In this document: positions 1 to 64,000 of the stretch, piece after piece
How positions within the stretch are numbered: the first letter of the stretch is position 1
How the letters are laid out: each line of letters begins with the position of its first letter
Origin: Parapedobacter lycopersici
Lineage (GTDB): Bacteria > Bacteroidota > Bacteroidia > Sphingobacteriales > Sphingobacteriaceae
Assembly (NCBI RefSeq): GCF_024643285.1
Contig: NZ_JAMSLW010000002.1
Span: forward strand, 186,001 to 250,000
Direction: 5' to 3'
Length of the DNA stretch: 64,000 nt
Notes under the pieces: generated by a model
The model's database searches: none
What the model was told of the DNA's origin: nothing
Seen by the model: the letters and a program-made list of their open reading frames with translations, nothing else
Position numbers and translations under genes: made by a program

Positions 1-1756
1 CTGCATTAAGCGAGTTAGGGGCTACCTTCCACCACACATAATCATCATCGATCTTTCCCGAAAACGCATGCCCACCCACCTCAATAGCGATGGGCAGTTG
101 TTCCGGATGGATATTGGCTGTCCGCAAATTCCGATCGTCAACAGACCACTGGTCCCGGTTAACTGATTCGCCTTCCGGGTAATAGGTCGACAAAAAAATG
201 CGATGCAGTTCAAGGACATTCAAGGGAATGCCCGTCTTACGATCGTAAAATGACGTATCAAAATTAGGGTCAATCATTACCCACTTATTAAATTCATTCG
301 ACCACACTTCCACCACCTCATGGCCTCCCCATATTGAAAAATTGGTGTTAACAATGCGCGCCGGAATTCCAAAACTTTGACAGGCCTGGGCAAATACCAC
401 AGCATAATGCAGGCAATTGCCCCCACGCTTACCTCCAGTGCCGGCCAGTATTTCCGTGGCGTCCCACGTGATCAGATCGGGTGATTCCGGATCAGGAAGG
501 AACCAGTCCCATTGACCTGCAACCCACCCTCTTAAACGTATAATTTTTTTCCATTCTGTTTTTGCTCCTTCGACGACGCTATCCAGGGTAAACGTCTTAC
601 GGAATTTCTGTAACTTGTTATTTGCCGGATCTTCGTGCCGGAATGCAAAAGCGCTTGGGGTAAAAGCCCCGTTGTGTGAACGGACCACCGTCAGGTTATC
701 TGTTACTAATCCCACCGTCCATCTGCTGTCCACAGTGAGTCCGTTTAATTTCGGTGTTTCCGCTCCCGAGTTCCCCTCAAAGCTAAACTCCAGTTGAATA
801 AAACGTTTTTTGTGTTCGGCCGGCAATTTCTCCGTTGCCAGTTCTTCCCAATCCGTCCAGCCACCGAGCGCCGGCTGGTGCGTATCCCCACTGCGGATCC
901 GCGTAAGCCAGCGACTGCCTTTTGTTTCGGCTGTGTCTATCCGGATAATGGCATCATGGATAGTCGCCGGGGAAAAAACCACTTCCCCCAGCAGTTTATC
1001 CGCCAGATTGATGACCGGCGTATACAGCTGGGCCCTGTCCTGATAAGACTGTAATTTAAGCCTGATGGGATATTCCCCCGTCTTGCCTGCGGCTGTCACG
1101 TGGTTATTCCAGGTATTGCCGCTGTCTACACTCCGGGCACTTCGGAAGGGAAAGCTGACGTTGGCTGCTGGTCCATATTTGAACTTTTCATAAAGTGCAA
1201 CCGGTACGCGGTATCGATCCCCGGTTTCCTGCACAGCAACTTCAATCCGGTTTTCGCCCTTTTTCAAATAGGCTACCGGCACCGGTACGGAAGTCCAGAA
1301 ATGGTGGAATTCGTAAACAATCGGCTCATTGCCGTTTACAGTAAATACCAGTTTTCCCCCGGAAAGCGGTGTATTGCCAACCGGATATAGCAGCATACTG
1401 ATGATCGCATTTCGCACTGGGGAATCGGGCAGGATCAGGTGTTTACGTAACGTTATTCCATCACCGATCGTATCCCAGGCTTCGCCCCTTATTGATCCGA
1501 TCCCTGCCGCATCGTCTTCGATCAGCACTTCCCCCGTTAACTCGATCGCATCGTCAGTAAGCATCAGCTGCCGCGACTGGGATTGGAAAAACAATTCAGA
1601 AGCGTTCCACGACTGCTTTGCATGGCCAACGCTATCAGCAAGGTAATTTTGCCGGGAAAAGACAACATCCTGACGGTGGACAGCAGACACAGGCCTTTGA
1701 AAAAGCAGCATAAACAATACAGGGAAGAATAAACGTGGCAGGCGATTCAAATCCAT
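1..1756 (-). CDS. Exported transglutaminase-like protein (C-terminus cut by window edge)
   Basis: The frame is open from the ATG at 1756 to the left edge, giving about 585 residues without a stop, so the C-terminus is missing. It begins with a signal peptide (MDLNRLPRLFFPVLFMLLF, then polar sequence). A long beta-rich region of about 420 residues follows. A transglutaminase-fold core comes next: GGNCLHYAVVFAQ with Cys448, GGHEVVEVW with His479, and WVMIDPNFD with Asp496, in the usual Cys-His-Asp order and spacing. In this superfamily such domains can be proteases, amidases or cross-linkers, so the reaction is not known here. It is the last visible gene of a minus-strand run with a heparinase-type lyase and two amidohydrolases; an ancillary role in breaking down the same substrate is inference. 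Sure of the fold, unsure of the function. Confidence 0.85.
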   Translation of the reverse strand, partial: MDLNRLPRLFFPVLFMLLFQRPVSAVHRQDVVFSRQNYLADSVGHAKQSWNASELFFQSQSRQLMLTDDAIELTGEVLIEDDAAGIGSIRGEAWDTIGDGITLRKHLILPDSPVRNAIISMLLYPVGNTPLSGGKLVFTVNGNEPIVYEFHHFWTSVPVPVAYLKKGENRIEVAVQETGDRYRVPVALYEKFKYGPAANVSFPFRSARSVDSGNTWNNHVTAAGKTGEYPIRLKLQSYQDRAQLYTPVINLADKLLGEVVFSPATIHDAIIRIDTAETKGSRWLTRIRSGDTHQPALGGWTDWEELATEKLPAEHKKRFIQLEFSFEGNSGAETPKLNGLTVDSRWTVGLVTDNLTVVRSHNGAFTPSAFAFRHEDPANNKLQKFRKTFTLDSVVEGAKTEWKKIIRLRGWVAGQWDWFLPDPESPDLITWDATEILAGTGGKRGGNCLHYAVVFAQACQSFGIPARIVNTNFSIWGGHEVVEVWSNEFNKWVMIDPNFDTSFYDRKTGIPLNVLELHRIFLSTYYPEGESVNRDQWSVDDRNLRTANIHPEQLPIAIEVGGHAFSGKIDDDYVWWKVAPNSLNA

Positions 1757-1774
1757 AAGGATAACAAATAAAGC

Positions 1775-1814
1775 AGGCGGTTCATCCGCGGATGAACCGC
1801 TGAATGAACCGCCT
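1775..1814 (-). terminator. Hairpin between lyase gene and transglutaminase-like gene
   Basis: A 24-bp perfect palindrome at 1777-1800 (half-site GCGGTTCATCCG) sits in the 65-bp gap between two minus-strand genes. A further copy of its arm (ATGAACCGCCT, 1804-1814) pairs with AGGCGGTTCAT at 1775-1785, so two alternative stems are possible. On the minus strand it is followed by CTGCTTTATTTG, a weak T-rich tail. It could be an intraoperonic terminator, an attenuator or an mRNA-stabilising stem; the sequence does not decide. Confidence 0.5.
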
Positions 1815-1821
1815 CCAATTA

Positions 1822-4800
1822 TTAGTTTATTTTTAATGTTACGGTACCCGCGGGCAGCTTAGCCGTTAATCGGTTGGCTGCACTGTCGTACTGCCAATCC
1901 TTAAACGTTTTTCCGTCCAGCTGCACAGCTGCCGGTTTACCGGATAACAGGACCTGTATACTGCAACCCGATTCCGATTTAATTTCGAGCTCAGAGGCGG
2001 CATCGTGCTTGGCCAGCGTACCAATAACCGGTTGATCAGCAGTCAACCCAATACCGTTCCCGGTGATCGACGAACCTTCAAAATAAACCATGCGCAGTGC
2101 ACCGACCTTGTCATAAGACACCGTGAATTTTCCTGCATCAGTGGTAAAATCTCCTGCAGTTTCCGTGTTCCCGGTCTTAAAGAAACCAATATCGGACCCT
2201 GCGGCATGTGCTATTTTCACGGCAGCCCAGCCCGGAATAGTCAACGGCGTAGTTACCGGGCTTTCGCCAAAAGTGCCGTTCTCCGGCTTACCTTCCGGAA
2301 GCATGACGGCCAGGAAATTAACTTCCTGCAATGCGGGTTTACTGGCAAGCGCGAGGAACGATTCATAAAATACTTTTCCAACACCTTTATCGTAGCTTTT
2401 AGCGGATACAATCTCCGGCGAAACCACATCCATGGTCAGCCTTGATTTCGGCCGGACGACCGTCATATGTCCTGCTTCGTAGTTAACCGTTGCCTGTTCA
2501 CCGTCGTTGGGCGGCGTGTGGAACATCCAGCTGTATACATGTCCTTCGGGTGATTTGCTCTTCACTTCGTCAAAAAGAAATAAGGGTCCGGTTTTCGTGT
2601 ATAGCAGTGTACGGTTATATTTTTCCAGTTTACCCTTATATACCGAACTGAGGTCGCTTGTTATACCATCGGCGTATTTGCCATTGAAGAACCGTTGAGC
2701 ACGCGGCCAGTCCCGTAGCGCCTTGATCCCATTGTCATAATGTGCCGGCTCCTGGCTTTCTGGGTCATGATCCACGAGCATCACGTTATGCGCGATCGCC
2801 TGAACGTGATAACTCAGGTATTCGAGGTTAGCGTAATACCCAAGTGGCCCGTATGCCGGGTCTGTTAACAGCGGCTCGCCATTTTTCATGATCTGGAAAC
2901 TGCCCTGGTCATAGTGATAATGATTGGAGTTCGGGCCTACCCGTGTAGAGATAATCGTTGAACCGTCGTCCCACCCGGAACGCATGACCATCCCCTGTGC
3001 AGAGAAAAATTTAGAACTTGGCAGCGTCTCGCGGGCGATGGGCGTAATATCATCGCGATACCAAAGGTAACTCAGGTACCCTCCTTTACCGGCTTCCCAA
3101 AATGGTTTGACGTAACTATAGATGTACGGGTTTTTGGTCCGGTTAACGAGCCACCAGGCATGATCCTGCGCCCCCAGATCAACGCGGGAACCATTTGTTC
3201 CGCCCCCATCTCCGTAATCCTGCATCAGCCCGTCGGAAAAACTTGCCTGCATCGGATATTTATAGAAGTTTTCAAAATTAGTCGTGGTCGTCAAATCCAC
3301 CCCGAAATTACGCTCAAGTGCAGGCAGCAGTTCAGCCAGGTCGCGGCTTGCCATATGCATATACCCTGTTTTGGGCTCCCCGTAACTACCGTCCTGGTAA
3401 TACGTCCGGTCCATAAACGTTCTTGTCTTCGTGATAATACCGGAGAGGATGGGTTCCAGGTAGGGGTTAGCCGGGTCATCGCCATATATAGCCGTGGCAG
3501 CAAGCCCAAAACCGGCAACCAGCACGGCAATGTGATTGGTTTGATTGGAAGGCATGCGGTTCATTTCAACCATGTCCCTGTAGAACAGATTCAAGCCTTT
3601 ATCCATAATTGCCTTCCTTACCAGCGCCCGTTCCGATTCGTCAAGCAAATCATAAAGCATATCGTATCCATAGGCGACCGGTTTAATGGTATAGCCAACC
3701 GGATAATAGGTCCAGAACTTTCTGACCAGCATCCAATCCGCATTCCATTTAGAAAAAGAACAAAGTTTCAGCAGCGCTTTCTTCGCCTGCTCCCCTGCCG
3801 CTTTATCGCCCGTAAATGCATAATAGAAGCTCCCCTCCTCAATAACCCTTGCTAACCTGCTGTTTGGTCCGTTCCAGGTGGCATAGGCATCAAATCCAAC
3901 CGAATTCTTGGCATGGGGTCCACCCACCAGGTTCTCTTCCGTATAGTCTTTCCCTTCCTGTATGGCATCCACATCAACATTCATGAAATCTTTATGGGCC
4001 AGCGCCTGATCGAGAATTTTCTTAGCAACAGGAGATTGTTGGCTTGCCAGTTTCTGGGCCAGCTCTTCGGCAGAAAAATAGAGGCGCGGATGTTGGTTAA
4101 CCCGGTTTCCGGGCATAAGAAAGTGCATGACATCAGTCAATTCCCCGCCCTGGGCATCGGTCCCCCGTAATCGGATTGCCCATTGTCCCGGCGCATCGTT
4201 GTTACGCAGTTTATAGATCGCGTTATTCGTCCACTGATCACCCGTTTTAGTAAACCGGATATGGTCTTTTATTACCTGTCCGCGACTGTCGAGCAGGGTA
4301 CCTGTTACTTCTTTCAGGCTGGCATTTCCTTCGGGGGATACGCTAAGTCCGATGTTTTCCCCATAAAAAAAATGTTTGTCGAGTATGGTCTCATCAAACA
4401 TTTCAAGGTTTGTCGAGGCCGGATTTTCCGCAACGAACCGCCGATCACGCATGCCGTTGATCTTGAAATCATCCATTAGGATGGTATACGTAAAAAGGTA
4501 GTTTACCACAGGATAAGTGCCTTTTAACGTAATCACCTGGATGTGTTCACCTGCTTTGAGCGACGCGTTGTCCAGTTTAAAGTCTGCAATGGGAATATCA
4601 AGCTCGAGCCAGGTATTGGCCTTGGGATTGGCAATGTTATAGCGGTACCGCTTGCCGTCAAATGTACCGATCGAGAGCTCCAGGGATCCCGCATCACGGT
4701 CGCTCTGAAAATAAACCGCCGCCCGTACCCGGGTATCGGATGTGGTATACATGTTTAACCGGCGCGTAAAGCCCTGGTATAGTTCATTCGTATCGTGTGC

Positions 4801-5034
4801 CTTAAAAGGCCTTGCGAGTGCGTATTTGCTATCATTGTGTGTAGGCGACTTTGCTGCCGCATACAGCGCGTCAAAGGCAATATCCTGCGCATAGGGATAC
4901 GTTTCCCACCCGAAAAGCTCTCCGGTTTCAAAATCGTTGAACAATTCATAGGGTACCCGGTCGATGCGTTCCTGGCCCAGTACACCCAGCCAGCAAAGGC
5001 TGGAAAAAAAGTAAAGTGCTATGTGTTTTTTCAT
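1822..5034 (-). CDS. Heparinase II/III-family polysaccharide lyase, exported
   Basis: Predicted protein of 1070 residues starting at the ATG at 5034, where a clean signal peptide begins (MKKHIALYFFSSLCWLGVLG, then QERIDR). An ATG eight codons upstream would put polar residues before it. The order looks like: a carbohydrate-binding-like beta domain (about 20-200), an alpha/alpha toroid (about 300-650) and a C-terminal heparinase II/III beta-sandwich. Visible motifs are SNQTNH, with Asn500-His501 in the toroid, and NHYHYDQGSFQI leading into LLTDPAYG, typical of Hepar_II_III. Members cut uronic-acid polysaccharides (heparin, heparan, alginate) by beta-elimination. The substrate cannot be read from the sequence. 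No SusC/SusD genes are visible in the window, but the locus continues left. Confidence 0.85.
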   Translation of the reverse strand: MKKHIALYFFSSLCWLGVLGQERIDRVPYELFNDFETGELFGWETYPYAQDIAFDALYAAAKSPTHNDSKYALARPFKAHDTNELYQGFTRRLNMYTTSDTRVRAAVYFQSDRDAGSLELSIGTFDGKRYRYNIANPKANTWLELDIPIADFKLDNASLKAGEHIQVITLKGTYPVVNYLFTYTILMDDFKINGMRDRRFVAENPASTNLEMFDETILDKHFFYGENIGLSVSPEGNASLKEVTGTLLDSRGQVIKDHIRFTKTGDQWTNNAIYKLRNNDAPGQWAIRLRGTDAQGGELTDVMHFLMPGNRVNQHPRLYFSAEELAQKLASQQSPVAKKILDQALAHKDFMNVDVDAIQEGKDYTEENLVGGPHAKNSVGFDAYATWNGPNSRLARVIEEGSFYYAFTGDKAAGEQAKKALLKLCSFSKWNADWMLVRKFWTYYPVGYTIKPVAYGYDMLYDLLDESERALVRKAIMDKGLNLFYRDMVEMNRMPSNQTNHIAVLVAGFGLAATAIYGDDPANPYLEPILSGIITKTRTFMDRTYYQDGSYGEPKTGYMHMASRDLAELLPALERNFGVDLTTTTNFENFYKYPMQASFSDGLMQDYGDGGGTNGSRVDLGAQDHAWWLVNRTKNPYIYSYVKPFWEAGKGGYLSYLWYRDDITPIARETLPSSKFFSAQGMVMRSGWDDGSTIISTRVGPNSNHYHYDQGSFQIMKNGEPLLTDPAYGPLGYYANLEYLSYHVQAIAHNVMLVDHDPESQEPAHYDNGIKALRDWPRAQRFFNGKYADGITSDLSSVYKGKLEKYNRTLLYTKTGPLFLFDEVKSKSPEGHVYSWMFHTPPNDGEQATVNYEAGHMTVVRPKSRLTMDVVSPEIVSAKSYDKGVGKVFYESFLALASKPALQEVNFLAVMLPEGKPENGTFGESPVTTPLTIPGWAAVKIAHAAGSDIGFFKTGNTETAGDFTTDAGKFTVSYDKVGALRMVYFEGSSITGNGIGLTADQPVIGTLAKHDAASELEIKSESGCSIQVLLSGKPAAVQLDGKTFKDWQYDSAANRLTAKLPAGTVTLKIN

Positions 5035-5105
5035 ATTTATGAGGCTTATATTTTTCAAAAATCAAGATACTAGCTGTAAACCAAATTAAACCGTGCGTGC
5101 TGCTG

Positions 5106-5918
5106 TCAGATCTTAAGCATACGGCGGGCATTACCCGACCACACCAATTCTTTTTCCGTTTCGTTGAGTTCCTCAAATACGCCCAGTCTGAAAAAGGGCG
5201 AACAATAATCCACAAACGGGGTTTCCGTTCCAAAGGCGATCCGTTCCGCACCGAAGCTGCTTACCAGGTAGCGGAGGCTTTCGCTGTTGGGTCCTTTTAC
5301 AGGAACACCGCTGCCCCTGGAAGTATCAAACAAGACATCAGCCTGCTGTAAAACAGCCAGCGCATCGGCGGTAGTAGCCTCCTGATCGTCGGTAATCCGT
5401 GCATCCAGCACCATAAACTGGGCATCCGGAACCTGGCTGATCACCTCAGCAATATCATTATAACTCAACGCCTTGTCGACATCCAGCCACGACCGCTCCC
5501 GCAGGTCAGTCATTCGCAATGCGATCGATACGGGCATTCCGCGGTCGCGCGCCGCCGCTATCATGGCAATGCACCGGCTGTCCGTCAGTTTATAATCGTG
5601 GTAAATGGGGTAAATCCGGATACCTTTCATGCCATATTCCTCGTGGCATATTTTCAGGGAATCCTGCCACCAAGGCAACACCGGATTCATTGTCGCAAAA
5701 GGGATAAAGCGATCCTTAAAAATGGCATCCGACTGAAGTTCATTGTGAAGCTCTTCATTGCCGATCTGGGAATCAACATAAAAGATACCATTGAGATTCG
5801 AAACAATGGTCTTATCCACACCAAACCGGTTCATCCGGGCAAGCAGACCGGCAATCGTATTTCCCCTGAGGTTCCGGAAAGGCCAGTGGCCCGTATAGCC
5901 GCTTATATCAATTAACAT
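5106..5918 (-). CDS. Amidohydrolase-like TIM-barrel protein without the usual HxH motif
   Basis: A 270-residue protein without signal peptide, so probably cytoplasmic. The layout matches small amidohydrolase_2 TIM barrels: a GMKGIRIYP strand in the middle, and FGTETPF then GNARRMLKI at the end. The first strand reads MLIDISGYTGHWPF, so the expected N-terminal metal ligands DxHxH are absent; only Asp4 and His11 could stand in. The late Asp normally found in FGSDxP is replaced by Glu (FGTETP). Its start overlaps the end of the upstream Tat-exported amidohydrolase by 11 bp, so the two are probably translated together. It may be a non-metal enzyme, an enzyme with other ligands, or a pseudoenzyme partner. 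Confidence 0.75.
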   Translation of the reverse strand: MLIDISGYTGHWPFRNLRGNTIAGLLARMNRFGVDKTIVSNLNGIFYVDSQIGNEELHNELQSDAIFKDRFIPFATMNPVLPWWQDSLKICHEEYGMKGIRIYPIYHDYKLTDSRCIAMIAAARDRGMPVSIALRMTDLRERSWLDVDKALSYNDIAEVISQVPDAQFMVLDARITDDQEATTADALAVLQQADVLFDTSRGSGVPVKGPNSESLRYLVSSFGAERIAFGTETPFVDYCSPFFRLGVFEELNETEKELVWSGNARRMLKI

Positions 5919-6840
5919 GGTTACCAGCCTTTCTTAATAAGTTATTGAAGTTTTCGAAAAACACTTTTTTACGGTCGGATTCGGTTAGGTTCGCCCACAT
6001 GATCTTCCCCACCCCGGTTTCGTAATTCATATCCGTGGCAAAGAGCAGCCGGTCTACCCCCAGGTACTGTACAGCCATGTCGATCATGCCTTCATCACTG
6101 ACGCTGCCACTGGTATCCAAAAAGACAGAAGGCGCATGCTGTAGTACCCTGCACATGTATTCCCAGTTCCCACCTCCGCCGATATGGCCGCAGATAATCA
6201 TCGCCTCCGGATACCGGTTACCGATTTCCACAAAATCATCCGGCAGGGAGGAGTTCGGCGGATTGGTTGGCAGGTAACCCGGACGCCAGTTTCCCAGTGT
6301 GGTTACCCCATGCAGCATCATCGGAATCCGATGCTTGATGCACCGCTCCACAATCGGGTAGTACAGTGGGTCGCTGATCCGGACGCTGTCATACAGCTCG
6401 CCGAGCATCACCATACCCTGGTCTACGCAACGGTCAATTTCCTCAAGCGCTTCTTTTTTGAAACGGGGATCAATATAGCACTGGCCCATAATCCGCTGAG
6501 GGTAGGCCTTCATGCCTTTGATAATGGCGTCATTATTGGCCCGGATTGCTTCCGGCGTTTTACCGCCGGGAATGGAACATGCCGCCCGGGTAATCCCAAG
6601 CAGCTCGCAGCTTTCATTAATCTGGTCTGCATTGCTCCCTTCCCAGATGTGGTTATGGGCATCCAGTTTGGGATACTTGTTGGCCTCCTGTAATAGTTTT
6701 TTCCAGCCTTCCGGCTGAAAGGTGCCGGCAGCATTGCCCGCCGACGCGCCGGACGGTTCACTGCAGCTAACTCCTGAAAGGGAAGCCCCAAGCAAAGCCA
6801 GGCCACCCGTACCCAGAAAATTTCTTCGGTTTAACTTCAT
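5908..6840 (-). CDS. Tat-exported amidohydrolase (metal-dependent TIM barrel)
   Basis: A 310-residue protein with a twin-arginine signal (MKLNRRNFLGTGG, hydrophobic stretch). LSGVSC follows at 21-26, so it may be a lipoprotein anchored through Cys26, although the lipobox is not strict. The mature part is an amidohydrolase_2 barrel with the metal motif DAHNH (Asp60, His62, His64), a later ICGHIGGGG His and a C-terminal LFATDMN Asp. These are the ligands expected of a working enzyme. Tat export suggests that it folds with its metal before crossing the inner membrane. It is the first gene of the minus-strand operon with the amidohydrolase-like protein, the lyase and the transglutaminase-like protein. 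Substrate unknown; lactonase, decarboxylase and hydrolase activities all occur in this family. Confidence 0.85.
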   Translation of the reverse strand: MKLNRRNFLGTGGLALLGASLSGVSCSEPSGASAGNAAGTFQPEGWKKLLQEANKYPKLDAHNHIWEGSNADQINESCELLGITRAACSIPGGKTPEAIRANNDAIIKGMKAYPQRIMGQCYIDPRFKKEALEEIDRCVDQGMVMLGELYDSVRISDPLYYPIVERCIKHRIPMMLHGVTTLGNWRPGYLPTNPPNSSLPDDFVEIGNRYPEAMIICGHIGGGGNWEYMCRVLQHAPSVFLDTSGSVSDEGMIDMAVQYLGVDRLLFATDMNYETGVGKIMWANLTESDRKKVFFENFNNLLRKAGNHVN

Positions 6841-7029
6841 GCTGATTCCTTTGATTTTAGATTTACTGTCTTGATCACCAGTCCACGCTATTGATATGAC
6901 CGGATATGGGGTAAAAGTCCCCCTCTAAACTGAAATTTAACTGAAAACGCCGCCCGATAAGCGTCTCCTTGTCGTGAATCGCCTCCCATGTTGACATATT
7001 TCCCCATTTCGATACGCGGCGATACCGCT

Positions 7030-7037
7030 TATATTTG
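7030..7037 (+). promoter_or_regulatory. Bacteroidota -7 box TATATTTG for the DUF1801 gene
   Basis: TATATTTG fits TAnnTTTG, the -7 element of Bacteroidota primary-sigma promoters. A TTTC at 7007-7010 lies 19 nt upstream, where the -33 TTTG would be. The start codon is 33 nt downstream. Confidence 0.6.
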
Positions 7038-7070
7038 TATAGGCATGGTGCCCATTAACTCTTAAATGCA

Positions 7071-7475
7071 ATGGAAAAAATCCAGACAAACAAGGCCAGC
7101 AATGTGGCGGAATATATCGCTTCCGTTCCCGATAGTGGCCACCGGGCCACACTCGAGCAGGTCAGGGCCATTATTAAAAATGCAGCCCCGGGGGTTGAGG
7201 AATCCATCAGCTACCAGATTCCGGCATACCGTTACCACGGTGTGCTGATTTATTTTGGCGCATGGAAAAACCACTGGGCGCTCTATCCGGTCAGTCAGGC
7301 CATGAAAGAAACGTTCAACGATCAGTTAGCTGCGTACAAGCTCACCAAAGGAGGAATCCAATTCCCTTGGGACGAACCGTTTCCACGGGAACTCATTACC
7401 CGGCTGGTCGCGGAGCGGATAGCCGAAAACCTGGCCACTGAAAAACAAAAAGCGACGAAAAGCAACAAAAAATAA
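7071..7475 (+). CDS. DUF1801 protein (YdhG/iron-chaperone-like)
   Basis: A 134-residue cytoplasmic protein with the DUF1801 pattern: an N-terminal helix ending in VAEYIASVP, then VEESISYQIPAYRY, GVLIYFGAWKNHWALYP, and FPWDEPFPRELITRLVAERI. The fold is frataxin-like and some members have been called iron chaperones, but the role is poorly established. The tail is lysine-rich. It is a single gene with its own promoter and a strong terminator behind it, convergent to dipeptidyl-peptidase III. No functional clue comes from the neighbours. Confidence 0.85.
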   Translation: MEKIQTNKASNVAEYIASVPDSGHRATLEQVRAIIKNAAPGVEESISYQIPAYRYHGVLIYFGAWKNHWALYPVSQAMKETFNDQLAAYKLTKGGIQFPWDEPFPRELITRLVAERIAENLATEKQKATKSNKK

Positions 7476-7494
7476 CGGCGTGCGTGCAGTATGC

Positions 7495-7547
7495 CCCTAA
7501 AGAAAACGCCGGTATATGGAAATCATATACCGGCGTTTTCTTTAGGG
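7495..7547. terminator. Bidirectional hairpin terminator
   Basis: Perfect inverted repeat with 24-bp arms (7495-7518 and 7524-7547) around a 5-nt loop. The stem core is AAACGCCGGTATATG, and the arms end in runs of T or A on either side. It sits between two convergent genes and should end transcription from both. Confidence 0.9.
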
Positions 7548-7556
7548 ATGCAGCGC

Positions 7557-9614
7557 CTAATTCACTGCCGGCAAAAGCGAATAATTTTTACCGTATTCCA
7601 GCATCTGGTCAACGAACGAAGTAACGTATTCCAGCCGTACATCCACGATTTCCCCGTTTTCTTCCACGGCTACGAGCCGCGGCTGAACAAAGCCCTTATA
7701 GGGTCGCAGATTCAGCTTGGCGTAACGGCCAAGTACTTCCTCGTGCAGTTCCCGGTTAACCTTTACACCATACGTTTCCACCAGGTTTTTCCCCGCCTCA
7801 TAATCACCTTCCGATTTGATCCGTTGGATCTCCCGCAGCAACTCGCCAAACAGCACGCGCAGTTTATCATAGTCGTTCACCTGCACATACGTTTTCCCGT
7901 CCTTCTTTTCAAACGAAACCACGTTGTCGGCTTTACCCTTCTCATACACCCAGTACGCATTCAGTGCCCGGTTACGCATGTGTGCCTCTTCGATATCATC
8001 ACCGAGTTTCAGGCGCGACAGCTGTGTCATCAGGCCATTCATCATGTAGCTGTCGTACTCGGCCTTGCCCACTTCAAGGGTCGGCATCACACCGATTTCA
8101 ACAAGCTTGGGATCCAGGATGTAGTACAGCGCAACCAGGTCGGCACGCGCTTCCTCCAGGCAGGAGGCATAGCTCTTCAGTGTCTTATCCGGCGTACCCA
8201 CGCCGGGGTTGATCTGGCCTGAAGCATGTCCGATACATTCGTGCATGTCGGTATGCAGGTCGCTGGACAGCGTCCCGTATTGCTTCATGCGTTCCAGTTT
8301 TGCCTGGTCGCCCACAAATTCCTCGAGAAATCCGCTGTTCGCACTGCTTTCGTTATACGCATGCACAATATTACTTAAGGACACGGATTTGGAACCATAT
8401 TCTTTTCGCAGCCAGTCCGAATTGGGCAAGTTAATGCCAATGGGCGTACTTGGTGCCGCATCGCCTGCCTCGGCAATTACCGTAATTGCTTTCGCGCTGA
8501 TGCCCTTCACTTCCTTTTTCTTGTGTTCGGGCTGCAACGGAGAATGATCTTCAAACCACTGGGCTTCATTGGCAATCGCCTGAATGCGTTTGGTACTTTC
8601 GAAATCCTTCAGCGATAATACCGCTTCGTAGCTGCCCTTAACACCAATGGCATCGTTATACACTTCAATGAAGCCATTGGCAAAGTCGATGGTGCCTGTC
8701 GTATCCTGTACCCACGCCTTATTATATTCATCCCACGTTTTTAAGTCGCCGGTGCGGTAATACTCCGCCAGCAGCGTGAGTGCCGCTTTCTGCTGGTCGT
8801 TTTCCGCCAGCGGAATGGCCTTCTGCAGCCAGAAAATAACCTGGTCTATGGCCGTCCCATACATACCCCCCGACCGCCATACCCGTTCAGTAAGGCGACC
8901 GCCTTCCTTGACGACTTTGCTGTTCAGGCCCCATTCGGGATCATGGCCGGTATCCGGAAATCCAGCGTAAAACGCTTCCACCTCCTGTTGGGTTACCCCT
9001 TCGTAAAAATTATTGGACGATTGTGCCACATGGTCTATACCAGCCGTGAGGTTTACCATTTTGGGGTCTACGTTGGGGTCAAATATGACCGGCTGGAGCC
9101 GGTTCACAAATGCGTCTACCGTTTCGCCCTCCTGCAAAGGAAGGGCTGCGGGGTCGCAGGCTTTTACCAGTGTCGCAAAATAATCAAACGAGCATTCCGG
9201 CACGAATTTGTCATTCGAATAGTGGTGGTGGTTGCCGTTACTGAACCAGACACGACCGCTGTAAGTCCTGAATTTTTCCCATTCGTCGCCCTTTTTTTCC
9301 GTGTCCGGATTATTCCAGATGGCTTCAAGCGTTTTCCGGATGGTCAGGTTGTGTTTTCCCCGCTGGTCATAAATGATATCGCGGCCCGACAGGCCGGCCT
9401 GATACAGGTAGTAGGCCAGCTTTTTCTGTTCCAGGCGCAGGGCATCCCAACCCGGCACATCATACCGCAATATTTCTAAATCGGCAAATTGATCGATCTT
9501 GATTTCCGATTCAGCAGACGTGTCCACTGCTGATTTGTCCGGTGATTGGCAGGCTAGCAGGCCGGCCACACATGAAGCTCCTGTGAATAACATCCCTAAT
9601 TTTCCCATATTCAT
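7557..9614 (-). CDS. Dipeptidyl-peptidase III (M49 zinc peptidase), lipoprotein
   Basis: A 685-residue protein of family M49, which removes dipeptides from peptide N-termini. It carries the M49-type zinc signature HECIGH (about residues 458-463; canonical M49 is HELLGH) and the downstream EEARAD motif with the third ligand Glu. The N-terminus MGKLGMLFTGASCVAGLLAC is a lipoprotein signal with lipidated Cys, so the enzyme is probably anchored in the envelope, as reported for other Bacteroidota homologues. Two ATGs three codons apart are possible starts. It is a single gene, facing a terminator shared with the DUF1801 gene. A role in using external peptides is inference. Confidence 0.93.
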   Translation of the reverse strand: MNMGKLGMLFTGASCVAGLLACQSPDKSAVDTSAESEIKIDQFADLEILRYDVPGWDALRLEQKKLAYYLYQAGLSGRDIIYDQRGKHNLTIRKTLEAIWNNPDTEKKGDEWEKFRTYSGRVWFSNGNHHHYSNDKFVPECSFDYFATLVKACDPAALPLQEGETVDAFVNRLQPVIFDPNVDPKMVNLTAGIDHVAQSSNNFYEGVTQQEVEAFYAGFPDTGHDPEWGLNSKVVKEGGRLTERVWRSGGMYGTAIDQVIFWLQKAIPLAENDQQKAALTLLAEYYRTGDLKTWDEYNKAWVQDTTGTIDFANGFIEVYNDAIGVKGSYEAVLSLKDFESTKRIQAIANEAQWFEDHSPLQPEHKKKEVKGISAKAITVIAEAGDAAPSTPIGINLPNSDWLRKEYGSKSVSLSNIVHAYNESSANSGFLEEFVGDQAKLERMKQYGTLSSDLHTDMHECIGHASGQINPGVGTPDKTLKSYASCLEEARADLVALYYILDPKLVEIGVMPTLEVGKAEYDSYMMNGLMTQLSRLKLGDDIEEAHMRNRALNAYWVYEKGKADNVVSFEKKDGKTYVQVNDYDKLRVLFGELLREIQRIKSEGDYEAGKNLVETYGVKVNRELHEEVLGRYAKLNLRPYKGFVQPRLVAVEENGEIVDVRLEYVTSFVDQMLEYGKNYSLLPAVN

Positions 9615-9639
9615 TGTTATAATGTAATGATGATGTGAT

Positions 9640-9647
9640 CAAAATTA
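9640..9647 (-). promoter_or_regulatory. Bacteroidota -7 box TAATTTTG for the DPP III gene
   Basis: TAATTTTG on the minus strand matches TAnnTTTG and ends 25 nt before the start codon. A GGTTTG lies upstream, but only 15 nt away, so no good -33 element is visible. Confidence 0.5.
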
Positions 9648-9661
9648 GTTTTTTTTACTTA

Positions 9662-11083
9662 TCAAACCATCCTTTTGGCCAATTTTCCCAGCGTACGCAG
9701 TCCTGCTTCCACCTGATCGTTCCATAATATACCATAGCTTAACCGTAGGCAATTATGGTATTGATGCTGCAATGTAAACATTCTGCCCGGTGCAATACTG
9801 ATGTTATAGCGTAATGCCGATTCATACAACTGCACGGCATGTACCTGCCTGGGCAGCTCTACCCACAGTAAAAAGCCTCCCTCCGGCCGGCTTACCTTTG
9901 TTCCTTCGGGAAAGTAGGTGCTGATTGCGCGCAGGTACTGCAGCAGGTTCGCATAGAGCGTACTTCTCAATTTCCGTAAATGATTCTCATACCGGCCAGT
10001 TTCCAGAAAGTTGGCAATGGCTTCCTGGGGCAGGGTGGCCGAGGAAACCGAATGGTAAAGTTTGGTGCGCATCACCTGATCCCTGAACCTGCCGGGCGCC
10101 ACCCAACCCACCCGATAACCGGGTGCCAGTGTTTTTGACACCGATCCGCACCACAGCACAATACCGCTCTCATCATACGTTTTGCATGATTTCGGGCGGT
10201 GATGACCGAAATAAATGTCGGCATAAAGATCGTCTTCAATTAAGGGGATACCGTATTTTTCCATCAGCAGCACCACTTCTCTTTTGTGCTCATCCGGCAT
10301 GCAGCTGCCCAGTGGGTTGCTGAAATTGCTCGTCAACAGGCAGAGCTTAATCTTGTCCGTTTCCAATGTCTTTTTCAGTGCATCGATTTCAATCCCCGTA
10401 ATCGGATTGGTGGGCAGTTCAAGCACGCGCAATCCCAGGCTTTGCGCAAGCTGCAGTACACCCAGGTATACCGGGCTCTCTGTCACTATGGTATCGCCGT
10501 GCACGGTCAGCGCCATCAGCGAATAAGCCAGCGCATTCATGCATCCCGCCGTGGTAACCAGGTCCTGCTCCTCCAGCTTGCCTCCCCACGAAAAAGCTGC
10601 CCGTGCAATCTGCCTGCGTAACCGGCTGCTGCCCTGGATATCATCATACAGCGTACCCCCCGCCGGAAGGCTGCGCATGGCGGTCACCAGCGCCTTGTTG
10701 ATTTTGGCTACCGGCAGCAATGCCGGCGATGGTACGCCCACCGAAAACGACAGGTCATGATGCGATCCCAGGTTAGCATACACTTTGCTGATTAAAGCGG
10801 TTGTTTCCTGAACACCGGGCGTACCGACCGGATTACTGGTTTCGGGTGCTGTTGGAAATTTCCGATGGGAATACGAAACATAATAACCCGATTGCGGCCG
10901 CGACTCGATCAACCCTTTCCCGACCAGGTCATAATAGGCCTGCAGTACGGTACTCATGCTTACGCCGTATTCACGGCACATCGTACGGATAGAGGGTAAC
11001 TGATCCCCTACCTTCAATACATTATGTTGGATCTGATGTTCCATATTTTTAGCAATCCGCTGGTATAGCAAGTCTTTTTTCAT
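9662..11083 (-). CDS. MocR/PdxR-type transcriptional regulator (GntR HTH + aminotransferase domain)
   Basis: A 473-residue protein from the ATG at 11083; an upstream in-frame ATG adds 13 residues that do not fit the family start. The first 70 residues are a GntR winged helix (MKKDLLYQRIAKNMEHQI, GDQLPSIRTMCREYGVS, TVLQAYYDLVGKGLI). The rest is a fold-type I aminotransferase with the PLP lysine in SVSKTLAPGYRVGW (Lys317). MocR proteins use PLP as effector and usually control a neighbouring amino-acid or vitamin B6 gene. Here it is divergent from a branched-chain aminotransferase, the natural candidate target. Two CTGTTAT/CTGTATA half-sites lie in the shared upstream region. Confidence 0.92.
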   Translation of the reverse strand: MKKDLLYQRIAKNMEHQIQHNVLKVGDQLPSIRTMCREYGVSMSTVLQAYYDLVGKGLIESRPQSGYYVSYSHRKFPTAPETSNPVGTPGVQETTALISKVYANLGSHHDLSFSVGVPSPALLPVAKINKALVTAMRSLPAGGTLYDDIQGSSRLRRQIARAAFSWGGKLEEQDLVTTAGCMNALAYSLMALTVHGDTIVTESPVYLGVLQLAQSLGLRVLELPTNPITGIEIDALKKTLETDKIKLCLLTSNFSNPLGSCMPDEHKREVVLLMEKYGIPLIEDDLYADIYFGHHRPKSCKTYDESGIVLWCGSVSKTLAPGYRVGWVAPGRFRDQVMRTKLYHSVSSATLPQEAIANFLETGRYENHLRKLRSTLYANLLQYLRAISTYFPEGTKVSRPEGGFLLWVELPRQVHAVQLYESALRYNISIAPGRMFTLQHQYHNCLRLSYGILWNDQVEAGLRTLGKLAKRMV

Positions 11084-11100
11084 GGGTGCTGGCGTAAAAT

Positions 11101-11137
11101 CTGTTATGCTCAAAAATAACAAAATTGTGTCTGTATA
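11101..11137. promoter_or_regulatory. Candidate MocR binding region: direct half-sites 30 bp apart
   Basis: CTGTTAT (11101-11107) and CTGTATA (11131-11137) are direct repeats spaced by 30 bp, about three helix turns. They flank the regulator's own -7 box (TATTTTTG, 11111-11118, minus strand). MocR-type regulators commonly bind direct repeats next to their own promoter. The assignment is inference from position and similarity only. Confidence 0.4.
11111..11118 (-). promoter_or_regulatory. Bacteroidota -7 box TATTTTTG for the MocR gene
   Basis: Minus-strand TATTTTTG matches TAnnTTTG, 27 nt before the chosen start at 11083. This supports the shorter protein, because the upstream ATG at 11122 would lie before the promoter. 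Confidence 0.55.
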
Positions 11138-11216
11138 GGTTAAAAACTTTCATCCATTTTTGTGATGCAGATCAATGGATCAACAAGTTTTATTCACCGA
11201 TAAATGAACACGTCTT

Positions 11217-12293
11217 ATGGATACAATGACTTCAATTCCCATTACCCGAACACGGCAAAGCCGGATAACCGAACTGGATATTGACCACCTGGTTTTCGGG
11301 GCCACGCCAACCGACCACATGTTTATGGCAGCATTCCGCGATGGCGGCTGGCAAAATCCGCAGATCGTGCCATTTGGCGATTTGACCATTAGTCCGCTTG
11401 CACTGGGCCTGCATTACGGCCAGACCGTATTTGAAGGGTTAAAAGCCTACCGCACGGCAGCCGGCCACATCCACCTGTTCAGGCCGCACAGGCACCACGC
11501 CCGACTTAACAGATCGCTTGGCCGCATGGGCATGCCCGCCGTTCCGGAGGCTCTGTTTATTGATGCGCTGCACCGGCTGGTCGAACTTGACCAGGACTGG
11601 GTGCCTGCTAAACCAGGTACCTCGTTGTACCTGCGGCCGCTGGTCATCGCTACCGAGCCGCGTTTAGGGGTAAAAATATCTGAGGAATATCTGTTTATAG
11701 TCGTTGGCATGCCAATGGCCGATTATTATACTGGTAAGTTGAAAGTGAAGGTGGAGACCCGGTTTTCCCGCGCTGCCTCGGGCGGAACCGGCGCAGCTAA
11801 GTGCGGAGGTAATTACGGGGCCGCATTCTATCCGGCGCAGCAGGCAAAATCCGGTGGTTTTGACCAGGTGCTGTGGACAGACGCCACGCACCATGAATTT
11901 ATTGAAGAATCCGGTACCATGAACATTTTTTTCGTTATTGACGGTATACTGATCACACCACCGCTGTCCGACAGCATCCTCGATGGGGTCACACGTGACT
12001 CCCTGCTTACGCTGGCGCGCGCGGGGGGTATACCCGTTGAAGAGCGAAAAATCAGCTATAAGGCATTAGAAAAGGCCTTTCTATCGGGTAAAGCAATTGA
12101 GGCGTTCGGGGTTGGGACGGCAGCGATGGTATCGCCCATCGAGGTAATTGACATCATGGGGAAAACGTATTATCCATCCGTTGGTCCGGACGCACTGATG
12201 TACCGGTTGAAAAATGAGTTGCAGGCCATCCACACCGGAACGAAAAAAGATTCGTATTATTGGAATTATATTATTCAGACCGTACTGCAGTAA
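11217..12293 (+). CDS. ilvE: Branched-chain-amino-acid aminotransferase
   Basis: A 358-residue class IV PLP enzyme that moves the amino group between leucine, isoleucine or valine and 2-oxoglutarate. The catalytic lysine is in GGTGAAKCGGNYGAAF (Lys195). Other class II BCAT motifs are YGQTVFEGLKAY, FRPHRHHARLNRS, the active-site loop FIEESGTMNIFF, and ILDGVTRDSLLTLA. The length agrees with the family. It is divergent from a MocR-type regulator that probably controls it, and it overlaps the following SDR gene by one base (TAATG), which implies translational coupling. The start at 11217 gives the family-typical N-terminus; an ATG three codons on is also possible. Paralogues elsewhere in the genome would be expected. 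Confidence 0.93.
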   Translation: MDTMTSIPITRTRQSRITELDIDHLVFGATPTDHMFMAAFRDGGWQNPQIVPFGDLTISPLALGLHYGQTVFEGLKAYRTAAGHIHLFRPHRHHARLNRSLGRMGMPAVPEALFIDALHRLVELDQDWVPAKPGTSLYLRPLVIATEPRLGVKISEEYLFIVVGMPMADYYTGKLKVKVETRFSRAASGGTGAAKCGGNYGAAFYPAQQAKSGGFDQVLWTDATHHEFIEESGTMNIFFVIDGILITPPLSDSILDGVTRDSLLTLARAGGIPVEERKISYKALEKAFLSGKAIEAFGVGTAAMVSPIEVIDIMGKTYYPSVGPDALMYRLKNELQAIHTGTKKDSYYWNYIIQTVLQ

Positions 12294-13036
12294 TGAAAAC
12301 GATACTGATCACTGGCGCTAGCCGCGGCATCGGCGCGGCAACTGCCCTGCTGGCTGCCTACCAGGGATATGCCGTCAGTGTAAATTACAACAGGAACAGA
12401 TCAGCGGCTGAAGCCGTGGTCGAACAGATTACCGGTAACGGCGGCCGGGCCATTGCCATCCAGGCAGACGTTACCCAGGAGGCGGATATCCTAAGACTAT
12501 TTATCGAAACAGAACGGCAGCTGGGGTCCTTATATGCACTCGTCAACAATGCCGGCATTCTCGAACAACAGATGCGGTTGGAACACCTGACTGTGGAACG
12601 TATGGACCGCATCGTTAAAGCGAACCTCATCGGTCCAATGTGCTGTGCCCGCGAGGCAGTCAAGCGGATGTCCACTAAATATGGTGGCCCGGGCGGTGTT
12701 ATTGTCAATGTGTCTTCCATCGCCGCCAAGAGCGGCTCCCCTAACGAATACATCGATTATGCTGCCACCAAGGGAGCGCTTGACACGTTTACCGTGGGTC
12801 TGTCAAAGGAAGTCGCCGCAGAAGGCATCCGGGTAAACGCCGTACGTCCCGCACTCATTTACACTGATATTCATGCCGACGGCGGCGAGGCCGGCCGAGT
12901 AGACCGGATTAAGGACCGTATACCGATGAAACGGGGCGGATATCCCACCGAAGTAGCCGAAGCCATTCTATGGCTTGTTTCCGAAAAATCATCCTACACC
13001 ACCGGGAGTTTTATTGACGTCAGCGGCGGCGGATAA
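12293..13036 (+). CDS. Short-chain dehydrogenase/reductase
   Basis: A 247-residue classical SDR. The start is the ATG at 12293, whose A is the last base of the aminotransferase stop codon. It has the Rossmann motif TGASRGIGAA, the NNAG motif (LVNNAGIL), the catalytic Ser in VNVSSIAA and the YAATK pair (Tyr156, Lys160), ending in GSFIDVSGGG. SDRs of this length often reduce sugar, keto-acid or acyl substrates with NADPH; NYNRNRS after strand 2 (basic, no Asp) suggests NADPH. Coupling to an aminotransferase hints at a keto or hydroxy acid made from an amino acid, but no specific substrate can be named. Confidence 0.9.
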   Translation: MKTILITGASRGIGAATALLAAYQGYAVSVNYNRNRSAAEAVVEQITGNGGRAIAIQADVTQEADILRLFIETERQLGSLYALVNNAGILEQQMRLEHLTVERMDRIVKANLIGPMCCAREAVKRMSTKYGGPGGVIVNVSSIAAKSGSPNEYIDYAATKGALDTFTVGLSKEVAAEGIRVNAVRPALIYTDIHADGGEAGRVDRIKDRIPMKRGGYPTEVAEAILWLVSEKSSYTTGSFIDVSGGG

Positions 13037-13048
13037 GCAAATCAAACC

Positions 13049-13492
13049 ATGAATGCATTTTTCAGCGAACTGTTCACCTACAACCATCATTGCAACCAGC
13101 AGCTGGCGGCGTACATTGCCGGCCATGCCGACCGCGTGAGCGCCCGGACCATCCAGCTATTCAGCCATATCCTCAATGCGCAGCACGTCTGGAATAGCAG
13201 GATCCTGGGCGAACCGAACGACTTCGGTGTCTGGCACACCCATGCGCCGGACGGCTTCGCGCCGCTGAACCTCCGCAATTACCGCGATACCCAATCCATT
13301 CTTACCGGAAGCGACCTGGATGCGGTAATCCAGTACGCCACAACCAAGGGCGATGTATTCAGCAATACAATACAGGATATCCTGTTCCACACGATTAACC
13401 ATTCAACCTACCACCGCGGACAGATCGCAACCGATTTGAGGCAAAGCGGGCTGGAGCCGCTGGCGACCGATTATATTTTATATAAAAGATAA
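13049..13492 (+). CDS. DinB-family metalloprotein
   Basis: A 147-residue four-helix-bundle protein of the DinB/YfiT superfamily. The three metal-binding histidines are all in place: His46 in the second helix (NAQHVWN), and His118 and His122 in HTINHSTYHRGQ. Members include thiol-dependent transferases and proteins of unknown role. It begins 12 nt after the SDR gene and is probably the third gene of the aminotransferase operon. No substrate can be inferred. Confidence 0.9.
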   Translation: MNAFFSELFTYNHHCNQQLAAYIAGHADRVSARTIQLFSHILNAQHVWNSRILGEPNDFGVWHTHAPDGFAPLNLRNYRDTQSILTGSDLDAVIQYATTKGDVFSNTIQDILFHTINHSTYHRGQIATDLRQSGLEPLATDYILYKR

Positions 13493-13505
13493 CCGGAAAA
13501 TACGC

Positions 13506-13513
13506 TAAGTTTG
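13506..13513 (+). promoter_or_regulatory. Bacteroidota -7 box TAAGTTTG for kup
   Basis: TAAGTTTG matches TAnnTTTG and ends 18 nt before the ATG at 13532. It contains the TTG at 13511 that could otherwise be taken as an upstream start codon, so the downstream ATG is preferred. Confidence 0.6.
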
Positions 13514-13531
13514 CCATCAAATTCTGAAGCA

Positions 13532-15466
13532 ATGAACGCCGGTAAAGTAAAACAGTCGTTATCTGCAGGTGGATTGCTCATTGCACTGGGCATTATCTAT
13601 GGCGACATTGGCACCTCGCCGTTATATGTGTTTAAAGCCATTGTCAGCCAGGGTGTGCTGGACACCGCCCTGATTTATGGCGGGCTATCCTGTATCTTCT
13701 GGACGTTGACGCTGCAGACCACGCTTAAATACGTCATCATTACCCTTCGGGCCGATAACAAGGGGGAAGGCGGTATCCTCTCCCTGTATTCCCTCGTACG
13801 GAAACAGGGGAAATGGGTCGTTTTCCCGGCAATCCTGGGTGGTGCGGCCCTGCTGGCCGACGGCATGATCACACCGGCGATTACCATTTCGTCGGCCGTT
13901 GAAGGGTTGGATATTTTTTACCCCGGCCTGCAGACCATGCCCATTGTGCTGGTAATCGTTGGCTGCCTGTTTATGCTCCAGCGTTTCGGTACGGCCGTAA
14001 TCGGCCGTATTTTCGGTCCGGTTATGCTGTTATGGTTCAGCATGATGGCATTTGTTGGACTCACCCAATTGTGGCACGCTCCCGGGATATTCCGGGCCAT
14101 CAACCCCTGGTATGCCGTTCAGTTGATCATCGAACATCCCAACGCGCTGTTTATCATTGGTGCCGTATTCCTCTGTACCACCGGTGCCGAAGCATTGTAT
14201 TCGGACATGGGGCATTGCGGCCGCCGCAACATCCGCATCTCCTGGATCTTTGTAAAGCTGTGTCTACTGCTTAACTATTTCGGACAGGGCGCATGGCTGC
14301 TCAGCAGCGAAGCACTGCCATCAGGCAACCCGTTCTATCAGATCATGCCCTCCTGGTTTTTGCCGTTTGGCATCTCCATAGCCACGGCGGCAGCCATTAT
14401 CGCAAGCCAGGCCATGATTACCGGCGCCTTTACCCTGGTTTCCGAGGCGGTGCGGCTCAATGTCTGGCCGAAAGTCCGTATTGTACACCCCAACATGCTT
14501 AAGGGGCAGTTATATGTGCCTTCGGCCAACTGGATCCTGCTGATCGGCTGTATCCTTGTTATCCTTATTTTCGGCGAGTCAGCCAAAATGGAAGCAGCCT
14601 ACGGGCTGGCCATCAACCTGAGCTTTATTGTCACGACGGTGCTCATGACCGTATTTTTATTGCATAAGCGGATACCCGCATACCTGTCTTATGCCTTTCT
14701 GTTATTTTACCTGGCCATTGAGATCAGCTTTCTCTTTGGCAATGTATCCAAGTTTTCGCACGGGGGCTGGCTCACGGTGTTGATCACCGCCCTGCTTTTC
14801 AGCGTCATGCTTTGCTGGTGGTGGGCCCGGAAAATTAAAAACCGGCACACCCGCTTTGTCGAAATTAAAGACTACTACAATGTGCTCGCTGAGCTCGGAT
14901 CAGATAAATCCGTACCGCTGTACGCCTCACAGCTGGTTTACCTGACCAGCGCCAACTTTGAATCGGAAATCGAAGAAAAGATCATCTATTCCATTCTTCG
15001 CAAAAAACCGAAACGGGCCGACATCTACTGGCTGGTCCATGTCGACGTGACCGATGCACCCTATACCGGCGAGTACAAAGTAACCCACCTGGTTCCCGGA
15101 AAATTGATCCGCGTTGATTTCCGGCTTGGGTTCCGCGACGAGCAGCGGATCAGCTTATTGTTCAGGAGGGTGGTACAGGACCTAATTGCCAACCACGAAG
15201 TGGATATCCGGAGCAACTTCGATACGCTGCGGAAACGGAACATGGATGGCGACTTCCGCTTTGTTGTCCTGGAAAAGGTGATATCCAACAGCGCGTCGTT
15301 CAGCTTTGCCGAGCGTATCGTATTGGATATTTACAGCGTGCTAAGGAAATTCAGTCTGTCGGACGAAAAAGGATTTGGCCTGGATTCCAGCTTTGTAACG
15401 GTCGAACGGGTCCCGCTGATTGCACCTACTGTTTCGCGTTCCATCAAACTGAAACGGGTAAAATAA
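13532..15466 (+). CDS. kup: KUP-family potassium uptake protein
   Basis: A 644-residue inner-membrane K+/H+ symporter. It opens with the KUP signature ALGIIYGDIGTSPLYVFKAI, followed by about twelve hydrophobic helices with conserved GAALLADGMITPAITISSAVEG and TGAEALYSDMGH segments. A cytoplasmic C-terminal domain begins near residue 450 (WWWARKIKNRHTRF). Length is normal for the family. KUP transporters scavenge potassium at low or acidic external K+. It has its own promoter. A few genes away the window also encodes the c-di-AMP synthase CdaA; c-di-AMP controls K+ transporters in other phyla, but no direct link is visible here. Confidence 0.95.
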   Translation: MNAGKVKQSLSAGGLLIALGIIYGDIGTSPLYVFKAIVSQGVLDTALIYGGLSCIFWTLTLQTTLKYVIITLRADNKGEGGILSLYSLVRKQGKWVVFPAILGGAALLADGMITPAITISSAVEGLDIFYPGLQTMPIVLVIVGCLFMLQRFGTAVIGRIFGPVMLLWFSMMAFVGLTQLWHAPGIFRAINPWYAVQLIIEHPNALFIIGAVFLCTTGAEALYSDMGHCGRRNIRISWIFVKLCLLLNYFGQGAWLLSSEALPSGNPFYQIMPSWFLPFGISIATAAAIIASQAMITGAFTLVSEAVRLNVWPKVRIVHPNMLKGQLYVPSANWILLIGCILVILIFGESAKMEAAYGLAINLSFIVTTVLMTVFLLHKRIPAYLSYAFLLFYLAIEISFLFGNVSKFSHGGWLTVLITALLFSVMLCWWWARKIKNRHTRFVEIKDYYNVLAELGSDKSVPLYASQLVYLTSANFESEIEEKIIYSILRKKPKRADIYWLVHVDVTDAPYTGEYKVTHLVPGKLIRVDFRLGFRDEQRISLLFRRVVQDLIANHEVDIRSNFDTLRKRNMDGDFRFVVLEKVISNSASFSFAERIVLDIYSVLRKFSLSDEKGFGLDSSFVTVERVPLIAPTVSRSIKLKRVK

Positions 15467-15539
15467 ACGACAATATCCCCGCAATCCCACTGCCCCGGTC
15501 CGGTAAAAGTATGCTAAAAATTTTGACATGTGCTTTTTT

Positions 15540-15572
15540 GTTTATACTTTTACTAAAAATATTAGTATAAAC
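15540..15572. promoter_or_regulatory. Nested AT-rich palindrome upstream of 2H phosphoesterase gene
   Basis: Outer arms GTTTATACT (15540-15548) and AGTATAAAC (15564-15572) are perfectly inverted. Inside them, TACTAA and TTAGTA form a second inverted pair. The structure ends 10 nt before the ATG at 15583, in operator position. I cannot name the regulator. Confidence 0.45.
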
Positions 15573-15582
15573 ATAAGCCATT

Positions 15583-16179
15583 ATGGAATTCCACGGACTA
15601 AACCTGAACGAGTATCTCCTGATTATTGAGCCGGAACCCGGGGTCAGGCAGCAAATTCAATCATTGAAACGGCTTTTTAAGCAGCGGCACCGTTTTGAAA
15701 ATGCCATCATCACCAAAGCACACCTCACATTGATGCGGTGTTTGCAATATGAAAGCTACGAACGGCTGATCGTACGGAAACTGGAAGCCATATCGGCAAC
15801 GGTTGCCCCTTTTGGCGTCGAATTGCAGGGGTTTGGCAATTTCGGTCACGCATTATACATCGACGTAAAAAACAGGTCGCCCATTCTGGACATTGTATCC
15901 AACAGGAAGGCAGAGCTTCGGCCGTATGTATACAGCAAGAACCGGGGCACCCCGTTTTTTGTTACAAAGCCGCACATTACCATCGCCCGGCGCCTTACCC
16001 CGACCCAATGTGACATGGCCTGGGCCATCTGGAGCCGCATTCCCTATAACGGCGGCTTCCGGGCAAAAGAAATGCTGCTGCTTAAACGGCGCGTAGGTAC
16101 AAACGCGTACCGAAGCGTACGACGGTTTACGTTTGGCGGTCCGGTACCACGCCTGACACAGGGAAAATTATTTAATTAA
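15583..16179 (+). CDS. 2H phosphoesterase superfamily protein (2'-5' RNA ligase-like)
   Basis: A 198-residue cytoplasmic protein with the two HxT motifs that define the 2H superfamily: AHLTL (His47, Thr49) and PHITI (His131, Thr133). These form a two-histidine active site acting on 2',3'-cyclic or 2'-5' phosphodiester bonds. The length fits the LigT/YjcG/CPDase group. The C-terminal strand (EMLLLKRRVGTNAYRSVRRF) is also typical. It stands alone, convergent to the sigma-factor gene with a 21-bp gap, behind a marked palindrome. The substrate (tRNA half, cyclic nucleotide or small metabolite) is unknown. Confidence 0.88.
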   Translation: MEFHGLNLNEYLLIIEPEPGVRQQIQSLKRLFKQRHRFENAIITKAHLTLMRCLQYESYERLIVRKLEAISATVAPFGVELQGFGNFGHALYIDVKNRSPILDIVSNRKAELRPYVYSKNRGTPFFVTKPHITIARRLTPTQCDMAWAIWSRIPYNGGFRAKEMLLLKRRVGTNAYRSVRRFTFGGPVPRLTQGKLFN

Positions 16180-16200
16180 GCGGCGGGGTAATCGCAGGTG

Positions 16201-16788
16201 TTATCCGATACGCACAGCCAGCTCCTTACCGTACATCATCTTCCGCAGGTTGTTAAGCGCATAACGCATCCGGCCCAATGCCGTATTAATGCTTACCTCC
16301 GTGACGTCGGCAATTTCCTTAAAGCTCATTTCGCCATAATGCCGCATAATAAGCACTTCCTTCTGGTCGTCGGGGAGCAGCTGGATCATTTTGCGCAGGT
16401 CCTTATAGGTCTGTTCGCGGATCATCCGGCTTTCCATGCTTTCATCAGCAAAATGGAGAATATCAAAAATATCAAACCCATCGGCATTCACTATGGTGGG
16501 TGCGCGCCGTTCCTTCCGGTAGTGGTCAATAACCAGGTTGTGTGCGATGCGCACCACCCAGGGCAAAAATTTTCCCTCGTCATTATACCGGCCCTCCCGG
16601 AGGGTGTTGATCACTTTGATAAACGTATCCTGGAAAATATCCTCAGCCAGGTATTCGTCCTTTACCAGTAAATAAATGGATGTGTAGATCTTGGATTTAT
16701 ATCGGTCTATCAAGCCCTCTAATCCCGCTTCGTTACCAGACACATAAAGCCGGATAAGCTCCCGGTCTGTCTTTTGTTCAAGCTTCAT
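16201..16788 (-). CDS. ECF-type RNA polymerase sigma factor
   Basis: A 195-residue sigma-70 family protein of ECF size, starting at the ATG at 16788 (MKLEQKTDRELIRLY); an upstream start adds 12 basic residues and is less likely. Region 2 is clear (YLLVKDEYLAEDIFQDTFIKVI, FLPWVVRIAHNLVIDHYRK), and so is region 4 (LPDDQKEVLIMRHYGEMSFKEIADV, INTALGRMRYALNNLRK). No anti-sigma gene is adjacent: it is convergent to the 2H phosphoesterase gene and downstream of glyA. Stand-alone ECF factors of this type are common in Sphingobacteria; the regulon is unknown. Confidence 0.93.
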   Translation of the reverse strand: MKLEQKTDRELIRLYVSGNEAGLEGLIDRYKSKIYTSIYLLVKDEYLAEDIFQDTFIKVINTLREGRYNDEGKFLPWVVRIAHNLVIDHYRKERRAPTIVNADGFDIFDILHFADESMESRMIREQTYKDLRKMIQLLPDDQKEVLIMRHYGEMSFKEIADVTEVSINTALGRMRYALNNLRKMMYGKELAVRIG

Positions 16789-16974
16789 ATACGCTACTTT
16801 TCGCCTTTTTACTATTTTCAACAAATAAGTAATTCTTCTCTTGTAGTCGTATTTTCTATATGCGCTCTCCTATGGTTTTGGGGTTAAAAGTTCACCTGTG
16901 CACTCCAATGCTTTTCAAAGCAAAGGAAAATTTTCAGAAAATCAAAGGCTTTATTGATTTTTAACTTTTGAAAA

Positions 16975-17013
16975 CCCCCTGGATTTCGCGGTGAACTGCA
17001 AAAAGCCAGGGGG
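16975..17013 (-). terminator. glyA transcription terminator
   Basis: Arms CCCCCTGG (16975-16982) and CCAGGGGG (17006-17013) pair. On the minus strand, just past the glyA stop codon, the stem is followed by TTTTC. It separates glyA from the sigma-factor gene. Confidence 0.75.
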
Positions 17014-17029
17014 CTATTGGGGCACGTGG

Positions 17030-18301
17030 CTATTTATACAGCGGGTACCGCGCCATCATGTCTTTTACTTTATTGTGGATCTTCTGCAATGCGGCATCGT
17101 CGTCATGCTTCAGTAGGGCCACGTCGATAAACTCGGCAATTTCCAGCATTTCCGATTCCTTGACGCCCCGCGTGGTGATAGCGGCCGTACCCAGGCGGAT
17201 TCCAGAAGTAACAAATGGTGACCGGTCGTCAAAGGGCACCATGTTCTTGTTGGTGGTAATCCCTGCTTTGCCAAGCGCAGCTTCCGCAGCTTTGCCGCTG
17301 ATGCCCTTGTTCCGCAGATCTATCAGCATCAGGTGATTGTCGGTGCCGCCGGAAATCAGGTCGTATCCCTTATCGATGAATACCTGTGCCAGCACTGCCG
17401 CATTTTTCTTCACCTGTACAATATATTCCATGTATTCATCGCTCAGAGCTTCTCCAAAAGCAATTGCCTTAGCTGCGATGATGTGTTCCAGCGGTCCACC
17501 CTGTGTGCCCGGGAAAACAGCCAGGTCAAGCAGGGATGTGATGCTGCGGGTTTCCCCTTTGGGTGTTTTGATTCCCCATGGATTTTCAAAATCCTTACCC
17601 ACCATCAGCAGGCCCCCACGCGGGCCGCGCAGGGTCTTATGGGTGGTAGTTGATACGATATGGCAATGTGGCAGCGGATCCGTAAGCAATCCCCGGGCAA
17701 TCAGGCCGGCGGGATGTGAGATATCAGCCACCAGCAAAGCGCCGATCTCATCGGCCACACGGCGGATAAATGCATAGTCCCAATCGCGTGAATATGCCGA
17801 AGCACCACATATGATTACCTTCGGTTTTTCCCGCAGCGCGGTTTCCTCCAGCTGCTTATAGTCGATCAGTCCGGTTTCTTTATCTACACCGTAAAAAAAC
17901 GGCTGGTATAATTTACCAGAGAAATTGACCGGCGAACCATGGGTCAGGTGCCCGCCGTGCGAAAGGTCAAAACCCAGGATCTTATCTCCCGGATTCAGGA
18001 TCGCCAGAAACATCGCGGCATTGGCCTGTGCGCCCGAATGCGGCTGTACGTTCACCCATTCCGCATTGAAAAGCTGCTTCGCCCGTTCAATGGCAAGATT
18101 TTCTACCTCGTCAACCACCTCACAACCGCCGTAATAGCGCTTGCCGGGTTGCCCTTCGGCATATTTATTGGTCAGCACCGAACCGGCGGCCTCCATTACC
18201 TGTTTACTCACGAAATTCTCCGATGCAATGAGTTCAATGCCCTCCTCCTGGCGTTTGAGCTCCTGATCAATCAGATTGAAGATGGTTGTGTCCCTTTTCA
18301 T
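17030..18301 (-). CDS. glyA: Serine hydroxymethyltransferase
   Basis: A 423-residue PLP enzyme that converts serine plus tetrahydrofolate to glycine plus 5,10-methylene-THF, the main source of one-carbon units. The PLP lysine is in [14 protein letters not shown] (Lys222). Other SHMT landmarks are [37 protein letters not shown], and [12 protein letters not shown]. Length and start are standard. It is transcribed alone between a -7 box (18341-18348) and a hairpin terminator. Confidence 0.98.
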
Positions 18302-18340
18302 TATGGTGTTAAAGAAAAAATAAATAACTTAAAAGTTGCG

Positions 18341-18348
18341 CAAAGATA
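18341..18348 (-). promoter_or_regulatory. Bacteroidota -7 box TATCTTTG for glyA
   Basis: Minus-strand TATCTTTG, a full TAnnTTTG match, ends 39 nt before the glyA start. No convincing -33 TTTG is visible. Confidence 0.55.
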
Positions 18349-18385
18349 TGATTTTGAACTCAATATTAATAGTTCATCCGCACCA

Positions 18386-18913
18386 TTATTCCGGCAATTC
18401 GTTTTTTATTATCCCAAGGGCGGTTCGGTATGGATCGTCCTCAAGCTGTGAAAGATGCGAGAGTATCGTTGTGCTGAGTTCCTTGGCAGAAGACGTGTCC
18501 GGCAAACCCGCCACAGCGTTGCGGATCAGGGCTACTGTCTGGTCTTTGAGCTGCCGGGTGACGCCCCATGCGCGGTCGCTCACATACAGTTGCTGGGTGA
18601 TGTTATGTTCGTACTCCGAACGGATTTCCCGCAGCAGCAGCTGGTGGAAATCCGCTGCGCTGAGCTGCGGTTCATGCAGCCGTACAACGAGGTTGACCGG
18701 ATTGATCCGCTCGACGAAAAGTACAATGCGTTCATAGGCCTGCAACCGGAGCGGCAGCAATTCCTTTTTGGTCTCGCGCTTCAGTTCCAGCATCTTCAAC
18801 CGGAAAACATGCTGGTTGTAGCGTGGCCAGTATATCCAGTAAGCCGCACCGAGCACCAAACTGCCGGCCAGCGTATATTTTATAAGGTCGATAAAAAATG
18901 CGGCGATGTCCAT
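18386..18913 (-). CDS. Conserved single-pass membrane protein of unknown function
   Basis: A 175-residue protein starting at the ATG at 18913 (MDIAAFFIDLIKYTLAG); a longer frame exists, but its start would lie in the divergent promoter region. One N-terminal membrane helix (about 10-28, TLAGSLVLGAAYWIYW) is followed by a charged, helical cytoplasmic domain (RLKMLELKRETKKELLPLRLQAYERIVLFVERI). It resembles a family of uncharacterised Bacteroidota proteins (DUF7935-like, from memory). It is divergent from the Fe-S carrier gene. No function is proposed. Confidence 0.75.
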   Translation of the reverse strand: MDIAAFFIDLIKYTLAGSLVLGAAYWIYWPRYNQHVFRLKMLELKRETKKELLPLRLQAYERIVLFVERINPVNLVVRLHEPQLSAADFHQLLLREIRSEYEHNITQQLYVSDRAWGVTRQLKDQTVALIRNAVAGLPDTSSAKELSTTILSHLSQLEDDPYRTALGIIKNELPE

Positions 18914-18984
18914 TATCCGTTCAGTTTCTTTTGTTTGCAGAACGTAAAAATCCACAAACTCACACAAAAGTGGGCATTTTTATG

Positions 18985-18992
18985 TAATTTTG
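18985..18992 (+). promoter_or_regulatory. Bacteroidota -7 box TAATTTTG for the Fe-S carrier gene
   Basis: TAATTTTG matches TAnnTTTG, 29 nt before the ATG at 19022. Confidence 0.5.
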
Positions 18993-19021
18993 TATGAATA
19001 TAATTTAAACAGGCCAGTGAT

Positions 19022-19375
19022 ATGAGTACAGCAACATTGACATCGCCGGCACCCTTGACCATAACGGAGGGCGCCATTAACGAACTCAAAAAGCTGAAAG
19101 AGCAACAGGAAATTTCAGATGACTTTGGTCTGCGCGTCGGCGTGGAAGGCGGTGGATGTGCAGGGATGAACTACATCCTCGGGTTTGATCAAAAGAAAGA
19201 CGGTGACTCCGAATACGACATTTCGGGAGTCCGGATATTCATGAACAAGGCACATGGGTTATACCTGGCCGGAATGGAAATCGACTTCAAAAACGGCCTT
19301 GATGCCCGCGGATTTATATTCAACAATCCCAATGCCAGCAGCACCTGCGGATGCGGGTCATCATTTTCAGCGTAA
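19022..19375 (+). CDS. A-type iron-sulfur cluster carrier (IscA/SufA/ErpA family)
   Basis: A 117-residue protein with the three conserved cysteines of A-type carriers: Cys46 in GGGCAGMNY, and Cys109 and Cys111 in the C-terminal CGCGSSF. These hold a Fe-S cluster that is passed to apo-enzymes. Length is typical. It stands alone, away from any suf or isc operon in this window, with its own promoter and an unusual 11-bp repeat element directly downstream. Which of IscA, SufA or ErpA it replaces cannot be told from sequence. Confidence 0.95.
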   Translation: MSTATLTSPAPLTITEGAINELKKLKEQQEISDDFGLRVGVEGGGCAGMNYILGFDQKKDGDSEYDISGVRIFMNKAHGLYLAGMEIDFKNGLDARGFIFNNPNASSTCGCGSSFSA

Positions 19376-19470
19376 CCGGCTGCGGGCACACCTATTGCAA
19401 CCCCCGGCAAGCGGACAGTAAAGGGTGCCGTTCCATCCTGGCATAGCGGCAAACCCGGACTCCGTTTCAC

Positions 19471-19718
19471 CTTTCTTCGGCATTTATTCGATACTTATTC
19501 GGATTTACTTCGTTCCTGCTCCGGGATTTCCTCGACATGGCTTCGGAAGTCCTTCGCAGGTGTTCGGAATGCAATGCATTGCACGCCGAATAGCCCCGAA
19601 GCGCACTCGAAGAAGTCTCGAAGCCGTGTCGAACAGCACTCGAACAAGCCTCGAAGCAGGGTCGAACAGCACCCGAACAAGTCCCGAAGCGCACTCGAAC
19701 ACCTGTCGAATAACATCG
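19471..19718. repeat. Inverted array of 11-bp units around a palindromic core
   Basis: CG steps occur every 11 bp on both sides of the palindrome GCAATGCATTGC (19571-19582). Left of it the units read nnnTTCGnnnn, with CG at 19478, 19489, 19500, 19511, 19522, 19533, 19544, 19555 and 19565. Right of it they are inverted, YCGAA, with CG at 19587, 19597, 19608, 19619, 19630, 19641, 19652, 19663, 19674, 19685, 19696 and 19707. The first nine pairs are exact mirror images about 19576.5, including the single 10-bp step on each side. The sequence between the CG positions varies, so spacing and orientation are conserved more than sequence. On the right, units such as TCTCGAAGCCG, TGTCGAACAGC and ACTCGAACAAG also form 33-bp higher-order repeats. 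Confidence 0.85.
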
Positions 19719-19796
19719 GGGGAAAATAATGAGGGAAAGGTCGTTACCCGGCCTGCCACATCCACCGGACAGCTTCCAGTTTTCATGCAAATTCGT

Positions 19797-19804
19797 TATC
19801 TTTG
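19797..19804 (+). promoter_or_regulatory. Bacteroidota -7 box TATCTTTG for ileS
   Basis: TATCTTTG matches TAnnTTTG. It implies a leader of about 85 nt before the ileS ATG at 19896, longer than for most genes here, and leaves room for leader regulation. No T-box-like structure was recognised. Confidence 0.5.
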
Positions 19805-19895
19805 CATCCTCATTTTATTAGCGTAATTGTTTTTAATGCGATAAATCCATCCGGTCAGCCGGCGCTGACACGTGGTTTTGTAGACAACGATAGCG

Positions 19896-22800
19896 ATGTA
19901 CAAGGAATATAAGCAACTGAATCTGCCCGAAATCGGCAGGGAAATACTGGAACGCTGGCAAACGGAGGATATTTTCGGGAAAAGTATCCGCAACCGGCCG
20001 GCCGACAAGCCTTATACGTTTTACGAAGGTCCCCCCTCTGCCAATGGCATGCCGGGGATACATCACGTGATGGCCCGTGCAATCAAAGATATTTTCTGTC
20101 GCTACAAAACACTCAAGGGCTACCAGGTAAAGCGTAAAGGCGGCTGGGATACCCACGGGCTGCCCATTGAGCTTGCCGTGGAAAAAACACTGGGCATTAC
20201 CAAGGAAGATATCGGTAAAAAAATATCCGTGGCCGATTACAATGCGGCATGCCGTAAGGAGGTGATGAAATATACGGACGTGTGGAACGACCTCACGGAA
20301 AAAATGGGGTATTGGGTAGATCTCGAACATCCTTACATCACCTACAAAACCGAATACATCGAAACCCTGTGGTGGATACTCAAGGAACTACATAAAAAAG
20401 GACTGCTATATAAGGGCTATACCATCCAGCCCTATTCACCGGCGGCGGGTACCGGTTTGAGTTCGCACGAACTCAACCAGCCGGGAACCTACAAGCAGCT
20501 TAAGGACACGACCATCGTGGCGGAATTCCGCATTAAAAAGGATCAGGTTCACCCAGCCATGGGCACCCTGTTTGAAGACGAAAATGAGGATACCGCGTTT
20601 CTGGCCTGGACGACCACGCCCTGGACATTGCCGGCGAACAGTGCGCTGGTGGTGGGCAATACCATCCGCTACGTAAAGATCCGCACGTTCAATCCCTATA
20701 CGTTTGAACCGGTCAGCGTGGTACTGGCCAAGGACCTGGTGGGTAAATTCTTCAAACCGGAAGGCCAGCATGCTGCCTTCCAGGATTACCAGCATGGCGA
20801 TAAGTTAATCCCCTGGGAAATCCGTGCGGAATTTTCGGGCAGTGAGCTGCTGAACCTCCGTTATCACCAGCTGATGCCCTATGTTACCAATGCCGACCTG
20901 GAAGCCAATGCCTTCCGGGTGATTGCAGGCGATTTTGTGACGACAGAAGACGGAACGGGTATTGTGCATTCATCGGCCACATTCGGGGCGGATGACTTCC
21001 GTGTAAGCAGGGAAAACGGGATACCGGGTGTATTTGTAAAAGATGAAAATGGCAAAGACGTGCCCATCGTCGATAAGCGCGGCAGGTTTGTCAGGGAGAT
21101 CGGCGAATTCGGCGGCAGGTTTGTCAAGGAAGAATATTACGACGATGCGACGCGGGCCGGTGCCGATTTCAAATCCACCGACGTGTTGATCGCTATCAAA
21201 CTCAAGGAGGAAAACAAAGCCTTTGAGGTTAAGAAATACGAGCACAGCTATCCGCACTGCTGGCGCACAGACAAGCCGGTACTTTATTATCCGCTGGACA
21301 GCTGGTTTATCCGCACCACCGCCGTTAAGGATGAGCTGGTAGCCTTAAACAAAACCATCAACTGGAAGCCCGAAGCCACCGGCACGGGCCGTTTCGGCAA
21401 CTGGCTGGAGAACCTGGTCGACTGGAACCTCTCCCGCTCACGGTACTGGGGCACACCGCTCCCGATCTGGCGGAGCGAGGACGAAAACGAGGAAATCTGT
21501 ATCGGCTCGATCGACGAGCTGAAAGCACATATCGAGCGCAGCCTCGCTTCCACGGTGCTGGCCGAAACCGAAAAAGAAAAACTGCGGGATTACCTCAGCA
21601 GGTTCGGCACAGACCAGCTGGATCTGCATCGCCCGTACGTAGACGACCTGGTACTTGTATCAGACGGCGGCCAGAAACTGTTCCGTGAACCGGACCTGAT
21701 CGACGTATGGTTCGACAGTGGCGCCATGCCGTTTGCGCAATGGGGGCTCGACAAGGAAAAGCTGGCTGCCGGCAGCGATACACCGTTTAACGCTGGGTTT
21801 GAAGACGCGTATCCGGCAGATTTCATTGCCGAGGGCGTAGACCAGACCCGGGGATGGTTTTTCACCCTGCACGCCATATCCACCATGCTCCGCGGATCCG
21901 TGGCCTTCCGGAATGTGGTATCCAACGGGCTGGTACTGGACAAGAATGGCAACAAAATGTCCAAACGGCTGGGAAATGCGGTGGACCCCTTTACTACCAT
22001 TGAAAAACACAGCGCCGACGCTACCAGGTGGTACATGATCTCCAATGCGTCGCCCTGGGATAACCTGAAATTTAACGAAGAAGGCCTGGATGAAGTCCGC
22101 CGTAAGTTTTTCGGCACCCTGTACAACACCTATGCCTTTTTTGCCCTGTACGCCAACATCGATAAATTCACCTATAAAGAAGCAGACGTGCCGGCGGCGG
22201 CACGCCCCGAAATCGACCGGTGGATTCTCTCGTTGCTGAATAGCCTGACCCGGGAGGTTGACGGATACTATGCGGATTTTGAACCGACACGGGCGGCACG
22301 TGCCATCCAGGCATTTGTTGATGAACACCTGAGTAACTGGTATGTACGGCTGTGCCGCAGGCGCTTCTGGAAAGGCGAATACAGTGAAGATAAGATTTCT
22401 GCTTACCAGACGCTGTATACCTGCCTGGATACCGTTGCCAAGCTGATGTCACCGATCGCACCGTTCTTCAGCGACCGCCTGTACCTGGACCTGGACGCGG
22501 TTACCGGAAAAAACACGGCAGCATCCGTTCACCTGACCGATTTCCCGGCGTATCATGCCGAGCTGGTCGACAAGGGACTGGAAGCGCAGATGAGCCTTGC
22601 ACAGGACATCTCTTCACTGGTGCTTTCGCTACGCAAGAAAACGGGCATCAATGTAAGGCAGCCACTCAACAAGATCCTCCTGCCGGTGCTGGACGATCAG
22701 TTCCGGGAGCATGTAACACACGTTAAGGAACTGATTTTATCGGAAACCAACATCAAGGCCATCGAATTCATTACCGATACATCCGGTATCATCAAAAAGA

Positions 22801-23309
22801 AAATAAAACCGAATTTCAAGACGCTTGGACCCAAAGTGGGCAAAGACATGAAAACGGTAGCCAGCGCCATTCAATCACTCAGCGCTGCGGAAATCGCCGT
22901 ACTTGAACAGGAAGGAGCCATCGCGCTGCCCAACACCCCTTACACCGTACAGGCTTCCGACGTGGAAATCATCGCAGAGGACGTAGCCGGCTGGCAGGTG
23001 GCCAACTTAGGCAAACTCACGGTAGCGCTGGATATCAACATGACTCCCGAATTAAAAAGCGAGGGAATCTCCCGTGAACTCGTCAACCGGATACAGAACC
23101 TGCGCAAGGAACGCGGGCTGGAAGTAACCGACCGGATAGCGGTGCGGGCAAGCAATATCCCCGAAATCACCGAGGCAGCAACGGCGAATTTATCTTATAT
23201 TCGTACCGAGATCTTGGCAGACTCTTTGCTATTCGAGGATGACCTCCCTTCAGGAGATACCGTAGCAATCGGGGAGCAGGAATTAAATGTATTAATTGAA
23301 AAAGTGTAA
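19896..23309 (+). CDS. ileS: Isoleucyl-tRNA synthetase, IleRS2 type with GIHH in place of HIGH
   Basis: A 1137-residue class I synthetase that charges tRNA-Ile. The catalytic HUP core is split by a CP1 editing domain (about 200-400, with WTTTPWTLPAN). KMSKR is at 687-691, and an anticodon-binding domain and a long C-terminal extension follow. The first signature motif reads SANGMPGIHHVMAR: Gly54-Ile55-His56-His57 instead of HxGH. The length, the lack of a C-terminal zinc-finger cysteine cluster and this GxHH order match the eukaryote-like IleRS2 class. In published work the swapped motif goes with very strong mupirocin resistance. It is the only ileS in the window. Three bases separate it from the DksA-like gene, so the two are probably co-transcribed. 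Confidence 0.97.
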   Translation: MYKEYKQLNLPEIGREILERWQTEDIFGKSIRNRPADKPYTFYEGPPSANGMPGIHHVMARAIKDIFCRYKTLKGYQVKRKGGWDTHGLPIELAVEKTLGITKEDIGKKISVADYNAACRKEVMKYTDVWNDLTEKMGYWVDLEHPYITYKTEYIETLWWILKELHKKGLLYKGYTIQPYSPAAGTGLSSHELNQPGTYKQLKDTTIVAEFRIKKDQVHPAMGTLFEDENEDTAFLAWTTTPWTLPANSALVVGNTIRYVKIRTFNPYTFEPVSVVLAKDLVGKFFKPEGQHAAFQDYQHGDKLIPWEIRAEFSGSELLNLRYHQLMPYVTNADLEANAFRVIAGDFVTTEDGTGIVHSSATFGADDFRVSRENGIPGVFVKDENGKDVPIVDKRGRFVREIGEFGGRFVKEEYYDDATRAGADFKSTDVLIAIKLKEENKAFEVKKYEHSYPHCWRTDKPVLYYPLDSWFIRTTAVKDELVALNKTINWKPEATGTGRFGNWLENLVDWNLSRSRYWGTPLPIWRSEDENEEICIGSIDELKAHIERSLASTVLAETEKEKLRDYLSRFGTDQLDLHRPYVDDLVLVSDGGQKLFREPDLIDVWFDSGAMPFAQWGLDKEKLAAGSDTPFNAGFEDAYPADFIAEGVDQTRGWFFTLHAISTMLRGSVAFRNVVSNGLVLDKNGNKMSKRLGNAVDPFTTIEKHSADATRWYMISNASPWDNLKFNEEGLDEVRRKFFGTLYNTYAFFALYANIDKFTYKEADVPAAARPEIDRWILSLLNSLTREVDGYYADFEPTRAARAIQAFVDEHLSNWYVRLCRRRFWKGEYSEDKISAYQTLYTCLDTVAKLMSPIAPFFSDRLYLDLDAVTGKNTAASVHLTDFPAYHAELVDKGLEAQMSLAQDISSLVLSLRKKTGINVRQPLNKILLPVLDDQFREHVTHVKELILSETNIKAIEFITDTSGIIKKKIKPNFKTLGPKVGKDMKTVASAIQSLSAAEIAVLEQEGAIALPNTPYTVQASDVEIIAEDVAGWQVANLGKLTVALDINMTPELKSEGISRELVNRIQNLRKERGLEVTDRIAVRASNIPEITEAATANLSYIRTEILADSLLFEDDLPSGDTVAIGEQELNVLIEKV

Positions 23310-23312
23310 ATT

Positions 23313-23699
23313 ATGGCAAATAGTAGCGAAAAAACACGGTACAGTGATGTGGAGCTCCAGGAATTCAAGGAAATCATTCTGGAAAAACTCCGCATAGCCA
23401 AAGAAGAATTGGCAGCATTGACCAACTCGCTGAACAGCAGTAATGCCAATGGGACTGACGATACGGCAGGTACGTTTAAGACCTTAGAAGATGGTTCGGC
23501 TACCCTGGAAAAAGAGCAGACCAACCAGCTGGCAGCCCGCCAGAAGAAATTCATCGACAACCTGGAGGCTGCATTGGTTCGTATCGAAAATAAGACCTAT
23601 GGCATCTGCCGCGAAACGGGTAAATTAATTCAGAAAGAACGGCTCCGTGCGGTACCGCATACCACGTTAAGCATGGAAGCGAAGATGAAACAGTATTAA
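23313..23699 (+). CDS. DksA/TraR-family protein without the zinc cysteines
   Basis: A 128-residue protein with a long N-terminal coiled coil (about 10-90), then the DksA-type C-terminal motif YGICRETGKLIQKERLRAVP. Classical DksA has four zinc-binding cysteines; here only Cys99 remains, with Glu101 and His116 near the other positions. DksA-like proteins bind the RNA polymerase secondary channel and act with ppGpp; whether this one does is inference. In Bacteroidota such genes commonly sit between ileS and lspA, as here, starting 3 nt after ileS and followed by lspA. Confidence 0.88.
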   Translation: MANSSEKTRYSDVELQEFKEIILEKLRIAKEELAALTNSLNSSNANGTDDTAGTFKTLEDGSATLEKEQTNQLAARQKKFIDNLEAALVRIENKTYGICRETGKLIQKERLRAVPHTTLSMEAKMKQY

Positions 23700-23705
23700 T
23701 AGCCA

Positions 23706-23777
23706 TTAGCTGTTGGCCTATCAGTCGCGGAATCAACCTGCGGCATTGATCGCTAACGGCTAAGTGCGAACCGCTAA
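23706..23777. repeat. 7-bp repeat array with dyad, between DksA-like gene and lspA
   Basis: The 81-bp gap is almost filled by 7-bp spaced units. On the right, GCTAA at 23752, GCTAA at 23759, GCGAA at 23766 and GCTAA at 23773 keep a strict 7-bp step. On the left, TTAGC (23706) and TTGGC (23713) are their inverted form. The outer arms TTAGCTGTTGGC and GCTAACGGCTAA pair at 10 of 12 positions about 23734.5. It may act as an mRNA stem between two co-directional genes; the role is unknown. Confidence 0.6.
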
Positions 23778-23780
23778 ACC

Positions 23781-24431
23781 ATGAAAGGCTATACCAAACC
23801 GCTTATACTCGTTCTGTCTGTCCTGCTGATCGACCAGCTTGTTAAGTTCTGGATCAAGCTCAATATGACACTCGGACAGGAGTATAAAATACTGGGCGAC
23901 TGGTTTATCATCCATTTTACGGAAAATAACGGCATGGCCTTTGGCCTGGAGTTCGGCGGCGAAACCGGCAAACTCGCACTGTCCCTGTTCCGCATCGCGG
24001 CGGTGATCGGCATTGCATACGGCCTGCATTACATGGTCAAAAACAAATACCACAGGGGGTTTATCCTCAATGTGGCATTGATTTTTGCCGGAGCGCTCGG
24101 AAACATCATTGACTCGACCGTCTATGGCATGCTGTTCAGTGAGAGCACCTGGTTTGAGAAAGCCCGGCTGTTTCCGATCGAAGGCGGTTATTCGGGTTTA
24201 TTCCACGGTAAAGTGGTGGATATGCTGTATTTCCCGTTGGTGAAGGGCAATTTCCCTGACTGGTTCCCGATATGGGGCGGGTCTGATTTCCTCTTTTTCA
24301 GACCTGTGTTCAACATTGCCGATTCGGCGATTACCGTTGGTGTAATCCTTATCTTAATTTATCAGAAACGTTATTTCAAGGAAGAGGTTGTGGAGCCGGC
24401 GAGCTACAACAGCGAGGTGGTAGAAGATTAA
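23781..24431 (+). CDS. lspA: Lipoprotein signal peptidase (signal peptidase II)
   Basis: A 216-residue inner-membrane aspartyl protease that removes signal peptides from prolipoproteins after lipid attachment. Four hydrophobic helices are visible. The conserved blocks are FTENNGMAFG, GNIIDS, KVVDMLYF with catalytic Asp147, and PVFNIADSAIT with catalytic Asp181. It is longer than the common 160-170 residues because of an inserted loop between GNIIDS and VVDM (about 112-142) and a polar C-terminal tail, both usual for Bacteroidota. The window encodes several likely clients, such as the DPP III and GH123-like lipoproteins. It is followed 5 nt later by the M28 peptidase gene. Confidence 0.96.
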   Translation: MKGYTKPLILVLSVLLIDQLVKFWIKLNMTLGQEYKILGDWFIIHFTENNGMAFGLEFGGETGKLALSLFRIAAVIGIAYGLHYMVKNKYHRGFILNVALIFAGALGNIIDSTVYGMLFSESTWFEKARLFPIEGGYSGLFHGKVVDMLYFPLVKGNFPDWFPIWGGSDFLFFRPVFNIADSAITVGVILILIYQKRYFKEEVVEPASYNSEVVED

Positions 24432-24436
24432 GACCG

Positions 24437-25405
24437 ATGAAAAAGGCTTATCCCACGAAACGGCCCAACGGTTTTTTTTTCCTGTTATGGATGCTGTGCA
24501 GTGGTTCTCTTACCGCAGCTGCCCAGCATGCCGACAAGCAGCTGATCCGCACCCACATTGAACAACTGGCCTCGGACAACATGCAGGGCCGTGGCACCGG
24601 CAGCAGGGAACTGCGGAAAGCCGCCCGCTACATTGTCGGCCAATTCAAGGAATACGGGCTGGCACCCGGCGGTCCCCACCGGCAATACGACCAGCCTTTT
24701 ACGGCCAAGGTAAGCCGGGTAGTGGTTAAAGACCCTATCCGCCGGGCGAGTAACCTCCTTGGCTTCATTGATAACAGGGCGCCTTATACCATTGTCATTG
24801 GTGCGCATTACGACCACCTGGGCCTAGGGATGCAGGGAGGGTCAAAAGATCCGGAGCCGTCGGGTAAAATCCATAACGGGGCCGATGACAACGCATCAGG
24901 TGTGGCAGGATTGCTTGAACTTGCCCGTTATTTCAGCCAGAATAACAAAACAGAACCCTATAACTTTTTATTTATCGCGTTTTCCGCAGAAGAGCTTGGT
25001 TTATTGGGTTCCCGCTATTTTGTCGAACATCCGACCGTACCCCTGCAGCGGCTTCATTTCATGTTTAACATGGATATGATCGGCCGGTATCAGCCAGACC
25101 GTGGACTCGGTATCGGTGGGTATGGCACGAGTCCGTTTTGGCCCGAAATTGTTGAAGGGATACAGACCCCTATCCGGTATTTTACCGACAACGCCGGAAA
25201 AGGAGGCTCCGATCACCATTCATTTTACATGGCATCCGTCCCGGTATTGTTTTTCCATACCGGTGGGCATCCCGATTACCACGCCCCGGGCGATGATCCG
25301 GAAAAGATTGATTACCGGGCGATGGCCCAAATTGTGGACCTGGGAATACAGCTTATTGAGCGGGCCATGGAAAAAAACAAACTGCCGTTTACCACGGCGG
25401 ATTAA
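24437..25405 (+). CDS. M28-family zinc aminopeptidase, exported
   Basis: A 322-residue protein. The basic N-terminus and hydrophobic stretch (NGFFFLLWMLCSGSLTAAAQ) form a signal peptide, so it is probably periplasmic. The M28 metal ligands are present in order: His124 and Asp126 in GAHYDHLG, Asp151 in NGADDNASG, the catalytic pair Glu185-Glu186 in FSAEELG, Asp213 in NMDMIGR, and a final His in TGGHPDYHAPGDD. Such enzymes remove N-terminal residues from peptides using two zinc ions. It begins 5 nt after lspA and probably shares its transcript. The exact specificity is unknown. Confidence 0.93.
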   Translation: MKKAYPTKRPNGFFFLLWMLCSGSLTAAAQHADKQLIRTHIEQLASDNMQGRGTGSRELRKAARYIVGQFKEYGLAPGGPHRQYDQPFTAKVSRVVVKDPIRRASNLLGFIDNRAPYTIVIGAHYDHLGLGMQGGSKDPEPSGKIHNGADDNASGVAGLLELARYFSQNNKTEPYNFLFIAFSAEELGLLGSRYFVEHPTVPLQRLHFMFNMDMIGRYQPDRGLGIGGYGTSPFWPEIVEGIQTPIRYFTDNAGKGGSDHHSFYMASVPVLFFHTGGHPDYHAPGDDPEKIDYRAMAQIVDLGIQLIERAMEKNKLPFTTAD

Positions 25406-25428
25406 CGCTATTATATTAAATACCGCAT

Positions 25429-26370
25429 ATGACATCAACACGTTCAACATTTAGCCTACTGGTTACCGGCAGCAACGGTCTGCTGGGCCAGAAGATCACC
25501 GATCTGGCGCTGCAAGACGGACAGATTGACTTAATCGCTACTTCCCGTGGTGAAAACCGGCACCCGGTCAGTACAGGTTACCGCTATATCGACCTGGACA
25601 TACTGGATAAACAACGGCTACGGGAAGTCATTACACAGGAACGGCCCGATGTGATCGTTAATACGGCGGCCATGACCCATGTGGATGTCTGCGAACAGGA
25701 CCCGGCCGGATGCCGCAGGCTGAATGTCGATACGGTAGAGGAGCTGGTGGCATTATGCGAGGAACTGGGTATTCATTTCATCCACCTGTCAACCGACTTT
25801 ATTTTTGACGGCCAGCATGGCCCATACGCGGAAGACGATGAGCCCAACCCGCTGAGTTTATACGGCCAGAGCAAGCTGGATGCGGAACACCTGATCCGGC
25901 AATCGTCGTGCAAGTGGACCATCCTCCGTACGATACTGGTATACGGCGTAGTGGCCGACATGAGCCGCAGCAACATTGTGCTGTGGGCCAAGGGCGCACT
26001 GGAAAAAGGCCAACCGTTGAATGTGGTAAACGACCAATGGCGCATGCCCACCCTGGCTGAAGACCTGGCGCAGGCCTGCCTGCTGGCGGCTGCCAAGGGT
26101 GTCGAAGGTGTTTTTCATATTTCAGGGGAAGATTTCTTTGCCATCGACGAACTGGTGGCAGCTGTTGCCGATTACTGGCAGCTGGATAAATCGCTCATCA
26201 AACAGATCAGCTCCACTACGCTGAGCCAGGCGGCACCACGGCCTGCACGTACCGGATTTCACCTGGATAAAGCGCGAAAAATACTGGGTTATGCGCCGCA
26301 CAGCTTTCAGGAAGGGTTGGCGGTGGTCGACCGCCAGCTACGGGCAAAAGATGCGAAAGACAAAAATTAA
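25429..26370 (+). CDS. RmlD-like NAD(P)-dependent sugar-nucleotide reductase
   Basis: A 313-residue extended SDR of the RmlD substrate-binding family. It has the Rossmann motif VTGSNGLLGQK, NTAAMTHVDVCEQDP, STDFIFDGQHGPYAEDDEP, and the catalytic YGQSKLDAE (Tyr and Lys). The textbook member reduces dTDP-4-keto-rhamnose, but no rmlABC genes are nearby, so this may act on another nucleotide sugar. It is also similar to the regulatory MAT2B-like branch. It begins 23 nt after the M28 peptidase gene and may be co-transcribed. Confidence 0.88.
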   Translation: MTSTRSTFSLLVTGSNGLLGQKITDLALQDGQIDLIATSRGENRHPVSTGYRYIDLDILDKQRLREVITQERPDVIVNTAAMTHVDVCEQDPAGCRRLNVDTVEELVALCEELGIHFIHLSTDFIFDGQHGPYAEDDEPNPLSLYGQSKLDAEHLIRQSSCKWTILRTILVYGVVADMSRSNIVLWAKGALEKGQPLNVVNDQWRMPTLAEDLAQACLLAAAKGVEGVFHISGEDFFAIDELVAAVADYWQLDKSLIKQISSTTLSQAAPRPARTGFHLDKARKILGYAPHSFQEGLAVVDRQLRAKDAKDKN

Positions 26371-26373
26371 TCC

Positions 26374-26381
26374 CATCTTTG
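26374..26381 (+). promoter_or_regulatory. Variant -7 box CATCTTTG four bases before thioesterase start
   Basis: CATCTTTG differs from TAnnTTTG at one base and ends exactly 4 nt before the ATG at 26386. The spacing is the same as in gltX and the DEAD-box helicase gene, predicting a leaderless transcript. Confidence 0.4.
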
Positions 26382-26385
26382 CAGC

Positions 26386-26913
26386 ATGAGCCAGCAGAAG
26401 TTTGCCCGTGAATCATTCACGATCATGAATGAGTTGGTATTGCCCAACGACACGAATCCACTCAATAATTTAATGGGTGGGCGCCTGTTGCATTGGATGG
26501 ATATTGCCGCCGCCATATCGGCCCAGAAACATTGCAACCGCATTGTGGTAACCGCTTCTGTGGACAACGTTTCATTTAAGCACCCCATCAAGCTGGGCGA
26601 TGTCATTAGCATCGAGGCGCAGGTGACCCGGGCATTCAACACGTCGGTCGAGGTTCGGCTTACCGTGTGGGCGCAGAACATTCCTTCGGCCACACGGGTA
26701 AAATCGAATGAAGCTTTTTACACGTTCGTGGCCATCGACGAACAGGGTAAGACCATGGCTGTTCCCCGGCTCATACCCGAAACTGCGGAAGAGCAAAAAC
26801 TGTACGATGAAGCATTATACCGGCGGGAACTGCGGTTGGTGCTGGCCGGAAAACTCAAACCGAAGGACGCAAAGGAACTCCAAAACCTCTTTAAAGAGGT
26901 GGTTAAAGATTAA
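26386..26913 (+). CDS. Acyl-CoA thioesterase (hotdog fold, YciA/BACH type)
   Basis: A 175-residue protein with the hotdog thioesterase pattern: LVLPNDTNPLNNLMGGRLLHWMDIAAA (conserved Asn and Asp), then VTASVDNVSFKHPIKLGDVI and a C-terminal strand with EAFYTFVAIDEQGK. It cleaves acyl-CoA to free acid and CoA; the chain length is not readable. The C-terminal 30 residues are a charged helix. It ends 2 bp before the convergent EVE-domain gene. Confidence 0.92.
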   Translation: MSQQKFARESFTIMNELVLPNDTNPLNNLMGGRLLHWMDIAAAISAQKHCNRIVVTASVDNVSFKHPIKLGDVISIEAQVTRAFNTSVEVRLTVWAQNIPSATRVKSNEAFYTFVAIDEQGKTMAVPRLIPETAEEQKLYDEALYRRELRLVLAGKLKPKDAKELQNLFKEVVKD

Positions 26914-26915
26914 CG

Positions 26916-27323
26916 TTATCCGTTGCCCAGCGCAATGATGCGATCGAAATGTGCCCGCGTAAGCGGCATGACAGATAACCTACCCTGCCTCACCAATGCA
27001 ACATCCTGCAATTGTTCATCTGCTTTGATGACTTCCAGTGTGACCGGTTTTTTTAAGGTCTCCACCGGAGATAAATCCACCACCACCCACCGCTCATCTG
27101 CCGTCGTGGGATCCTGATAGGCCTCCTTTACCACTTTAGCAATGCCAACCACTTCCTTGCCCTCGTTACTGTGGTAAAATAAAACCAGATCGCCTTCCTT
27201 CATCGCCTGGAGGTTATTGCGGGCCTGGTAATTACGTACACCGTCCCAGTAGGTACGCTTATCTTTAAGAAATTGCTGCCAGCTGTATTTAAACGGTTCC
27301 GATTTTACTAAAAAATAATTCAT
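26916..27323 (-). CDS. EVE-domain protein (YTH-like modified-nucleotide binder)
   Basis: A 135-residue single-domain protein. MNYFLVKSEPFKYSWQQF, YWDGVRNYQARNNLQAMKEGDLVLFYHS and the final LTRAHFDRI are the EVE signature. EVE domains are relatives of YTH and PUA and are thought to bind modified bases in RNA or DNA; the biological role is open. It is 18 nt downstream of gldC on the same strand, so probably co-transcribed. Length is typical. Confidence 0.92.
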   Translation of the reverse strand: MNYFLVKSEPFKYSWQQFLKDKRTYWDGVRNYQARNNLQAMKEGDLVLFYHSNEGKEVVGIAKVVKEAYQDPTTADERWVVVDLSPVETLKKPVTLEVIKADEQLQDVALVRQGRLSVMPLTRAHFDRIIALGNG

Positions 27324-27341
27324 GACCGGATCTATTTCAGG

Positions 27342-27692
27342 TTAGTTTTGCTTCTGCACCACTTCCATCTTTTCAGCGAAATGCTCGCAGTAGTCGCGCA
27401 GGTCACCGATTACGGCTTTCGCCATGGCGTCGTCGCCTGAAGCACGGATGAAGCTGTCGCCCATGGTCTGCAATGTCTCATAAAAGAACCGCTTCATTTC
27501 ATCCAGTGGCATATCCTTGGTCCACAGGTCAATGCGGAGCGAATTTTTATACTGGTGATCCCAAAGCGACAGGAACAGGGCCTTCGCCGGCAGGGCTTCT
27601 TTATTTTCCCCATCGGTAGATTCCCAGGTAATCTGGTCGGGTACGTTATTTTCGTCCAGCTCAATTGTCAGTTTTATCTCTGCCTTTTTCAT
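27342..27692 (-). CDS. gldC: Gliding motility protein GldC
   Basis: A 116-residue cytoplasmic protein recognised by its N-terminus KKAEIKLTIELDENNVPDQI, then LFLSLWDHQYKNSLRIDLWTKDMP and DEMKRFFYETL, matching GldC of gliding Bacteroidota. GldC is needed for full gliding in Flavobacterium, though it is not a core motor part. It also occurs in non-gliding relatives, so it does not prove motility. Its start codon lies inside the first copy of a 50-bp tandem repeat, and the preceding mini-ORF overlaps it by ATGA, which may change its translation. Confidence 0.92.
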   Translation of the reverse strand: MKKAEIKLTIELDENNVPDQITWESTDGENKEALPAKALFLSLWDHQYKNSLRIDLWTKDMPLDEMKRFFYETLQTMGDSFIRASGDDAMAKAVIGDLRDYCEHFAEKMEVVQKQN

Positions 27693-27742
27693 CTATATAA
27701 CTTGTTCTTTAACGGCGATGAAGCTTGCTTTGCAGGTTTCAT
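27689..27742 (-). CDS. Mini-ORF 1 made by the 50-bp repeat, coupled to gldC
   Basis: ATG at 27742 encodes MKPAKQASSPLKNKLYR, then TGA whose last bases overlap the gldC start (ATGA). It exists because the repeat unit carries the gldC leader and start codon while 50 is not a multiple of 3. Expression is plausible because its upstream context is identical to that of gldC. The peptide resembles nothing I know, so it may matter only as a leader ORF. Confidence 0.4.
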   Translation of the reverse strand: MKPAKQASSPLKNKLYR

Positions 27743-27815
27743 CTATATAACTTGTTCTTTAACGGCGATGAAGCTTGCTTTGCAGGTTTCATCTATATAA
27801 CTTGTTCTTTAACAA
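27690..27815. repeat. 50-bp tandem repeat (two and a half copies) over the gldC start
   Basis: The 50-bp unit starting TTTCATCTATATAAC is repeated twice without mismatch (27688-27737, 27738-27787), followed by a partial copy to 27815. Each copy contains CAT, a minus-strand start codon, with the same upstream sequence (TTAAAGAACAAGTTATATAG). The exact identity of the copies points to recent duplication. It fills the space between the small membrane protein gene and gldC. Confidence 0.95.
27739..27792 (-). CDS. Mini-ORF 2 made by the 50-bp repeat
   Basis: The second copy of the repeat gives the same 17-residue frame from ATG at 27792, with TGA overlapping the start of mini-ORF 1 by ATGA. The result is a chain of three coupled starts: mini-ORF 2, mini-ORF 1, gldC. 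Confidence 0.4.
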   Translation of the reverse strand: MKPAKQASSPLKNKLYR

Positions 27816-27818
27816 TAA

Positions 27819-28067
27819 TCACCCAACCCTGATGAACCAGATGACCAATACCACCATCACAATAAAAATGGCTTCGGCGATCCAGATTCGCTTCAACCGG
27901 CGCAGCATCAGGCGGAAAAACTGGTCTGCTACGACGAGCACCAGCAAAAGTAACAAAAACCAGCCAATGCCGGCTATTCCCTTGTCATTCATCAGCAGCT
28001 GCCATAGGATTCCGGTCATCAGTAACGCGGCAGCAATATTTAACGGGGTAATTCGCATGGACTTCAT
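27819..28067 (-). CDS. Small two-to-three-helix membrane protein
   Basis: An 82-residue, very hydrophobic protein (NIAAALLMTGILWQLL, GWFLLLLLVLVVADQFF, AIFIVMVVLVIWFI) with a basic loop (RLMLRRLKRI) between helices two and three. I do not recognise a named family. Its start overlaps the end of the helicase gene by four bases (ATGA), so the two are translated together. Small hydrophobic proteins in this position are common in Bacteroidota, without known role. Confidence 0.7.
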   Translation of the reverse strand: MKSMRITPLNIAAALLMTGILWQLLMNDKGIAGIGWFLLLLLVLVVADQFFRLMLRRLKRIWIAEAIFIVMVVLVIWFIRVG

Positions 28068-29389
28068 CGCTTCGGCTTGCGTGTCCGGGATTTATGCTTT
28101 TGAAACGCTCCTGCATGACCGCCGGTTGACTTCTGATTTGTGGTTTTCTTTTCATGGAAGGCTCCCTTGAATTCGGGGTTTTCCTTCCTTTTCTGGTTGT
28201 CAATTTCCCGTGCAATGGCCTGTCTTTCCTCGAACCCGGTCTGTTCGATAAACACACCTTCCGGTATATCCGACACCGGGATCTGCTGCCGGATAAGCTT
28301 TTCGATCTTATGGATATAATAGGCCTCGGCAGGGTTACAGAACGTAATGGCGTCGCCGGTCTGGAATGCGCGGCCCGTACGGCCGATGCGATGCACGTAA
28401 TCCTCGATAACAATGGGCACATCAAAATTGATCACGTGGCTCACATTGCTGACATCCAGTCCCCTTGCGGCTACATCCGTGGCCACCAGGATCCGGATTT
28501 CACCGGCCTTAAATGCGTTAATCGAATTGATCCGTGTATTTTGTCCTTTATTGGCATGGATGACCCTTACGTTGTCTGCCCCGTACCTGCGCTCAAGAAA
28601 ATGAAACACCTGGTCGGCTACCGCCTTGGTTTTGCAAAAAACAATAAGCCGATGCAGCGCTTCATCGTCTTTAAGCAGGTGCTGAAGCAGGTTGATCTTG
28701 GTTTTGAGGTTGGGCACATAATAGAGCGCCTGTGTTACCGTCTGTGCCGGTGTGGCCTGCTCCGTTACCTCCACGATGGTTGGGAAAGCCAGAAAATCGC
28801 CCGCAATCTTGTGCACGAGCTCGCCCATGGTTGCCGAAAACAGCAGGTTCTGCCGTTTCCGGGGCACCACTTCCAGGATGCGGTGCAGCTTGCCGATAAA
28901 ACCCATATCCATCATCTTATCCGCCTCGTCAATCACCAGTACGTTCAGCGATTTGGTAACGATATGCCCGGCGAGGTAGAGATCAAGGAAACGGCCCGGT
29001 GTAGCCACGAGGATATCCACCCCCTTATCAAGTTCGGCAATCTGTGTTTTCGGGCCGAGCCCTCCGTATAAGACGACCGTCCGCAGGTCGGTATATCGGG
29101 CAAACAGGCGAATGTTTTCCTCGATCTGCATGGCCAGTTCACGGGTGGGCGACAGGATCAGCGCCCGCGGATCGTTGCCCTGTGCATATTTCAGCTTCAT
29201 CAGTAGCGGCAGCACAAATGCAGCGGTCTTCCCTGTGCCGGTCTGGGCGATGCCCATTACGTCCTGCCCGGCCAGCACCGGCGGAATGGCTTTCTGCTGG
29301 ATGGCCGTAGGCGCAGTATAGCCCGCTTCTTCAATCGCGCTCAGGAGCTGCTTATTGAACTTAAAATCCGCAAAGGTATTCCGTTCCAT
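28064..29389 (-). CDS. DEAD-box ATP-dependent RNA helicase (RhlE-like)
   Basis: A 441-residue protein starting at the ATG at 29389 (MERNTFADFKFNKQLL); a longer frame would start upstream of the promoter. Helicase motifs in order: the Q motif (GYTAPTAIQQKAIPP), AQTGTGKT, PTRELAMQ, VIDEADKM, SAT, then ARGLDVSNVSHVINFD and HRIGRTGR. The tail of about 70 residues is basic (KKTTNQKSTGGHAGAF, RTRKPKR), as in RhlE-type helicases acting on ribosome assembly or cold-shock RNA. The gene overlaps the small membrane protein gene downstream. A -7 box ends 4 nt before its ATG. Confidence 0.94.
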   Translation of the reverse strand: MERNTFADFKFNKQLLSAIEEAGYTAPTAIQQKAIPPVLAGQDVMGIAQTGTGKTAAFVLPLLMKLKYAQGNDPRALILSPTRELAMQIEENIRLFARYTDLRTVVLYGGLGPKTQIAELDKGVDILVATPGRFLDLYLAGHIVTKSLNVLVIDEADKMMDMGFIGKLHRILEVVPRKRQNLLFSATMGELVHKIAGDFLAFPTIVEVTEQATPAQTVTQALYYVPNLKTKINLLQHLLKDDEALHRLIVFCKTKAVADQVFHFLERRYGADNVRVIHANKGQNTRINSINAFKAGEIRILVATDVAARGLDVSNVSHVINFDVPIVIEDYVHRIGRTGRAFQTGDAITFCNPAEAYYIHKIEKLIRQQIPVSDIPEGVFIEQTGFEERQAIAREIDNQKRKENPEFKGAFHEKKTTNQKSTGGHAGAFQKHKSRTRKPKR

Positions 29390-29393
29390 CCGG

Positions 29394-29401
29394 CAAAGAT
29401 A
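29394..29401 (-). promoter_or_regulatory. -7 box TATCTTTG four bases before helicase start
   Basis: Minus-strand TATCTTTG, a full TAnnTTTG match, ends exactly 4 nt before the ATG at 29389. Transcription would then start at or beside the A of the start codon, giving a leaderless mRNA. Confidence 0.55.
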
Positions 29402-29450
29402 GGAAAAGCGCATCAATACAGGATGAAGGGGATGCACGCGAAAACCGCAT

Positions 29451-29810
29451 TCAGGTTAAGGGCACATCGCGTTTCACCAACAATACCCGGTTGTCTTCCA
29501 GCAACAGATAACCGTATTCATAGCAAAACCGGTACTGGCTGCCTTGCCTGGTGGTATAAATCTCCGTGATATGCTTAAAATCGAACCCCAGGGCCCGCAT
29601 GGCACCCGTGCCGACTTTTGCCTTGCCCTCCGGATTCAGTACCTTAAGGATATTACGGTTCTTTTTAAGGGTGTGATTAATTTTTCGAAAGTATGCCGTT
29701 TCCCGGCTGCGCATGCGGTTATTGTAATTACTCCGGCATGCATCATCGCAAAATTTCTTGTCGGCCCGGCCAATAATAGGCTGTTGGCAATCCAGGCAGC
29801 ATTTTTCCAT
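29451..29810 (-). CDS. Zinc-ribbon protein of unknown function
   Basis: A 119-residue protein. It begins with a CxxC...CxxxC zinc site (Cys4, Cys5 and Cys8 in MEKCCLDCQQPI; the second pair in KKFCDDACRSNYNNR), as in small zinc-ribbon domains found beside RNA or DNA binding. A basic helix (MRSRETAYFRKINHTLKKNRNIL) and a beta-rich C-terminus follow. Homologues are, as far as I know, uncharacterised and limited to Bacteroidota. It stands 60 bp upstream of the helicase gene on the same strand. Confidence 0.75.
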   Translation of the reverse strand: MEKCCLDCQQPIIGRADKKFCDDACRSNYNNRMRSRETAYFRKINHTLKKNRNILKVLNPEGKAKVGTGAMRALGFDFKHITEIYTTRQGSQYRFCYEYGYLLLEDNRVLLVKRDVPLT

Positions 29811-29930
29811 CGCATGAGGTTTATCGGTCGACTTCTTCAGGTTAGGTTACCGCATTAAAGATAGCGGTTCTCGGGCGGAAATAAAAATCGGGGCAGGGGC
29901 ATCCTATTTTTTAATTCGCAGGGCGATTTG

Positions 29931-29938
29931 TAGTTTTG
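29931..29938 (+). promoter_or_regulatory. Bacteroidota -7 box TAGTTTTG for the glycosyltransferase gene
   Basis: TAGTTTTG matches TAnnTTTG. A T-run at 29907-29912 sits at -33 spacing. The box ends 19 nt before the ATG at 29958. Confidence 0.5.
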
Positions 29939-29957
29939 TTTCCATTCACCTGCATTG

Positions 29958-31118
29958 ATGCGCGTATTAATCATCCACAATCATTACCAGCACCCGGGGG
30001 GTGAAGACGTCGTTTTCGGACAGGAAAAAGACCTGCTGGGCGACGCGGCAGCCGTTTCAACGCTTACCTTCCGGAACCAAAGGGGCTGGCGTGGATTGTG
30101 GCAGACCCTTTGGTCGCCCTGGAATATCTGGGCCGGCCAGCGCGTGAAACGGGCAATCAGGCAGCACGCGCCAACCATCATCCATATCCATAACCTGCAT
30201 TACGCGATCGGTCCGATTGCCATCCGTATTGCCAAGCGAAGGGGAATACCGGTGGTCATGACGCTGCACAACTACCGCTTGCTTTGTCCATCGGCCACAC
30301 TGTTCCATAACGGGAAGGTATTTACGGAAAGCTTGCACACGGCTTTTCCATGGAAGGCCGTACGGTTGGGCGTACACAGCCATTCCCGGATAAAGACGGG
30401 CTGGCTGGCACTGACCGTATGGCTCCATAAACAACTGGGAACATGGAACCAGGTCGACCGTTACCTGGTACTGACCGATTTTGCAAAACAGCGCTTCGTG
30501 AATTCCTCCTTTGGGGTACCGGCAACTAAATTTACCGTTAAACCCAACTTCGCAACCGGATTTCCGCTTTCTGACCAACCCCGTGGCACTCATTTTCTGT
30601 TCGTGGGCCGGCTTGCCGAAGAAAAAGGCATTGACGTGTTACTGCAGGCATTCGCCCATACCGGCCATACACTGCGGATTGCAGGCGATGGGCCATTGAA
30701 GGACAAGGTACTGGCTTACGGTAACCAATACCTTCATATCCATTACCTCGGCGCGCTCGATGCACAGCGCATCCGTGCGGAACTGGCGGTGTGTTCAGCG
30801 TTGATTTTCCCGTCCATCTGGTACGAAGGTATGCCGATGACACTCCTTGAGGCATTTGCCTCGGGTACGCCGGTAATAGCCAGCGATCTCGGGGCGATGG
30901 CCGCCATGATCAAACACGGGGAAAACGGATGGTTATTCGCCCCTGGGGATGCCCGGGGGTTACAGCGCCGGATAGCTGAATGGCTGGAACTGGACGGAAC
31001 TGATCGCGCCGCGATTGGCAGGGAGGCCTATGTGTGTTTTGAACAGCATTACACAGCAGCCGTAAACCGGGTATTGCTGCTGGATATTTACCAAACACTC
31101 GCCGGTACGCCCGAATGA
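29958..31118 (+). CDS. Glycosyltransferase family 4
   Basis: A 386-residue cytoplasmic GT-B enzyme. The N-terminal domain has MRVLIIHNHYQHPGGEDVVF and HIHNLHYAIGPIAIRIAKRRGIPVVMTLHNYR. The C-terminal Rossmann domain carries FLFVGRLAEEKGIDVLLQAF and the donor-binding EGMPMTLLEAFASGTPVIASD (retaining GT4 ExxxxxxxE pattern). It transfers a sugar from a nucleotide donor to a lipid-linked or cell-surface acceptor. It is not in a polysaccharide cluster, so the product is unknown. The start is the ATG at 29958; a TTG codon directly before it is less likely. Confidence 0.92.
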   Translation: MRVLIIHNHYQHPGGEDVVFGQEKDLLGDAAAVSTLTFRNQRGWRGLWQTLWSPWNIWAGQRVKRAIRQHAPTIIHIHNLHYAIGPIAIRIAKRRGIPVVMTLHNYRLLCPSATLFHNGKVFTESLHTAFPWKAVRLGVHSHSRIKTGWLALTVWLHKQLGTWNQVDRYLVLTDFAKQRFVNSSFGVPATKFTVKPNFATGFPLSDQPRGTHFLFVGRLAEEKGIDVLLQAFAHTGHTLRIAGDGPLKDKVLAYGNQYLHIHYLGALDAQRIRAELAVCSALIFPSIWYEGMPMTLLEAFASGTPVIASDLGAMAAMIKHGENGWLFAPGDARGLQRRIAEWLELDGTDRAAIGREAYVCFEQHYTAAVNRVLLLDIYQTLAGTPE

Positions 31119-31206
31119 TTGCAGTGCCATTGTAACAAAACACACTGGTTTGTATCCAAATAATTGTAAACTTGCATTGAATCAAACAAGCTTTTTCAGC
31201 AACCGC

Positions 31207-32550
31207 ATGATCGTTATGATAAAAAAAACCATATTGGCTTTCATCTGTGCCTCCATAGGTGTGCTAAGCAGCGCAACAGCCCAGAACAACATCGATTTCA
31301 AGACGTTCCGGCTTAACAATGGCCTTGAGGTATTGCTCCACCAGGACACGACCACACCGATTGTGGCTGTATCCGTGATGTACCATGTGGGGTCCAAAAA
31401 CGAAGATCCATCACGCACCGGCTTTGCCCATTTTTTTGAGCACCTGCTCTTCGAGGGCACGGAGCACATCGGCCGCGGCGAATACATGAAGAAAATCGAA
31501 TCGATCGGCGGCACGCTCAATGCCTATACCACAAACGATATTACCTACTATTATGAAGTAGTGCCCTCAAATTACCTGGAAACCGCACTGTACATGGAAA
31601 GCGAGCGTATGCTGCATGCAAAAATCGACTCCATTGGCATCGAAACCCAGCGAAGTGTGGTAAAGGAGGAGATGCGGCAGCGCTACGACAACCAGCCCTA
31701 TGGCACCATCCTGATGGAAACATTCAAACGCACCCACCAGAAACACCCGTATCACTGGACGGTGATTGGTTCCATCGAACACCTGAATGCGGCAACGCTG
31801 GATGAGTTTATGCAGTTCTACAAGACGTATTACGTGCCGAACAACGCCGTACTTTCCATTGCCGGCGATATCGACTATGCCGAGGCGGAGGCGTGGATCA
31901 GGAAATATTTCGAGGAGATACCGAAAGGAACGGGCAGGATCGTCCGTCCTTCAGTCATCGAACCCAAGCGAAATGCGGAGATCCGCGATACGGTATACGA
32001 CAATATCCAGCTGCCTGCCGTGATCCAGGCGTATAACCTTCCGCCGAAAAAACACGCCGACGGTCCGGCATTGGACATGCTCTCCACCTACCTGACCGGA
32101 GGTAACAGTTCACTGCTTACCAAAGAGATTGTAGACAAGCAACAGAAGGCCCTTACGGTTGGCGCTTATCCGCTGGATCTCGAAGACGGCGGTGTGTTTC
32201 TGCTGTATAGCATTGCTAATATGGGCGTATCGGCAGACACCCTGGAGCAGGCGATAGACGAACAGATTAATAAGGTGATTGCACACGGCATTACCGAAGA
32301 AGATTTCCAGAAACTCCGCGCACAGATTGAAAACGCCATTGTCAGTCAGCACGCGTCGGTTGCGGGGATTGCGGAGAGCCTGGCCGAAGCATGGACCTTT
32401 TTTGGTGATGCCAATGAAATCAACAATGAAATGGAAAAATACGACCGGGTGACGCGGGAAGACATCCAGCGGGTGGCGCAGCAATACCTTGCCCGGGACG
32501 GACGTGTGGTGCTGCATTACCTGCCTAAAGCGGCTGCCCAGAACCAATAA
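31207..32550 (+). CDS. M16 zinc peptidase, active subunit, exported
   Basis: About 447 residues from the ATG at 31207; an ATG three codons later is also possible. The signal peptide is MIKKTILAFICASIGVLSSATA. The inverted zinc motif HFFEH (about 75-79) is intact, and the third ligand Glu lies downstream in SVVKEEMRQRYDNQPYG. Unlike its neighbour it lacks a clear R/Y substrate-binding pair (ALTVGAYPLDLEDGG). M16 peptidases work as two-lobed clamps. Here the lobes are separate genes 30 bp apart, catalytic first and non-catalytic second, as in bacterial heterodimers. The likely setting is the periplasm, degrading peptides or processing outer-membrane proteins. Confidence 0.93.
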   Translation: MIVMIKKTILAFICASIGVLSSATAQNNIDFKTFRLNNGLEVLLHQDTTTPIVAVSVMYHVGSKNEDPSRTGFAHFFEHLLFEGTEHIGRGEYMKKIESIGGTLNAYTTNDITYYYEVVPSNYLETALYMESERMLHAKIDSIGIETQRSVVKEEMRQRYDNQPYGTILMETFKRTHQKHPYHWTVIGSIEHLNAATLDEFMQFYKTYYVPNNAVLSIAGDIDYAEAEAWIRKYFEEIPKGTGRIVRPSVIEPKRNAEIRDTVYDNIQLPAVIQAYNLPPKKHADGPALDMLSTYLTGGNSSLLTKEIVDKQQKALTVGAYPLDLEDGGVFLLYSIANMGVSADTLEQAIDEQINKVIAHGITEEDFQKLRAQIENAIVSQHASVAGIAESLAEAWTFFGDANEINNEMEKYDRVTREDIQRVAQQYLARDGRVVLHYLPKAAAQNQ

Positions 32551-32580
32551 AGTTGACCATGACCAATTAAATAGAAAAAA

Positions 32581-34020
32581 ATGAAAAAGATCAGCAGTTA
32601 CATATTCTTCATGTTAGTTGGTATCGGAACGATCGCTGCCCAGGTAGACCGCAGCAGCTACCCCGAACCGGGTCCGGCTCCGGAAATCAACATCGGCGAT
32701 CCGGTTACGTTTACCCTACCCAATGGACTGAACGTTTTTGTGGTGGAGAACCACAAGCTGCCCCGTGTTACCTATTCACTGGTACTCGACCGTGACCCCA
32801 TTCTGGAAGGGGATAAAGCCGGTATTACCACTTTGGTGGGTGAAATGATGATGGGCGGCACGGCTTCGCGCAGCAAGGACGAGCTTGATGAGGCAATTGA
32901 CCGCATTGGATCGCAGGTCAGCGTGTCGGCAACATCAGCCAGCGCATCGTCGCTCAAAAAGTATAATGATCAATTGCTCGAACTTTTTACCGATGTCCTG
33001 TTTAATCCCGCTTTTCCGCAAAGTGAGCTGGATAAGCTAAAAAAGCAATTCATCTCTAGTCTAACTGCCGCCAAAGACGATCCGAACAGCATCGCAGGCG
33101 TGGTACGGAACGCTGTGATGTACGGCAAGGACCACCCCTACGGCGAAACCGAAACAGCGGAAACGGTTGCCCGCATCCAGGTGGAGGACATCAAAAGCTA
33201 TTACAACACCTACTTTAAACCCAACATTGCCTATTTAGCCATTGTTGGGGATATTACCGTGGATGAAGCGAAAGCACTGGCAAATCGCCATTTTGCGGGC
33301 TGGCAGCAGGGGACGGTACCCCATCACGAATGGCCGTTACCCAAAACAGCAGCGGAGAATAACGTAGTCCTGGTAAACCGCCCTGCAAGTGCCCAGTCGG
33401 TCATCCATGTCGGATACCCTTTTGTTCTCAAACCAAATGATCCGGATGTCATCGCCACGAACGTGGTAAGCCGGGTCCTTGGCGGCGGGTCATCGGGCCG
33501 GCTGTTTCTTAACCTCCGCGAAGACAAAGGGTATACTTACGGTGCATATGGCGGCATTACCCCCGGCAAGTTGATTGCCACACTGGATGCGAGTGCCAGT
33601 GTACGGAATGCCGTGACAGACAGTGCCGTCCACGAATTTGTATATGAACTGCAGCGCCTCGGACAACGCACCATCACACAGGCCGAACTGGATCTTGCCA
33701 AGGCTGCACTGGCCGGCAGCTTTGCCAGGTCATTGGAACAACCTGCTACCATTGCCCGTTTTGCCATCAATACCGAGCTGCAGGAATTACCAAAAGACTA
33801 TTATAAGAATTACCTGAAAAACCTCGATGCGCTGACATTGGAACAGACCAATGCGGCGGCAGCGAAGTATGTCCACGGCTCCGGATTACAGATTACCGTG
33901 GTCGGAAAGACCGACGATTTCGCCGATAAGCTGAAAGAATGGGGGACGGTACGCTTTTATACGGTAACGGGCGATCCGGTGAACGGAGACGCAGGGAACG
34001 GAACTCCTAAAACCGAATAA
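32581..34020 (+). CDS. M16 peptidase, non-catalytic partner, exported
   Basis: A 479-residue paralogue of the upstream gene with a signal peptide (MKKISSYIFFMLVGIGTIAA). The position of HxxEH is occupied by ITTLVGEMMMGG, so it cannot bind zinc there. It keeps the R/Y motif in GRLFLNLREDKGYTYGAYGG that grips the substrate. It should pair with the upstream catalytic subunit to close the chamber. The last 14 bp overlap the end of the convergent flavin reductase gene. Confidence 0.93.
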   Translation: MKKISSYIFFMLVGIGTIAAQVDRSSYPEPGPAPEINIGDPVTFTLPNGLNVFVVENHKLPRVTYSLVLDRDPILEGDKAGITTLVGEMMMGGTASRSKDELDEAIDRIGSQVSVSATSASASSLKKYNDQLLELFTDVLFNPAFPQSELDKLKKQFISSLTAAKDDPNSIAGVVRNAVMYGKDHPYGETETAETVARIQVEDIKSYYNTYFKPNIAYLAIVGDITVDEAKALANRHFAGWQQGTVPHHEWPLPKTAAENNVVLVNRPASAQSVIHVGYPFVLKPNDPDVIATNVVSRVLGGGSSGRLFLNLREDKGYTYGAYGGITPGKLIATLDASASVRNAVTDSAVHEFVYELQRLGQRTITQAELDLAKAALAGSFARSLEQPATIARFAINTELQELPKDYYKNYLKNLDALTLEQTNAAAAKYVHGSGLQITVVGKTDDFADKLKEWGTVRFYTVTGDPVNGDAGNGTPKTE

Positions 34021-34528
34021 ATTCTTCGATCTGCTCGTCGGTAAACCGAAGTGTATCTTCTTTAAAAAGCCGGTTTTCGCTGTTAAACTCGCTAAAAATA
34101 TGCGGGATATGGATGCGTAGCGGCAACACGTTCAGGCGAACATAATGGCAGACACCGGTAAAGTGGTCGACCCCCCGGATATTGCCGTATTTACCACTGG
34201 AAAGGCCCACCAATGCGGCTTTCTTGTTGAAGAAGCTGTCCGGAAACTTACAGGCGTCCATGAACGTTTTCAGGATACCCGGGAAACTCCCGTTGTATTC
34301 GGGGATGATAAAGATAAATTTTTCGGTAGCGGTAACCCGGTCCTGGAAAGGACGGAACGTTTCGTTGCATTTTCCGTACATCTCCGCCGAAATAAAATTG
34401 GCCTGCAGGTCGGCTAACGACAGCATATGGGAGGCCACATGCTTTTCGGTGAGCCGGTGCTGATAATAACTGGCCAGTTTAAACGTATTACTATTTGGGC
34501 GGTTTGTTCCCGAAACAATTGTGATCAT
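34007..34528 (-). CDS. NADPH-dependent FMN reductase family protein
   Basis: A 173-residue flavodoxin-like protein with the motif SGTNRPNSNTFKLA (phosphate binding) and FIIPEYNGSFPGILKTFMDAC (flavin binding), ending in a short acidic tail. It reduces FMN or quinones with NADPH; the specific acceptor is unknown. Its 3' end overlaps the M16 partner gene by 14 bp in a convergent arrangement, and its 5' end faces parA divergently. Confidence 0.88.
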   Translation of the reverse strand: MITIVSGTNRPNSNTFKLASYYQHRLTEKHVASHMLSLADLQANFISAEMYGKCNETFRPFQDRVTATEKFIFIIPEYNGSFPGILKTFMDACKFPDSFFNKKAALVGLSSGKYGNIRGVDHFTGVCHYVRLNVLPLRIHIPHIFSEFNSENRLFKEDTLRFTDEQIEEFIRF

Positions 34529-34682
34529 TTGAATCTATTTAAGGACACGCAACATGCGCTTATTCGTGCATATTGCATTTTAAGGCATCGTGAATAATTC
34601 GTATCTTAGCCCCTTATTCGCGTTGAACGATCCAAAAGTACAAATTAGCGATTACTTTAGGAATATGGCCCCAACGAATCAT

Positions 34683-34690
34683 TATTTTTG
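34683..34690 (+). promoter_or_regulatory. Bacteroidota -7 box TATTTTTG for parA
   Basis: TATTTTTG matches TAnnTTTG and ends 9 nt before the ATG at 34700. The TTG at 34688 lies inside the box, so it is not the start. Confidence 0.55.
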
Positions 34691-34699
34691 TCATCATCC

Positions 34700-35497
34700 A
34701 TGGGTAAAATTATTGCAATAGCCAACCAGAAAGGAGGTGTCGGTAAGACGACCTCATCCATCAACTTAGCTGCCAGTCTAGCGGTATTGGAATATAAAAC
34801 CTTATTGGTAGATGCCGATCCACAGGCCAATTCAACTTCCGGTATCGGGTATGATCCGCGTACCATCAAAGCCAGCATTTACGAGTGCCTGATCAATGAT
34901 CTTGATCCGCAGCAGGCCATACAGCGCACGGACACACCGAACCTGGATTTATTGCCTGCCCACATTGATCTCGTAGGTGCCGAAATCGAGATGATTAACC
35001 TGCATGAGCGCGAATACAAAATGAAGCACGTGCTGGATCAGCTAAAGAATCAATACGACTTTATCGTGATCGACTGTTCACCGTCGCTGGGGCTTATCAC
35101 CATTAATGCGCTCTCAGCGGCCAATTCAGTTATTATTCCCGTGCAGTGTGAATACTTTGCCCTTGAAGGACTCGGCAAATTGCTGAACACCATCAAAATC
35201 GTACAAAACAGGCTCAACAGGGACCTGGAGATCGAGGGTATCCTGCTGACAATGTACGACGTCCGCCTCCGGCTGTCCAACCAGGTTGTCGAAGAAGTGA
35301 GGTCGCATTTCAATGAACTGGTTTTCGACACCATTATCCAACGCAATACCCGGTTAAGTGAAGCGCCCAGCTTTGGTGTGTCGGTGATCATGCACGACGC
35401 AAACTGCAAAGGAGCGATCAATTATTTAAACCTGGCCCGTGAAATACTTGAAAAAAATGGTCTTGTAAAAGAGGAGAAAGAACAGGTAAGCGTATAA
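34700..35497 (+). CDS. parA: Chromosome-partitioning ATPase ParA (Soj)
   Basis: A 265-residue ParA/MinD-family ATPase. The deviant Walker A motif is in NQKGGVGKTTSSINLA. The family blocks LLVDADPQANSTSG, FIVIDCSPSLGLITINAL and PVQCEYFALEGL follow. Together with ParB it moves newly copied origins apart by forming an ATP-dependent gradient on the nucleoid. It is followed one base later by parB and then by the DUF5683, dapB and lepB genes, a gene order widespread in Bacteroidota. This is a chromosomal ParA, since the neighbours are housekeeping genes. Confidence 0.97.
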   Translation: MGKIIAIANQKGGVGKTTSSINLAASLAVLEYKTLLVDADPQANSTSGIGYDPRTIKASIYECLINDLDPQQAIQRTDTPNLDLLPAHIDLVGAEIEMINLHEREYKMKHVLDQLKNQYDFIVIDCSPSLGLITINALSAANSVIIPVQCEYFALEGLGKLLNTIKIVQNRLNRDLEIEGILLTMYDVRLRLSNQVVEEVRSHFNELVFDTIIQRNTRLSEAPSFGVSVIMHDANCKGAINYLNLAREILEKNGLVKEEKEQVSV

Positions 35498-35498
35498 G

Positions 35499-36410
35499 AT
35501 GGCAGCACAACAAAGAAAAACAGGTTTAGGTAAAGGACTTAGTGCCTTACTCGATGACACGGAAATAACACAACGGACACCGGAAGACCAGTCGATCGGC
35601 GAGGTACCTGCACAGCCCACTGCGGGCTCCATTGGTTTCGTCAGCATTTCCAGGATTGCGATCAATCCGTTCCAGCCACGCACAGATTTTGACGAAGAGG
35701 CACTTAGTGAACTGGCGGCTTCCATTAAACTACAGGGGCTAATCCAGCCAATCACTGTGCGCGAAGCGGACAACGGCACGTATCAGCTAATCAGTGGTGA
35801 ACGCAGGCTAAGGGCATCCAAACTTGCGGGGCTGACCGAAATACCGGCATACATCCGTACAGCCAACGACCAGCAGCTACTGGAAATGGCGCTGATCGAG
35901 AATATCCAACGTGAAAACCTGAACGCGATTGAAGTCGCATTAAGTTTTCAGCGGATGCTTGAGGAATGTCACCTCAAGCAAGAGGAGCTCGGTGAACGGG
36001 TAAGCAAAAACCGGTCTACCGTGGCAAATTACCTGCGCCTGCTGAAATTACCTCCGGTAATACAGGCGGCTATCCGCGACGGGCAACTCAGCATGGGCCA
36101 TGCGCGGGCGCTGATTAATGTGCCTGAAATCGACAAACAGCTTTATATCTTCCGGGAGATTGTAAAAAAGGAGCTGTCTGTCCGGAAGACGGAGGAACTC
36201 GTACGTGAGCTGCAGCAGCTTCGGACACCTGCCAAAAACAAAAAAGCAACGGCACTGTCCTTCCAATTTCAGAAAGTAGAAGATGACCTGGCCTCCAGGT
36301 TTGCTACCAAAGTACGGTTGCGTACTGGTAAGAAGGGGGACGGCTCCATCGAAATCCCTTTTCACTCGGAGGATGATTTAAACCGGATTCTCGAATTATT
36401 AGATTGGTGA
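35499..36410 (+). CDS. parB: Chromosome-partitioning protein ParB (Spo0J)
   Basis: A 303-residue CTP-dependent clamp that loads at parS sites. The CTP-binding motif is in LISGERRLRASKLAGL. Next come ALIENIQRENLNAIEVALSFQRML and the helix-turn-helix LGERVSKNRSTVANYLRLLKLP, with a C-terminal dimer domain. The N-terminal KTGLGKGLSALL is the ParA-interacting peptide with its conserved basic residues. I found no parS-like 16-mer palindrome in the surroundings by eye. Confidence 0.97.
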   Translation: MAAQQRKTGLGKGLSALLDDTEITQRTPEDQSIGEVPAQPTAGSIGFVSISRIAINPFQPRTDFDEEALSELAASIKLQGLIQPITVREADNGTYQLISGERRLRASKLAGLTEIPAYIRTANDQQLLEMALIENIQRENLNAIEVALSFQRMLEECHLKQEELGERVSKNRSTVANYLRLLKLPPVIQAAIRDGQLSMGHARALINVPEIDKQLYIFREIVKKELSVRKTEELVRELQQLRTPAKNKKATALSFQFQKVEDDLASRFATKVRLRTGKKGDGSIEIPFHSEDDLNRILELLDW

Positions 36411-37156
36411 TGAACCGCTTGCACCTGCTATTCACCATGCTTTGTACCCTGTTGTTAACGGGTACGCTGCGGGCACAGGTGCCGGACACCCTGCAACGCG
36501 ATACGACGTCGATGGCGGTAGCCCGTGATACCGTAAGTGATGCGGATACGGCGGATACCGAAACAAGGCGGGAAAGAAGGCTTCGTGAACGGCGCGAACG
36601 GGAGGCAGCGGCACAGCAGGAACCTGTGGTATTTAAAGATTCGGCAAGACTGGCCATCGAGGAACTCAGCCGCAAGGCATGGAAACGGTCGCTTATCCTC
36701 CCCGGATGGGGCCAATATACCAATGGCGGTTTATGGTGGATAAAAGTACCGGTAATATACGGCGGATTTGCCACAACCGTGGTGGTGTTTGATTTCAATA
36801 ACCGGTACTACCGAGAGATCCTCCACGAGGTCCAGTACCGGCTGGCCAACAACCATGCCGAGCCCCCTAACACCAAGTATCCCAATGTAGCCAAGGACAG
36901 CCAGGGTACACAGCGTATGATTGCGGCCAAGGATTATTACCGTCGGAACCGCGACCTCATGGTGCTGTTGACCGTTGCCTGGTGGGGCATCAACGGCATT
37001 GAGGCTTATGTCAACTCCATGCTCAAATACCGCTGGGATATCGGCGAAGACCTGGGGTTCCGTGTCGCCCCTACCCTGTTGCAGCAGCCGGCAGCGGCCT
37101 TTGCCCATCAGCCGTATGCTTTTGGTGTAAAATTGACCATCGACCTGGGCAAATAA
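36410..37156 (+). CDS. DUF5683 membrane protein
   Basis: A 248-residue protein starting at the ATG at 36410, which overlaps the parB stop codon (TGATG). A signal-like N-terminus (LHLLFTMLCTLLLTGTLRA) is followed by an acidic then arginine-rich stretch. A core follows with RKAWKRSLILPGWGQYTNGGLWWIKVPVIYGGF and two or three membrane segments. This is the DUF5683 pattern. Its function is unknown, but its position between parB and dapB is conserved in many Bacteroidota, which suggests envelope work linked to growth. Confidence 0.85.
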   Translation: MNRLHLLFTMLCTLLLTGTLRAQVPDTLQRDTTSMAVARDTVSDADTADTETRRERRLRERREREAAAQQEPVVFKDSARLAIEELSRKAWKRSLILPGWGQYTNGGLWWIKVPVIYGGFATTVVVFDFNNRYYREILHEVQYRLANNHAEPPNTKYPNVAKDSQGTQRMIAAKDYYRRNRDLMVLLTVAWWGINGIEAYVNSMLKYRWDIGEDLGFRVAPTLLQQPAAAFAHQPYAFGVKLTIDLGK

Positions 37157-37231
37157 TCTGTTACTGGCCTTGATTCCCGGATACCGGTAAATTATTTTAG
37201 TTTTCAGAAAAAATTTCCTGCACTTTTGTGT

Positions 37232-37239
37232 TAAGTTTG
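37232..37239 (+). promoter_or_regulatory. Bacteroidota -7 box TAAGTTTG for dapB
   Basis: TAAGTTTG matches TAnnTTTG, 49 nt before the dapB ATG. It implies that dapB-lepB can be transcribed apart from parAB. Confidence 0.5.
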
Positions 37240-37288
37240 CGAATTACGGAATACACATAAACGTTAAGCGATTACCTAATTTCATACC

Positions 37289-38038
37289 ATGAATATTACC
37301 TTATTCGGATACGGAAAAATGGGCCGGATTATCGAAAAGTTTGCCTTGCAGCGGGGCCACCGGATCCATCGCATTGTGGACGAGCATAACCGGTCCGAAA
37401 CCCTTGCGTCGACCCTTGAAGGGACTGACGTAGCCATTGATTTCAGTCAGCCGGAGGCGGTAATCGGCAATATCGACCTTTGCTTTGAGGCAAAAGTTCC
37501 CCTGGTCGTTGGCACCACCGGTTGGTATGACCGGCTGGAGGAAATAAAAAATAAGTGTGAGCGCAGTAACAACGCCCTGCTCTACGGGTCTAATTTCAGC
37601 ATAGGGGTTAATGTCTTTTTCCACATCAACAAACTGCTGGCAAAGGCCATGAGCCCTTACAAACAGTACGACGTACAGGTGGAAGAGATACACCATATCC
37701 ATAAACTGGATTCGCCCAGCGGCACGGCCATCACCCTGGCGGAGGGCATCATCGGGCAGCGTGACGACAAGTCAGAGTGGATAAACAACCTGATCGGTGA
37801 AGGCGCGGAACGCATTCCCACAGCACAACAGCTCCTGATTGAGAGCCACCGCATTGAGGAAGTGCCGGGCACCCACACCGTGTTGTACAGCTCGGAGGTC
37901 GACCAGATTGAATTTAAACACACCGCGCACAGCCGGGCAGGTTTCGCATTGGGTGCGGTGATTGCCGCCGAATGGCTTCAGGGGAAAAGCGGATTTTACC
38001 AAGTGACGGAAATGTTTAACTTTGACGGGCACATATAG
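37289..38038 (+). CDS. dapB: 4-Hydroxy-tetrahydrodipicolinate reductase
   Basis: A 249-residue NAD(P)H-dependent enzyme of the diaminopimelate/lysine pathway that supplies peptidoglycan precursors. The cofactor motif is LFGYGKMGRIIEK. The catalytic segment is EEIHHIHKLDSPSGTA with its His-His, Lys and SGTA. The C-terminal half has RIEEVPGTHTVLYSS and FKHTAHSRAGFALGAV. Length is normal. Followed 54 bp later by lepB. Confidence 0.97.
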   Translation: MNITLFGYGKMGRIIEKFALQRGHRIHRIVDEHNRSETLASTLEGTDVAIDFSQPEAVIGNIDLCFEAKVPLVVGTTGWYDRLEEIKNKCERSNNALLYGSNFSIGVNVFFHINKLLAKAMSPYKQYDVQVEEIHHIHKLDSPSGTAITLAEGIIGQRDDKSEWINNLIGEGAERIPTAQQLLIESHRIEEVPGTHTVLYSSEVDQIEFKHTAHSRAGFALGAVIAAEWLQGKSGFYQVTEMFNFDGHI

Positions 38039-38092
38039 GCATTGGCCGCGTTTTATCAAACTATATAGACGTATTTATTCAAAACCAACTAC

Positions 38093-39514
38093 ATGGGATA
38101 TATCGTTTTTGCAATCATCCTTGTCCTCACCCATTACGGCTTGTGGAAGCTTTTTGTAAAAGCAGGTTTTAAAGGGTGGGAATCACTTATTCCGATATAC
38201 CGGGAATACCTTATTGCCAAAATATCCGGTCGCCCGGGCTGGTGGATTGCGTTATTGCTTATCCCGATTGTTAATATTTTTGTTTTCTTCGGCCTGTATA
38301 TCGATCTGGCGAAAGATTTCGGCAAACAGCGGTTCTGGGAACACGCAGCAACCATTCTGCTGCCTTTCGTGGTATTTCCGCTGTGGGGCAATGATGCGAA
38401 GACGACCTATCTGGGGATGTCGGCAACGCCGGCATTTAAGGAAAAGTACCCTTATAAAAAATCATTGGCCCGCGAATGGGCCGACGCCATCGTCTTTGCC
38501 GTAGTGGCAGCAACGTTGATCCGCGGGTTCCTGATCGAAGCGTACATGATTCCGACAGGCTCAATGGAAAAAAGCCTCCTGGTGGGCGATTTTCTGTTCG
38601 TCAGCAAACTGAATTACGGTCCCCGGGTTCCGATGACGCCGATTGCCTTCCCCTTTGCACACCACACCATGCCGCTGACCGGCGGCAAGGCTTACTGGGA
38701 CGGCCTGCAATTGGGTTATACCCGTCTGCCCGGTTTTGAGGAAATTGAACGCAATGACGTGGTGGTGTTCAACTATCCGATGGAGGCCGATGCGCCGTTT
38801 AACCGTCCGGTAGATAAACGCGAAAACTACATTAAACGTGCGGTGGGAATTCCCGGGGATACCATTTCGCTGCGTGAGGCCAAACTTTATGTAAATGGCG
38901 AACCGGGTTTTGAACCGCCCCATGGCCAGATGGACTATTACGTTTATACTGACGGAACCGGGCTGAATCCCCAGCGGCTGCACGACATGCGCATCGAATA
39001 CTACACCTATGCCCGGGAACCTTACCTGCTTTTCCTTACCGAAGAAGCTTATAATGAAGTAAAAAGCTGGGCAAACGTGACCAAGATCATTCCCAACATC
39101 AGGCACCGCGATACTGCGGAACCGGGTGTGTTCCCAAACAATGCGCTATATTCCTGGAATATTGACAATTTTGGTCCGGTCGTTGTCCCGAAAAAAGGCT
39201 GGACAATCCCTTTGGATACCCTGACCTTACCTTTTTATGAGCGTGCGATTACCGTATATGAGGGAAACACACTGGAAAAACGGACGGATGGCTATTACCT
39301 CAACGGCACAAAAACCGACAGCTATACGTTCAAAATGAACTACTACTGGATGATGGGCGACAACCGGCATAATTCGGAAGACGCACGTACCTGGGGATTT
39401 GTCCCCGAAGACCATATTGTGGGGAAAGCACTGTTTGTATGGCTCAGCTGGGATAAAGACGGCACGTTTTTAAGTAAAATCCGCTGGAATCGCCTGTTTA
39501 TGGGAATTAAATAG
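38093..39514 (+). CDS. lepB: Signal peptidase I, long Bacteroidota form
   Basis: A 473-residue inner-membrane serine protease that cleaves signal peptides of exported proteins. Three hydrophobic segments within the first 110 residues precede a further anchor (about 127-145). The catalytic dyad is Ser157 in IPTGSMEKSLLVGDFLFV and Lys248 in NYIKRAVGIPGD. The final box is MMGDNRHNSEDARTWGFVP. It is much longer than the 250-320 residues of Proteobacterial enzymes because of the N-terminal membrane region and a large insert (about 265-390). Its stop codon lies in a 63-bp imperfect palindrome shared with pdxJ. Confidence 0.96.
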   Translation: MGYIVFAIILVLTHYGLWKLFVKAGFKGWESLIPIYREYLIAKISGRPGWWIALLLIPIVNIFVFFGLYIDLAKDFGKQRFWEHAATILLPFVVFPLWGNDAKTTYLGMSATPAFKEKYPYKKSLAREWADAIVFAVVAATLIRGFLIEAYMIPTGSMEKSLLVGDFLFVSKLNYGPRVPMTPIAFPFAHHTMPLTGGKAYWDGLQLGYTRLPGFEEIERNDVVVFNYPMEADAPFNRPVDKRENYIKRAVGIPGDTISLREAKLYVNGEPGFEPPHGQMDYYVYTDGTGLNPQRLHDMRIEYYTYAREPYLLFLTEEAYNEVKSWANVTKIIPNIRHRDTAEPGVFPNNALYSWNIDNFGPVVVPKKGWTIPLDTLTLPFYERAITVYEGNTLEKRTDGYYLNGTKTDSYTFKMNYYWMMGDNRHNSEDARTWGFVPEDHIVGKALFVWLSWDKDGTFLSKIRWNRLFMGIK

Positions 39515-39576
39515 TGATCTGTGATGGGTAGTCTGTGGTGGGTGACACCGATCACCGACAACGGACCACCGATCAC
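39514..39576. repeat. 63-bp imperfect palindrome of 7-bp units between lepB and pdxJ
   Basis: The element runs from the last base of the lepB stop codon into the pdxJ stop codon, centred on GGTGACACC at 39541-39549. The right arm read outward-in goes GTGATCG GTGGTCC GTTGTCG GTGATCG GTG. The left arm is GTGATCT GTGATGG GTAGTCT GTGGTGG GTG. Both have a 7-bp step and most positions agree. Because the two genes converge, it may act as a two-way terminator, but it has no T-run. It resembles the 11-bp arrays in plan, with a different unit length. Confidence 0.75.
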
Positions 39577-40295
39577 ACGCCGCTGGCTGCCGCAAGGTAC
39601 CGGCCAACGGTTTCCTCCAGTCCGAGGTACAGCGCATCCGAGATCAGCGCGTGCCCAATGCTGACTTCCAGTAAATCCGGAATTTCCTGGACAAAATAGT
39701 GCAGGTTATGCAGATCCAGGTCATGTCCTGCATTTAAACCGATCCCCAGCTGGCGTGCCACCGCTGCCGCGGTACGGTACGGTGTAATAGCAGCTTCCCG
39801 GTTATCCGCATAGCCTTTTGCATAAGCCTCGGTATACAATTCCACCCGGTCCGTTCCGGTCTGACTGGCTGCCTCTACCATGACCGGGTCCGGATCAACG
39901 AAAATAGATACCCGGATCCCTGCCCCTTTAAACAGGGCGCACATATCCTGAAGATAGCTTTTATGCGTGATGGTATCCCATCCGTGATTCGAGGTAATCT
40001 GTCCCGGATTATCGGGCACCAAAGTCACCTGCGCCGGTTGTGTATCCAACACCAAACGGACAAATTTTTCTTCCCTGCAGTTTCCTTCAATGTTCAGCTC
40101 CGTCCGGATATTTGTCCGTAAATCAAACACATCCTGATAGCGGATATGCCGCTCGTCGGGCCGGGGATGTACGGTGATCCCCTGTGCACCAAAACGCTCG
40201 CATGCGAGTGCCGCCTGCAGTACATCCGGGTTATTGCCACCCCTTGAATTTCGCAGTGTTGCGATCTTATTGATATTCACGGAAAGTTTTGCCAT
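39573..40295 (-). CDS. pdxJ: Pyridoxine 5'-phosphate synthase
   Basis: A 240-residue TIM-barrel enzyme for the last step of DXP-dependent vitamin B6 synthesis, joining 3-amino-2-oxopropyl phosphate and deoxyxylulose 5-phosphate. Family blocks seen: SVNINKIATLRNSRGGNNPDV, GITVHPRPDERHI, VTLVPDNPGQITSNHGWD, GLNAGHDLDLHNLHYF, and EVSIGHALISDALYLG. The canonical catalytic Glu and His residues are in these blocks. Single gene, divergent from cdaA and convergent to lepB. Confidence 0.97.
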   Translation of the reverse strand: MAKLSVNINKIATLRNSRGGNNPDVLQAALACERFGAQGITVHPRPDERHIRYQDVFDLRTNIRTELNIEGNCREEKFVRLVLDTQPAQVTLVPDNPGQITSNHGWDTITHKSYLQDMCALFKGAGIRVSIFVDPDPVMVEAASQTGTDRVELYTEAYAKGYADNREAAITPYRTAAAVARQLGIGLNAGHDLDLHNLHYFVQEIPDLLEVSIGHALISDALYLGLEETVGRYLAAASGV

Positions 40296-40479
40296 GGGAG
40301 TATTTTTTACAAACTACGCGAAAATTGCCCTTATAAACAAGTTTATGAAACGGCGATCGCGGTAACCCGGGCCACTCGGCTGCGGTGAAGAACGGCCTTA
40401 CTAGCGGAAATGTAGAAAACCAGCTCCGTTTTCGAAACCTGTTATATTTCGGGTAAAAAATTGTTAAATTGCATCACTT

Positions 40480-41271
40480 ATGGGAGGTTTTGACATCAGC
40501 TTTTTCAATATCCGCTTGCTCGACGTGATCGACATCTTTCTGGTGGCTATCATCCTGTATTACATATATAGCCTCATCCGGGGTACCATCGCGGTTAACA
40601 TCCTGATCGGATTGGGACTTATTTATGTCATTTACATCATCGTCAAGCAATCCAACATGCACCTGCTGACCGAAATTTTCGGTGGGTTTATCAGTGTTGG
40701 ATCGATTGCGCTGATTGTCGTTTTCCAGCAGGAAATCCGACGGTTCCTGATCCATATTGGCAAGAACATATCCGTAAGACGGAAGAACCTGCTGTGGTCC
40801 ATTTTTGTGAGTAAAAAAGCGGCCGAGCACGATAACCGCGCCCGTCTGAAACCCATCATTGATGCCTGCCGCAGCATGTCAAAATCATACACCGGTGCCC
40901 TGTTGGTTTTTTCCAAATATTTTGACGAGGAATATTACCAGAGCAGCGGTGAGTACCTTGATGCGGAGCTCTCCAAACGGCTACTGGAAAGCATCTTCCA
41001 GAAACATAGCCCGCTACATGACGGCGCTGTGGTTATTGTTGATTTCCGGATCAAGACTGCCAGTTGCGTATTACCGCTATCGGATAGTGAGGATCTCCCG
41101 CTGCATTTTGGACTGCGGCATCGGGCAGCCATCGGGGTAACTGAAGTGAGCGACGCCGTAGCCGTTATTGTCTCCGAGGAAACCGGTGAGATCTCCTTCG
41201 CCAAAGACGGCAATGTAAATATGAATATTGGACACGAAGAACTGGAAGAACTGCTCAATGCTTCCATATAG
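40480..41271 (+). CDS. cdaA: Diadenylate cyclase CdaA (c-di-AMP synthase)
   Basis: A 263-residue membrane enzyme that joins two ATP molecules to make cyclic di-AMP. Two or three membrane helices occupy the first 75 residues (VIDIFLVAIILYYIYSLI, VNILIGLGLIYVIYIIV). The DAC domain follows, with the conserved HDGAVVIVDF (DGA) and GLRHRAAIGV (RHR) motifs. In many Bacteroidota cdaA follows folP; here folP is not adjacent and the gene has its own upstream region. Nearby kup is a possible downstream target by analogy with other phyla only. Confidence 0.95.
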   Translation: MGGFDISFFNIRLLDVIDIFLVAIILYYIYSLIRGTIAVNILIGLGLIYVIYIIVKQSNMHLLTEIFGGFISVGSIALIVVFQQEIRRFLIHIGKNISVRRKNLLWSIFVSKKAAEHDNRARLKPIIDACRSMSKSYTGALLVFSKYFDEEYYQSSGEYLDAELSKRLLESIFQKHSPLHDGAVVIVDFRIKTASCVLPLSDSEDLPLHFGLRHRAAIGVTEVSDAVAVIVSEETGEISFAKDGNVNMNIGHEELEELLNASI

Positions 41272-41456
41272 CAGCACCGGACTGCACCGTTCTCCCTGTA
41301 GGCGGCCTGTAATCTCCGTCCGTCACATGACCTAATTTTTACAATTCAGTCATACAAACAGCCTGCCTTTTTCCGTTACTAATACGTGAGTCAATTGGAT
41401 GCGTACCTGATGCATAACGGTTGATTTCGTTATTTGATACATTGTTTCTCAAAAGC

Positions 41457-41495
41457 CCTGTTTTCCTGCACCGGAATCGGTGCAGGAAAAACAGG
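41457..41495. terminator. Bidirectional hairpin terminator after cdaA
   Basis: Arms at 41457-41473 and 41478-41495, with stem core TTTTCCTGCACCG, a GAAT loop and one bulged base. T- and A-runs lie within the stem base. It separates convergent cdaA and the GH123-like gene in a 286-bp gap in which nothing else was recognised. Confidence 0.8.
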
Positions 41496-41557
41496 CACAA
41501 CTACCGGTTGCAATAAAACTTACCTGATCCCTTAACCGGGGAATTAAGCGAGCTGAA

Positions 41558-43309
41558 TCAAAAACTGTTTAATATGGCCTTGGCGCGGTTAACCGCTTCG
41601 GCTGCGGTCACGGTATCCAGTGTATCCAGTTCAAAGAAAGCGATTGCATCTTCCAATGAGGAAAGGGCGTCTTTGTTTTTCTCCTGCTGCAACTTGCTGC
41701 GGATCAGGCGGACTTTCTCAACATCCTGGATTCCTTCGCGCAGGCGTTCGAAACGGATGGAGCTCCGGGCACCGGGGTAAACAAGCCAGGCGTCTCCGGC
41801 TGCCCAGGTACCGTACCGACTGTCTTCCAACGGATTTTCGTTCCAGCAGTTGTATGCCCACCGCAGGTATCCGTCATATCCTTTATGGAGTGCATGCCAG
41901 GGTAGCCAGGTAGCTTCCGCGTAAGGAGACTGGGTAAAGGTATTCGGGCGGGGTTCCGCACAGCAGGTATAGAACGTGGTGGTATACCCCTGCTCCCGGC
42001 GATGGCGTATCGTGGCTTCGTCCATCTGCTCTCCGGACGCGATGCAATAATCCAGCAACACATCGGCAAGTTCGGGATGAAATGCGCCGGCAAGCGAAAC
42101 GCGGAAATCCGGGTCGGCCTCCTTAATAACCGCTATGGCCTCCAGCATGTCTTCCATCGGCCGTTCATCCATCGCGATGGTTGTCAGTTCCCACCATCCC
42201 CTGGCTTTGAGGTGACGGGCAAAATCCGCAAGCATGGGTTGCCAATGATTGCGGTAGGCGGCTGATTCGGGCGAAGCAACCAACAGGGTATCTTTACCCA
42301 ACGCTTCGTCATAGTAGTAGAACCGCTGATTCCATGGGATCATGCTATAACAGTTGATGAATTTATCAATTCCGAAATCCATCATGTAGGTTACCCATTT
42401 ATCGAAATTCGTATAATCATATTGCCAGGTACCGTCCTTTTTCCTAACCCATTTGATCATACTTTGGTACACATCATAGGTCTGACCATTCCAGGGGTCA
42501 TGTATCATACTCACGGTGATGGCTTTTTGACCAGCATCCGCAAGCAGCTGCATATACGGTCGCATTGCTTCCAAATGCTGCGCTGACCAGGGTTCCAAAT
42601 CGTAGTACCTGGCAACGGAAAAAGGATTTTGCCAAAGATCCAGGTGAAAGTCCCATTCGGCTGCCGGGGGGAGTACATGCGGCAGCACCTCAACGGTGTA
42701 AGGTAAGGCAATTGCTTCCTGCCCTTCGGCCGTAATGTGCAGCGTTCCTTCGTATCGGCCGGGTTCTGCGTCTGCCGGTACATCTACCTGCAGCCATACA
42801 GGGCGGGCTGTTTTCGCACCTACAGTTAAATTTGTTACGTGGTCAATTACATCGGCTACAAGGAATGTATCCAGTCCCGATGGTATGCCACAGCCACTTT
42901 TAAGGGTATCCAAGTCATCGGTGATGACATACCGCACGAAATTCGCCTGTATCTGTTCGGCGTTGATCCGGCTGTCGCCATCGCCTGATAAATCGGTAAC
43001 CCGGAGGCGGACATCCTCAAGCTGCGCGGCCGACCAAATCAGCGCCTGCGTATGTATGCGTTCGCCCCGCCATGCTTTCGCCTGCCAGTTTCCAAAGACC
43101 TGGTTTTCCTGCGGTGGGGCGGATCGGAGAAAATGCACATCCGGCGACACAAACATGCCGTGCAATCCGTACGGGACATCCAGCCAAACCGAATCGGCTA
43201 CCGGATATGGATCCACCGGTTCGGTATAGGTAACCCCCCGCTGGCCGCTTGGCTGCCGGCCGCAAGCCCACATCAAACATAGCAAGACAAAAAAGCAATA
43301 ATTGCGCAT
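41558..43309 (-). CDS. GH123-like glycoside hydrolase lipoprotein (DUF4091)
   Basis: A 583-residue protein with a lipoprotein signal (MRNYCFFVLLCLMWAC, lipidated Cys16), so it is anchored in the envelope. A beta-sandwich (about 30-210) is followed by a TIM barrel with WDFHLDLWQNPFSVARYYDLEPWS, TTIAMDERPMEDMLEAI (conserved acidic pair), and GYLRWAYNCWNENPL, as in DUF4091/GH123 proteins. GH123 includes N-acetyl-beta-galactosaminidases that use the substrate's acetamido group for catalysis; the exact sugar here is inference. It is downstream of an FucP-type permease in what looks like a two-gene operon. It has a strong Shine-Dalgarno, unusual for this phylum. Confidence 0.85.
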   Translation of the reverse strand: MRNYCFFVLLCLMWACGRQPSGQRGVTYTEPVDPYPVADSVWLDVPYGLHGMFVSPDVHFLRSAPPQENQVFGNWQAKAWRGERIHTQALIWSAAQLEDVRLRVTDLSGDGDSRINAEQIQANFVRYVITDDLDTLKSGCGIPSGLDTFLVADVIDHVTNLTVGAKTARPVWLQVDVPADAEPGRYEGTLHITAEGQEAIALPYTVEVLPHVLPPAAEWDFHLDLWQNPFSVARYYDLEPWSAQHLEAMRPYMQLLADAGQKAITVSMIHDPWNGQTYDVYQSMIKWVRKKDGTWQYDYTNFDKWVTYMMDFGIDKFINCYSMIPWNQRFYYYDEALGKDTLLVASPESAAYRNHWQPMLADFARHLKARGWWELTTIAMDERPMEDMLEAIAVIKEADPDFRVSLAGAFHPELADVLLDYCIASGEQMDEATIRHRREQGYTTTFYTCCAEPRPNTFTQSPYAEATWLPWHALHKGYDGYLRWAYNCWNENPLEDSRYGTWAAGDAWLVYPGARSSIRFERLREGIQDVEKVRLIRSKLQQEKNKDALSSLEDAIAFFELDTLDTVTAAEAVNRAKAILNSF

Positions 43310-43311
43310 AA

Positions 43312-43320
43312 CCCTCCTTT
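43312..43320 (-). promoter_or_regulatory. Strong Shine-Dalgarno before the GH123-like gene
   Basis: On the minus strand CCAAAGGAGGGTTATG places AAAGGAGGG a few bases before the ATG at 43309. Other genes in this window lack such a sequence. Confidence 0.65.
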
Positions 43321-43361
43321 GGTCACAACTGATTTACAGGGGCATAGGTGCTATATACGGT

Positions 43362-44651
43362 TTAACCACGTGGTTTGCCGACTTTATGGCCGGAACGGGA
43401 ATAATATAAAATATAGAGGTAACACAACCCCATTAAGATTAAAAATACCAGCTGGAAGTCGAACTTATCCTTAAGTGAAGCGAATAACTGGGGAATGATA
43501 GCCCCTCCTGCAAGTCCCATAATCATCAGGGCAGAACCTTTTTCGGTAAACCTACCCAAACCGGAAATGGCAAGCGGCCATATTGCCGGCCACATTAAGG
43601 CGTTAGCGAGCCCTAAGAGTGCAACAAAAGCCACAGAAACATAGCCTGTGGTTAAGTAAGCCCCAATGGTAAAAATGATACCCAGTATAGCTGATATCTT
43701 CAACGCCTGACCTTGGGTGATAATTTTGGGAATGGTAAACAATCCGATGATATAGCCCACCAGCATCGCACCAAGGGTAAACGAAGTGTATATGGTCGTC
43801 TTCGCTGCAGGGATATTAAATCCCTGTGCATACGCACCTATCGCGTCACCAGCAATAACTTCCGCCCCGACATAAAGAAAAATACAAAGCGCACCCAGCA
43901 GCAGATGGGGAAATTGAAAGATACTCGTTTTTTGTTTGCTCAGTGCGCTATCGCCAACCGGTTCTGAATTTGCTGCCGATGCATCGATATCCGGCAACGC
44001 AGATTTGGCTACCCATATCGAAAGCAGTACCAGAACAACAGCCATGACCATATATGGCACATAGATTTTTGCTGCAAATTCGTTTAGCAAAGCCTCCCGG
44101 GCCCCATGTGATGCAGCTTCCTGGACCAGTCGTTCCAGATCGCCCACCCCACTGAACACCAGGGCACTGATGATGATCGGGCTCAGAATACCGGCTGATT
44201 TATTACATATGCCCATAATACTGATCCGCCGTGCAGCAGACTCTATCGGTCCCAGGATACTGATATATGGGTTAGAGGCAGTTTGCAGCAACGATAATCC
44301 GGAACCAATGATAAATAACCCCGCGAGCGATACGTTGTAATTCCGCTGTGTGGCGTAAGTTCCAAAGACAAAGGTACCGACAGCCATTACAAATAGCCCC
44401 AGCGCCATCCCTTTTTTCATGCCGGTCCGTTCCAGTATCCAGGAAGATGGCAGCGCGAGGAAAAAGTATGCCATATAAAACGCGGTGGTAACCATAAACG
44501 CTTTGGCATAAGTATCCAGGTTAAACGCCAGCTTGACGAAGGTAATAAGCGGGCCATTGAGCCAGGTAACAAAACCGAAAATAAAGAACAGGATTCCGAT
44601 AATGATCATTGGTCCCTTAGTGGAACTGGCTGTAGAAGGTAGTGTATTCAT
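43362..44651 (-). CDS. FucP-type MFS sugar permease
   Basis: A 429-residue inner-membrane transporter with twelve hydrophobic helices. Signature segments of the FucP/GluP family are FFIFGFVTWLNGPLITFVKLAF in helix 1, YFFLALPSSWILERTGMKKG, ASNPYISILGPIESAARRISI with MGICNKSAG, and ALMWPAIWPLAISGLGRFTEKGSALMIMGLAGGAIIPQ. Members import L-fucose, galactose, glucose or N-acetylhexosamine with protons. It is followed 52 bp later by the GH123-like lipoprotein gene. Together they look like an import-and-trim unit for an amino sugar, which is inference. Two palindromes lie upstream in operator position. Confidence 0.92.
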   Translation of the reverse strand: MNTLPSTASSTKGPMIIIGILFFIFGFVTWLNGPLITFVKLAFNLDTYAKAFMVTTAFYMAYFFLALPSSWILERTGMKKGMALGLFVMAVGTFVFGTYATQRNYNVSLAGLFIIGSGLSLLQTASNPYISILGPIESAARRISIMGICNKSAGILSPIIISALVFSGVGDLERLVQEAASHGAREALLNEFAAKIYVPYMVMAVVLVLLSIWVAKSALPDIDASAANSEPVGDSALSKQKTSIFQFPHLLLGALCIFLYVGAEVIAGDAIGAYAQGFNIPAAKTTIYTSFTLGAMLVGYIIGLFTIPKIITQGQALKISAILGIIFTIGAYLTTGYVSVAFVALLGLANALMWPAIWPLAISGLGRFTEKGSALMIMGLAGGAIIPQLFASLKDKFDFQLVFLILMGLCYLYILYYSRSGHKVGKPRG

Positions 44652-44790
44652 CTAGATTTCAGTTATTGGTTTTACTGCACTGCCTAAAAACCATATGCCG
44701 TTCGAAATAGGTGGACCAGACAGCACTACAAGACTATAAAATAAAATTAACAATAAGAAACAAAAAAAACAGGCAAACGATTGTTTTACA

Positions 44791-44824
44791 TCCGATATCG
44801 GAAAAAACCGGACCAATCCGGTTT
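44791..44824. promoter_or_regulatory. Two adjacent palindromes upstream of the sugar permease
   Basis: TCCGATATCGGA (44791-44802) is a perfect 12-bp palindrome. AAACCGG (44805-44811) and CCGGTTT (44818-44824) are perfect 7-bp arms around 6 bp. They lie 140-175 bp before the permease start, behind the upstream terminator. LacI- or GntR-type regulators of sugar operons bind such sites; no regulator gene is adjacent. The second could also be a stem. Confidence 0.4.
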
Positions 44825-44854
44825 ATAATGGCCGTTACGCAACGATCAAAAAAA

Positions 44855-44891
44855 TAGGAAACGCCCCGAAATAATATCAGCGCGTTTCCTA
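44855..44891 (-). terminator. Terminator of the HK-DinB transcript
   Basis: Arms TAGGAAACGC (44855-44864) and GCGTTTCCTA (44882-44891). On the minus strand the stem is followed by a run of seven T (44848-44854), a classical intrinsic terminator. Confidence 0.85.
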
Positions 44892-44984
44892 CACCTAAAC
44901 CGTATCATAAAACCATGGATATGATTCTATGGTATGTTAAATACAAGTATGCGCGTAAAATGTTTTAATTGATTTACGCTTACT

Positions 44985-45500
44985 TTACTGCTCGTTGAGA
45001 TATCGCTCGCGGATAATGTTACGGTGATGGTTGAGATGTCCGGCAACGATATAGAGGAATGCGCGAACACTGACCAGACGTTCGGACGCCAGTCCCTTCC
45101 GGGCCAGTTCCTGGTCGTTAAAACTCTCAAAAAGGAGCAGGTTCGACCGGCGGACCAAGCTGAATTCCTCGGAAAAGCTGGCCAGCGACCGTTCATTGAA
45201 CCGTGCATTAGCAACAAAAACTTCCTCCTCAAAGCCGGGCAGTTCTTTCGTATCGTTACGGGCGAAACAAAGCGCGCGGTAGGCCATAATGCGTTCGGTA
45301 TCGATGATATGCCCCACAACCTCCTTAATGGTCCATTTGCCTTCGGCATACGCATATTCTGATTTTCCGGGGGGGATGCGTTCCAAAAATTCGGGAAATG
45401 TTTCCAGCTGCTCATTCAGCAGGCCCATTACATCGCCAACTACCGTTTCAATGTAAGGGGCGAAAATTGCGGGGTATTCGTCAGATCTGAGCGGGTTCAT
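44985..45500 (-). CDS. DinB-superfamily protein
   Basis: A 171-residue four-helix-bundle protein with three histidines in metal-ligand positions: His64 (VVGHIIDTERIMAYRAL), and His155 and His159 (AGHLNHHRNIIRERYL). It is unlike the other DinB protein of the window, being longer and with the DinB_2 motif EGKWTIKEVVGHIIDTE. Its start overlaps the end of the sensor kinase gene by 20 bp, so the two are co-translated. A link between the kinase and this protein is not known. Confidence 0.9.
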   Translation of the reverse strand: MNPLRSDEYPAIFAPYIETVVGDVMGLLNEQLETFPEFLERIPPGKSEYAYAEGKWTIKEVVGHIIDTERIMAYRALCFARNDTKELPGFEEEVFVANARFNERSLASFSEEFSLVRRSNLLLFESFNDQELARKGLASERLVSVRAFLYIVAGHLNHHRNIIRERYLNEQ

Positions 45501-46704
45501 ACGTTTGGTTACTTGGTAAAATAATTCGGAATGTCGTTCCTTTTTCTATTTCTGATTCTTTTACAAAAATCTGTCCCTTGTGGTAGTCAATCATTCGTTT
45601 TGTCAGACTTAATCCTAAGCCCCATCCCCGTTTCCTGGTGGTAAAACCCGGCTGGAAAACGGCATCAAATTTAGCACGTGGTATGCCCTTTCCGGTGTCG
45701 CTAATGTCTATAAAAATTTGCTCTTTTGCAATATTTTCGGAGATCACGATATCAATTCTGCCGGCCGATTCAATTGCATTTGCCGCGTTTTTAAGCAAGT
45801 TTTCAAGTACCCAGTCAAATAAAGGCACATTAAGCAATGCCTGCACTTTGGTATCTCCCGAAACATTGAACACGATCTTATCACTGGTACGTACTTTAAA
45901 ATAATTGACAAAATCAACCACCACTTTATAAACGGCATGGGGTTGCAATACGGGAGTGGACCCGATTTTGGAAAACCGGTCGGCTACCACTTCCAATCGC
46001 TTGACGTCGTTTTCCATTTCATAGAGCAATGGATCTTTTTCGGCATCAAACTTCGCCCGTACCAGCTCCAGCCAGGCCATCAGTGACGAAATAGGGGTAC
46101 CCAGCTGATGAGCTGCTTCCTTGGCAAGCCCAACCCAGACCAGGTTCTGCTCGGACTTACGTATCGAGTTAAACACCGTATAGGCAATACCCAGAAAAAT
46201 CGCGATAAGGGTAAGCTGCACATAAGGGAAAAAACGCAGCTGATTCAGCAGCAGGGAATCTTTATAATAGACAAACCATTGTCCGCCATTGGGCAGATCG
46301 ATCACAATAGGCGCGTGGCTCTTCTTCATAATGGCCAGCTGGCGCTTGAAATATAGGGGGTCGTATTGCAGATCGGTATCCGCATTGGTACCCTCCAGAA
46401 TATTGGTTCTCGTCGAATCCAGGTCGCGCCAGTAAATAATGCTATCCTGCCCGTCGGCGATAATTGCGGGCAATGCGAGGCTATCCCGCACGGCGTAGAT
46501 AAAGGTAATGAGCTCATCGTCCGGATCGGGCATGGTAATGATGCTCCGTGTACTCATGGCCCAGACCTCCGCCTTCGTACGCTCGGATTTAGACAGGTTT
46601 CTGACGAGGTAATTGGTATACAGGAGTGACGCTGCCGCGATAAATGCCGCAAAGATAAGCAACACAAATTTCCAGCGCTGTTGGTTATATTGATACGGAT
46701 TCAT
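45481..46704 (-). CDS. Sensor histidine kinase without adjacent response regulator
   Basis: A 407-residue membrane kinase starting at the ATG at 46704. Two membrane helices (about 11-32 and 158-181) enclose a periplasmic sensor domain of about 125 residues. A HisKA helix with the phosphate-accepting His199 (LAKEAAHQLGTPISSLMAWLEL) and an HATPase domain (ENLLKNAANAIES, DTGKGI, GWGLGLSLTKRMI) follow. The cytoplasmic part has no HAMP domain. No response regulator is encoded next to it. The only partner in the operon is the DinB protein. Confidence 0.93.
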   Translation of the reverse strand: MNPYQYNQQRWKFVLLIFAAFIAAASLLYTNYLVRNLSKSERTKAEVWAMSTRSIITMPDPDDELITFIYAVRDSLALPAIIADGQDSIIYWRDLDSTRTNILEGTNADTDLQYDPLYFKRQLAIMKKSHAPIVIDLPNGGQWFVYYKDSLLLNQLRFFPYVQLTLIAIFLGIAYTVFNSIRKSEQNLVWVGLAKEAAHQLGTPISSLMAWLELVRAKFDAEKDPLLYEMENDVKRLEVVADRFSKIGSTPVLQPHAVYKVVVDFVNYFKVRTSDKIVFNVSGDTKVQALLNVPLFDWVLENLLKNAANAIESAGRIDIVISENIAKEQIFIDISDTGKGIPRAKFDAVFQPGFTTRKRGWGLGLSLTKRMIDYHKGQIFVKESEIEKGTTFRIILPSNQTYEPAQI

Positions 46705-46860
46705 CGACAATGGCTACCACACCCCCTGTGTTTGTTAATTTTCGCCAAAATACATAATTCCCTGTAAATGGTGATTTCGCCTTCCGTATTTTTATGTTTC
46801 CGCTACAGAAAAAGCCGGTCAAAGACAGCGGATAGACCGATAAATTTTGACAAATTTAGC

Positions 46861-46868
46861 TAAGTTTG
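46861..46868 (+). promoter_or_regulatory. -7 box TAAGTTTG four bases before gltX start
   Basis: TAAGTTTG matches TAnnTTTG and ends exactly 4 nt before the ATG at 46873, so transcription should begin at or beside the start codon. Confidence 0.55.
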
Positions 46869-46872
46869 CACC

Positions 46873-48393
46873 ATGGATGAAAACCGGAAAGTAAGGGTGC
46901 GCTTCGCCCCCAGCCCCACCGGGGGGTTGCATTTGGGTGGTGTACGCACCGCGTTGTTTAATTACTTATTTGCCAAACGGCATGGGGGCGATTTTATCCT
47001 GCGGATAGAAGACACGGACCAGACCCGCTATGTACCGGGCGCGGAAGCGTATATCCAGGACTGTCTGCAATGGTGTGGGCTGATACCGGACGAGAGTCCG
47101 GCCCATGGCGGTGCTTACGGCCCTTACCGGCAGAGTGAGCGCAAGGCCATGTACCGGCAATATGCCGAGCAACTGGTTGCAGACGGTTACGCTTACTATG
47201 CATTTGATACTTCCGAGGAACTGGAAGCACAGCGCAAACAGCATCCCAACTTCCGGTATAGCCACGAAAACCGGCTGGAACTGCGCAACTCGCTCAGCCT
47301 TTCGGAAGCTGAAACCCGGGCACTTTTGGACGGGGGACAATCCCATGTGATCCGGATTAAAGTACCTCCTGGCGAAACCATCAGTTTTGAAGACATGATC
47401 CGCGGCCGCGTCACCTTTGATTCTTCGTTAATGGATGACAAAGTGCTGCTCAAGGCAGACGGCATGCCCACCTATCACCTGGCTGTGGTAGTAGACGACC
47501 ATCAAATGGCAATCAGCCATGTTTTCCGCGGCGAAGAATGGCTGCCCTCGGCCCCCATCCACATCCTGCTATGGGAATACCTGGGCTGGCGCAGCCAGAT
47601 GCCCCAATGGGCGCATTTCCCCCTGATCCTGAAACCCGACGGAAACGGCAAGCTCAGCAAACGGGACGGCGATCGGTTGGGCTTTCCGGTGTATGCGATG
47701 AACTGGCAGGACCCGAAGACCGGCGATCTGACCAAAGGGTTCCGGGAAATGGGTTTTCTCCCTGAAGCGTTTGTCAATATGCTGGCATTACTGGGCTGGA
47801 ACGACGGCACCGAACGAGAACTTTTTTCGATGGATGAATTGGTAGCCAGGTTCTCGATCGACCGGATCAGCAAGGCCGGCGCCAAGTTTGATTTTGAAAA
47901 GGCCAAGTGGTTTAACCACGAATGGATTAAGCAGTTGCCAAACCAGGCGTTGATGCCACAGATCATGACGGAATTGGCGGGTCACGGTATTGATGCCGAC
48001 GAAAAGTATGTGGACACCATACTTACCCTGGTAAAGGAGCGACTCACCTTCATGGCCGATTTCTGGGAACAGGCAGCTTACTTTTTCAAGCAGCCCGAAG
48101 CCTATGACCTCGCCGCCATACAGCCCCGGTGGAACGACGAAAAGACCGTATTTTTCAGGGATATCCTAACGACACTCGCCGCTTTTGAGCCATGGCACCG
48201 CGCCGAACTGGAAAGCTGCTATAAAACGGCGATTCAGGCATCCGGAATGAAAATGGGTGAATTGATGCTGCCCCTGCGGGTGATGCTGGTAGGTGGCAAA
48301 TTCGGTCCTGATGTGTTCGATATTGCGGCACTACTAGGCAAAAAAGAAACGCTAGAACGCATAACAAAAGGCCTGGCCGCCATTGTGGCATAG
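46873..48393 (+). CDS. gltX: Glutamyl-tRNA synthetase
   Basis: A 506-residue class I synthetase that charges tRNA-Glu. The HIGH-type motif is in FAPSPTGGLHLGGVRTALFN. The KMSKS-type motif reads KLSKRDGDRL. The segment IEDTDQTRYVPGAE is typical of bacterial GluRS. The C-terminal anticodon-binding domain is alpha-helical. It is convergent to the SNF2 helicase gene with a 20-bp gap. Whether it is discriminating or also charges tRNA-Gln cannot be told here. Confidence 0.97.
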   Translation: MDENRKVRVRFAPSPTGGLHLGGVRTALFNYLFAKRHGGDFILRIEDTDQTRYVPGAEAYIQDCLQWCGLIPDESPAHGGAYGPYRQSERKAMYRQYAEQLVADGYAYYAFDTSEELEAQRKQHPNFRYSHENRLELRNSLSLSEAETRALLDGGQSHVIRIKVPPGETISFEDMIRGRVTFDSSLMDDKVLLKADGMPTYHLAVVVDDHQMAISHVFRGEEWLPSAPIHILLWEYLGWRSQMPQWAHFPLILKPDGNGKLSKRDGDRLGFPVYAMNWQDPKTGDLTKGFREMGFLPEAFVNMLALLGWNDGTERELFSMDELVARFSIDRISKAGAKFDFEKAKWFNHEWIKQLPNQALMPQIMTELAGHGIDADEKYVDTILTLVKERLTFMADFWEQAAYFFKQPEAYDLAAIQPRWNDEKTVFFRDILTTLAAFEPWHRAELESCYKTAIQASGMKMGELMLPLRVMLVGGKFGPDVFDIAALLGKKETLERITKGLAAIVA

Positions 48394-48413
48394 TTATCCC
48401 GGCCGGCAGAAAA

Positions 48414-51302
48414 TTAGTCGAGTAGCTCCCTGATGTCTTCGACGGAGAGGGATTTGATAAAGCTCTCCTCGGTGGTGATCAGCGTATCCGCGATGGTTTT
48501 TTTACGGTGCTGCAACGCCAGGATTTTCTCTTCCACGCTGTCTTTGGTAATGAATTTATAAATAAAGACATTGCGGGTCTGCCCGATACGGTGGGTACGG
48601 TCAATTGCCTGCTGCTCTACCGCTGGGTTCCACCATGGATCAAGGATAAACACATAATCGGCTTCAATCAGGTTGAGCCCTACCCCCCCAGCCTTGATGG
48701 AGATCAGGAATAACCGCGTATCCTCATCTTCCCGGAACTGCTGAACCACTTCGTCCCTATTCTTGGTAGCTCCATCCAGGTAAGCATAACCGATGCCCTG
48801 CTTATCAAAATATTGCTTAAAAATAACCAGCTGCTTCACAAACTGGGAAAATACCAATACCTTATTGCCCCGTTGCAGCACATTGTCCAGGGTATGGATC
48901 ACGCTTTCGAATTTCCCGGATCCACCCTTGTACGCACTATCGACCATCCGGGGATGATTGGCCAGCTGACGCAGCTTGGTAAGTCCCTGTAGCAATACAA
49001 TCTGCGGAGCCTTGTTCTTTTCTTCATCCAGGCCTTCCAGTATCGCGTTCCGGTATTCCGATTTGACCCGTTCATACGCCACAGCCTGTTCATCGTCCAT
49101 GGCGCAGTAAAAGACCTGCTCCGATTTCGGCGGAAGTTCGGTGGCCACCTGATTTTTCGTGCGCCGGAGCACGAAAGGTTTAATCAGCGCCTGCAACCGG
49201 CGGGCCTTCTCTTCATCTTTCTTTTTTTCAATGGGCTGTACAAATTCCTTCTGGAAATAGGCATAGCTGCCCAGCAACCCCGGATTCAGGAAAGCCATCT
49301 GCGACCAGATATCAGCTACCGAATTTTCGATGGGTGTGCCGCTCAAAATCAGTCGATGCCTGCTTTTGAGGCTTCTGACTGCCTTAAACGATTTGGACGT
49401 TGGGTTTTTGATGCTTTGGCTTTCATCAAGAATGATGTAATCAAAGTAGAATGAACCCAGCAACGCTTCGTCGCTGCGGGTAATGCCGTAGGTGGTAATC
49501 ACCAAATCGTAATCAGCAAAGGCATCCGGCTCCCTGGTCCTGCCGATTCCCGTATGGACGAGTATCCGCAGATCGGGCGCAAATTTCCTGGCTTCATCCT
49601 GCCAGTTATACACCAGGGAAGTGGGCATAATGATGAGCGATGTCATTGGCCCCTGCTGGTGCAGCGCGGTTTCTTTCTGCCGCTGGAGCAGCGCCAGCGT
49701 CTGGATCGTTTTTCCCAGTCCCATATCATCGGCCAGGCATCCGCCAAAGCGGTATTGCTGCAGAAAGTGGAACCAGTTGTACCCCGCCTTCTGGTAAGGC
49801 CGCAGCGTACCCCCGAATTGTGCGGGTTCAGGAACGTCAGTAATTTCGCTGAATGTTTCCAGCTGTTTCAATTTACGGTCGAGTACCAATGCGGTGTGCT
49901 CCGAAATATCACTGAGCAAACCGATGTGATACTTGCGCAACCGGATGTGCTTTTTGTCATCCGAAAACTGGAACAGGTGGTTATACTGCGCAAACCATTC
50001 CTCAGGGATCATTGCAATTTCGCCATTGGGCAATGTCCATTCACGGATGTGGTTCAGGATATGGTTCCGCAGCAGTGAAAACGGAACTTCGTACGGTCCG
50101 AAGCGGGCAATGGCCTTCACGTCGAACCAGTCGTTATCTTCACTCACCGTAAGGTCCACAGTCGTATGGCCGAAGAAGAAACGCTTATGGGGATCTTCCT
50201 GGACAATTTCATAACCCATATCAAGGAGCGCGTCATTCTTGTCGCGCAGCCAGTCGAGCACAGACGACGTAACATCTTCGGTCTGCCGCCGTATATCCAT
50301 GTTGCTGAACAGGGCGTCAGATTTTTCCAGGCCCATGTCCAGCAGTTCCTGCATGCGGTGCTCCTCCCATTGCAGCGATCGTTTGATCCGGTGAAAGGTG
50401 TACGTGTCCGTCGCGTCATCGTAGTGCATGCGCACAGTCACCGGATTTTTCCCATCCGCGGTAAACAAGTAAGGGCCGTAGCGAAAATTCAGCTGTAATT
50501 GAGAGGTGCCATGTGCGGCATAGAGCAGCTTCACAACCGGTGTAGCATTATGCTGGTGCGTTTTGATCTCAAATCCCTCCGCATATACATGATGCTTTTC
50601 GATCAATGCACAGACGAACGTTTCAAAATACTTACGCTCGGTGGGCCGGGTTACCGAGATGTAGCGTTTTTGCAGGAAAGGCGACAATTTCTTCCCTTCC
50701 AGCGGCTGGTCAAAGTAATACAACATGTTATCCAGCAGCATCCAAGCCTGCTGGTTAATAATAACCTGGGCATCCTTATACATAAATTCGATGCGCTGGC
50801 CCTGGTATTTAATGGTCGGAAAGTAGCGGGTTTCCTCGCTATTCCGTCGGAAATGGAACAATACCGACGCCGGCTGGTCGGCAATCTCAATGCGCTGTTC
50901 CGCCGCATACCCGTCTTTTCCCATGAGAAACAACGGCTTGTCGCCGATCAGCTCCAGGGTTTGAAGCAACCGGGTTTCTATTTTGGGCCGGATGTACTCA
51001 AAAAACTTCTTATCGAAAAATTTGGTAAAAAAGTCGGCCGGCCTGATCGGCTTCTTGTGGTAGCGCTTAATGATATTGTTCTGCTCTACCTCTTCCAGCA
51101 GCTTAATCAGCTTAAGATCCGTATCATCCAATACCCGGGCATAGTCCTTGGATGTATTGCTGAATACGCGCCGATGGGTTAATGAATAGCCGCCGTTGGG
51201 GTTTAACTGCACCACATGGGGCTCAATGAGATAGCCCAGATATGGGTGTTCGCATAATGAGTAAACCAATTCATAAGGCTGTGCAGTATCGACTTGTTGC
51301 AT
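48414..51302 (-). CDS. SNF2-family helicase-like ATPase
   Basis: A 962-residue protein. The first 480 residues hold a bacterial N-terminal region of beta and helical segments. The SNF2 motor follows: LADDMGLGKTIQTLAL (Walker A), YDLVITTYGI, ILDESQSIKN (DESQ box instead of DEGH), LSGTPIENS, FVLRRTKNQV, then VLVFSQFVKQL, KAGGVGLNLIEADYVFILDPWWNP and DRTHRIGQTRNVFIYKFI. Such bacterial SNF2 proteins move along double-stranded DNA or remove polymerase (RapA-like). No methylase, nuclease or phage-defence partner is adjacent, so I do not assign it to a defence system. Confidence 0.94.
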   Translation of the reverse strand: MQQVDTAQPYELVYSLCEHPYLGYLIEPHVVQLNPNGGYSLTHRRVFSNTSKDYARVLDDTDLKLIKLLEEVEQNNIIKRYHKKPIRPADFFTKFFDKKFFEYIRPKIETRLLQTLELIGDKPLFLMGKDGYAAEQRIEIADQPASVLFHFRRNSEETRYFPTIKYQGQRIEFMYKDAQVIINQQAWMLLDNMLYYFDQPLEGKKLSPFLQKRYISVTRPTERKYFETFVCALIEKHHVYAEGFEIKTHQHNATPVVKLLYAAHGTSQLQLNFRYGPYLFTADGKNPVTVRMHYDDATDTYTFHRIKRSLQWEEHRMQELLDMGLEKSDALFSNMDIRRQTEDVTSSVLDWLRDKNDALLDMGYEIVQEDPHKRFFFGHTTVDLTVSEDNDWFDVKAIARFGPYEVPFSLLRNHILNHIREWTLPNGEIAMIPEEWFAQYNHLFQFSDDKKHIRLRKYHIGLLSDISEHTALVLDRKLKQLETFSEITDVPEPAQFGGTLRPYQKAGYNWFHFLQQYRFGGCLADDMGLGKTIQTLALLQRQKETALHQQGPMTSLIIMPTSLVYNWQDEARKFAPDLRILVHTGIGRTREPDAFADYDLVITTYGITRSDEALLGSFYFDYIILDESQSIKNPTSKSFKAVRSLKSRHRLILSGTPIENSVADIWSQMAFLNPGLLGSYAYFQKEFVQPIEKKKDEEKARRLQALIKPFVLRRTKNQVATELPPKSEQVFYCAMDDEQAVAYERVKSEYRNAILEGLDEEKNKAPQIVLLQGLTKLRQLANHPRMVDSAYKGGSGKFESVIHTLDNVLQRGNKVLVFSQFVKQLVIFKQYFDKQGIGYAYLDGATKNRDEVVQQFREDEDTRLFLISIKAGGVGLNLIEADYVFILDPWWNPAVEQQAIDRTHRIGQTRNVFIYKFITKDSVEEKILALQHRKKTIADTLITTEESFIKSLSVEDIRELLD

Positions 51303-51385
51303 GTAATCTGACGGTATCCCCGAAATAAAGGCGTTAAAGATACGGATTTTTCACCGATTCCGCCGCTTAAAAATGAAACCGCAAC

Positions 51386-53620
51386 TTATTCCGGGTTATC
51401 GCGCTTTTGCAGATGCGCCATTGCGATCCGGATTTCGGTGTAAGTCACCTCATCTCCCAACAACGCCTTCAGAGGCCCCATGGATGTACCGGGATTTTTT
51501 TGCAGGGTTTCCACGATATAGGTGAGTTTGGGCCCGTCCATTAAATCCGTTGCCGTTATTTCGTTTCCGATGTAATGCATGAGGTGCTGGGTAACGGTTC
51601 CTGCTGTCAGACTGCGCTCAGCCGCAATTTCCGGAACGGTTTTACCTGATTTAAACAAGGCCAGACTAATCCGCCTGGTTTCGCCTTTTGCGGCCTTAGG
51701 TTTAGCCGCCGTATCAGGCAGCTCGGTTACGTTGGCGGCTATCGAGTGAAAATCATCGGTCTTCTTCATGACCTCTTCCAGCAGTTCCCCCTGAGCCAAA
51801 GCTCCGGTGATGTTCAGGCACTGCAGCAGCTGCTCCCGCTTTCGTTTAACTTCAACCAACAGCGCGGTAACATCGTCAATGTACCGTTTAGTCCGCTTCT
51901 TAACCGCCCAGGCACGGATATGGGCTTCGAGCGGCGCGATCAGCCGTTCATCCAGTTGCGGCATGAACCAATTCACTGCCTTCGTCGTGCGTTCGTTAAT
52001 TGCGTCCTGGTTTAGGGTGGTATCGTCACCCAGCAATGTACGCAACTGATTACGGAACTTATCGGCTACCGCTTTTTGCGCACCACAGGCCGCATGCATT
52101 GTATGGGTAAACACCTGTGCCTGGGCCGGATCGGCAATGTTCCGCGTTGTCAGTCCATCATGCAGGGCAGCAGCAGACTCCACCAGCCGGTCCCATTTGA
52201 ATCCATCCAGCAAAATATGCCCTAAATACTGCTGCTGGGACGTCTTCAGCATGCCTGCTACCGCATCTTCGGGCACCACACCGGAAGAAAATGTGGCAAC
52301 ACGCTCGTCGGTATGAATACTATGTGTATTGATCGGGGCATGCAGCACCAGCCCTTCCAGCCCGCGCAGTCTACTTAACGCCACATATACCTGCCCGGCA
52401 GCAAACGACGCCCCAGCATCAATCACTGCGCGGTCAAAGGTAAGTCCCTGACTCTTGTGGATGGTAATTGCCCAAGCCAGCCGTAGCGGAAACTGGGCAA
52501 ACGTGCCCAATAGTTCTTCGTGTACCACGTCAGTTGTGCTGTCATAGTGATAACGGATATTTTCCCAGACCTCGCGCTGTACACGAACGGCTTCATCGCC
52601 GTTTTTAAATCCAACCGTAACCACCGCCTCCGCTTCATCGATCTGTTGTATAAAACCGATTTTCCCATTGTAAAACTTACGGCTTTCCCCACTGTCGTTG
52701 CGGACAAACATCACTTGTGCTCCCACTTTAAGTGTTAAGGTTTCATCCACCGGGAAGGACCCCTCGCCGAAATCATCTTTGACAATGGCCTTCAGCTGTA
52801 CCGGTTTGCCGGGCAATGCCTCCAGTTCTTTCTGGTTGATGGCATCAGCGCGGTGGTTGTGCGTGGTGAGCATAATATAGGGTGCCGATGTGTCAGCGGT
52901 AAAATCCGGTTTGCAATAATCATTCAGGATGGCCAGCTGCTCAGCCGTACAGCAATTGTTCCGGATATTATTCAGCAGGTCGATAAATTGCTGATCACGC
53001 TGGCGATAGATCGTTTTAAGCTCCAATAAAATCGGCGGATGTTCCTGCAATACCCTGGCGTCAAAGAAGAAAGGGCTTGGGTAATAATGCTGCATGATTT
53101 CCCGTTCCCGTTCCTTGACCACGGGCGGCAGCTGATACATATCGCCAATAAACAACAGCTGTAAACCGCCAAAGGCGCGCGCATCACGCCGCACCGAACG
53201 CAGAATGGCGTCTATGGCGTCGAGCAGATCTGCGCGGAGCATGGAAACTTCATCAATAACCAGCAACTCGATCTCCCGGAGCAACGCCCGGCGTTGTTTG
53301 GTCAGCTTTATCTTACTGAACAGCCGGCGGCGGTTGTAGATATGGCTGTCCTCTTGGTTCCATGCCAGTTCATAATCTTCGATATACATGCCGAAAGGCA
53401 GCCAGAATAACGAATGCAAAGTCATCCCCCCTGCATTCATCGCCGCTACGCCGGTTGGTGCGGCAATCGCCATTTTTTTATAGCTATGCTGCCGAATATA
53501 ATGCAGGAAGGTGGTTTTACCGGTGCCTGCTTTACCCGTGAGAAAAATATTGCGGTTCGTATGGTTTACGAATGAAACCGCTTGCATAAATGCCGTATTC
53601 TGTACATCCAGTTTAACCAT
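51386..53620 (-). CDS. PIF1-like helicase with C-terminal HRDC/HTH region
   Basis: A 744-residue protein starting at the ATG at 53620 (MVKLDVQNTAFMQAVSFV). An SF1B motor: IFLTGKAGTGKTTFLHYI (Walker A), LLVIDEVSMLRADLLDAID, LLFIGDMYQLPPVV, AITIHKSQGLTFDRAVID, and YVALSRLRGLEGLVL. A region of helices follows, then a C-terminal winged-helix part with SLALFKSGKTVPEIAAERSLTAGTVTQHLMHYI (HTH_40 type), as in RQC-like modules. Members unwind G-quadruplexes or stalled forks in eukaryotes. In Bacteroidota this architecture is common and poorly studied. It lies 83 bp upstream of the SNF2 gene on the same strand. Confidence 0.92.
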   Translation of the reverse strand: MVKLDVQNTAFMQAVSFVNHTNRNIFLTGKAGTGKTTFLHYIRQHSYKKMAIAAPTGVAAMNAGGMTLHSLFWLPFGMYIEDYELAWNQEDSHIYNRRRLFSKIKLTKQRRALLREIELLVIDEVSMLRADLLDAIDAILRSVRRDARAFGGLQLLFIGDMYQLPPVVKEREREIMQHYYPSPFFFDARVLQEHPPILLELKTIYRQRDQQFIDLLNNIRNNCCTAEQLAILNDYCKPDFTADTSAPYIMLTTHNHRADAINQKELEALPGKPVQLKAIVKDDFGEGSFPVDETLTLKVGAQVMFVRNDSGESRKFYNGKIGFIQQIDEAEAVVTVGFKNGDEAVRVQREVWENIRYHYDSTTDVVHEELLGTFAQFPLRLAWAITIHKSQGLTFDRAVIDAGASFAAGQVYVALSRLRGLEGLVLHAPINTHSIHTDERVATFSSGVVPEDAVAGMLKTSQQQYLGHILLDGFKWDRLVESAAALHDGLTTRNIADPAQAQVFTHTMHAACGAQKAVADKFRNQLRTLLGDDTTLNQDAINERTTKAVNWFMPQLDERLIAPLEAHIRAWAVKKRTKRYIDDVTALLVEVKRKREQLLQCLNITGALAQGELLEEVMKKTDDFHSIAANVTELPDTAAKPKAAKGETRRISLALFKSGKTVPEIAAERSLTAGTVTQHLMHYIGNEITATDLMDGPKLTYIVETLQKNPGTSMGPLKALLGDEVTYTEIRIAMAHLQKRDNPE

Positions 53621-53627
53621 GCGCAAT

Positions 53628-53635
53628 CAAAAATA
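53628..53635 (-). promoter_or_regulatory. -7 box TATTTTTG for the PIF1-like helicase
   Basis: Minus-strand TATTTTTG matches TAnnTTTG and ends 7 nt before the ATG at 53620, giving at most a very short leader. Confidence 0.5.
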
Positions 53636-53889
53636 GGTTTAAGGTTTATTTAAAACAGTGGAACGGCACAAAAATACATAATTCTTTGCTGTATCGCGGA
53701 CGGCGGCGGATGCATTTCAACTTAACACTACGCATGCGCATGTCAGTTAGCCGGAACGGCCGCGTATGCAATGCGCTTAATGCTGTTGGAAAACTCTCTT
53801 TTTTTGTATTTTGCGTACGGCTGGATGGCTACCCTGACCCGCCGATGATACTTCCCTTACCCTTTCTGTATTCCGTATTCACCAGCTTC

Positions 53890-54019
53890 ACACCTGCTTC
53901 GCTGAGAAATCGGATTAAGTCAGTCCGGCATCCATAGTGAGTCCGGCTTTTTCCGGAAAAAACTGGACTCACCCTGGACTCACTATGGACTCACCCTGGA
54001 CTCACTCCGAAGCAGGTGT
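53890..54019. repeat. 130-bp palindromic element with 11-bp direct repeats
   Basis: The ends ACACCTGCTTCG (53890-53901) and CGAAGCAGGTGT (54008-54019) are perfect mirror images about 53954.5. The centre TTTTTCCGGAAAAA lies on the same axis. The right arm carries four 11-bp units (CTGGACTCACC, CTGGACTCACT, ATGGACTCACC, CTGGACTCACT) with GG at 53965, 53976, 53987 and 53998. The left arm carries the inverted CCATAGTGAGTCC (53932-53944). About two thirds of the positions pair. The plan is the same as at 19471-19718: a palindromic core with 11-bp units mirrored outward. Confidence 0.8.
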
Positions 54020-54283
54020 TGAAAAGGTTCCCTGCCGGTGCATGGACCGGAGTGGACAGGTATCGGAAACAAGGGAAGATTGTCGGTGCGGTTACCCAAA
54101 TATCGGATAATTTCCGATAATAACAAATGAAGTGTCACCCGGAGCATTTCCCTGTCAAACCATGGAACGCCGAGCGCCTCTTAACCACCGCGGCAGTCTA
54201 ACGTGCGCCCAGCGCAGCCGGAAGCCCGGAAAGTGGCCGGTCCGTCCAAATCGACCAATAATCGCTATAATTACAGATTAATC

Positions 54284-54302
54284 ATTTAGATTAATTCTAA
54301 AT
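54284..54302. promoter_or_regulatory. DtxR/MntR-like operator over the feoA promoter
   Basis: ATTTAGA (54284-54290) and TCTAAAT (54296-54302) are perfect 7-bp arms around TTAAT. The core TTAG...CTAA is typical of DtxR/IdeR/MntR operators. It covers the -33 region and ends 5 bp before the -7 box of feoA, so a metal-bound repressor would block transcription when iron is plentiful. The classical Fur box pattern is not a good fit. Confidence 0.6.
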
Positions 54303-54306
54303 TTAA

Positions 54307-54314
54307 TATCTTTG
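54307..54314 (+). promoter_or_regulatory. Bacteroidota -7 box TATCTTTG for feoA
   Basis: TATCTTTG matches TAnnTTTG, 23 nt before the feoA ATG, next to the operator-like palindrome. Confidence 0.55.
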
Positions 54315-54337
54315 ACCACTATTTTCTTAATCGCGTT

Positions 54338-54577
54338 ATGAGTCAGCATCGATCAATTGCTTCGTTAAGTCCAGGGGAAACCGGAACCATCGCCGGTTAC
54401 CGATCCAATGATATTCCCATTAAGGTCTACGAAATGGGCCTTTTACCGGGGGAAGTGTTTACTTTAACCCACCGCCTGCCTTTCAATGGCCCCGTTTGCA
54501 TACGCGTTAAAAATAACCCGAATTCGATTGCCCTGCGTGCAACAGAGGCGGATCTGATTTTAATTGAATCGACATAA
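54338..54577 (+). CDS. feoA: Ferrous iron transport protein FeoA
   Basis: A 79-residue SH3-like cytoplasmic protein (LSPGETGTIAGYRSNDIPIKVYEMGLLPGEVF, then NGPVCIRVKNNPNSIALRATEADLILI). FeoA supports FeoB-driven Fe2+ uptake, possibly by binding its cytoplasmic domain. It is the first gene of the feo operon, followed 5 nt later by feoB. The operator-like palindrome upstream suggests iron control. Confidence 0.94.
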   Translation: MSQHRSIASLSPGETGTIAGYRSNDIPIKVYEMGLLPGEVFTLTHRLPFNGPVCIRVKNNPNSIALRATEADLILIEST

Positions 54578-54582
54578 GCACC

Positions 54583-56667
54583 ATGACAGAAATGAAAATT
54601 GCCCTGGTTGGAAACCCCAACGTCGGCAAATCAACCATATTTAACCAGTTAACCGGATTAAGACAGAAAGCAGGCAATTACCCCGGAGTAACCGTGGAAC
54701 GGAAAACCGGAACCTTCACGCACCAGCAGGTTAAATACCAACTGATTGATTTACCCGGTGCATATGGCATTCACCCGTCGTCATTGGACGAAGAAGTGGT
54801 TTACCGCGTGCTGGCCGATCCACAGAACTCCAATTACCCGGAAAAGGTAGTTGTCATCGGCGACCCGTTCAATTTAAAACGGTCTGTCCTGTTGTATCAG
54901 CAGATCCGGGAAATGGGATTGCCGGCGATCTTTGTCATCAATATGATTGATGAGGCCGAGCGGGCCGGACTGGTCATTGATGTCCAGCAGCTGGAGAAGG
55001 TGCTGGCTACCAAGGTACTGTTAACCGATGCACGCGCTGGAAAAGGCATTGATGAATTGCGGGCCGCCCTGCAGCATCAGCCTGGCGAATACGCCACCGC
55101 TTTTGATATTCCGGAAGAATATACGGCTAGCGTAGCGCAAACGAAACAGATTACCGGCGCCCGGAATAACTACAATGCCTGGCTGACACTATCGCAGAAG
55201 CACCACAGGTACCTTCCGGCCGACCAGGCGGATGAACTGGCAACGCTGCGCAAAGACCAGGGCATTAACTACCACCGGCTGCAAATTCAGGAAACCTTGG
55301 CCCGGTATACGAAGCTGGACCAACAGCTGGCAACCGCGGTTAAAGACACGACTAAGAAACGGGAAAACGCAACCGCGCGTTTAGACAGGCTGCTGATTCA
55401 CCCATTTTGGGGCTATGTGATCTTCTTTGCCCTGCTATTGCTGATCTTTCAGGCAATCTATACCTGGTCAGGGCCGTTTATGGACGCCATTGACAGCGGA
55501 TTCGCCTGGTTAGCCGCATCCACCAGCGAGCTGCTCCCGGCAGGGCCGTTCAACGGACTGATTACCGACGGTATCATTACGGGCATCGGGGGTATTGTCA
55601 TCTTTATCCCGCAGATCGCAATCCTTTTTATTTTTATTTCGCTGATGGAGGAATCCGGTTACATGAGCCGGGTGGTTTACCTGATGGACAGGTGGCTTAA
55701 GCCCTTCGGCCTCAGCGGCAAAAGTGCCGTGCCGCTCATGTCCGGCGCTGCCTGTGCGATTCCCGCGGTCATGTCGGCCCGGACCATTGAAAACGATAAA
55801 GAGCGGTTAATCACCATCCTGGTAACGCCCTTTATGACCTGTTCAGCCAGGCTGCCGATTTACATCATCATTATCGGTCTTGTCATCCCCCAGACGAAGT
55901 TCATGGGACTGGATTTGCAGGGTCTTGTTTTGTTCGGCATGTATGTACTGGGCGTAGTTGCCGCGTTGGGCAGTGCCTGGGTACTGAAACAGGTAATGAA
56001 AACAAGCTATAAAAGCTACCTGATTCTGGAAATGCCCACCTATAAATATCCAGTGGTACGGAATGTCCTGTATAATGTGTGGGACAAAACCATGGGTTTC
56101 GTGCTGGGTGCGGGTAAGATTATCCTAGCCATCAGTGTCATCCTGTGGGTGCTGGGGTCGTTCGGAATCAGTGAACGTTTTACGAATGCGGAGGAGATTG
56201 TCCGGATGGAAAATCCGGGAATTGACGAAGAAGCATTCGAGAACCGCGTACAGTCAGAACGGCTGGAGTATTCATTTCTCGGTTCCATGGGCCGCGCTAT
56301 TGAACCCCTAATTGAACCGTTGGGCTACGATTGGAAAATGGGTATCGGACTGATATCGTCCTTCGCGGCGCGGGAAGTTTTTGTGAGCACAATGGCCACG
56401 GTATACAGTTTAGGCGGCACAGACGATGAGTTGACCATCCGGGAGCGCATGGGTGCTGAAATTAACCAGAACACCGGATGGCCGGCGTATAATTTTGCTT
56501 CAGGCATATCCTTACTGCTGTTTTATGCTTTCGCGATGCAATGCATGAGTACGATTGCCATTGTGCGGAAAGAAACGAACTCCTGGAAGTGGACATTTAT
56601 ACAGCTGGCATTTATGACTGGATTTGCGTATCTTGCAGCGTTGCTTGCCTACCAAATGTTAAAATAA
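54583..56667 (+). CDS. feoB: Ferrous iron transporter FeoB
   Basis: A 694-residue inner-membrane Fe2+ transporter. The N-terminal GTPase domain has ALVGNPNVGKSTIFNQLTG (G1), the switch NYPGVTVERK, IDLPGAYG (G3) and NMIDEAE (G4). A helical spacer leads to the membrane part (about 270-694), with MSGAACAIPAVMSARTIEN, TPFMTCSARLPIYIIII and SSFAAREVFVSTMATVY gate regions. Length is typical of Bacteroidota FeoB. It is followed one base later by the FeoB-associated protein gene. Confidence 0.97.
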   Translation: MTEMKIALVGNPNVGKSTIFNQLTGLRQKAGNYPGVTVERKTGTFTHQQVKYQLIDLPGAYGIHPSSLDEEVVYRVLADPQNSNYPEKVVVIGDPFNLKRSVLLYQQIREMGLPAIFVINMIDEAERAGLVIDVQQLEKVLATKVLLTDARAGKGIDELRAALQHQPGEYATAFDIPEEYTASVAQTKQITGARNNYNAWLTLSQKHHRYLPADQADELATLRKDQGINYHRLQIQETLARYTKLDQQLATAVKDTTKKRENATARLDRLLIHPFWGYVIFFALLLLIFQAIYTWSGPFMDAIDSGFAWLAASTSELLPAGPFNGLITDGIITGIGGIVIFIPQIAILFIFISLMEESGYMSRVVYLMDRWLKPFGLSGKSAVPLMSGAACAIPAVMSARTIENDKERLITILVTPFMTCSARLPIYIIIIGLVIPQTKFMGLDLQGLVLFGMYVLGVVAALGSAWVLKQVMKTSYKSYLILEMPTYKYPVVRNVLYNVWDKTMGFVLGAGKIILAISVILWVLGSFGISERFTNAEEIVRMENPGIDEEAFENRVQSERLEYSFLGSMGRAIEPLIEPLGYDWKMGIGLISSFAAREVFVSTMATVYSLGGTDDELTIRERMGAEINQNTGWPAYNFASGISLLLFYAFAMQCMSTIAIVRKETNSWKWTFIQLAFMTGFAYLAALLAYQMLK

Positions 56668-56668
56668 T

Positions 56669-56839
56669 ATGGATGCAATTACGATTCAATACCTGATCAT
56701 CGGCACCTTGTTTGTCGTCGCGCTAGTATACCTGATCCGGCGGACCAGGCGGTCTTTCAAAGGTGGAAAATCCTGCTCAAAGGGGTGTGGTTGCGCATTC
56801 ACGGAAAAAACAGAACCGTTGAATACCAGCCGGCTTTGA
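56669..56839 (+). CDS. FeoB-associated Cys-rich membrane protein
   Basis: A 56-residue protein with one membrane helix (YLIIGTLFVVALVYLI), a basic stretch (RRTRRSFKGGK) and a cysteine cluster CSKGCGC near the end. This matches the FeoB_associated family, found behind feoB in many Bacteroidota and Firmicutes. It may play the part of FeoC or hold Fe2+ at the exit, but the role is not established. ATG at 56669, one base after the feoB stop codon, so translation is coupled. Confidence 0.85.
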   Translation: MDAITIQYLIIGTLFVVALVYLIRRTRRSFKGGKSCSKGCGCAFTEKTEPLNTSRL

Positions 56840-56885
56840 AAACGCACCGGGATTTTCTATATTAGCCCAGATCAAAATATAGACC

Positions 56886-57386
56886 ATGACTTACCAAGCA
56901 AAGGAGCAGCTTTTCGCCGAAATTGAAGGGAAACTGACAGAACAGGGTTTCCGGATTGTGCAACAGGACCAGACCCGGCCATGGGGTGGTTTTTTTGTTA
57001 TCGAAGAAACGCAGGCACAGCAATTTGCAAATACCTATTTCGACGGGCTGAATGTACAGGAACTCAAAATAGCCGGTAAGCTCAGTCCCAAGGTCCTGGT
57101 TGTCGCACCCGGAAAACGTCTTTCCTGGCAATACCATCACCGCCGCGCCGAGATCTGGCAGGTGGTACGGGGCACCGTTGGCGTGGTAACCAGCGATACC
57201 GATGAGGAGCACGAACTGCAAATGCTGAAACCGGGTGACGTGATCCGCCTTAACCAGGGCGAACGCCATCGTCTTGTCGGACTGGATGAGTGGGGTGTCC
57301 TGGCTGAAATATGGCAGCACACGGACGCACAAAATCCTTCAGATGAAGATGATATTGTACGGGTGCAGGACGACTTTGGCCGCTAA
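56886..57386 (+). CDS. Cupin protein, phosphomannose-isomerase type II-like
   Basis: A 166-residue single-domain cupin with RPWGGFFVIEE at the start, and PGKRLSWQYHHRRAEIWQVVRGTVGVV (metal-binding His-His...Glu) and LNQGERHRLVG (last His). It resembles the C-terminal isomerase half of bifunctional mannose-6-phosphate isomerase/GDP-mannose pyrophosphorylase. It may interconvert mannose and fructose 6-phosphate, or be a related sugar isomerase. It lies 46 bp after the feo operon on the same strand; a functional link is not apparent. Confidence 0.82.
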   Translation: MTYQAKEQLFAEIEGKLTEQGFRIVQQDQTRPWGGFFVIEETQAQQFANTYFDGLNVQELKIAGKLSPKVLVVAPGKRLSWQYHHRRAEIWQVVRGTVGVVTSDTDEEHELQMLKPGDVIRLNQGERHRLVGLDEWGVLAEIWQHTDAQNPSDEDDIVRVQDDFGR

Positions 57387-57560
57387 TCCTGCGACATCCC
57401 GTCCCGCTTCCTCCGCTTTTCAGCGCTAGTTTCCCAATCACCGATTTCCCGTCCGTATTTTCCGGCGGTTTTCCCCCAATAAAAAACAGGTGTGGAATAC
57501 GGATTCCTGTAGCATCCTCGTAGCATAATGCGTCATTATGGAATAATAATGCAATTTAAG

Positions 57561-57568
57561 TAAGTTTG
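57561..57568 (+). promoter_or_regulatory. Bacteroidota -7 box TAAGTTTG for the macroglobulin gene
   Basis: TAAGTTTG matches TAnnTTTG, 38 nt before the ATG at 57607. The in-frame TTG at 57571 lies in the promoter spacer and is not used as start. Confidence 0.55.
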
Positions 57569-57606
57569 CATTGCGCACATATTCAGGTATCATAAAAAGA
57601 AACAGC

Positions 57607-60600
57607 ATGATCCGCAACCTCTTTTCCGTACTGGTGATGACCATCACCATAACCTCTTTAACAATGGCCCAGCAAGAAACGGCTAATCATTCATTTGAAC
57701 CGGCATGGAAACAGATTGATTCCCTGATGAATAAGGGACTTCCTCAGTCTGCCGCAAAAATTGCACAGGGTGTACTGGCCACCGCACAGGCAAAAAAAGA
57801 CGGTCCCAATGCCATCAAGGCAGAGCTGTTTCTCATGAGCGTGGACAATGCGGTTCAGGAAAATGCGGAAATCAGCCATATCCAACGCATCGATTCCATT
57901 ATCGGGGAAAGTACAGGAGTAGAAAAGGCGCTCTGGCAAAGCATCAATGCCGCGTACTATTGGCAATACTACCAGCGTAACCGATGGACGATCCTTGATC
58001 GTACACCAATCGTTGGCACGCCGCCCGCCGACATCGCCACCTGGGATGCGGCAACGTTCATTGCCCGGGCCAGCGAAGGCTATCTCGCCTCCATTATTGA
58101 CAGGGAAACGCTCCAGGCAATACCGGTTGAACGCTATGCCCCACTGTTGTTGGAAGGCAAAAATACCCGGCACCTGCGCCCCTCGTTATATGATTTCCTG
58201 GCCTTCCGTGCCATTGAGTTCTTTCAGAATGACGAGAAAGACGTGATTAAACCGGCCTATCAATTTCAGATCGACGGCACGCTGTGGTTTGAACCGGCCG
58301 AACTCCTTGCCGAAGTTAAGGTGAATCCCGCGCATCCGGAGGCCCTACATTTCCGGGCATTGCATACGTACCAGCAGCTGCTGGCATTCCACCTTCACGA
58401 TAAAAATCCGGACGCGCTGATCGATGCCGATTTACAGCGGCTGGCTTTTGTACACCAATATTCGGTACACCCGCAGAAGGACAGTCTGTATTTACAGGCA
58501 CTCCGGCTGCTGGAACAGCGCTATTCCGCTGTACCGGCAGGTGCACAGGTCGCGTACCGGAAGCTTGAATTTCTATACAATAGCCGCTCAAACAGCGCCG
58601 CAGACACCCTGGACCTGCCGGCATTAAAAAAGCAGCTCGACCTGCTTATTGAACACTTTCCGGCAACAGAGGGTGCGGTGAACGCCTCACAACTCCGCTA
58701 TGAATTGACCAGCCCATCCGTGGGCCTGCAAAGTGAATCGGTTATACTGCCGGACGAAAACAGCAAAGTGCTTGTAACTTACCGTAATTTAAACCGGGCA
58801 TTCCTTCGGGTCTATCCGCTGCCGGCATCCCAAGATTCCCGCCAACGGGGACTAAGTGATGAAGAACAGGCCCGTCTGTTGAAAAGCAAGCCGCTCCGCA
58901 CGTGGGATACGGACTTACCGGGTGCGGGCGACCTAAACGAACATCGTATAGAACTTAAAATAGCGCCGTTGCCGACAGGCAGCTACCTGTTGGTTATTTC
59001 GGCAAAGCCGGAATTCACGACCGATGAAAATGCATTGCATGCGGTCCCTTTCCAGGTATCGGATGCCAGTGTGATCTTCCAGAACACAGCGCAGGGTAAC
59101 TGGCTGGTGGCGCTGCACCGGAAATCGGGCATGCCGCTGCGGGGCGCACAGGTAATCTTCTGGGGAAATAACTGGGATTCGAAGACCCGGAAATATGAAT
59201 ACAGCAAACTTGGCCAATCCCGTACGGATGAAGACGGCAAAGCACTCATTACCGGCTCAGGGATCAAAAGCCGGCAGATCGACCGTGTTTCGTTGGTGTA
59301 CAATAACGACACGTTACAAACGGATGGCTATTTTTACGTACAGAACAACTCCGGGGATCCGGAAAAATTCCACCGGCAAACGTTCCTGTTTACAGACCGC
59401 GGCATTTATCGTCCCGGACAAACCATCTATTTCAAGGGTATCCTGGTAGCACATGACAATCAGCGCAAAAGCAATGCTGTATTAGCAGATGTGAAACGGG
59501 AAGTGACCCTCTATGATGCCAACGACCAAAAGGTAACGTCACTGGAGCTGACTACCAACGGGTATGGTTCGTTTTCGGGCAAATTTACCGCACCTGAAAG
59601 CGGGCTTACCGGACAGATGCGAATCGCCGACGAAAACGGGACCGTCTACTTTTCGGTGGAGGAATACAAACGGCCACGATTCCAGGTGGCATTTGATACG
59701 GTAAAATCGGCCATCGCGTTGAACGAGACGGTGGTCTTCACCGGGCGTGCGCAGGCATATGCCGGCAATAACATTAGCGGCGCGGAAGTAAAATACCGAG
59801 TGGTCAGACGGGCGCGGTTCCCTTATTTTTGGGCTTTCCGCCGCTGGGGACAACCCCGTTCCCCGGAAATGGAAATCACCAACGGTACCGTGGTTACACA
59901 AGCGGACGGCTCCTTTGAAATTTCATTTACCGCCATTCCCGACAAACAGATAGACCCGGAAACCTTACCGGTATTTACCTACTCGGTTTATGCTGACGTG
60001 ACGGATATCAACGGGGAAACACAAAGCGGGAACCAGGATGTCAATGCCGGTTATCGGTCGTTGCAGATCCAGGCCAATGTGGCCGAGCAGCTTGATGTCC
60101 GAAAGGCACATCAGCTGACCGTGCAAACACAGAACCTCAATCAGGTACCCGTGCCAACCGAGGTATCCATTTCAATTGTTCCGCTTCGTTTCCCGGGCAA
60201 ACTGTACCGGGAACGCCGATGGGAAAAGCCCGATCAGCACTTATTATCTGAATCGGAGTTCCGCAGCACCTTTCCGGACGACGAATATGGTAATGAGGCC
60301 GATTATACTTATTGGCCAGCAGAAGCATCCATCTATCACGCAACGCTGAATACCGCCCAGCAGACCGTCCTGGAATTACCTGCTTCCCTATGGAAAAACG
60401 AAGGATGGCATGTGATTGAGTTGCAGGCGACGGATAGCCGGGGCGGTACCGTTACCGAAAAGAAATATATTTATGCCAGCGATCCCATTGCTTCGGCAAA
60501 GGCACAATCCGCATTTTCGGTGAACCTGCAGGAGAACGCATTACGTCCGGGCGATACGCTATCCATCGCCGTGAAGACAGGCTTCGACAGCACTTATGTA

Positions 60601-63600
60601 TTAGAAAGCAATACGGATGTCAGCCCGGAATTCACGGCATTTTCCGAATTCCGGCAGATCAGCCGTCCGGTTACCGAGCGCGACCGCGGCGGATTGGGCT
60701 ATCGCTGGATTTATGTGCATAACAACCGCGTGTATACCGCCGAACAGCAGATCGATGTCCCCTGGTCAAATCGCGACCTTCGGCTGGAGTGGGCGACCCA
60801 CCGAGATAAACTGCTGCCCAGCGCACAGGAAGAGTGGCGGCTCACGATCACCGGCGATAAAAAAGATATTGTTGCCGCTGAAGTGGTGGCAGGTTTGTAT
60901 GATGCGTCGCTGGATGCCCTGAAACCGCACAGCTGGTCATGGGATAAGCTTTCACCAAACCGTTACCTCAACGGTTATTGGAATGTACAGGGATTTGATG
61001 TGAATTATGGTTCCTTATGGCTGAATAACCTGAATGGCAACCGTCCGGAAAGTTATGACAAACGCTACGATCGGCTGTTCAGCTATGCATCGGTCTTATA
61101 TGGCAGAAACTTACGGTTACGGGGTGCCACCCGTATGGCCACGCCCGAGGCAGTCCCGGTGATGGAAGAACAAAGCCTTGCCGAAGGAATTGCGGGAAAA
61201 GCCAGCGGCATACAGGCATCAGCGGATGCCGTCACTGCCGGTTACGGTGAAGCCGATGACAGTGTTGCCAACCAGGTCGGCGCACCGCCGGTGGAAGCTG
61301 CGGAGACTACCGTACCCGCACGCACCAACTTACAGGAAACTGCTTTTTTCCTTCCGGAATTAACGACGGATGCCGAGGGCAACGTATCCATTAAATTTAC
61401 CATGCCCGAGGCCCTGACCGAATGGAAACTCATGGCGCTGGCCCATACAACCGACTGGAAAACCGGTTACCTGGAGGGCACGGTAAAAACCCAGAAAGAC
61501 CTTATGGTAATGCCTAACCTGCCCCGTTTTCTCCGTCAGGGCGACCGGGTCCGGATCAGTGCCCGCATCAGCAACATCAGTGCAGCGGCATTGGACGGCG
61601 TTGCCGAACTGACGCTGCTGGATGCGACAACCCTGGAGCCGGTACAGGGCTTCGGTCAGGGGGTTATCCAGCAGGACTTTACCATTGCCGCCAGTCAAAG
61701 CACGGCGGTGGATTGGATGCTGGATGTTCCCAGCGACTATTATACGCCGGTAGTCGTACGCATTACCGCCCGGGCAGGTAACTTCACGGATGGCGAGGAA
61801 AACACCCTGCCTGTCATCACCAACCGCATGCTCGTAACGGAGACCTTGCCGTTACCGGTCCGCGGCAATGAAAACCGGACCTTCACCCTGCCCAAGCTAC
61901 TGGAGGGCGAAAGCAGCACGTTAACGCATCATGCGCTTACGGTAGAATTCACCGGTAATCCGGCATGGTATGCAGTACAGGCACTCCCCTATTTAATGGA
62001 GTACCCTTATGAGTGTGCCGAACAGGTATTCAGCCGATTCTATGCCAATGCACTGGCTGCGCATATCGTAGCCCAGGCACCTCGCGTAAAGGCCATTTTT
62101 GATCAATGGAAATCGAGCGACACGACGGTTTTGCTCTCCAACCTGGAAAAAAACCAGGAATTAAAAACCGCGCTGCTGGAAGAAACGCCCTGGGTAATGG
62201 AAGCCAAGAATGAAAGTGAACAGAAACGCCGCATAGCGTTGCTTTTCGATAGCCATAAACTTGCCCGCGGCTTGCAGCAGAACCTGGCGAAACTGGCCGA
62301 AATGCAGCTTGCCGACGGCAGCTTCCCCTGGTTCATGGGAATGATGAGCAACCGGTACATCACCCAGTACATCGCGACCGGAATTGCCCGCCTGCAAAAA
62401 CTGGGTGTAGCCGGCGCAAACAGCGAAACGGCAAACGAGATCCTTGCCCAGGCAGTTGGTTACCTGGACAGGCAAATCAACACCGATTATAAACGGTTGA
62501 TAACGGATAAGGCCGACCTTAAAAAACAGCATATTGGCAATACGCAGGTCCAATACCTTTACCTGCGCAGCCTCACCGGCAACCTGCCAATATCAGACGA
62601 ATATCAGACCGCATACCGCTATTACCTTACCCAGGCAGGCACTTATTGGCCGCAGTTTAACCCTTACCTCAAGGGCCAACTGGCACTGGCGCTTTACCGC
62701 GCCGGCAACGGAAATACGGCTGTTGAACTGGTTAAATCGCTTCGCGAGACCGCTATCCAGCAGGAAGAGATGGGCATGTACTGGAAGGCTATGCCGCACG
62801 GATATTGGTGGTATGAAGCACCCATTGAGGCGCAGGCGCTGCTCATTGAAACGTTCTCGGAAATAACGGGCGACACCAAAACGGTAGATGATCTGAAAGT
62901 ATGGCTGCTTAAACAAAAGCAAACACAGCATTGGAAAACAACGAAAGCAACGGCGGATGCCATCTATGCCCTCTTGCTCAAGGGAAGCGACTGGCTGGTA
63001 AACGAGCCCGCTGTCACGATCCAGGTAGGCCCGGAAACTGTCCGGTCTAATGAACTGTCAACGGAAGCCGGAACGGGTTACTTCAAAAAACGCTTTGACG
63101 GCAGTGCCGTTACTCCGGCGATGGGCAACATTTCCGTAAATGTGGAAAAAGCAGTTAACGAAGGGGTGGCCTGGGGAGCGGTATATTGGCAATATTTTGA
63201 AGACCTGGATAAGATTTCCCACGCGGAAACTCCGCTCAGCCTGCAAAAGCAACTGTACATTGAGCGGAATACCGACCGTGGACCGGTGCTGGAGGAGATT
63301 ACCGCCACGAATCCATTGAAAGTCGGCGATAAGGTACGTGTGCGGATTGAACTTCGAGTGGACCGCGACATGGAATTTGTGCACCTGAAGGATATGCGTG
63401 CCGCGTGTTTCGAACCGATTAATGTGCTGAGCGGATACCGCTACCAGGGCGGTCTCGGTTATTACGAAAGCACGCGGGACGCAGCCACCAACTTCTTCTT
63501 CGATTACCTTCGGAATGGAACCTATGTATTTGAATATCAGGTATTTGTATCACAGGCGGGTGACTTCTCCAATGGCATCAGCACAATCCAGTGTATGTAT

Positions 63601-63657
63601 GCGCCGGAATTTAGCAGCCACAGCGCGGGCATCCGGGTGACGGTAGCGGGCGATTAA
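57607..63657 (+). CDS. Giant alpha-2-macroglobulin-family protein with thioester motif
   Basis: A 2016-residue exported protein. The signal peptide is MIRNLFSVLVMTITITSLTMA. Residues about 25-380 are helical, repeat-like segments. Macroglobulin (MG) domains follow (for example FLFTDRGIYRPGQTIYFKG, about 590-610). An alanine- and glycine-rich linker at about 1175-1230 contains GIAGKASGIQAS and TAGYG. The A2M region begins with FTMPEALTEWKLMALAHT. The thioester site YPYECAEQVF (Cys1470) keeps CxEQ. A helical thioester domain and a C-terminal receptor-like domain complete it. Bacterial A2Ms trap proteases or shield the envelope. Many carry the thioester, and are often paired with PBP1C, which is not seen here. 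No lipobox, so it is likely periplasmic. Confidence 0.93.
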   Translation: MIRNLFSVLVMTITITSLTMAQQETANHSFEPAWKQIDSLMNKGLPQSAAKIAQGVLATAQAKKDGPNAIKAELFLMSVDNAVQENAEISHIQRIDSIIGESTGVEKALWQSINAAYYWQYYQRNRWTILDRTPIVGTPPADIATWDAATFIARASEGYLASIIDRETLQAIPVERYAPLLLEGKNTRHLRPSLYDFLAFRAIEFFQNDEKDVIKPAYQFQIDGTLWFEPAELLAEVKVNPAHPEALHFRALHTYQQLLAFHLHDKNPDALIDADLQRLAFVHQYSVHPQKDSLYLQALRLLEQRYSAVPAGAQVAYRKLEFLYNSRSNSAADTLDLPALKKQLDLLIEHFPATEGAVNASQLRYELTSPSVGLQSESVILPDENSKVLVTYRNLNRAFLRVYPLPASQDSRQRGLSDEEQARLLKSKPLRTWDTDLPGAGDLNEHRIELKIAPLPTGSYLLVISAKPEFTTDENALHAVPFQVSDASVIFQNTAQGNWLVALHRKSGMPLRGAQVIFWGNNWDSKTRKYEYSKLGQSRTDEDGKALITGSGIKSRQIDRVSLVYNNDTLQTDGYFYVQNNSGDPEKFHRQTFLFTDRGIYRPGQTIYFKGILVAHDNQRKSNAVLADVKREVTLYDANDQKVTSLELTTNGYGSFSGKFTAPESGLTGQMRIADENGTVYFSVEEYKRPRFQVAFDTVKSAIALNETVVFTGRAQAYAGNNISGAEVKYRVVRRARFPYFWAFRRWGQPRSPEMEITNGTVVTQADGSFEISFTAIPDKQIDPETLPVFTYSVYADVTDINGETQSGNQDVNAGYRSLQIQANVAEQLDVRKAHQLTVQTQNLNQVPVPTEVSISIVPLRFPGKLYRERRWEKPDQHLLSESEFRSTFPDDEYGNEADYTYWPAEASIYHATLNTAQQTVLELPASLWKNEGWHVIELQATDSRGGTVTEKKYIYASDPIASAKAQSAFSVNLQENALRPGDTLSIAVKTGFDSTYVLESNTDVSPEFTAFSEFRQISRPVTERDRGGLGYRWIYVHNNRVYTAEQQIDVPWSNRDLRLEWATHRDKLLPSAQEEWRLTITGDKKDIVAAEVVAGLYDASLDALKPHSWSWDKLSPNRYLNGYWNVQGFDVNYGSLWLNNLNGNRPESYDKRYDRLFSYASVLYGRNLRLRGATRMATPEAVPVMEEQSLAEGIAGKASGIQASADAVTAGYGEADDSVANQVGAPPVEAAETTVPARTNLQETAFFLPELTTDAEGNVSIKFTMPEALTEWKLMALAHTTDWKTGYLEGTVKTQKDLMVMPNLPRFLRQGDRVRISARISNISAAALDGVAELTLLDATTLEPVQGFGQGVIQQDFTIAASQSTAVDWMLDVPSDYYTPVVVRITARAGNFTDGEENTLPVITNRMLVTETLPLPVRGNENRTFTLPKLLEGESSTLTHHALTVEFTGNPAWYAVQALPYLMEYPYECAEQVFSRFYANALAAHIVAQAPRVKAIFDQWKSSDTTVLLSNLEKNQELKTALLEETPWVMEAKNESEQKRRIALLFDSHKLARGLQQNLAKLAEMQLADGSFPWFMGMMSNRYITQYIATGIARLQKLGVAGANSETANEILAQAVGYLDRQINTDYKRLITDKADLKKQHIGNTQVQYLYLRSLTGNLPISDEYQTAYRYYLTQAGTYWPQFNPYLKGQLALALYRAGNGNTAVELVKSLRETAIQQEEMGMYWKAMPHGYWWYEAPIEAQALLIETFSEITGDTKTVDDLKVWLLKQKQTQHWKTTKATADAIYALLLKGSDWLVNEPAVTIQVGPETVRSNELSTEAGTGYFKKRFDGSAVTPAMGNISVNVEKAVNEGVAWGAVYWQYFEDLDKISHAETPLSLQKQLYIERNTDRGPVLEEITATNPLKVGDKVRVRIELRVDRDMEFVHLKDMRAACFEPINVLSGYRYQGGLGYYESTRDAATNFFFDYLRNGTYVFEYQVFVSQAGDFSNGISTIQCMYAPEFSSHSAGIRVTVAGD

Positions 63658-63801
63658 CGTCCTGTTAAGGTTATTGCTGGTCTGTAACGGGTACGGGGAG
63701 CGGGCAGAATAAGTAAAAATTGCGTATAATTGCGTGGCAATTGGCAGCCAACGGCTAACCACTGACAGCCGGCAAGTTAGAGCCAACAACGAATAATCAG
63801 C

Positions 63802-64000
63802 ATGACAGCATATAACGAAGATAGTATACGTTCACTGGACTGGAAAGAGCATATCCGGCTGCGGCCGGGTATGTATATCGGTAAGCTGGGGGACGGTTCG
63901 GCCTATGATGACGGGATCTATGTGTTGCTTAAAGAGGTAGTGGATAATTCCATCGACGAATTTGTGATGGGTGCCGGGAAAACCATTGATATTACGGTAA
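63802..64000 (+). CDS. parE: DNA topoisomerase IV subunit B (5' part, cut by window edge)
   Basis: The first 66 residues of a GHKL-type ATPase subunit: a start with [17 protein letters not shown], then [18 protein letters not shown], which holds the catalytic Glu and Asn of the Bergerat fold. These match the N-terminus of type IIA topoisomerase B subunits. [13 protein letters not shown] after the motif is more like ParE than GyrB of Bacteroidota, so I call it parE with some reserve. It removes supercoils and unlinks daughter chromosomes. The rest lies beyond the window. Confidence 0.85.

Follow-up and report, generated by a model that had tools for sequence, protein, structure and literature searches.

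Known phased direct repeats and an 11-bp array in Parapedobacter lycopersici

BldC, a MerR-like wHTH protein of Streptomyces, forms head-to-tail oligomers on direct repeats, and one helical turn separates the protected tracts at smeA-sffA (PMC5859096). In the sections of the sources drawn on here, its operators at the smeA-sffA and whiI promoters consist of direct repeats about one turn apart, variable in number, with the repeat AATTXXXX(C) and two to four protomers (PMC5859096, PMC11963761). The structures 6AMA and 6AMK are of BldC and 4J2N is of an excisionase (PMC11963761). Operators of Apl and other RDFs contain direct repeats at a spacing of about one turn, 10-11 bp in the case of Apl, and are bound cooperatively with bending of the DNA (PMC7498355). 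The sites of Xis, Apl, Cox and RdfS are accordingly described, in the portions cited, as 10-11 bp direct repeats carrying cooperative oligomers; Apl, which also acts at promoters, has its sites, five to seven in number, at att or switch regions (PMC7498355, PMC11963761). TAACTGA heptamer repeats of Beggiatoaceae, Cyanobacteria and some Bacteroidetes are dispersed between genes, some of them upstream of essential genes, and are presented in the cited part of the source as direct repeats, with variable spacers or mirror arms not described there (PMC4679880).

The array reported here lies in the window, the 64,000-nucleotide stretch of Parapedobacter lycopersici DNA that was analysed. It shares with the BldC and RDF operators the direct repeats spaced by about one turn, and with the heptamers a dispersed intergenic placement. 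Unlike BldC operators, arrays of this kind reach 14 units per arm, have two opposed arms, occur in motif dialects and are present in many dispersed copies. The ParR/parC systems also have sites in tandem, at a spacing of about 11 bp, on which a protein forms a ring or filament, but with one centromere per replicon next to parM, whereas the arrays are many and dispersed. A literature search, with subscription journals mostly outside its reach, returned no description of such arrays.

Organization of the array in the window

The array occupies the gap between two genes, which from their sequences we take to encode an IscA/ErpA-like Fe-S carrier and ileS; the latter is 84-86% identical across eight same-genus genomes. 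The features of the region are as follows.

19022 to 19375, plus strand: upstream gene, presumably an IscA/ErpA-like Fe-S carrier (judged from sequence)
19476 to 19566, plus strand: left (weaker) arm, nine units TTCG, TCCG or CTCG at a step of 11 bp, the last step (19553 to 19563) being 10 bp
19571 to 19582, no strand: central palindrome GCAATGCATTGC; the genome copies (n = 19) have GCAANNNNTTGC, its middle varying
19587 to 19710, minus strand: right (stronger) arm, twelve CGAA units (TTCG on the minus strand), the first step 10 bp and the rest 11 bp
19797 to 19804, plus strand: TATCTTTG, which fits TAnnTTTG, between the array and ileS
19896 to 23309, plus strand: downstream gene, presumably ileS (judged from sequence)

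The earlier note had claimed 21 CG dinucleotides on an 11-bp grid around the core, and these were counted as nine on the left and twelve on the right. Measured from the array centre, the left CGs stand at offsets 11, 21, 32, 43, 54, 65, 76, 87 and 98, and the right side has the same nine plus 109, 120 and 131. Ten offsets are mirrored (the nine consecutive ones and 120), which confirms the nine exact mirror pairs first reported, with a single 10-bp step (offset 11 to 21) on each side of the core. At offset 120 the mirrored left CG lies past an off-grid CG at 113, and other off-grid CGs are also present in the array region. Two of the nine left units are imperfect (TCCG and CTCG), and the right arm holds a 33-bp higher-order repeat, so that some of its units stem from the duplication of blocks.

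At step 11, exact TTCG/CGAA units follow one another up to 11 times, against a maximum of 3 in 2000 dinucleotide-preserving shuffles of 19441-19760. The ten mirror CG pairs compare with a mean of 4.5 in one set of 300 shuffles and a maximum of 7 in another set. When the window was scanned at fixed steps of 7 to 23 bp for any 4-bp mark repeated five times with free spacers, such an array was found only at step 11 and its double, 22. Two other repeats were noted in the window: a short mirror array of another motif at 53966-54012, with four GGACTCAC units at an 11-bp step and one inverted copy GTGAGTCC just upstream, and, at 27687-27813, 2.5 copies of a 50-bp unit that match one another at 100%.

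A dispersed family of arrays in the genome

BLAST returned 26 matches for the array in its own genome (3.62 Mb, 22 contigs), which rules out a unique local oddity. The pattern TTCG(N7TTCG)x3, with up to two mismatches, occurs there 149 and 140 times on the two strands, versus 14 and 29 times for the reversed pattern. Twenty-three array loci were examined in this genome (the window, L009-L028, L222 and L223); all have both a TTCG arm and a CGAA arm, one arm being stronger in most. Counting relatives, 53 loci were examined for arrays and two were without one, L196 and L224, the latter a further match to the core pattern at C17:410219.

The GCAANNNNTTGC centre is found in 19 of the 23 copies and is lacking in L027, L028, L222 and L223. 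At L222 (C12:89192) and L223 (C16:529968) the arms meet as TTCGGGTTTTTCCCGAA and TTCGGGGCTCGCCGAA, respectively, so the centre is not required. The alignment of the 19 copies is gap-free across stronger arm and centre, gaps first occurring at column 104 of 169, and the 10-bp step beside the centre is common to the aligned copies. The TTCG columns are invariant or nearly so while the spacers vary; the description of the window array as one in which spacing and polarity are kept and the bases between them vary thus extends to the whole dispersed family. These comparisons establish the spacing, the polarity and the common descent of the copies.

The units are therefore not the near-identical whole units of a simple tandem repeat, since the spacers vary around the constant TTCG. 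The family consists of direct repeats about one helical turn apart, of one polarity per arm and variable in number, and it is represented by homologous copies dispersed between genes, as mobile repeats are. A coding relic was ruled out: the 11-bp and 10-bp steps cross all three frames, and the arrays occupy gaps between called genes. The window array is a real, non-trivial, dispersed DNA element, with similar elements both elsewhere in its genome and in close relatives.

Position relative to genes and promoters

Gene context was tabulated for 21 loci of this genome, with 13 in tandem, three in convergent and two in divergent gaps and three unresolved. The stronger arm is upstream in nine of the 13 tandem gaps by hand count, a weak bias. 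Five of the 23 arrays lie upstream of ileS, rplC, rpsA, rimP and dnaK (the names dnaK and rpsA being presumed from sequence), and the one upstream of rplC has a 12-unit arm. TAnnTTTG is the -7 promoter motif of Bacteroidota. It is present between the array and the gene in 11 of 21 gaps that face a 5' end and in none of 22 that face a 3' end, the latter gaps being shorter. The ileS, rplC, rpsA and rimP gaps contain it and the dnaK gap does not.

Distribution among relatives and change of motif

Using TTCG(N7TTCG)x4 with one mismatch, arrays were found in 30 of 151 family genomes and nine of 25 genera, some with a single match, and the reversed-pattern control gave 0-3 matches per family genome. 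P. lycopersici has the highest TTCG match count among these family genomes. An exact TTCG scan of GTDB genomes gave at least 114 stretches; those listed, when sorted by record title, are 71 from Bacteroidota and 43 from elsewhere. Varied spacers (mean identity up to 0.6) together with a mirror CGAA pair were seen in 25 stretches among the matches listed, all from Bacteroidota and including Sphingobacterium, Daejeonella, Parapedobacter, Olivibacter, Breznakibacter, Marinilabilia, Mediterranea and Carboxylicivirga. The 43 listed from outside Bacteroidota comprise 33 with alike spacers and no mirror, eight with varied spacers and no mirror, and two with alike spacers and a mirror. A Mediterranea massiliensis MAG (L041) has about 18 TTCG units, between which two spacers mostly alternate, and the five-unit TTCG pattern was also seen in at least 120 stretches of viral contigs.

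The same site was compared in eight same-genus genomes. The TTCG array is absent from the orthologous erpA-ileS gap in all eight, and in five of them (G078, G028, G057, G068 and G093) the gap holds an 11-bp mirror array of TTACC/GGTAA instead, so that the mirror geometry is kept under another motif; the scan found no array in this gap in G003, G045 and G087. Over 400 kb of G078, no five-unit array was found besides that upstream of ileS. TTACC arrays occur in six of nine genus genomes and not in that of P. lycopersici. At three sites, ileS, dnaK (L016/L209) and rpsA (L026/L193), TTCG here corresponds to TTACC in a relative. Upstream of rplC, where nine of nine starts were located, no TTACC array was found in relatives; one of them, G068, has a degenerate TTCG mirror array there by eye (L298), and mainly TTACC arrays elsewhere. 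For rimP, two of nine starts were located (P. lycopersici and G078). REP-like stretches (GACGAAACCTAGGAAT...GATTCCAGTTGAGGAGCAA) adjoin the TTACC arrays in the erpA-ileS gap of L144 and L149, twice in the latter.

Other motifs follow the same period. The GTDB stretches (829 kb) were scanned after arrays with three or more nearby TTCG or CGAA had been dropped, and 26 four-unit runs were found at step 11, some of them low-complexity or due to chance (e.g. L124, L095), versus at most seven at any other step from 7 to 25. Sphingobacterium stretches contain AACTA, GTACA, TGTGTC, AGTTC and other motifs, each at 11 bp. In Sphingobacterium paucimobilis HER1398 (L134, 4113-4997), several 11-bp arrays with the marks ATGT, AGTT, CTGC and CCGA are clustered on one contig.

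Linked wHTH and DUF6266 genes

Of the 28 array loci obtained from relatives, eight adjoin a small wHTH gene, and most of these eight have a DUF6266 gene at their opposite end. Presumed sensor-kinase/LytTR or RteC-like genes often come before these loci and a DUF5675 gene after them. Pfam assigned the wHTH type termed HTH-A to HTH_17, and the neighbours to DUF6266 (PF19781) and DUF5675 (PF18925); it gave no match for the type termed HTH-B. All five strong HTH-B loci have a TTCG array between the HTH and DUF6266 genes. Among eight strong HTH-A hits, six are immediately followed by a TTACC array, after which comes DUF6266 at once in three (L435, L442 and L437) and another gene or an inserted stretch in the others; at L447 a phased but degenerate stretch with another motif was seen by eye, and L439 (G087) has no array downstream. 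In a Sphingobacterium MAG (L127), a TTCG array of ten units comes about 20 bp after an HTH gene, and in Marinilabilia rubra (L129) a TTCG array lies about 0.7 kb upstream of DUF6266.

DUF6266 was found in nine of nine genus genomes, 68 of 151 family genomes and none of 14 control genomes. It is present in 28 of the 30 family genomes with TTCG arrays versus 40 of the 121 others (Fisher p = 9 × 10−10, kinship being ignored). In the 450 bp before them, 25 of 32 DUF6266 genes of the genus have an exact 4-mer repeated three or more times at step 11, a few of these runs having only three units and possibly being due to chance (L235, L248), versus nine of 296 control genes, one of which is ileS. The 32 are the best 30 of a longer list plus L226 and L232, with the duplicates L225, L227 and L228 dropped; 24 of the runs are among the first 30 of the 32, the last two being L258 (no run) and L263 (run). 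In other genera, represented by one best-scoring locus per genome (27 DUF6266 loci, the control genes coming from G078 only), step 11 was seen in 12, step 10 in 13 and other steps in at most five. The upstream motif mostly follows the DUF6266 subfamily, as TTCG, TTACC, ATAGGG, ATCGT, CCCG or CGGA. An HTH gene lies within 1.4 kb upstream of 23 of 57 DUF6266 genes, and of none of the ATAGGG, ATCGT and CCCG types. At L239, L249 and L262, a second, promoter-proximal mirror set of TGGCA/TGCCA at about 10-11 bp was seen by eye upstream of DUF6266, as was an ACCGGT palindrome after the promoter. A DUF6266 search of solved structures found nothing, none of 27 pattern stretches on viral contigs was confirmed as a relative by the DUF6266 profile, and the name DUF6266 was not found in the literature covered.

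Across the nine genus genomes the presence of HTH-A and of TTACC arrays agrees in six and disagrees in three, G045 and G057 having arrays with only weak HTH-A homologues and G087 having the gene without arrays. HTH-B is strong in four of the five genomes with the most TTCG matches, and not in P. lycopersici. By gene calls, no wHTH or DUF6266 gene lies beside any of the 23 arrays of this genome, and no array lies beside its HTH homologue (C16:379245) or its single DUF6266 gene (C16:381585). This HTH is 35% identical to type B overall; over its 56-residue domain it is closest to the TTCG-linked HTHs of L127 and L295 (52% and 48% identity), with TTACC-linked L296 (45%) about as close as type B (43-45%). 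L231 has a similar helix and no array, and visual inspection downstream of the HTH genes of L229 and L233 showed degenerate repeats of roughly two turns (about 21 bp) in place of 11-bp arrays.

Proposed mode of action and competing explanations

The anatomy of the array, its dispersal, the motif dialects, the linkage in relatives and the position are direct observations. On balance, we favour the reading that the arrays are operators on which wHTH proteins form filaments, in a variant form of an established mode of binding, and that they have been dispersed as solo copies. The HTH profile has BldC as its best solved relatives (6ama, E 1.1e-4; 6amk, E 1.8e-4), followed by the phage protein 4j2n (E 0.01), which stood beside designed coiled coils, and very weakly by RacA. 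An AlphaFold model of the L127 HTH made without an alignment (mean pLDDT 57) was too weak for use. From the BldC/RDF binding mode one expects units spaced by one turn and of fixed polarity, with few fixed bases, in arrays that vary in length. TTCG would then be a 4-bp recognition mark presented once per helical turn in two opposed rows, along each of which a small wHTH of the HTH_17/MerR-like (BldC/excisionase) type would assemble cooperatively head to tail. With two opposed arms, two such filaments would meet at the array centre, and they may bend or wrap the DNA upstream of the promoter. The source form, as it appears in relatives, would be a wHTH gene, an array, a promoter and a DUF6266 gene, most DUF6266 subfamilies having their own motif. 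From these arrangements we infer that wHTH proteins may bind the arrays, form filaments and alter transcription of the neighbouring genes. The earlier suggestion of a protein lined up on one face of the DNA in two opposed rows has gained wHTH neighbours and motif dialects, the binding itself being the conjectural part.

The main rival, which we consider rather unlikely, is that the array is a MITE/REP-like mobile or gene-converted selfish repeat, its spacing reflecting the binding of a mobilising enzyme or being incidental, and the promoters being tolerated insertion sites. The 19 copies with a common unit order, gap-free through the centre, indicate spread by copying, and a selfish element would also copy. 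Copy number differs sharply between species of one genus, and 23 array loci here face a single DUF6266 gene. However, decaying copies would not be expected to keep TTCG strictly while the spacers are free, arrays of unrelated motif stand at three orthologous sites in relatives, and no blastn match for the array was found to a phage or plasmid element.

It is improbable that the array is bound by another factor (DUF6266 itself, a LytTR response regulator or a nucleoid protein) and that the HTH gene is a mere neighbour. DUF6266 genes have upstream arrays even where no HTH gene is near, and presumed histidine kinase/LytTR-like genes belong to the cluster. Against this, sequence comparison gave no solved relative of DUF6266 that hints at DNA binding, and LytTR sites are usually spaced by about two turns.

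Still a little less probable is an RNA element, whose transcript would form a long hairpin in which features recur at each A-form turn, such as a bidirectional terminator or an RNase III substrate. The arms are mirrored, the window array folds better than its shuffles (z -4.26 and -4.39), and 16 of 18 resolved loci of the genome are in tandem or convergent gaps; good fold energies would, however, follow from the TTCG/CGAA mirroring alone. In the 19 aligned copies, mirror spacers taken from one copy paired no better than those combined from different copies (879 vs 871 ± 8.6), and 209 of 1000 arm permutations scored at least as high as the observed 879, so the long RNA stem proposed at the outset is not supported. 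Compensatory pairing between the arms was not found in these copies, and Rfam gave nothing above threshold, its one match lying outside the array and far below the gathering score. At HTH-A loci such as L435 and L442, moreover, the array follows a terminator hairpin (by eye) and precedes the DUF6266 promoter. The earlier reading as a whole is partly supported, its protein-array half being the better founded of the two.

Neutral tandem-repeat expansion without function is hardly credible: the 33-bp block duplication in the right arm, the near-perfect 11-mers of some Bacteroidota loci (e.g. L137) and the 31 of 71 listed Bacteroidota stretches with alike spacers and no mirror arm would suit it, but the TTCG columns are invariant among divergent spacers in 19 copies, the polarity switch and the 10-bp steps are fixed, and the arrays are linked to DUF6266 and HTH genes.

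Significance

The operator reading for a filament-forming wHTH may extend further, in a form that we put forward only tentatively, to a phylum-wide class of opposed, helically phased wHTH arrays in Bacteroidota, in which each species has a dialect of its own (TTCG, TTACC, ATAGGG, ATCGT and others) set by a DUF6266-linked protein and the motif turns over between species at the growth genes ileS, dnaK and rpsA. Protein and site would then co-evolve while the spacing and the mirror geometry persist, and the motifs would turn over much as centromeres or recombination hotspots do. A search by period and polarity can reveal strictly phased arrays even when the sequence motif changes. The finding joins an intergenic repeat to the DUF6266 family and to a binding mode that the papers cited report for shorter operators. 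If the proposed reading is true, long chromosomal wHTH filaments would form upstream of translation and growth genes on species-specific motifs, and the arrays would allow what DUF6266 loci do to be assayed directly.
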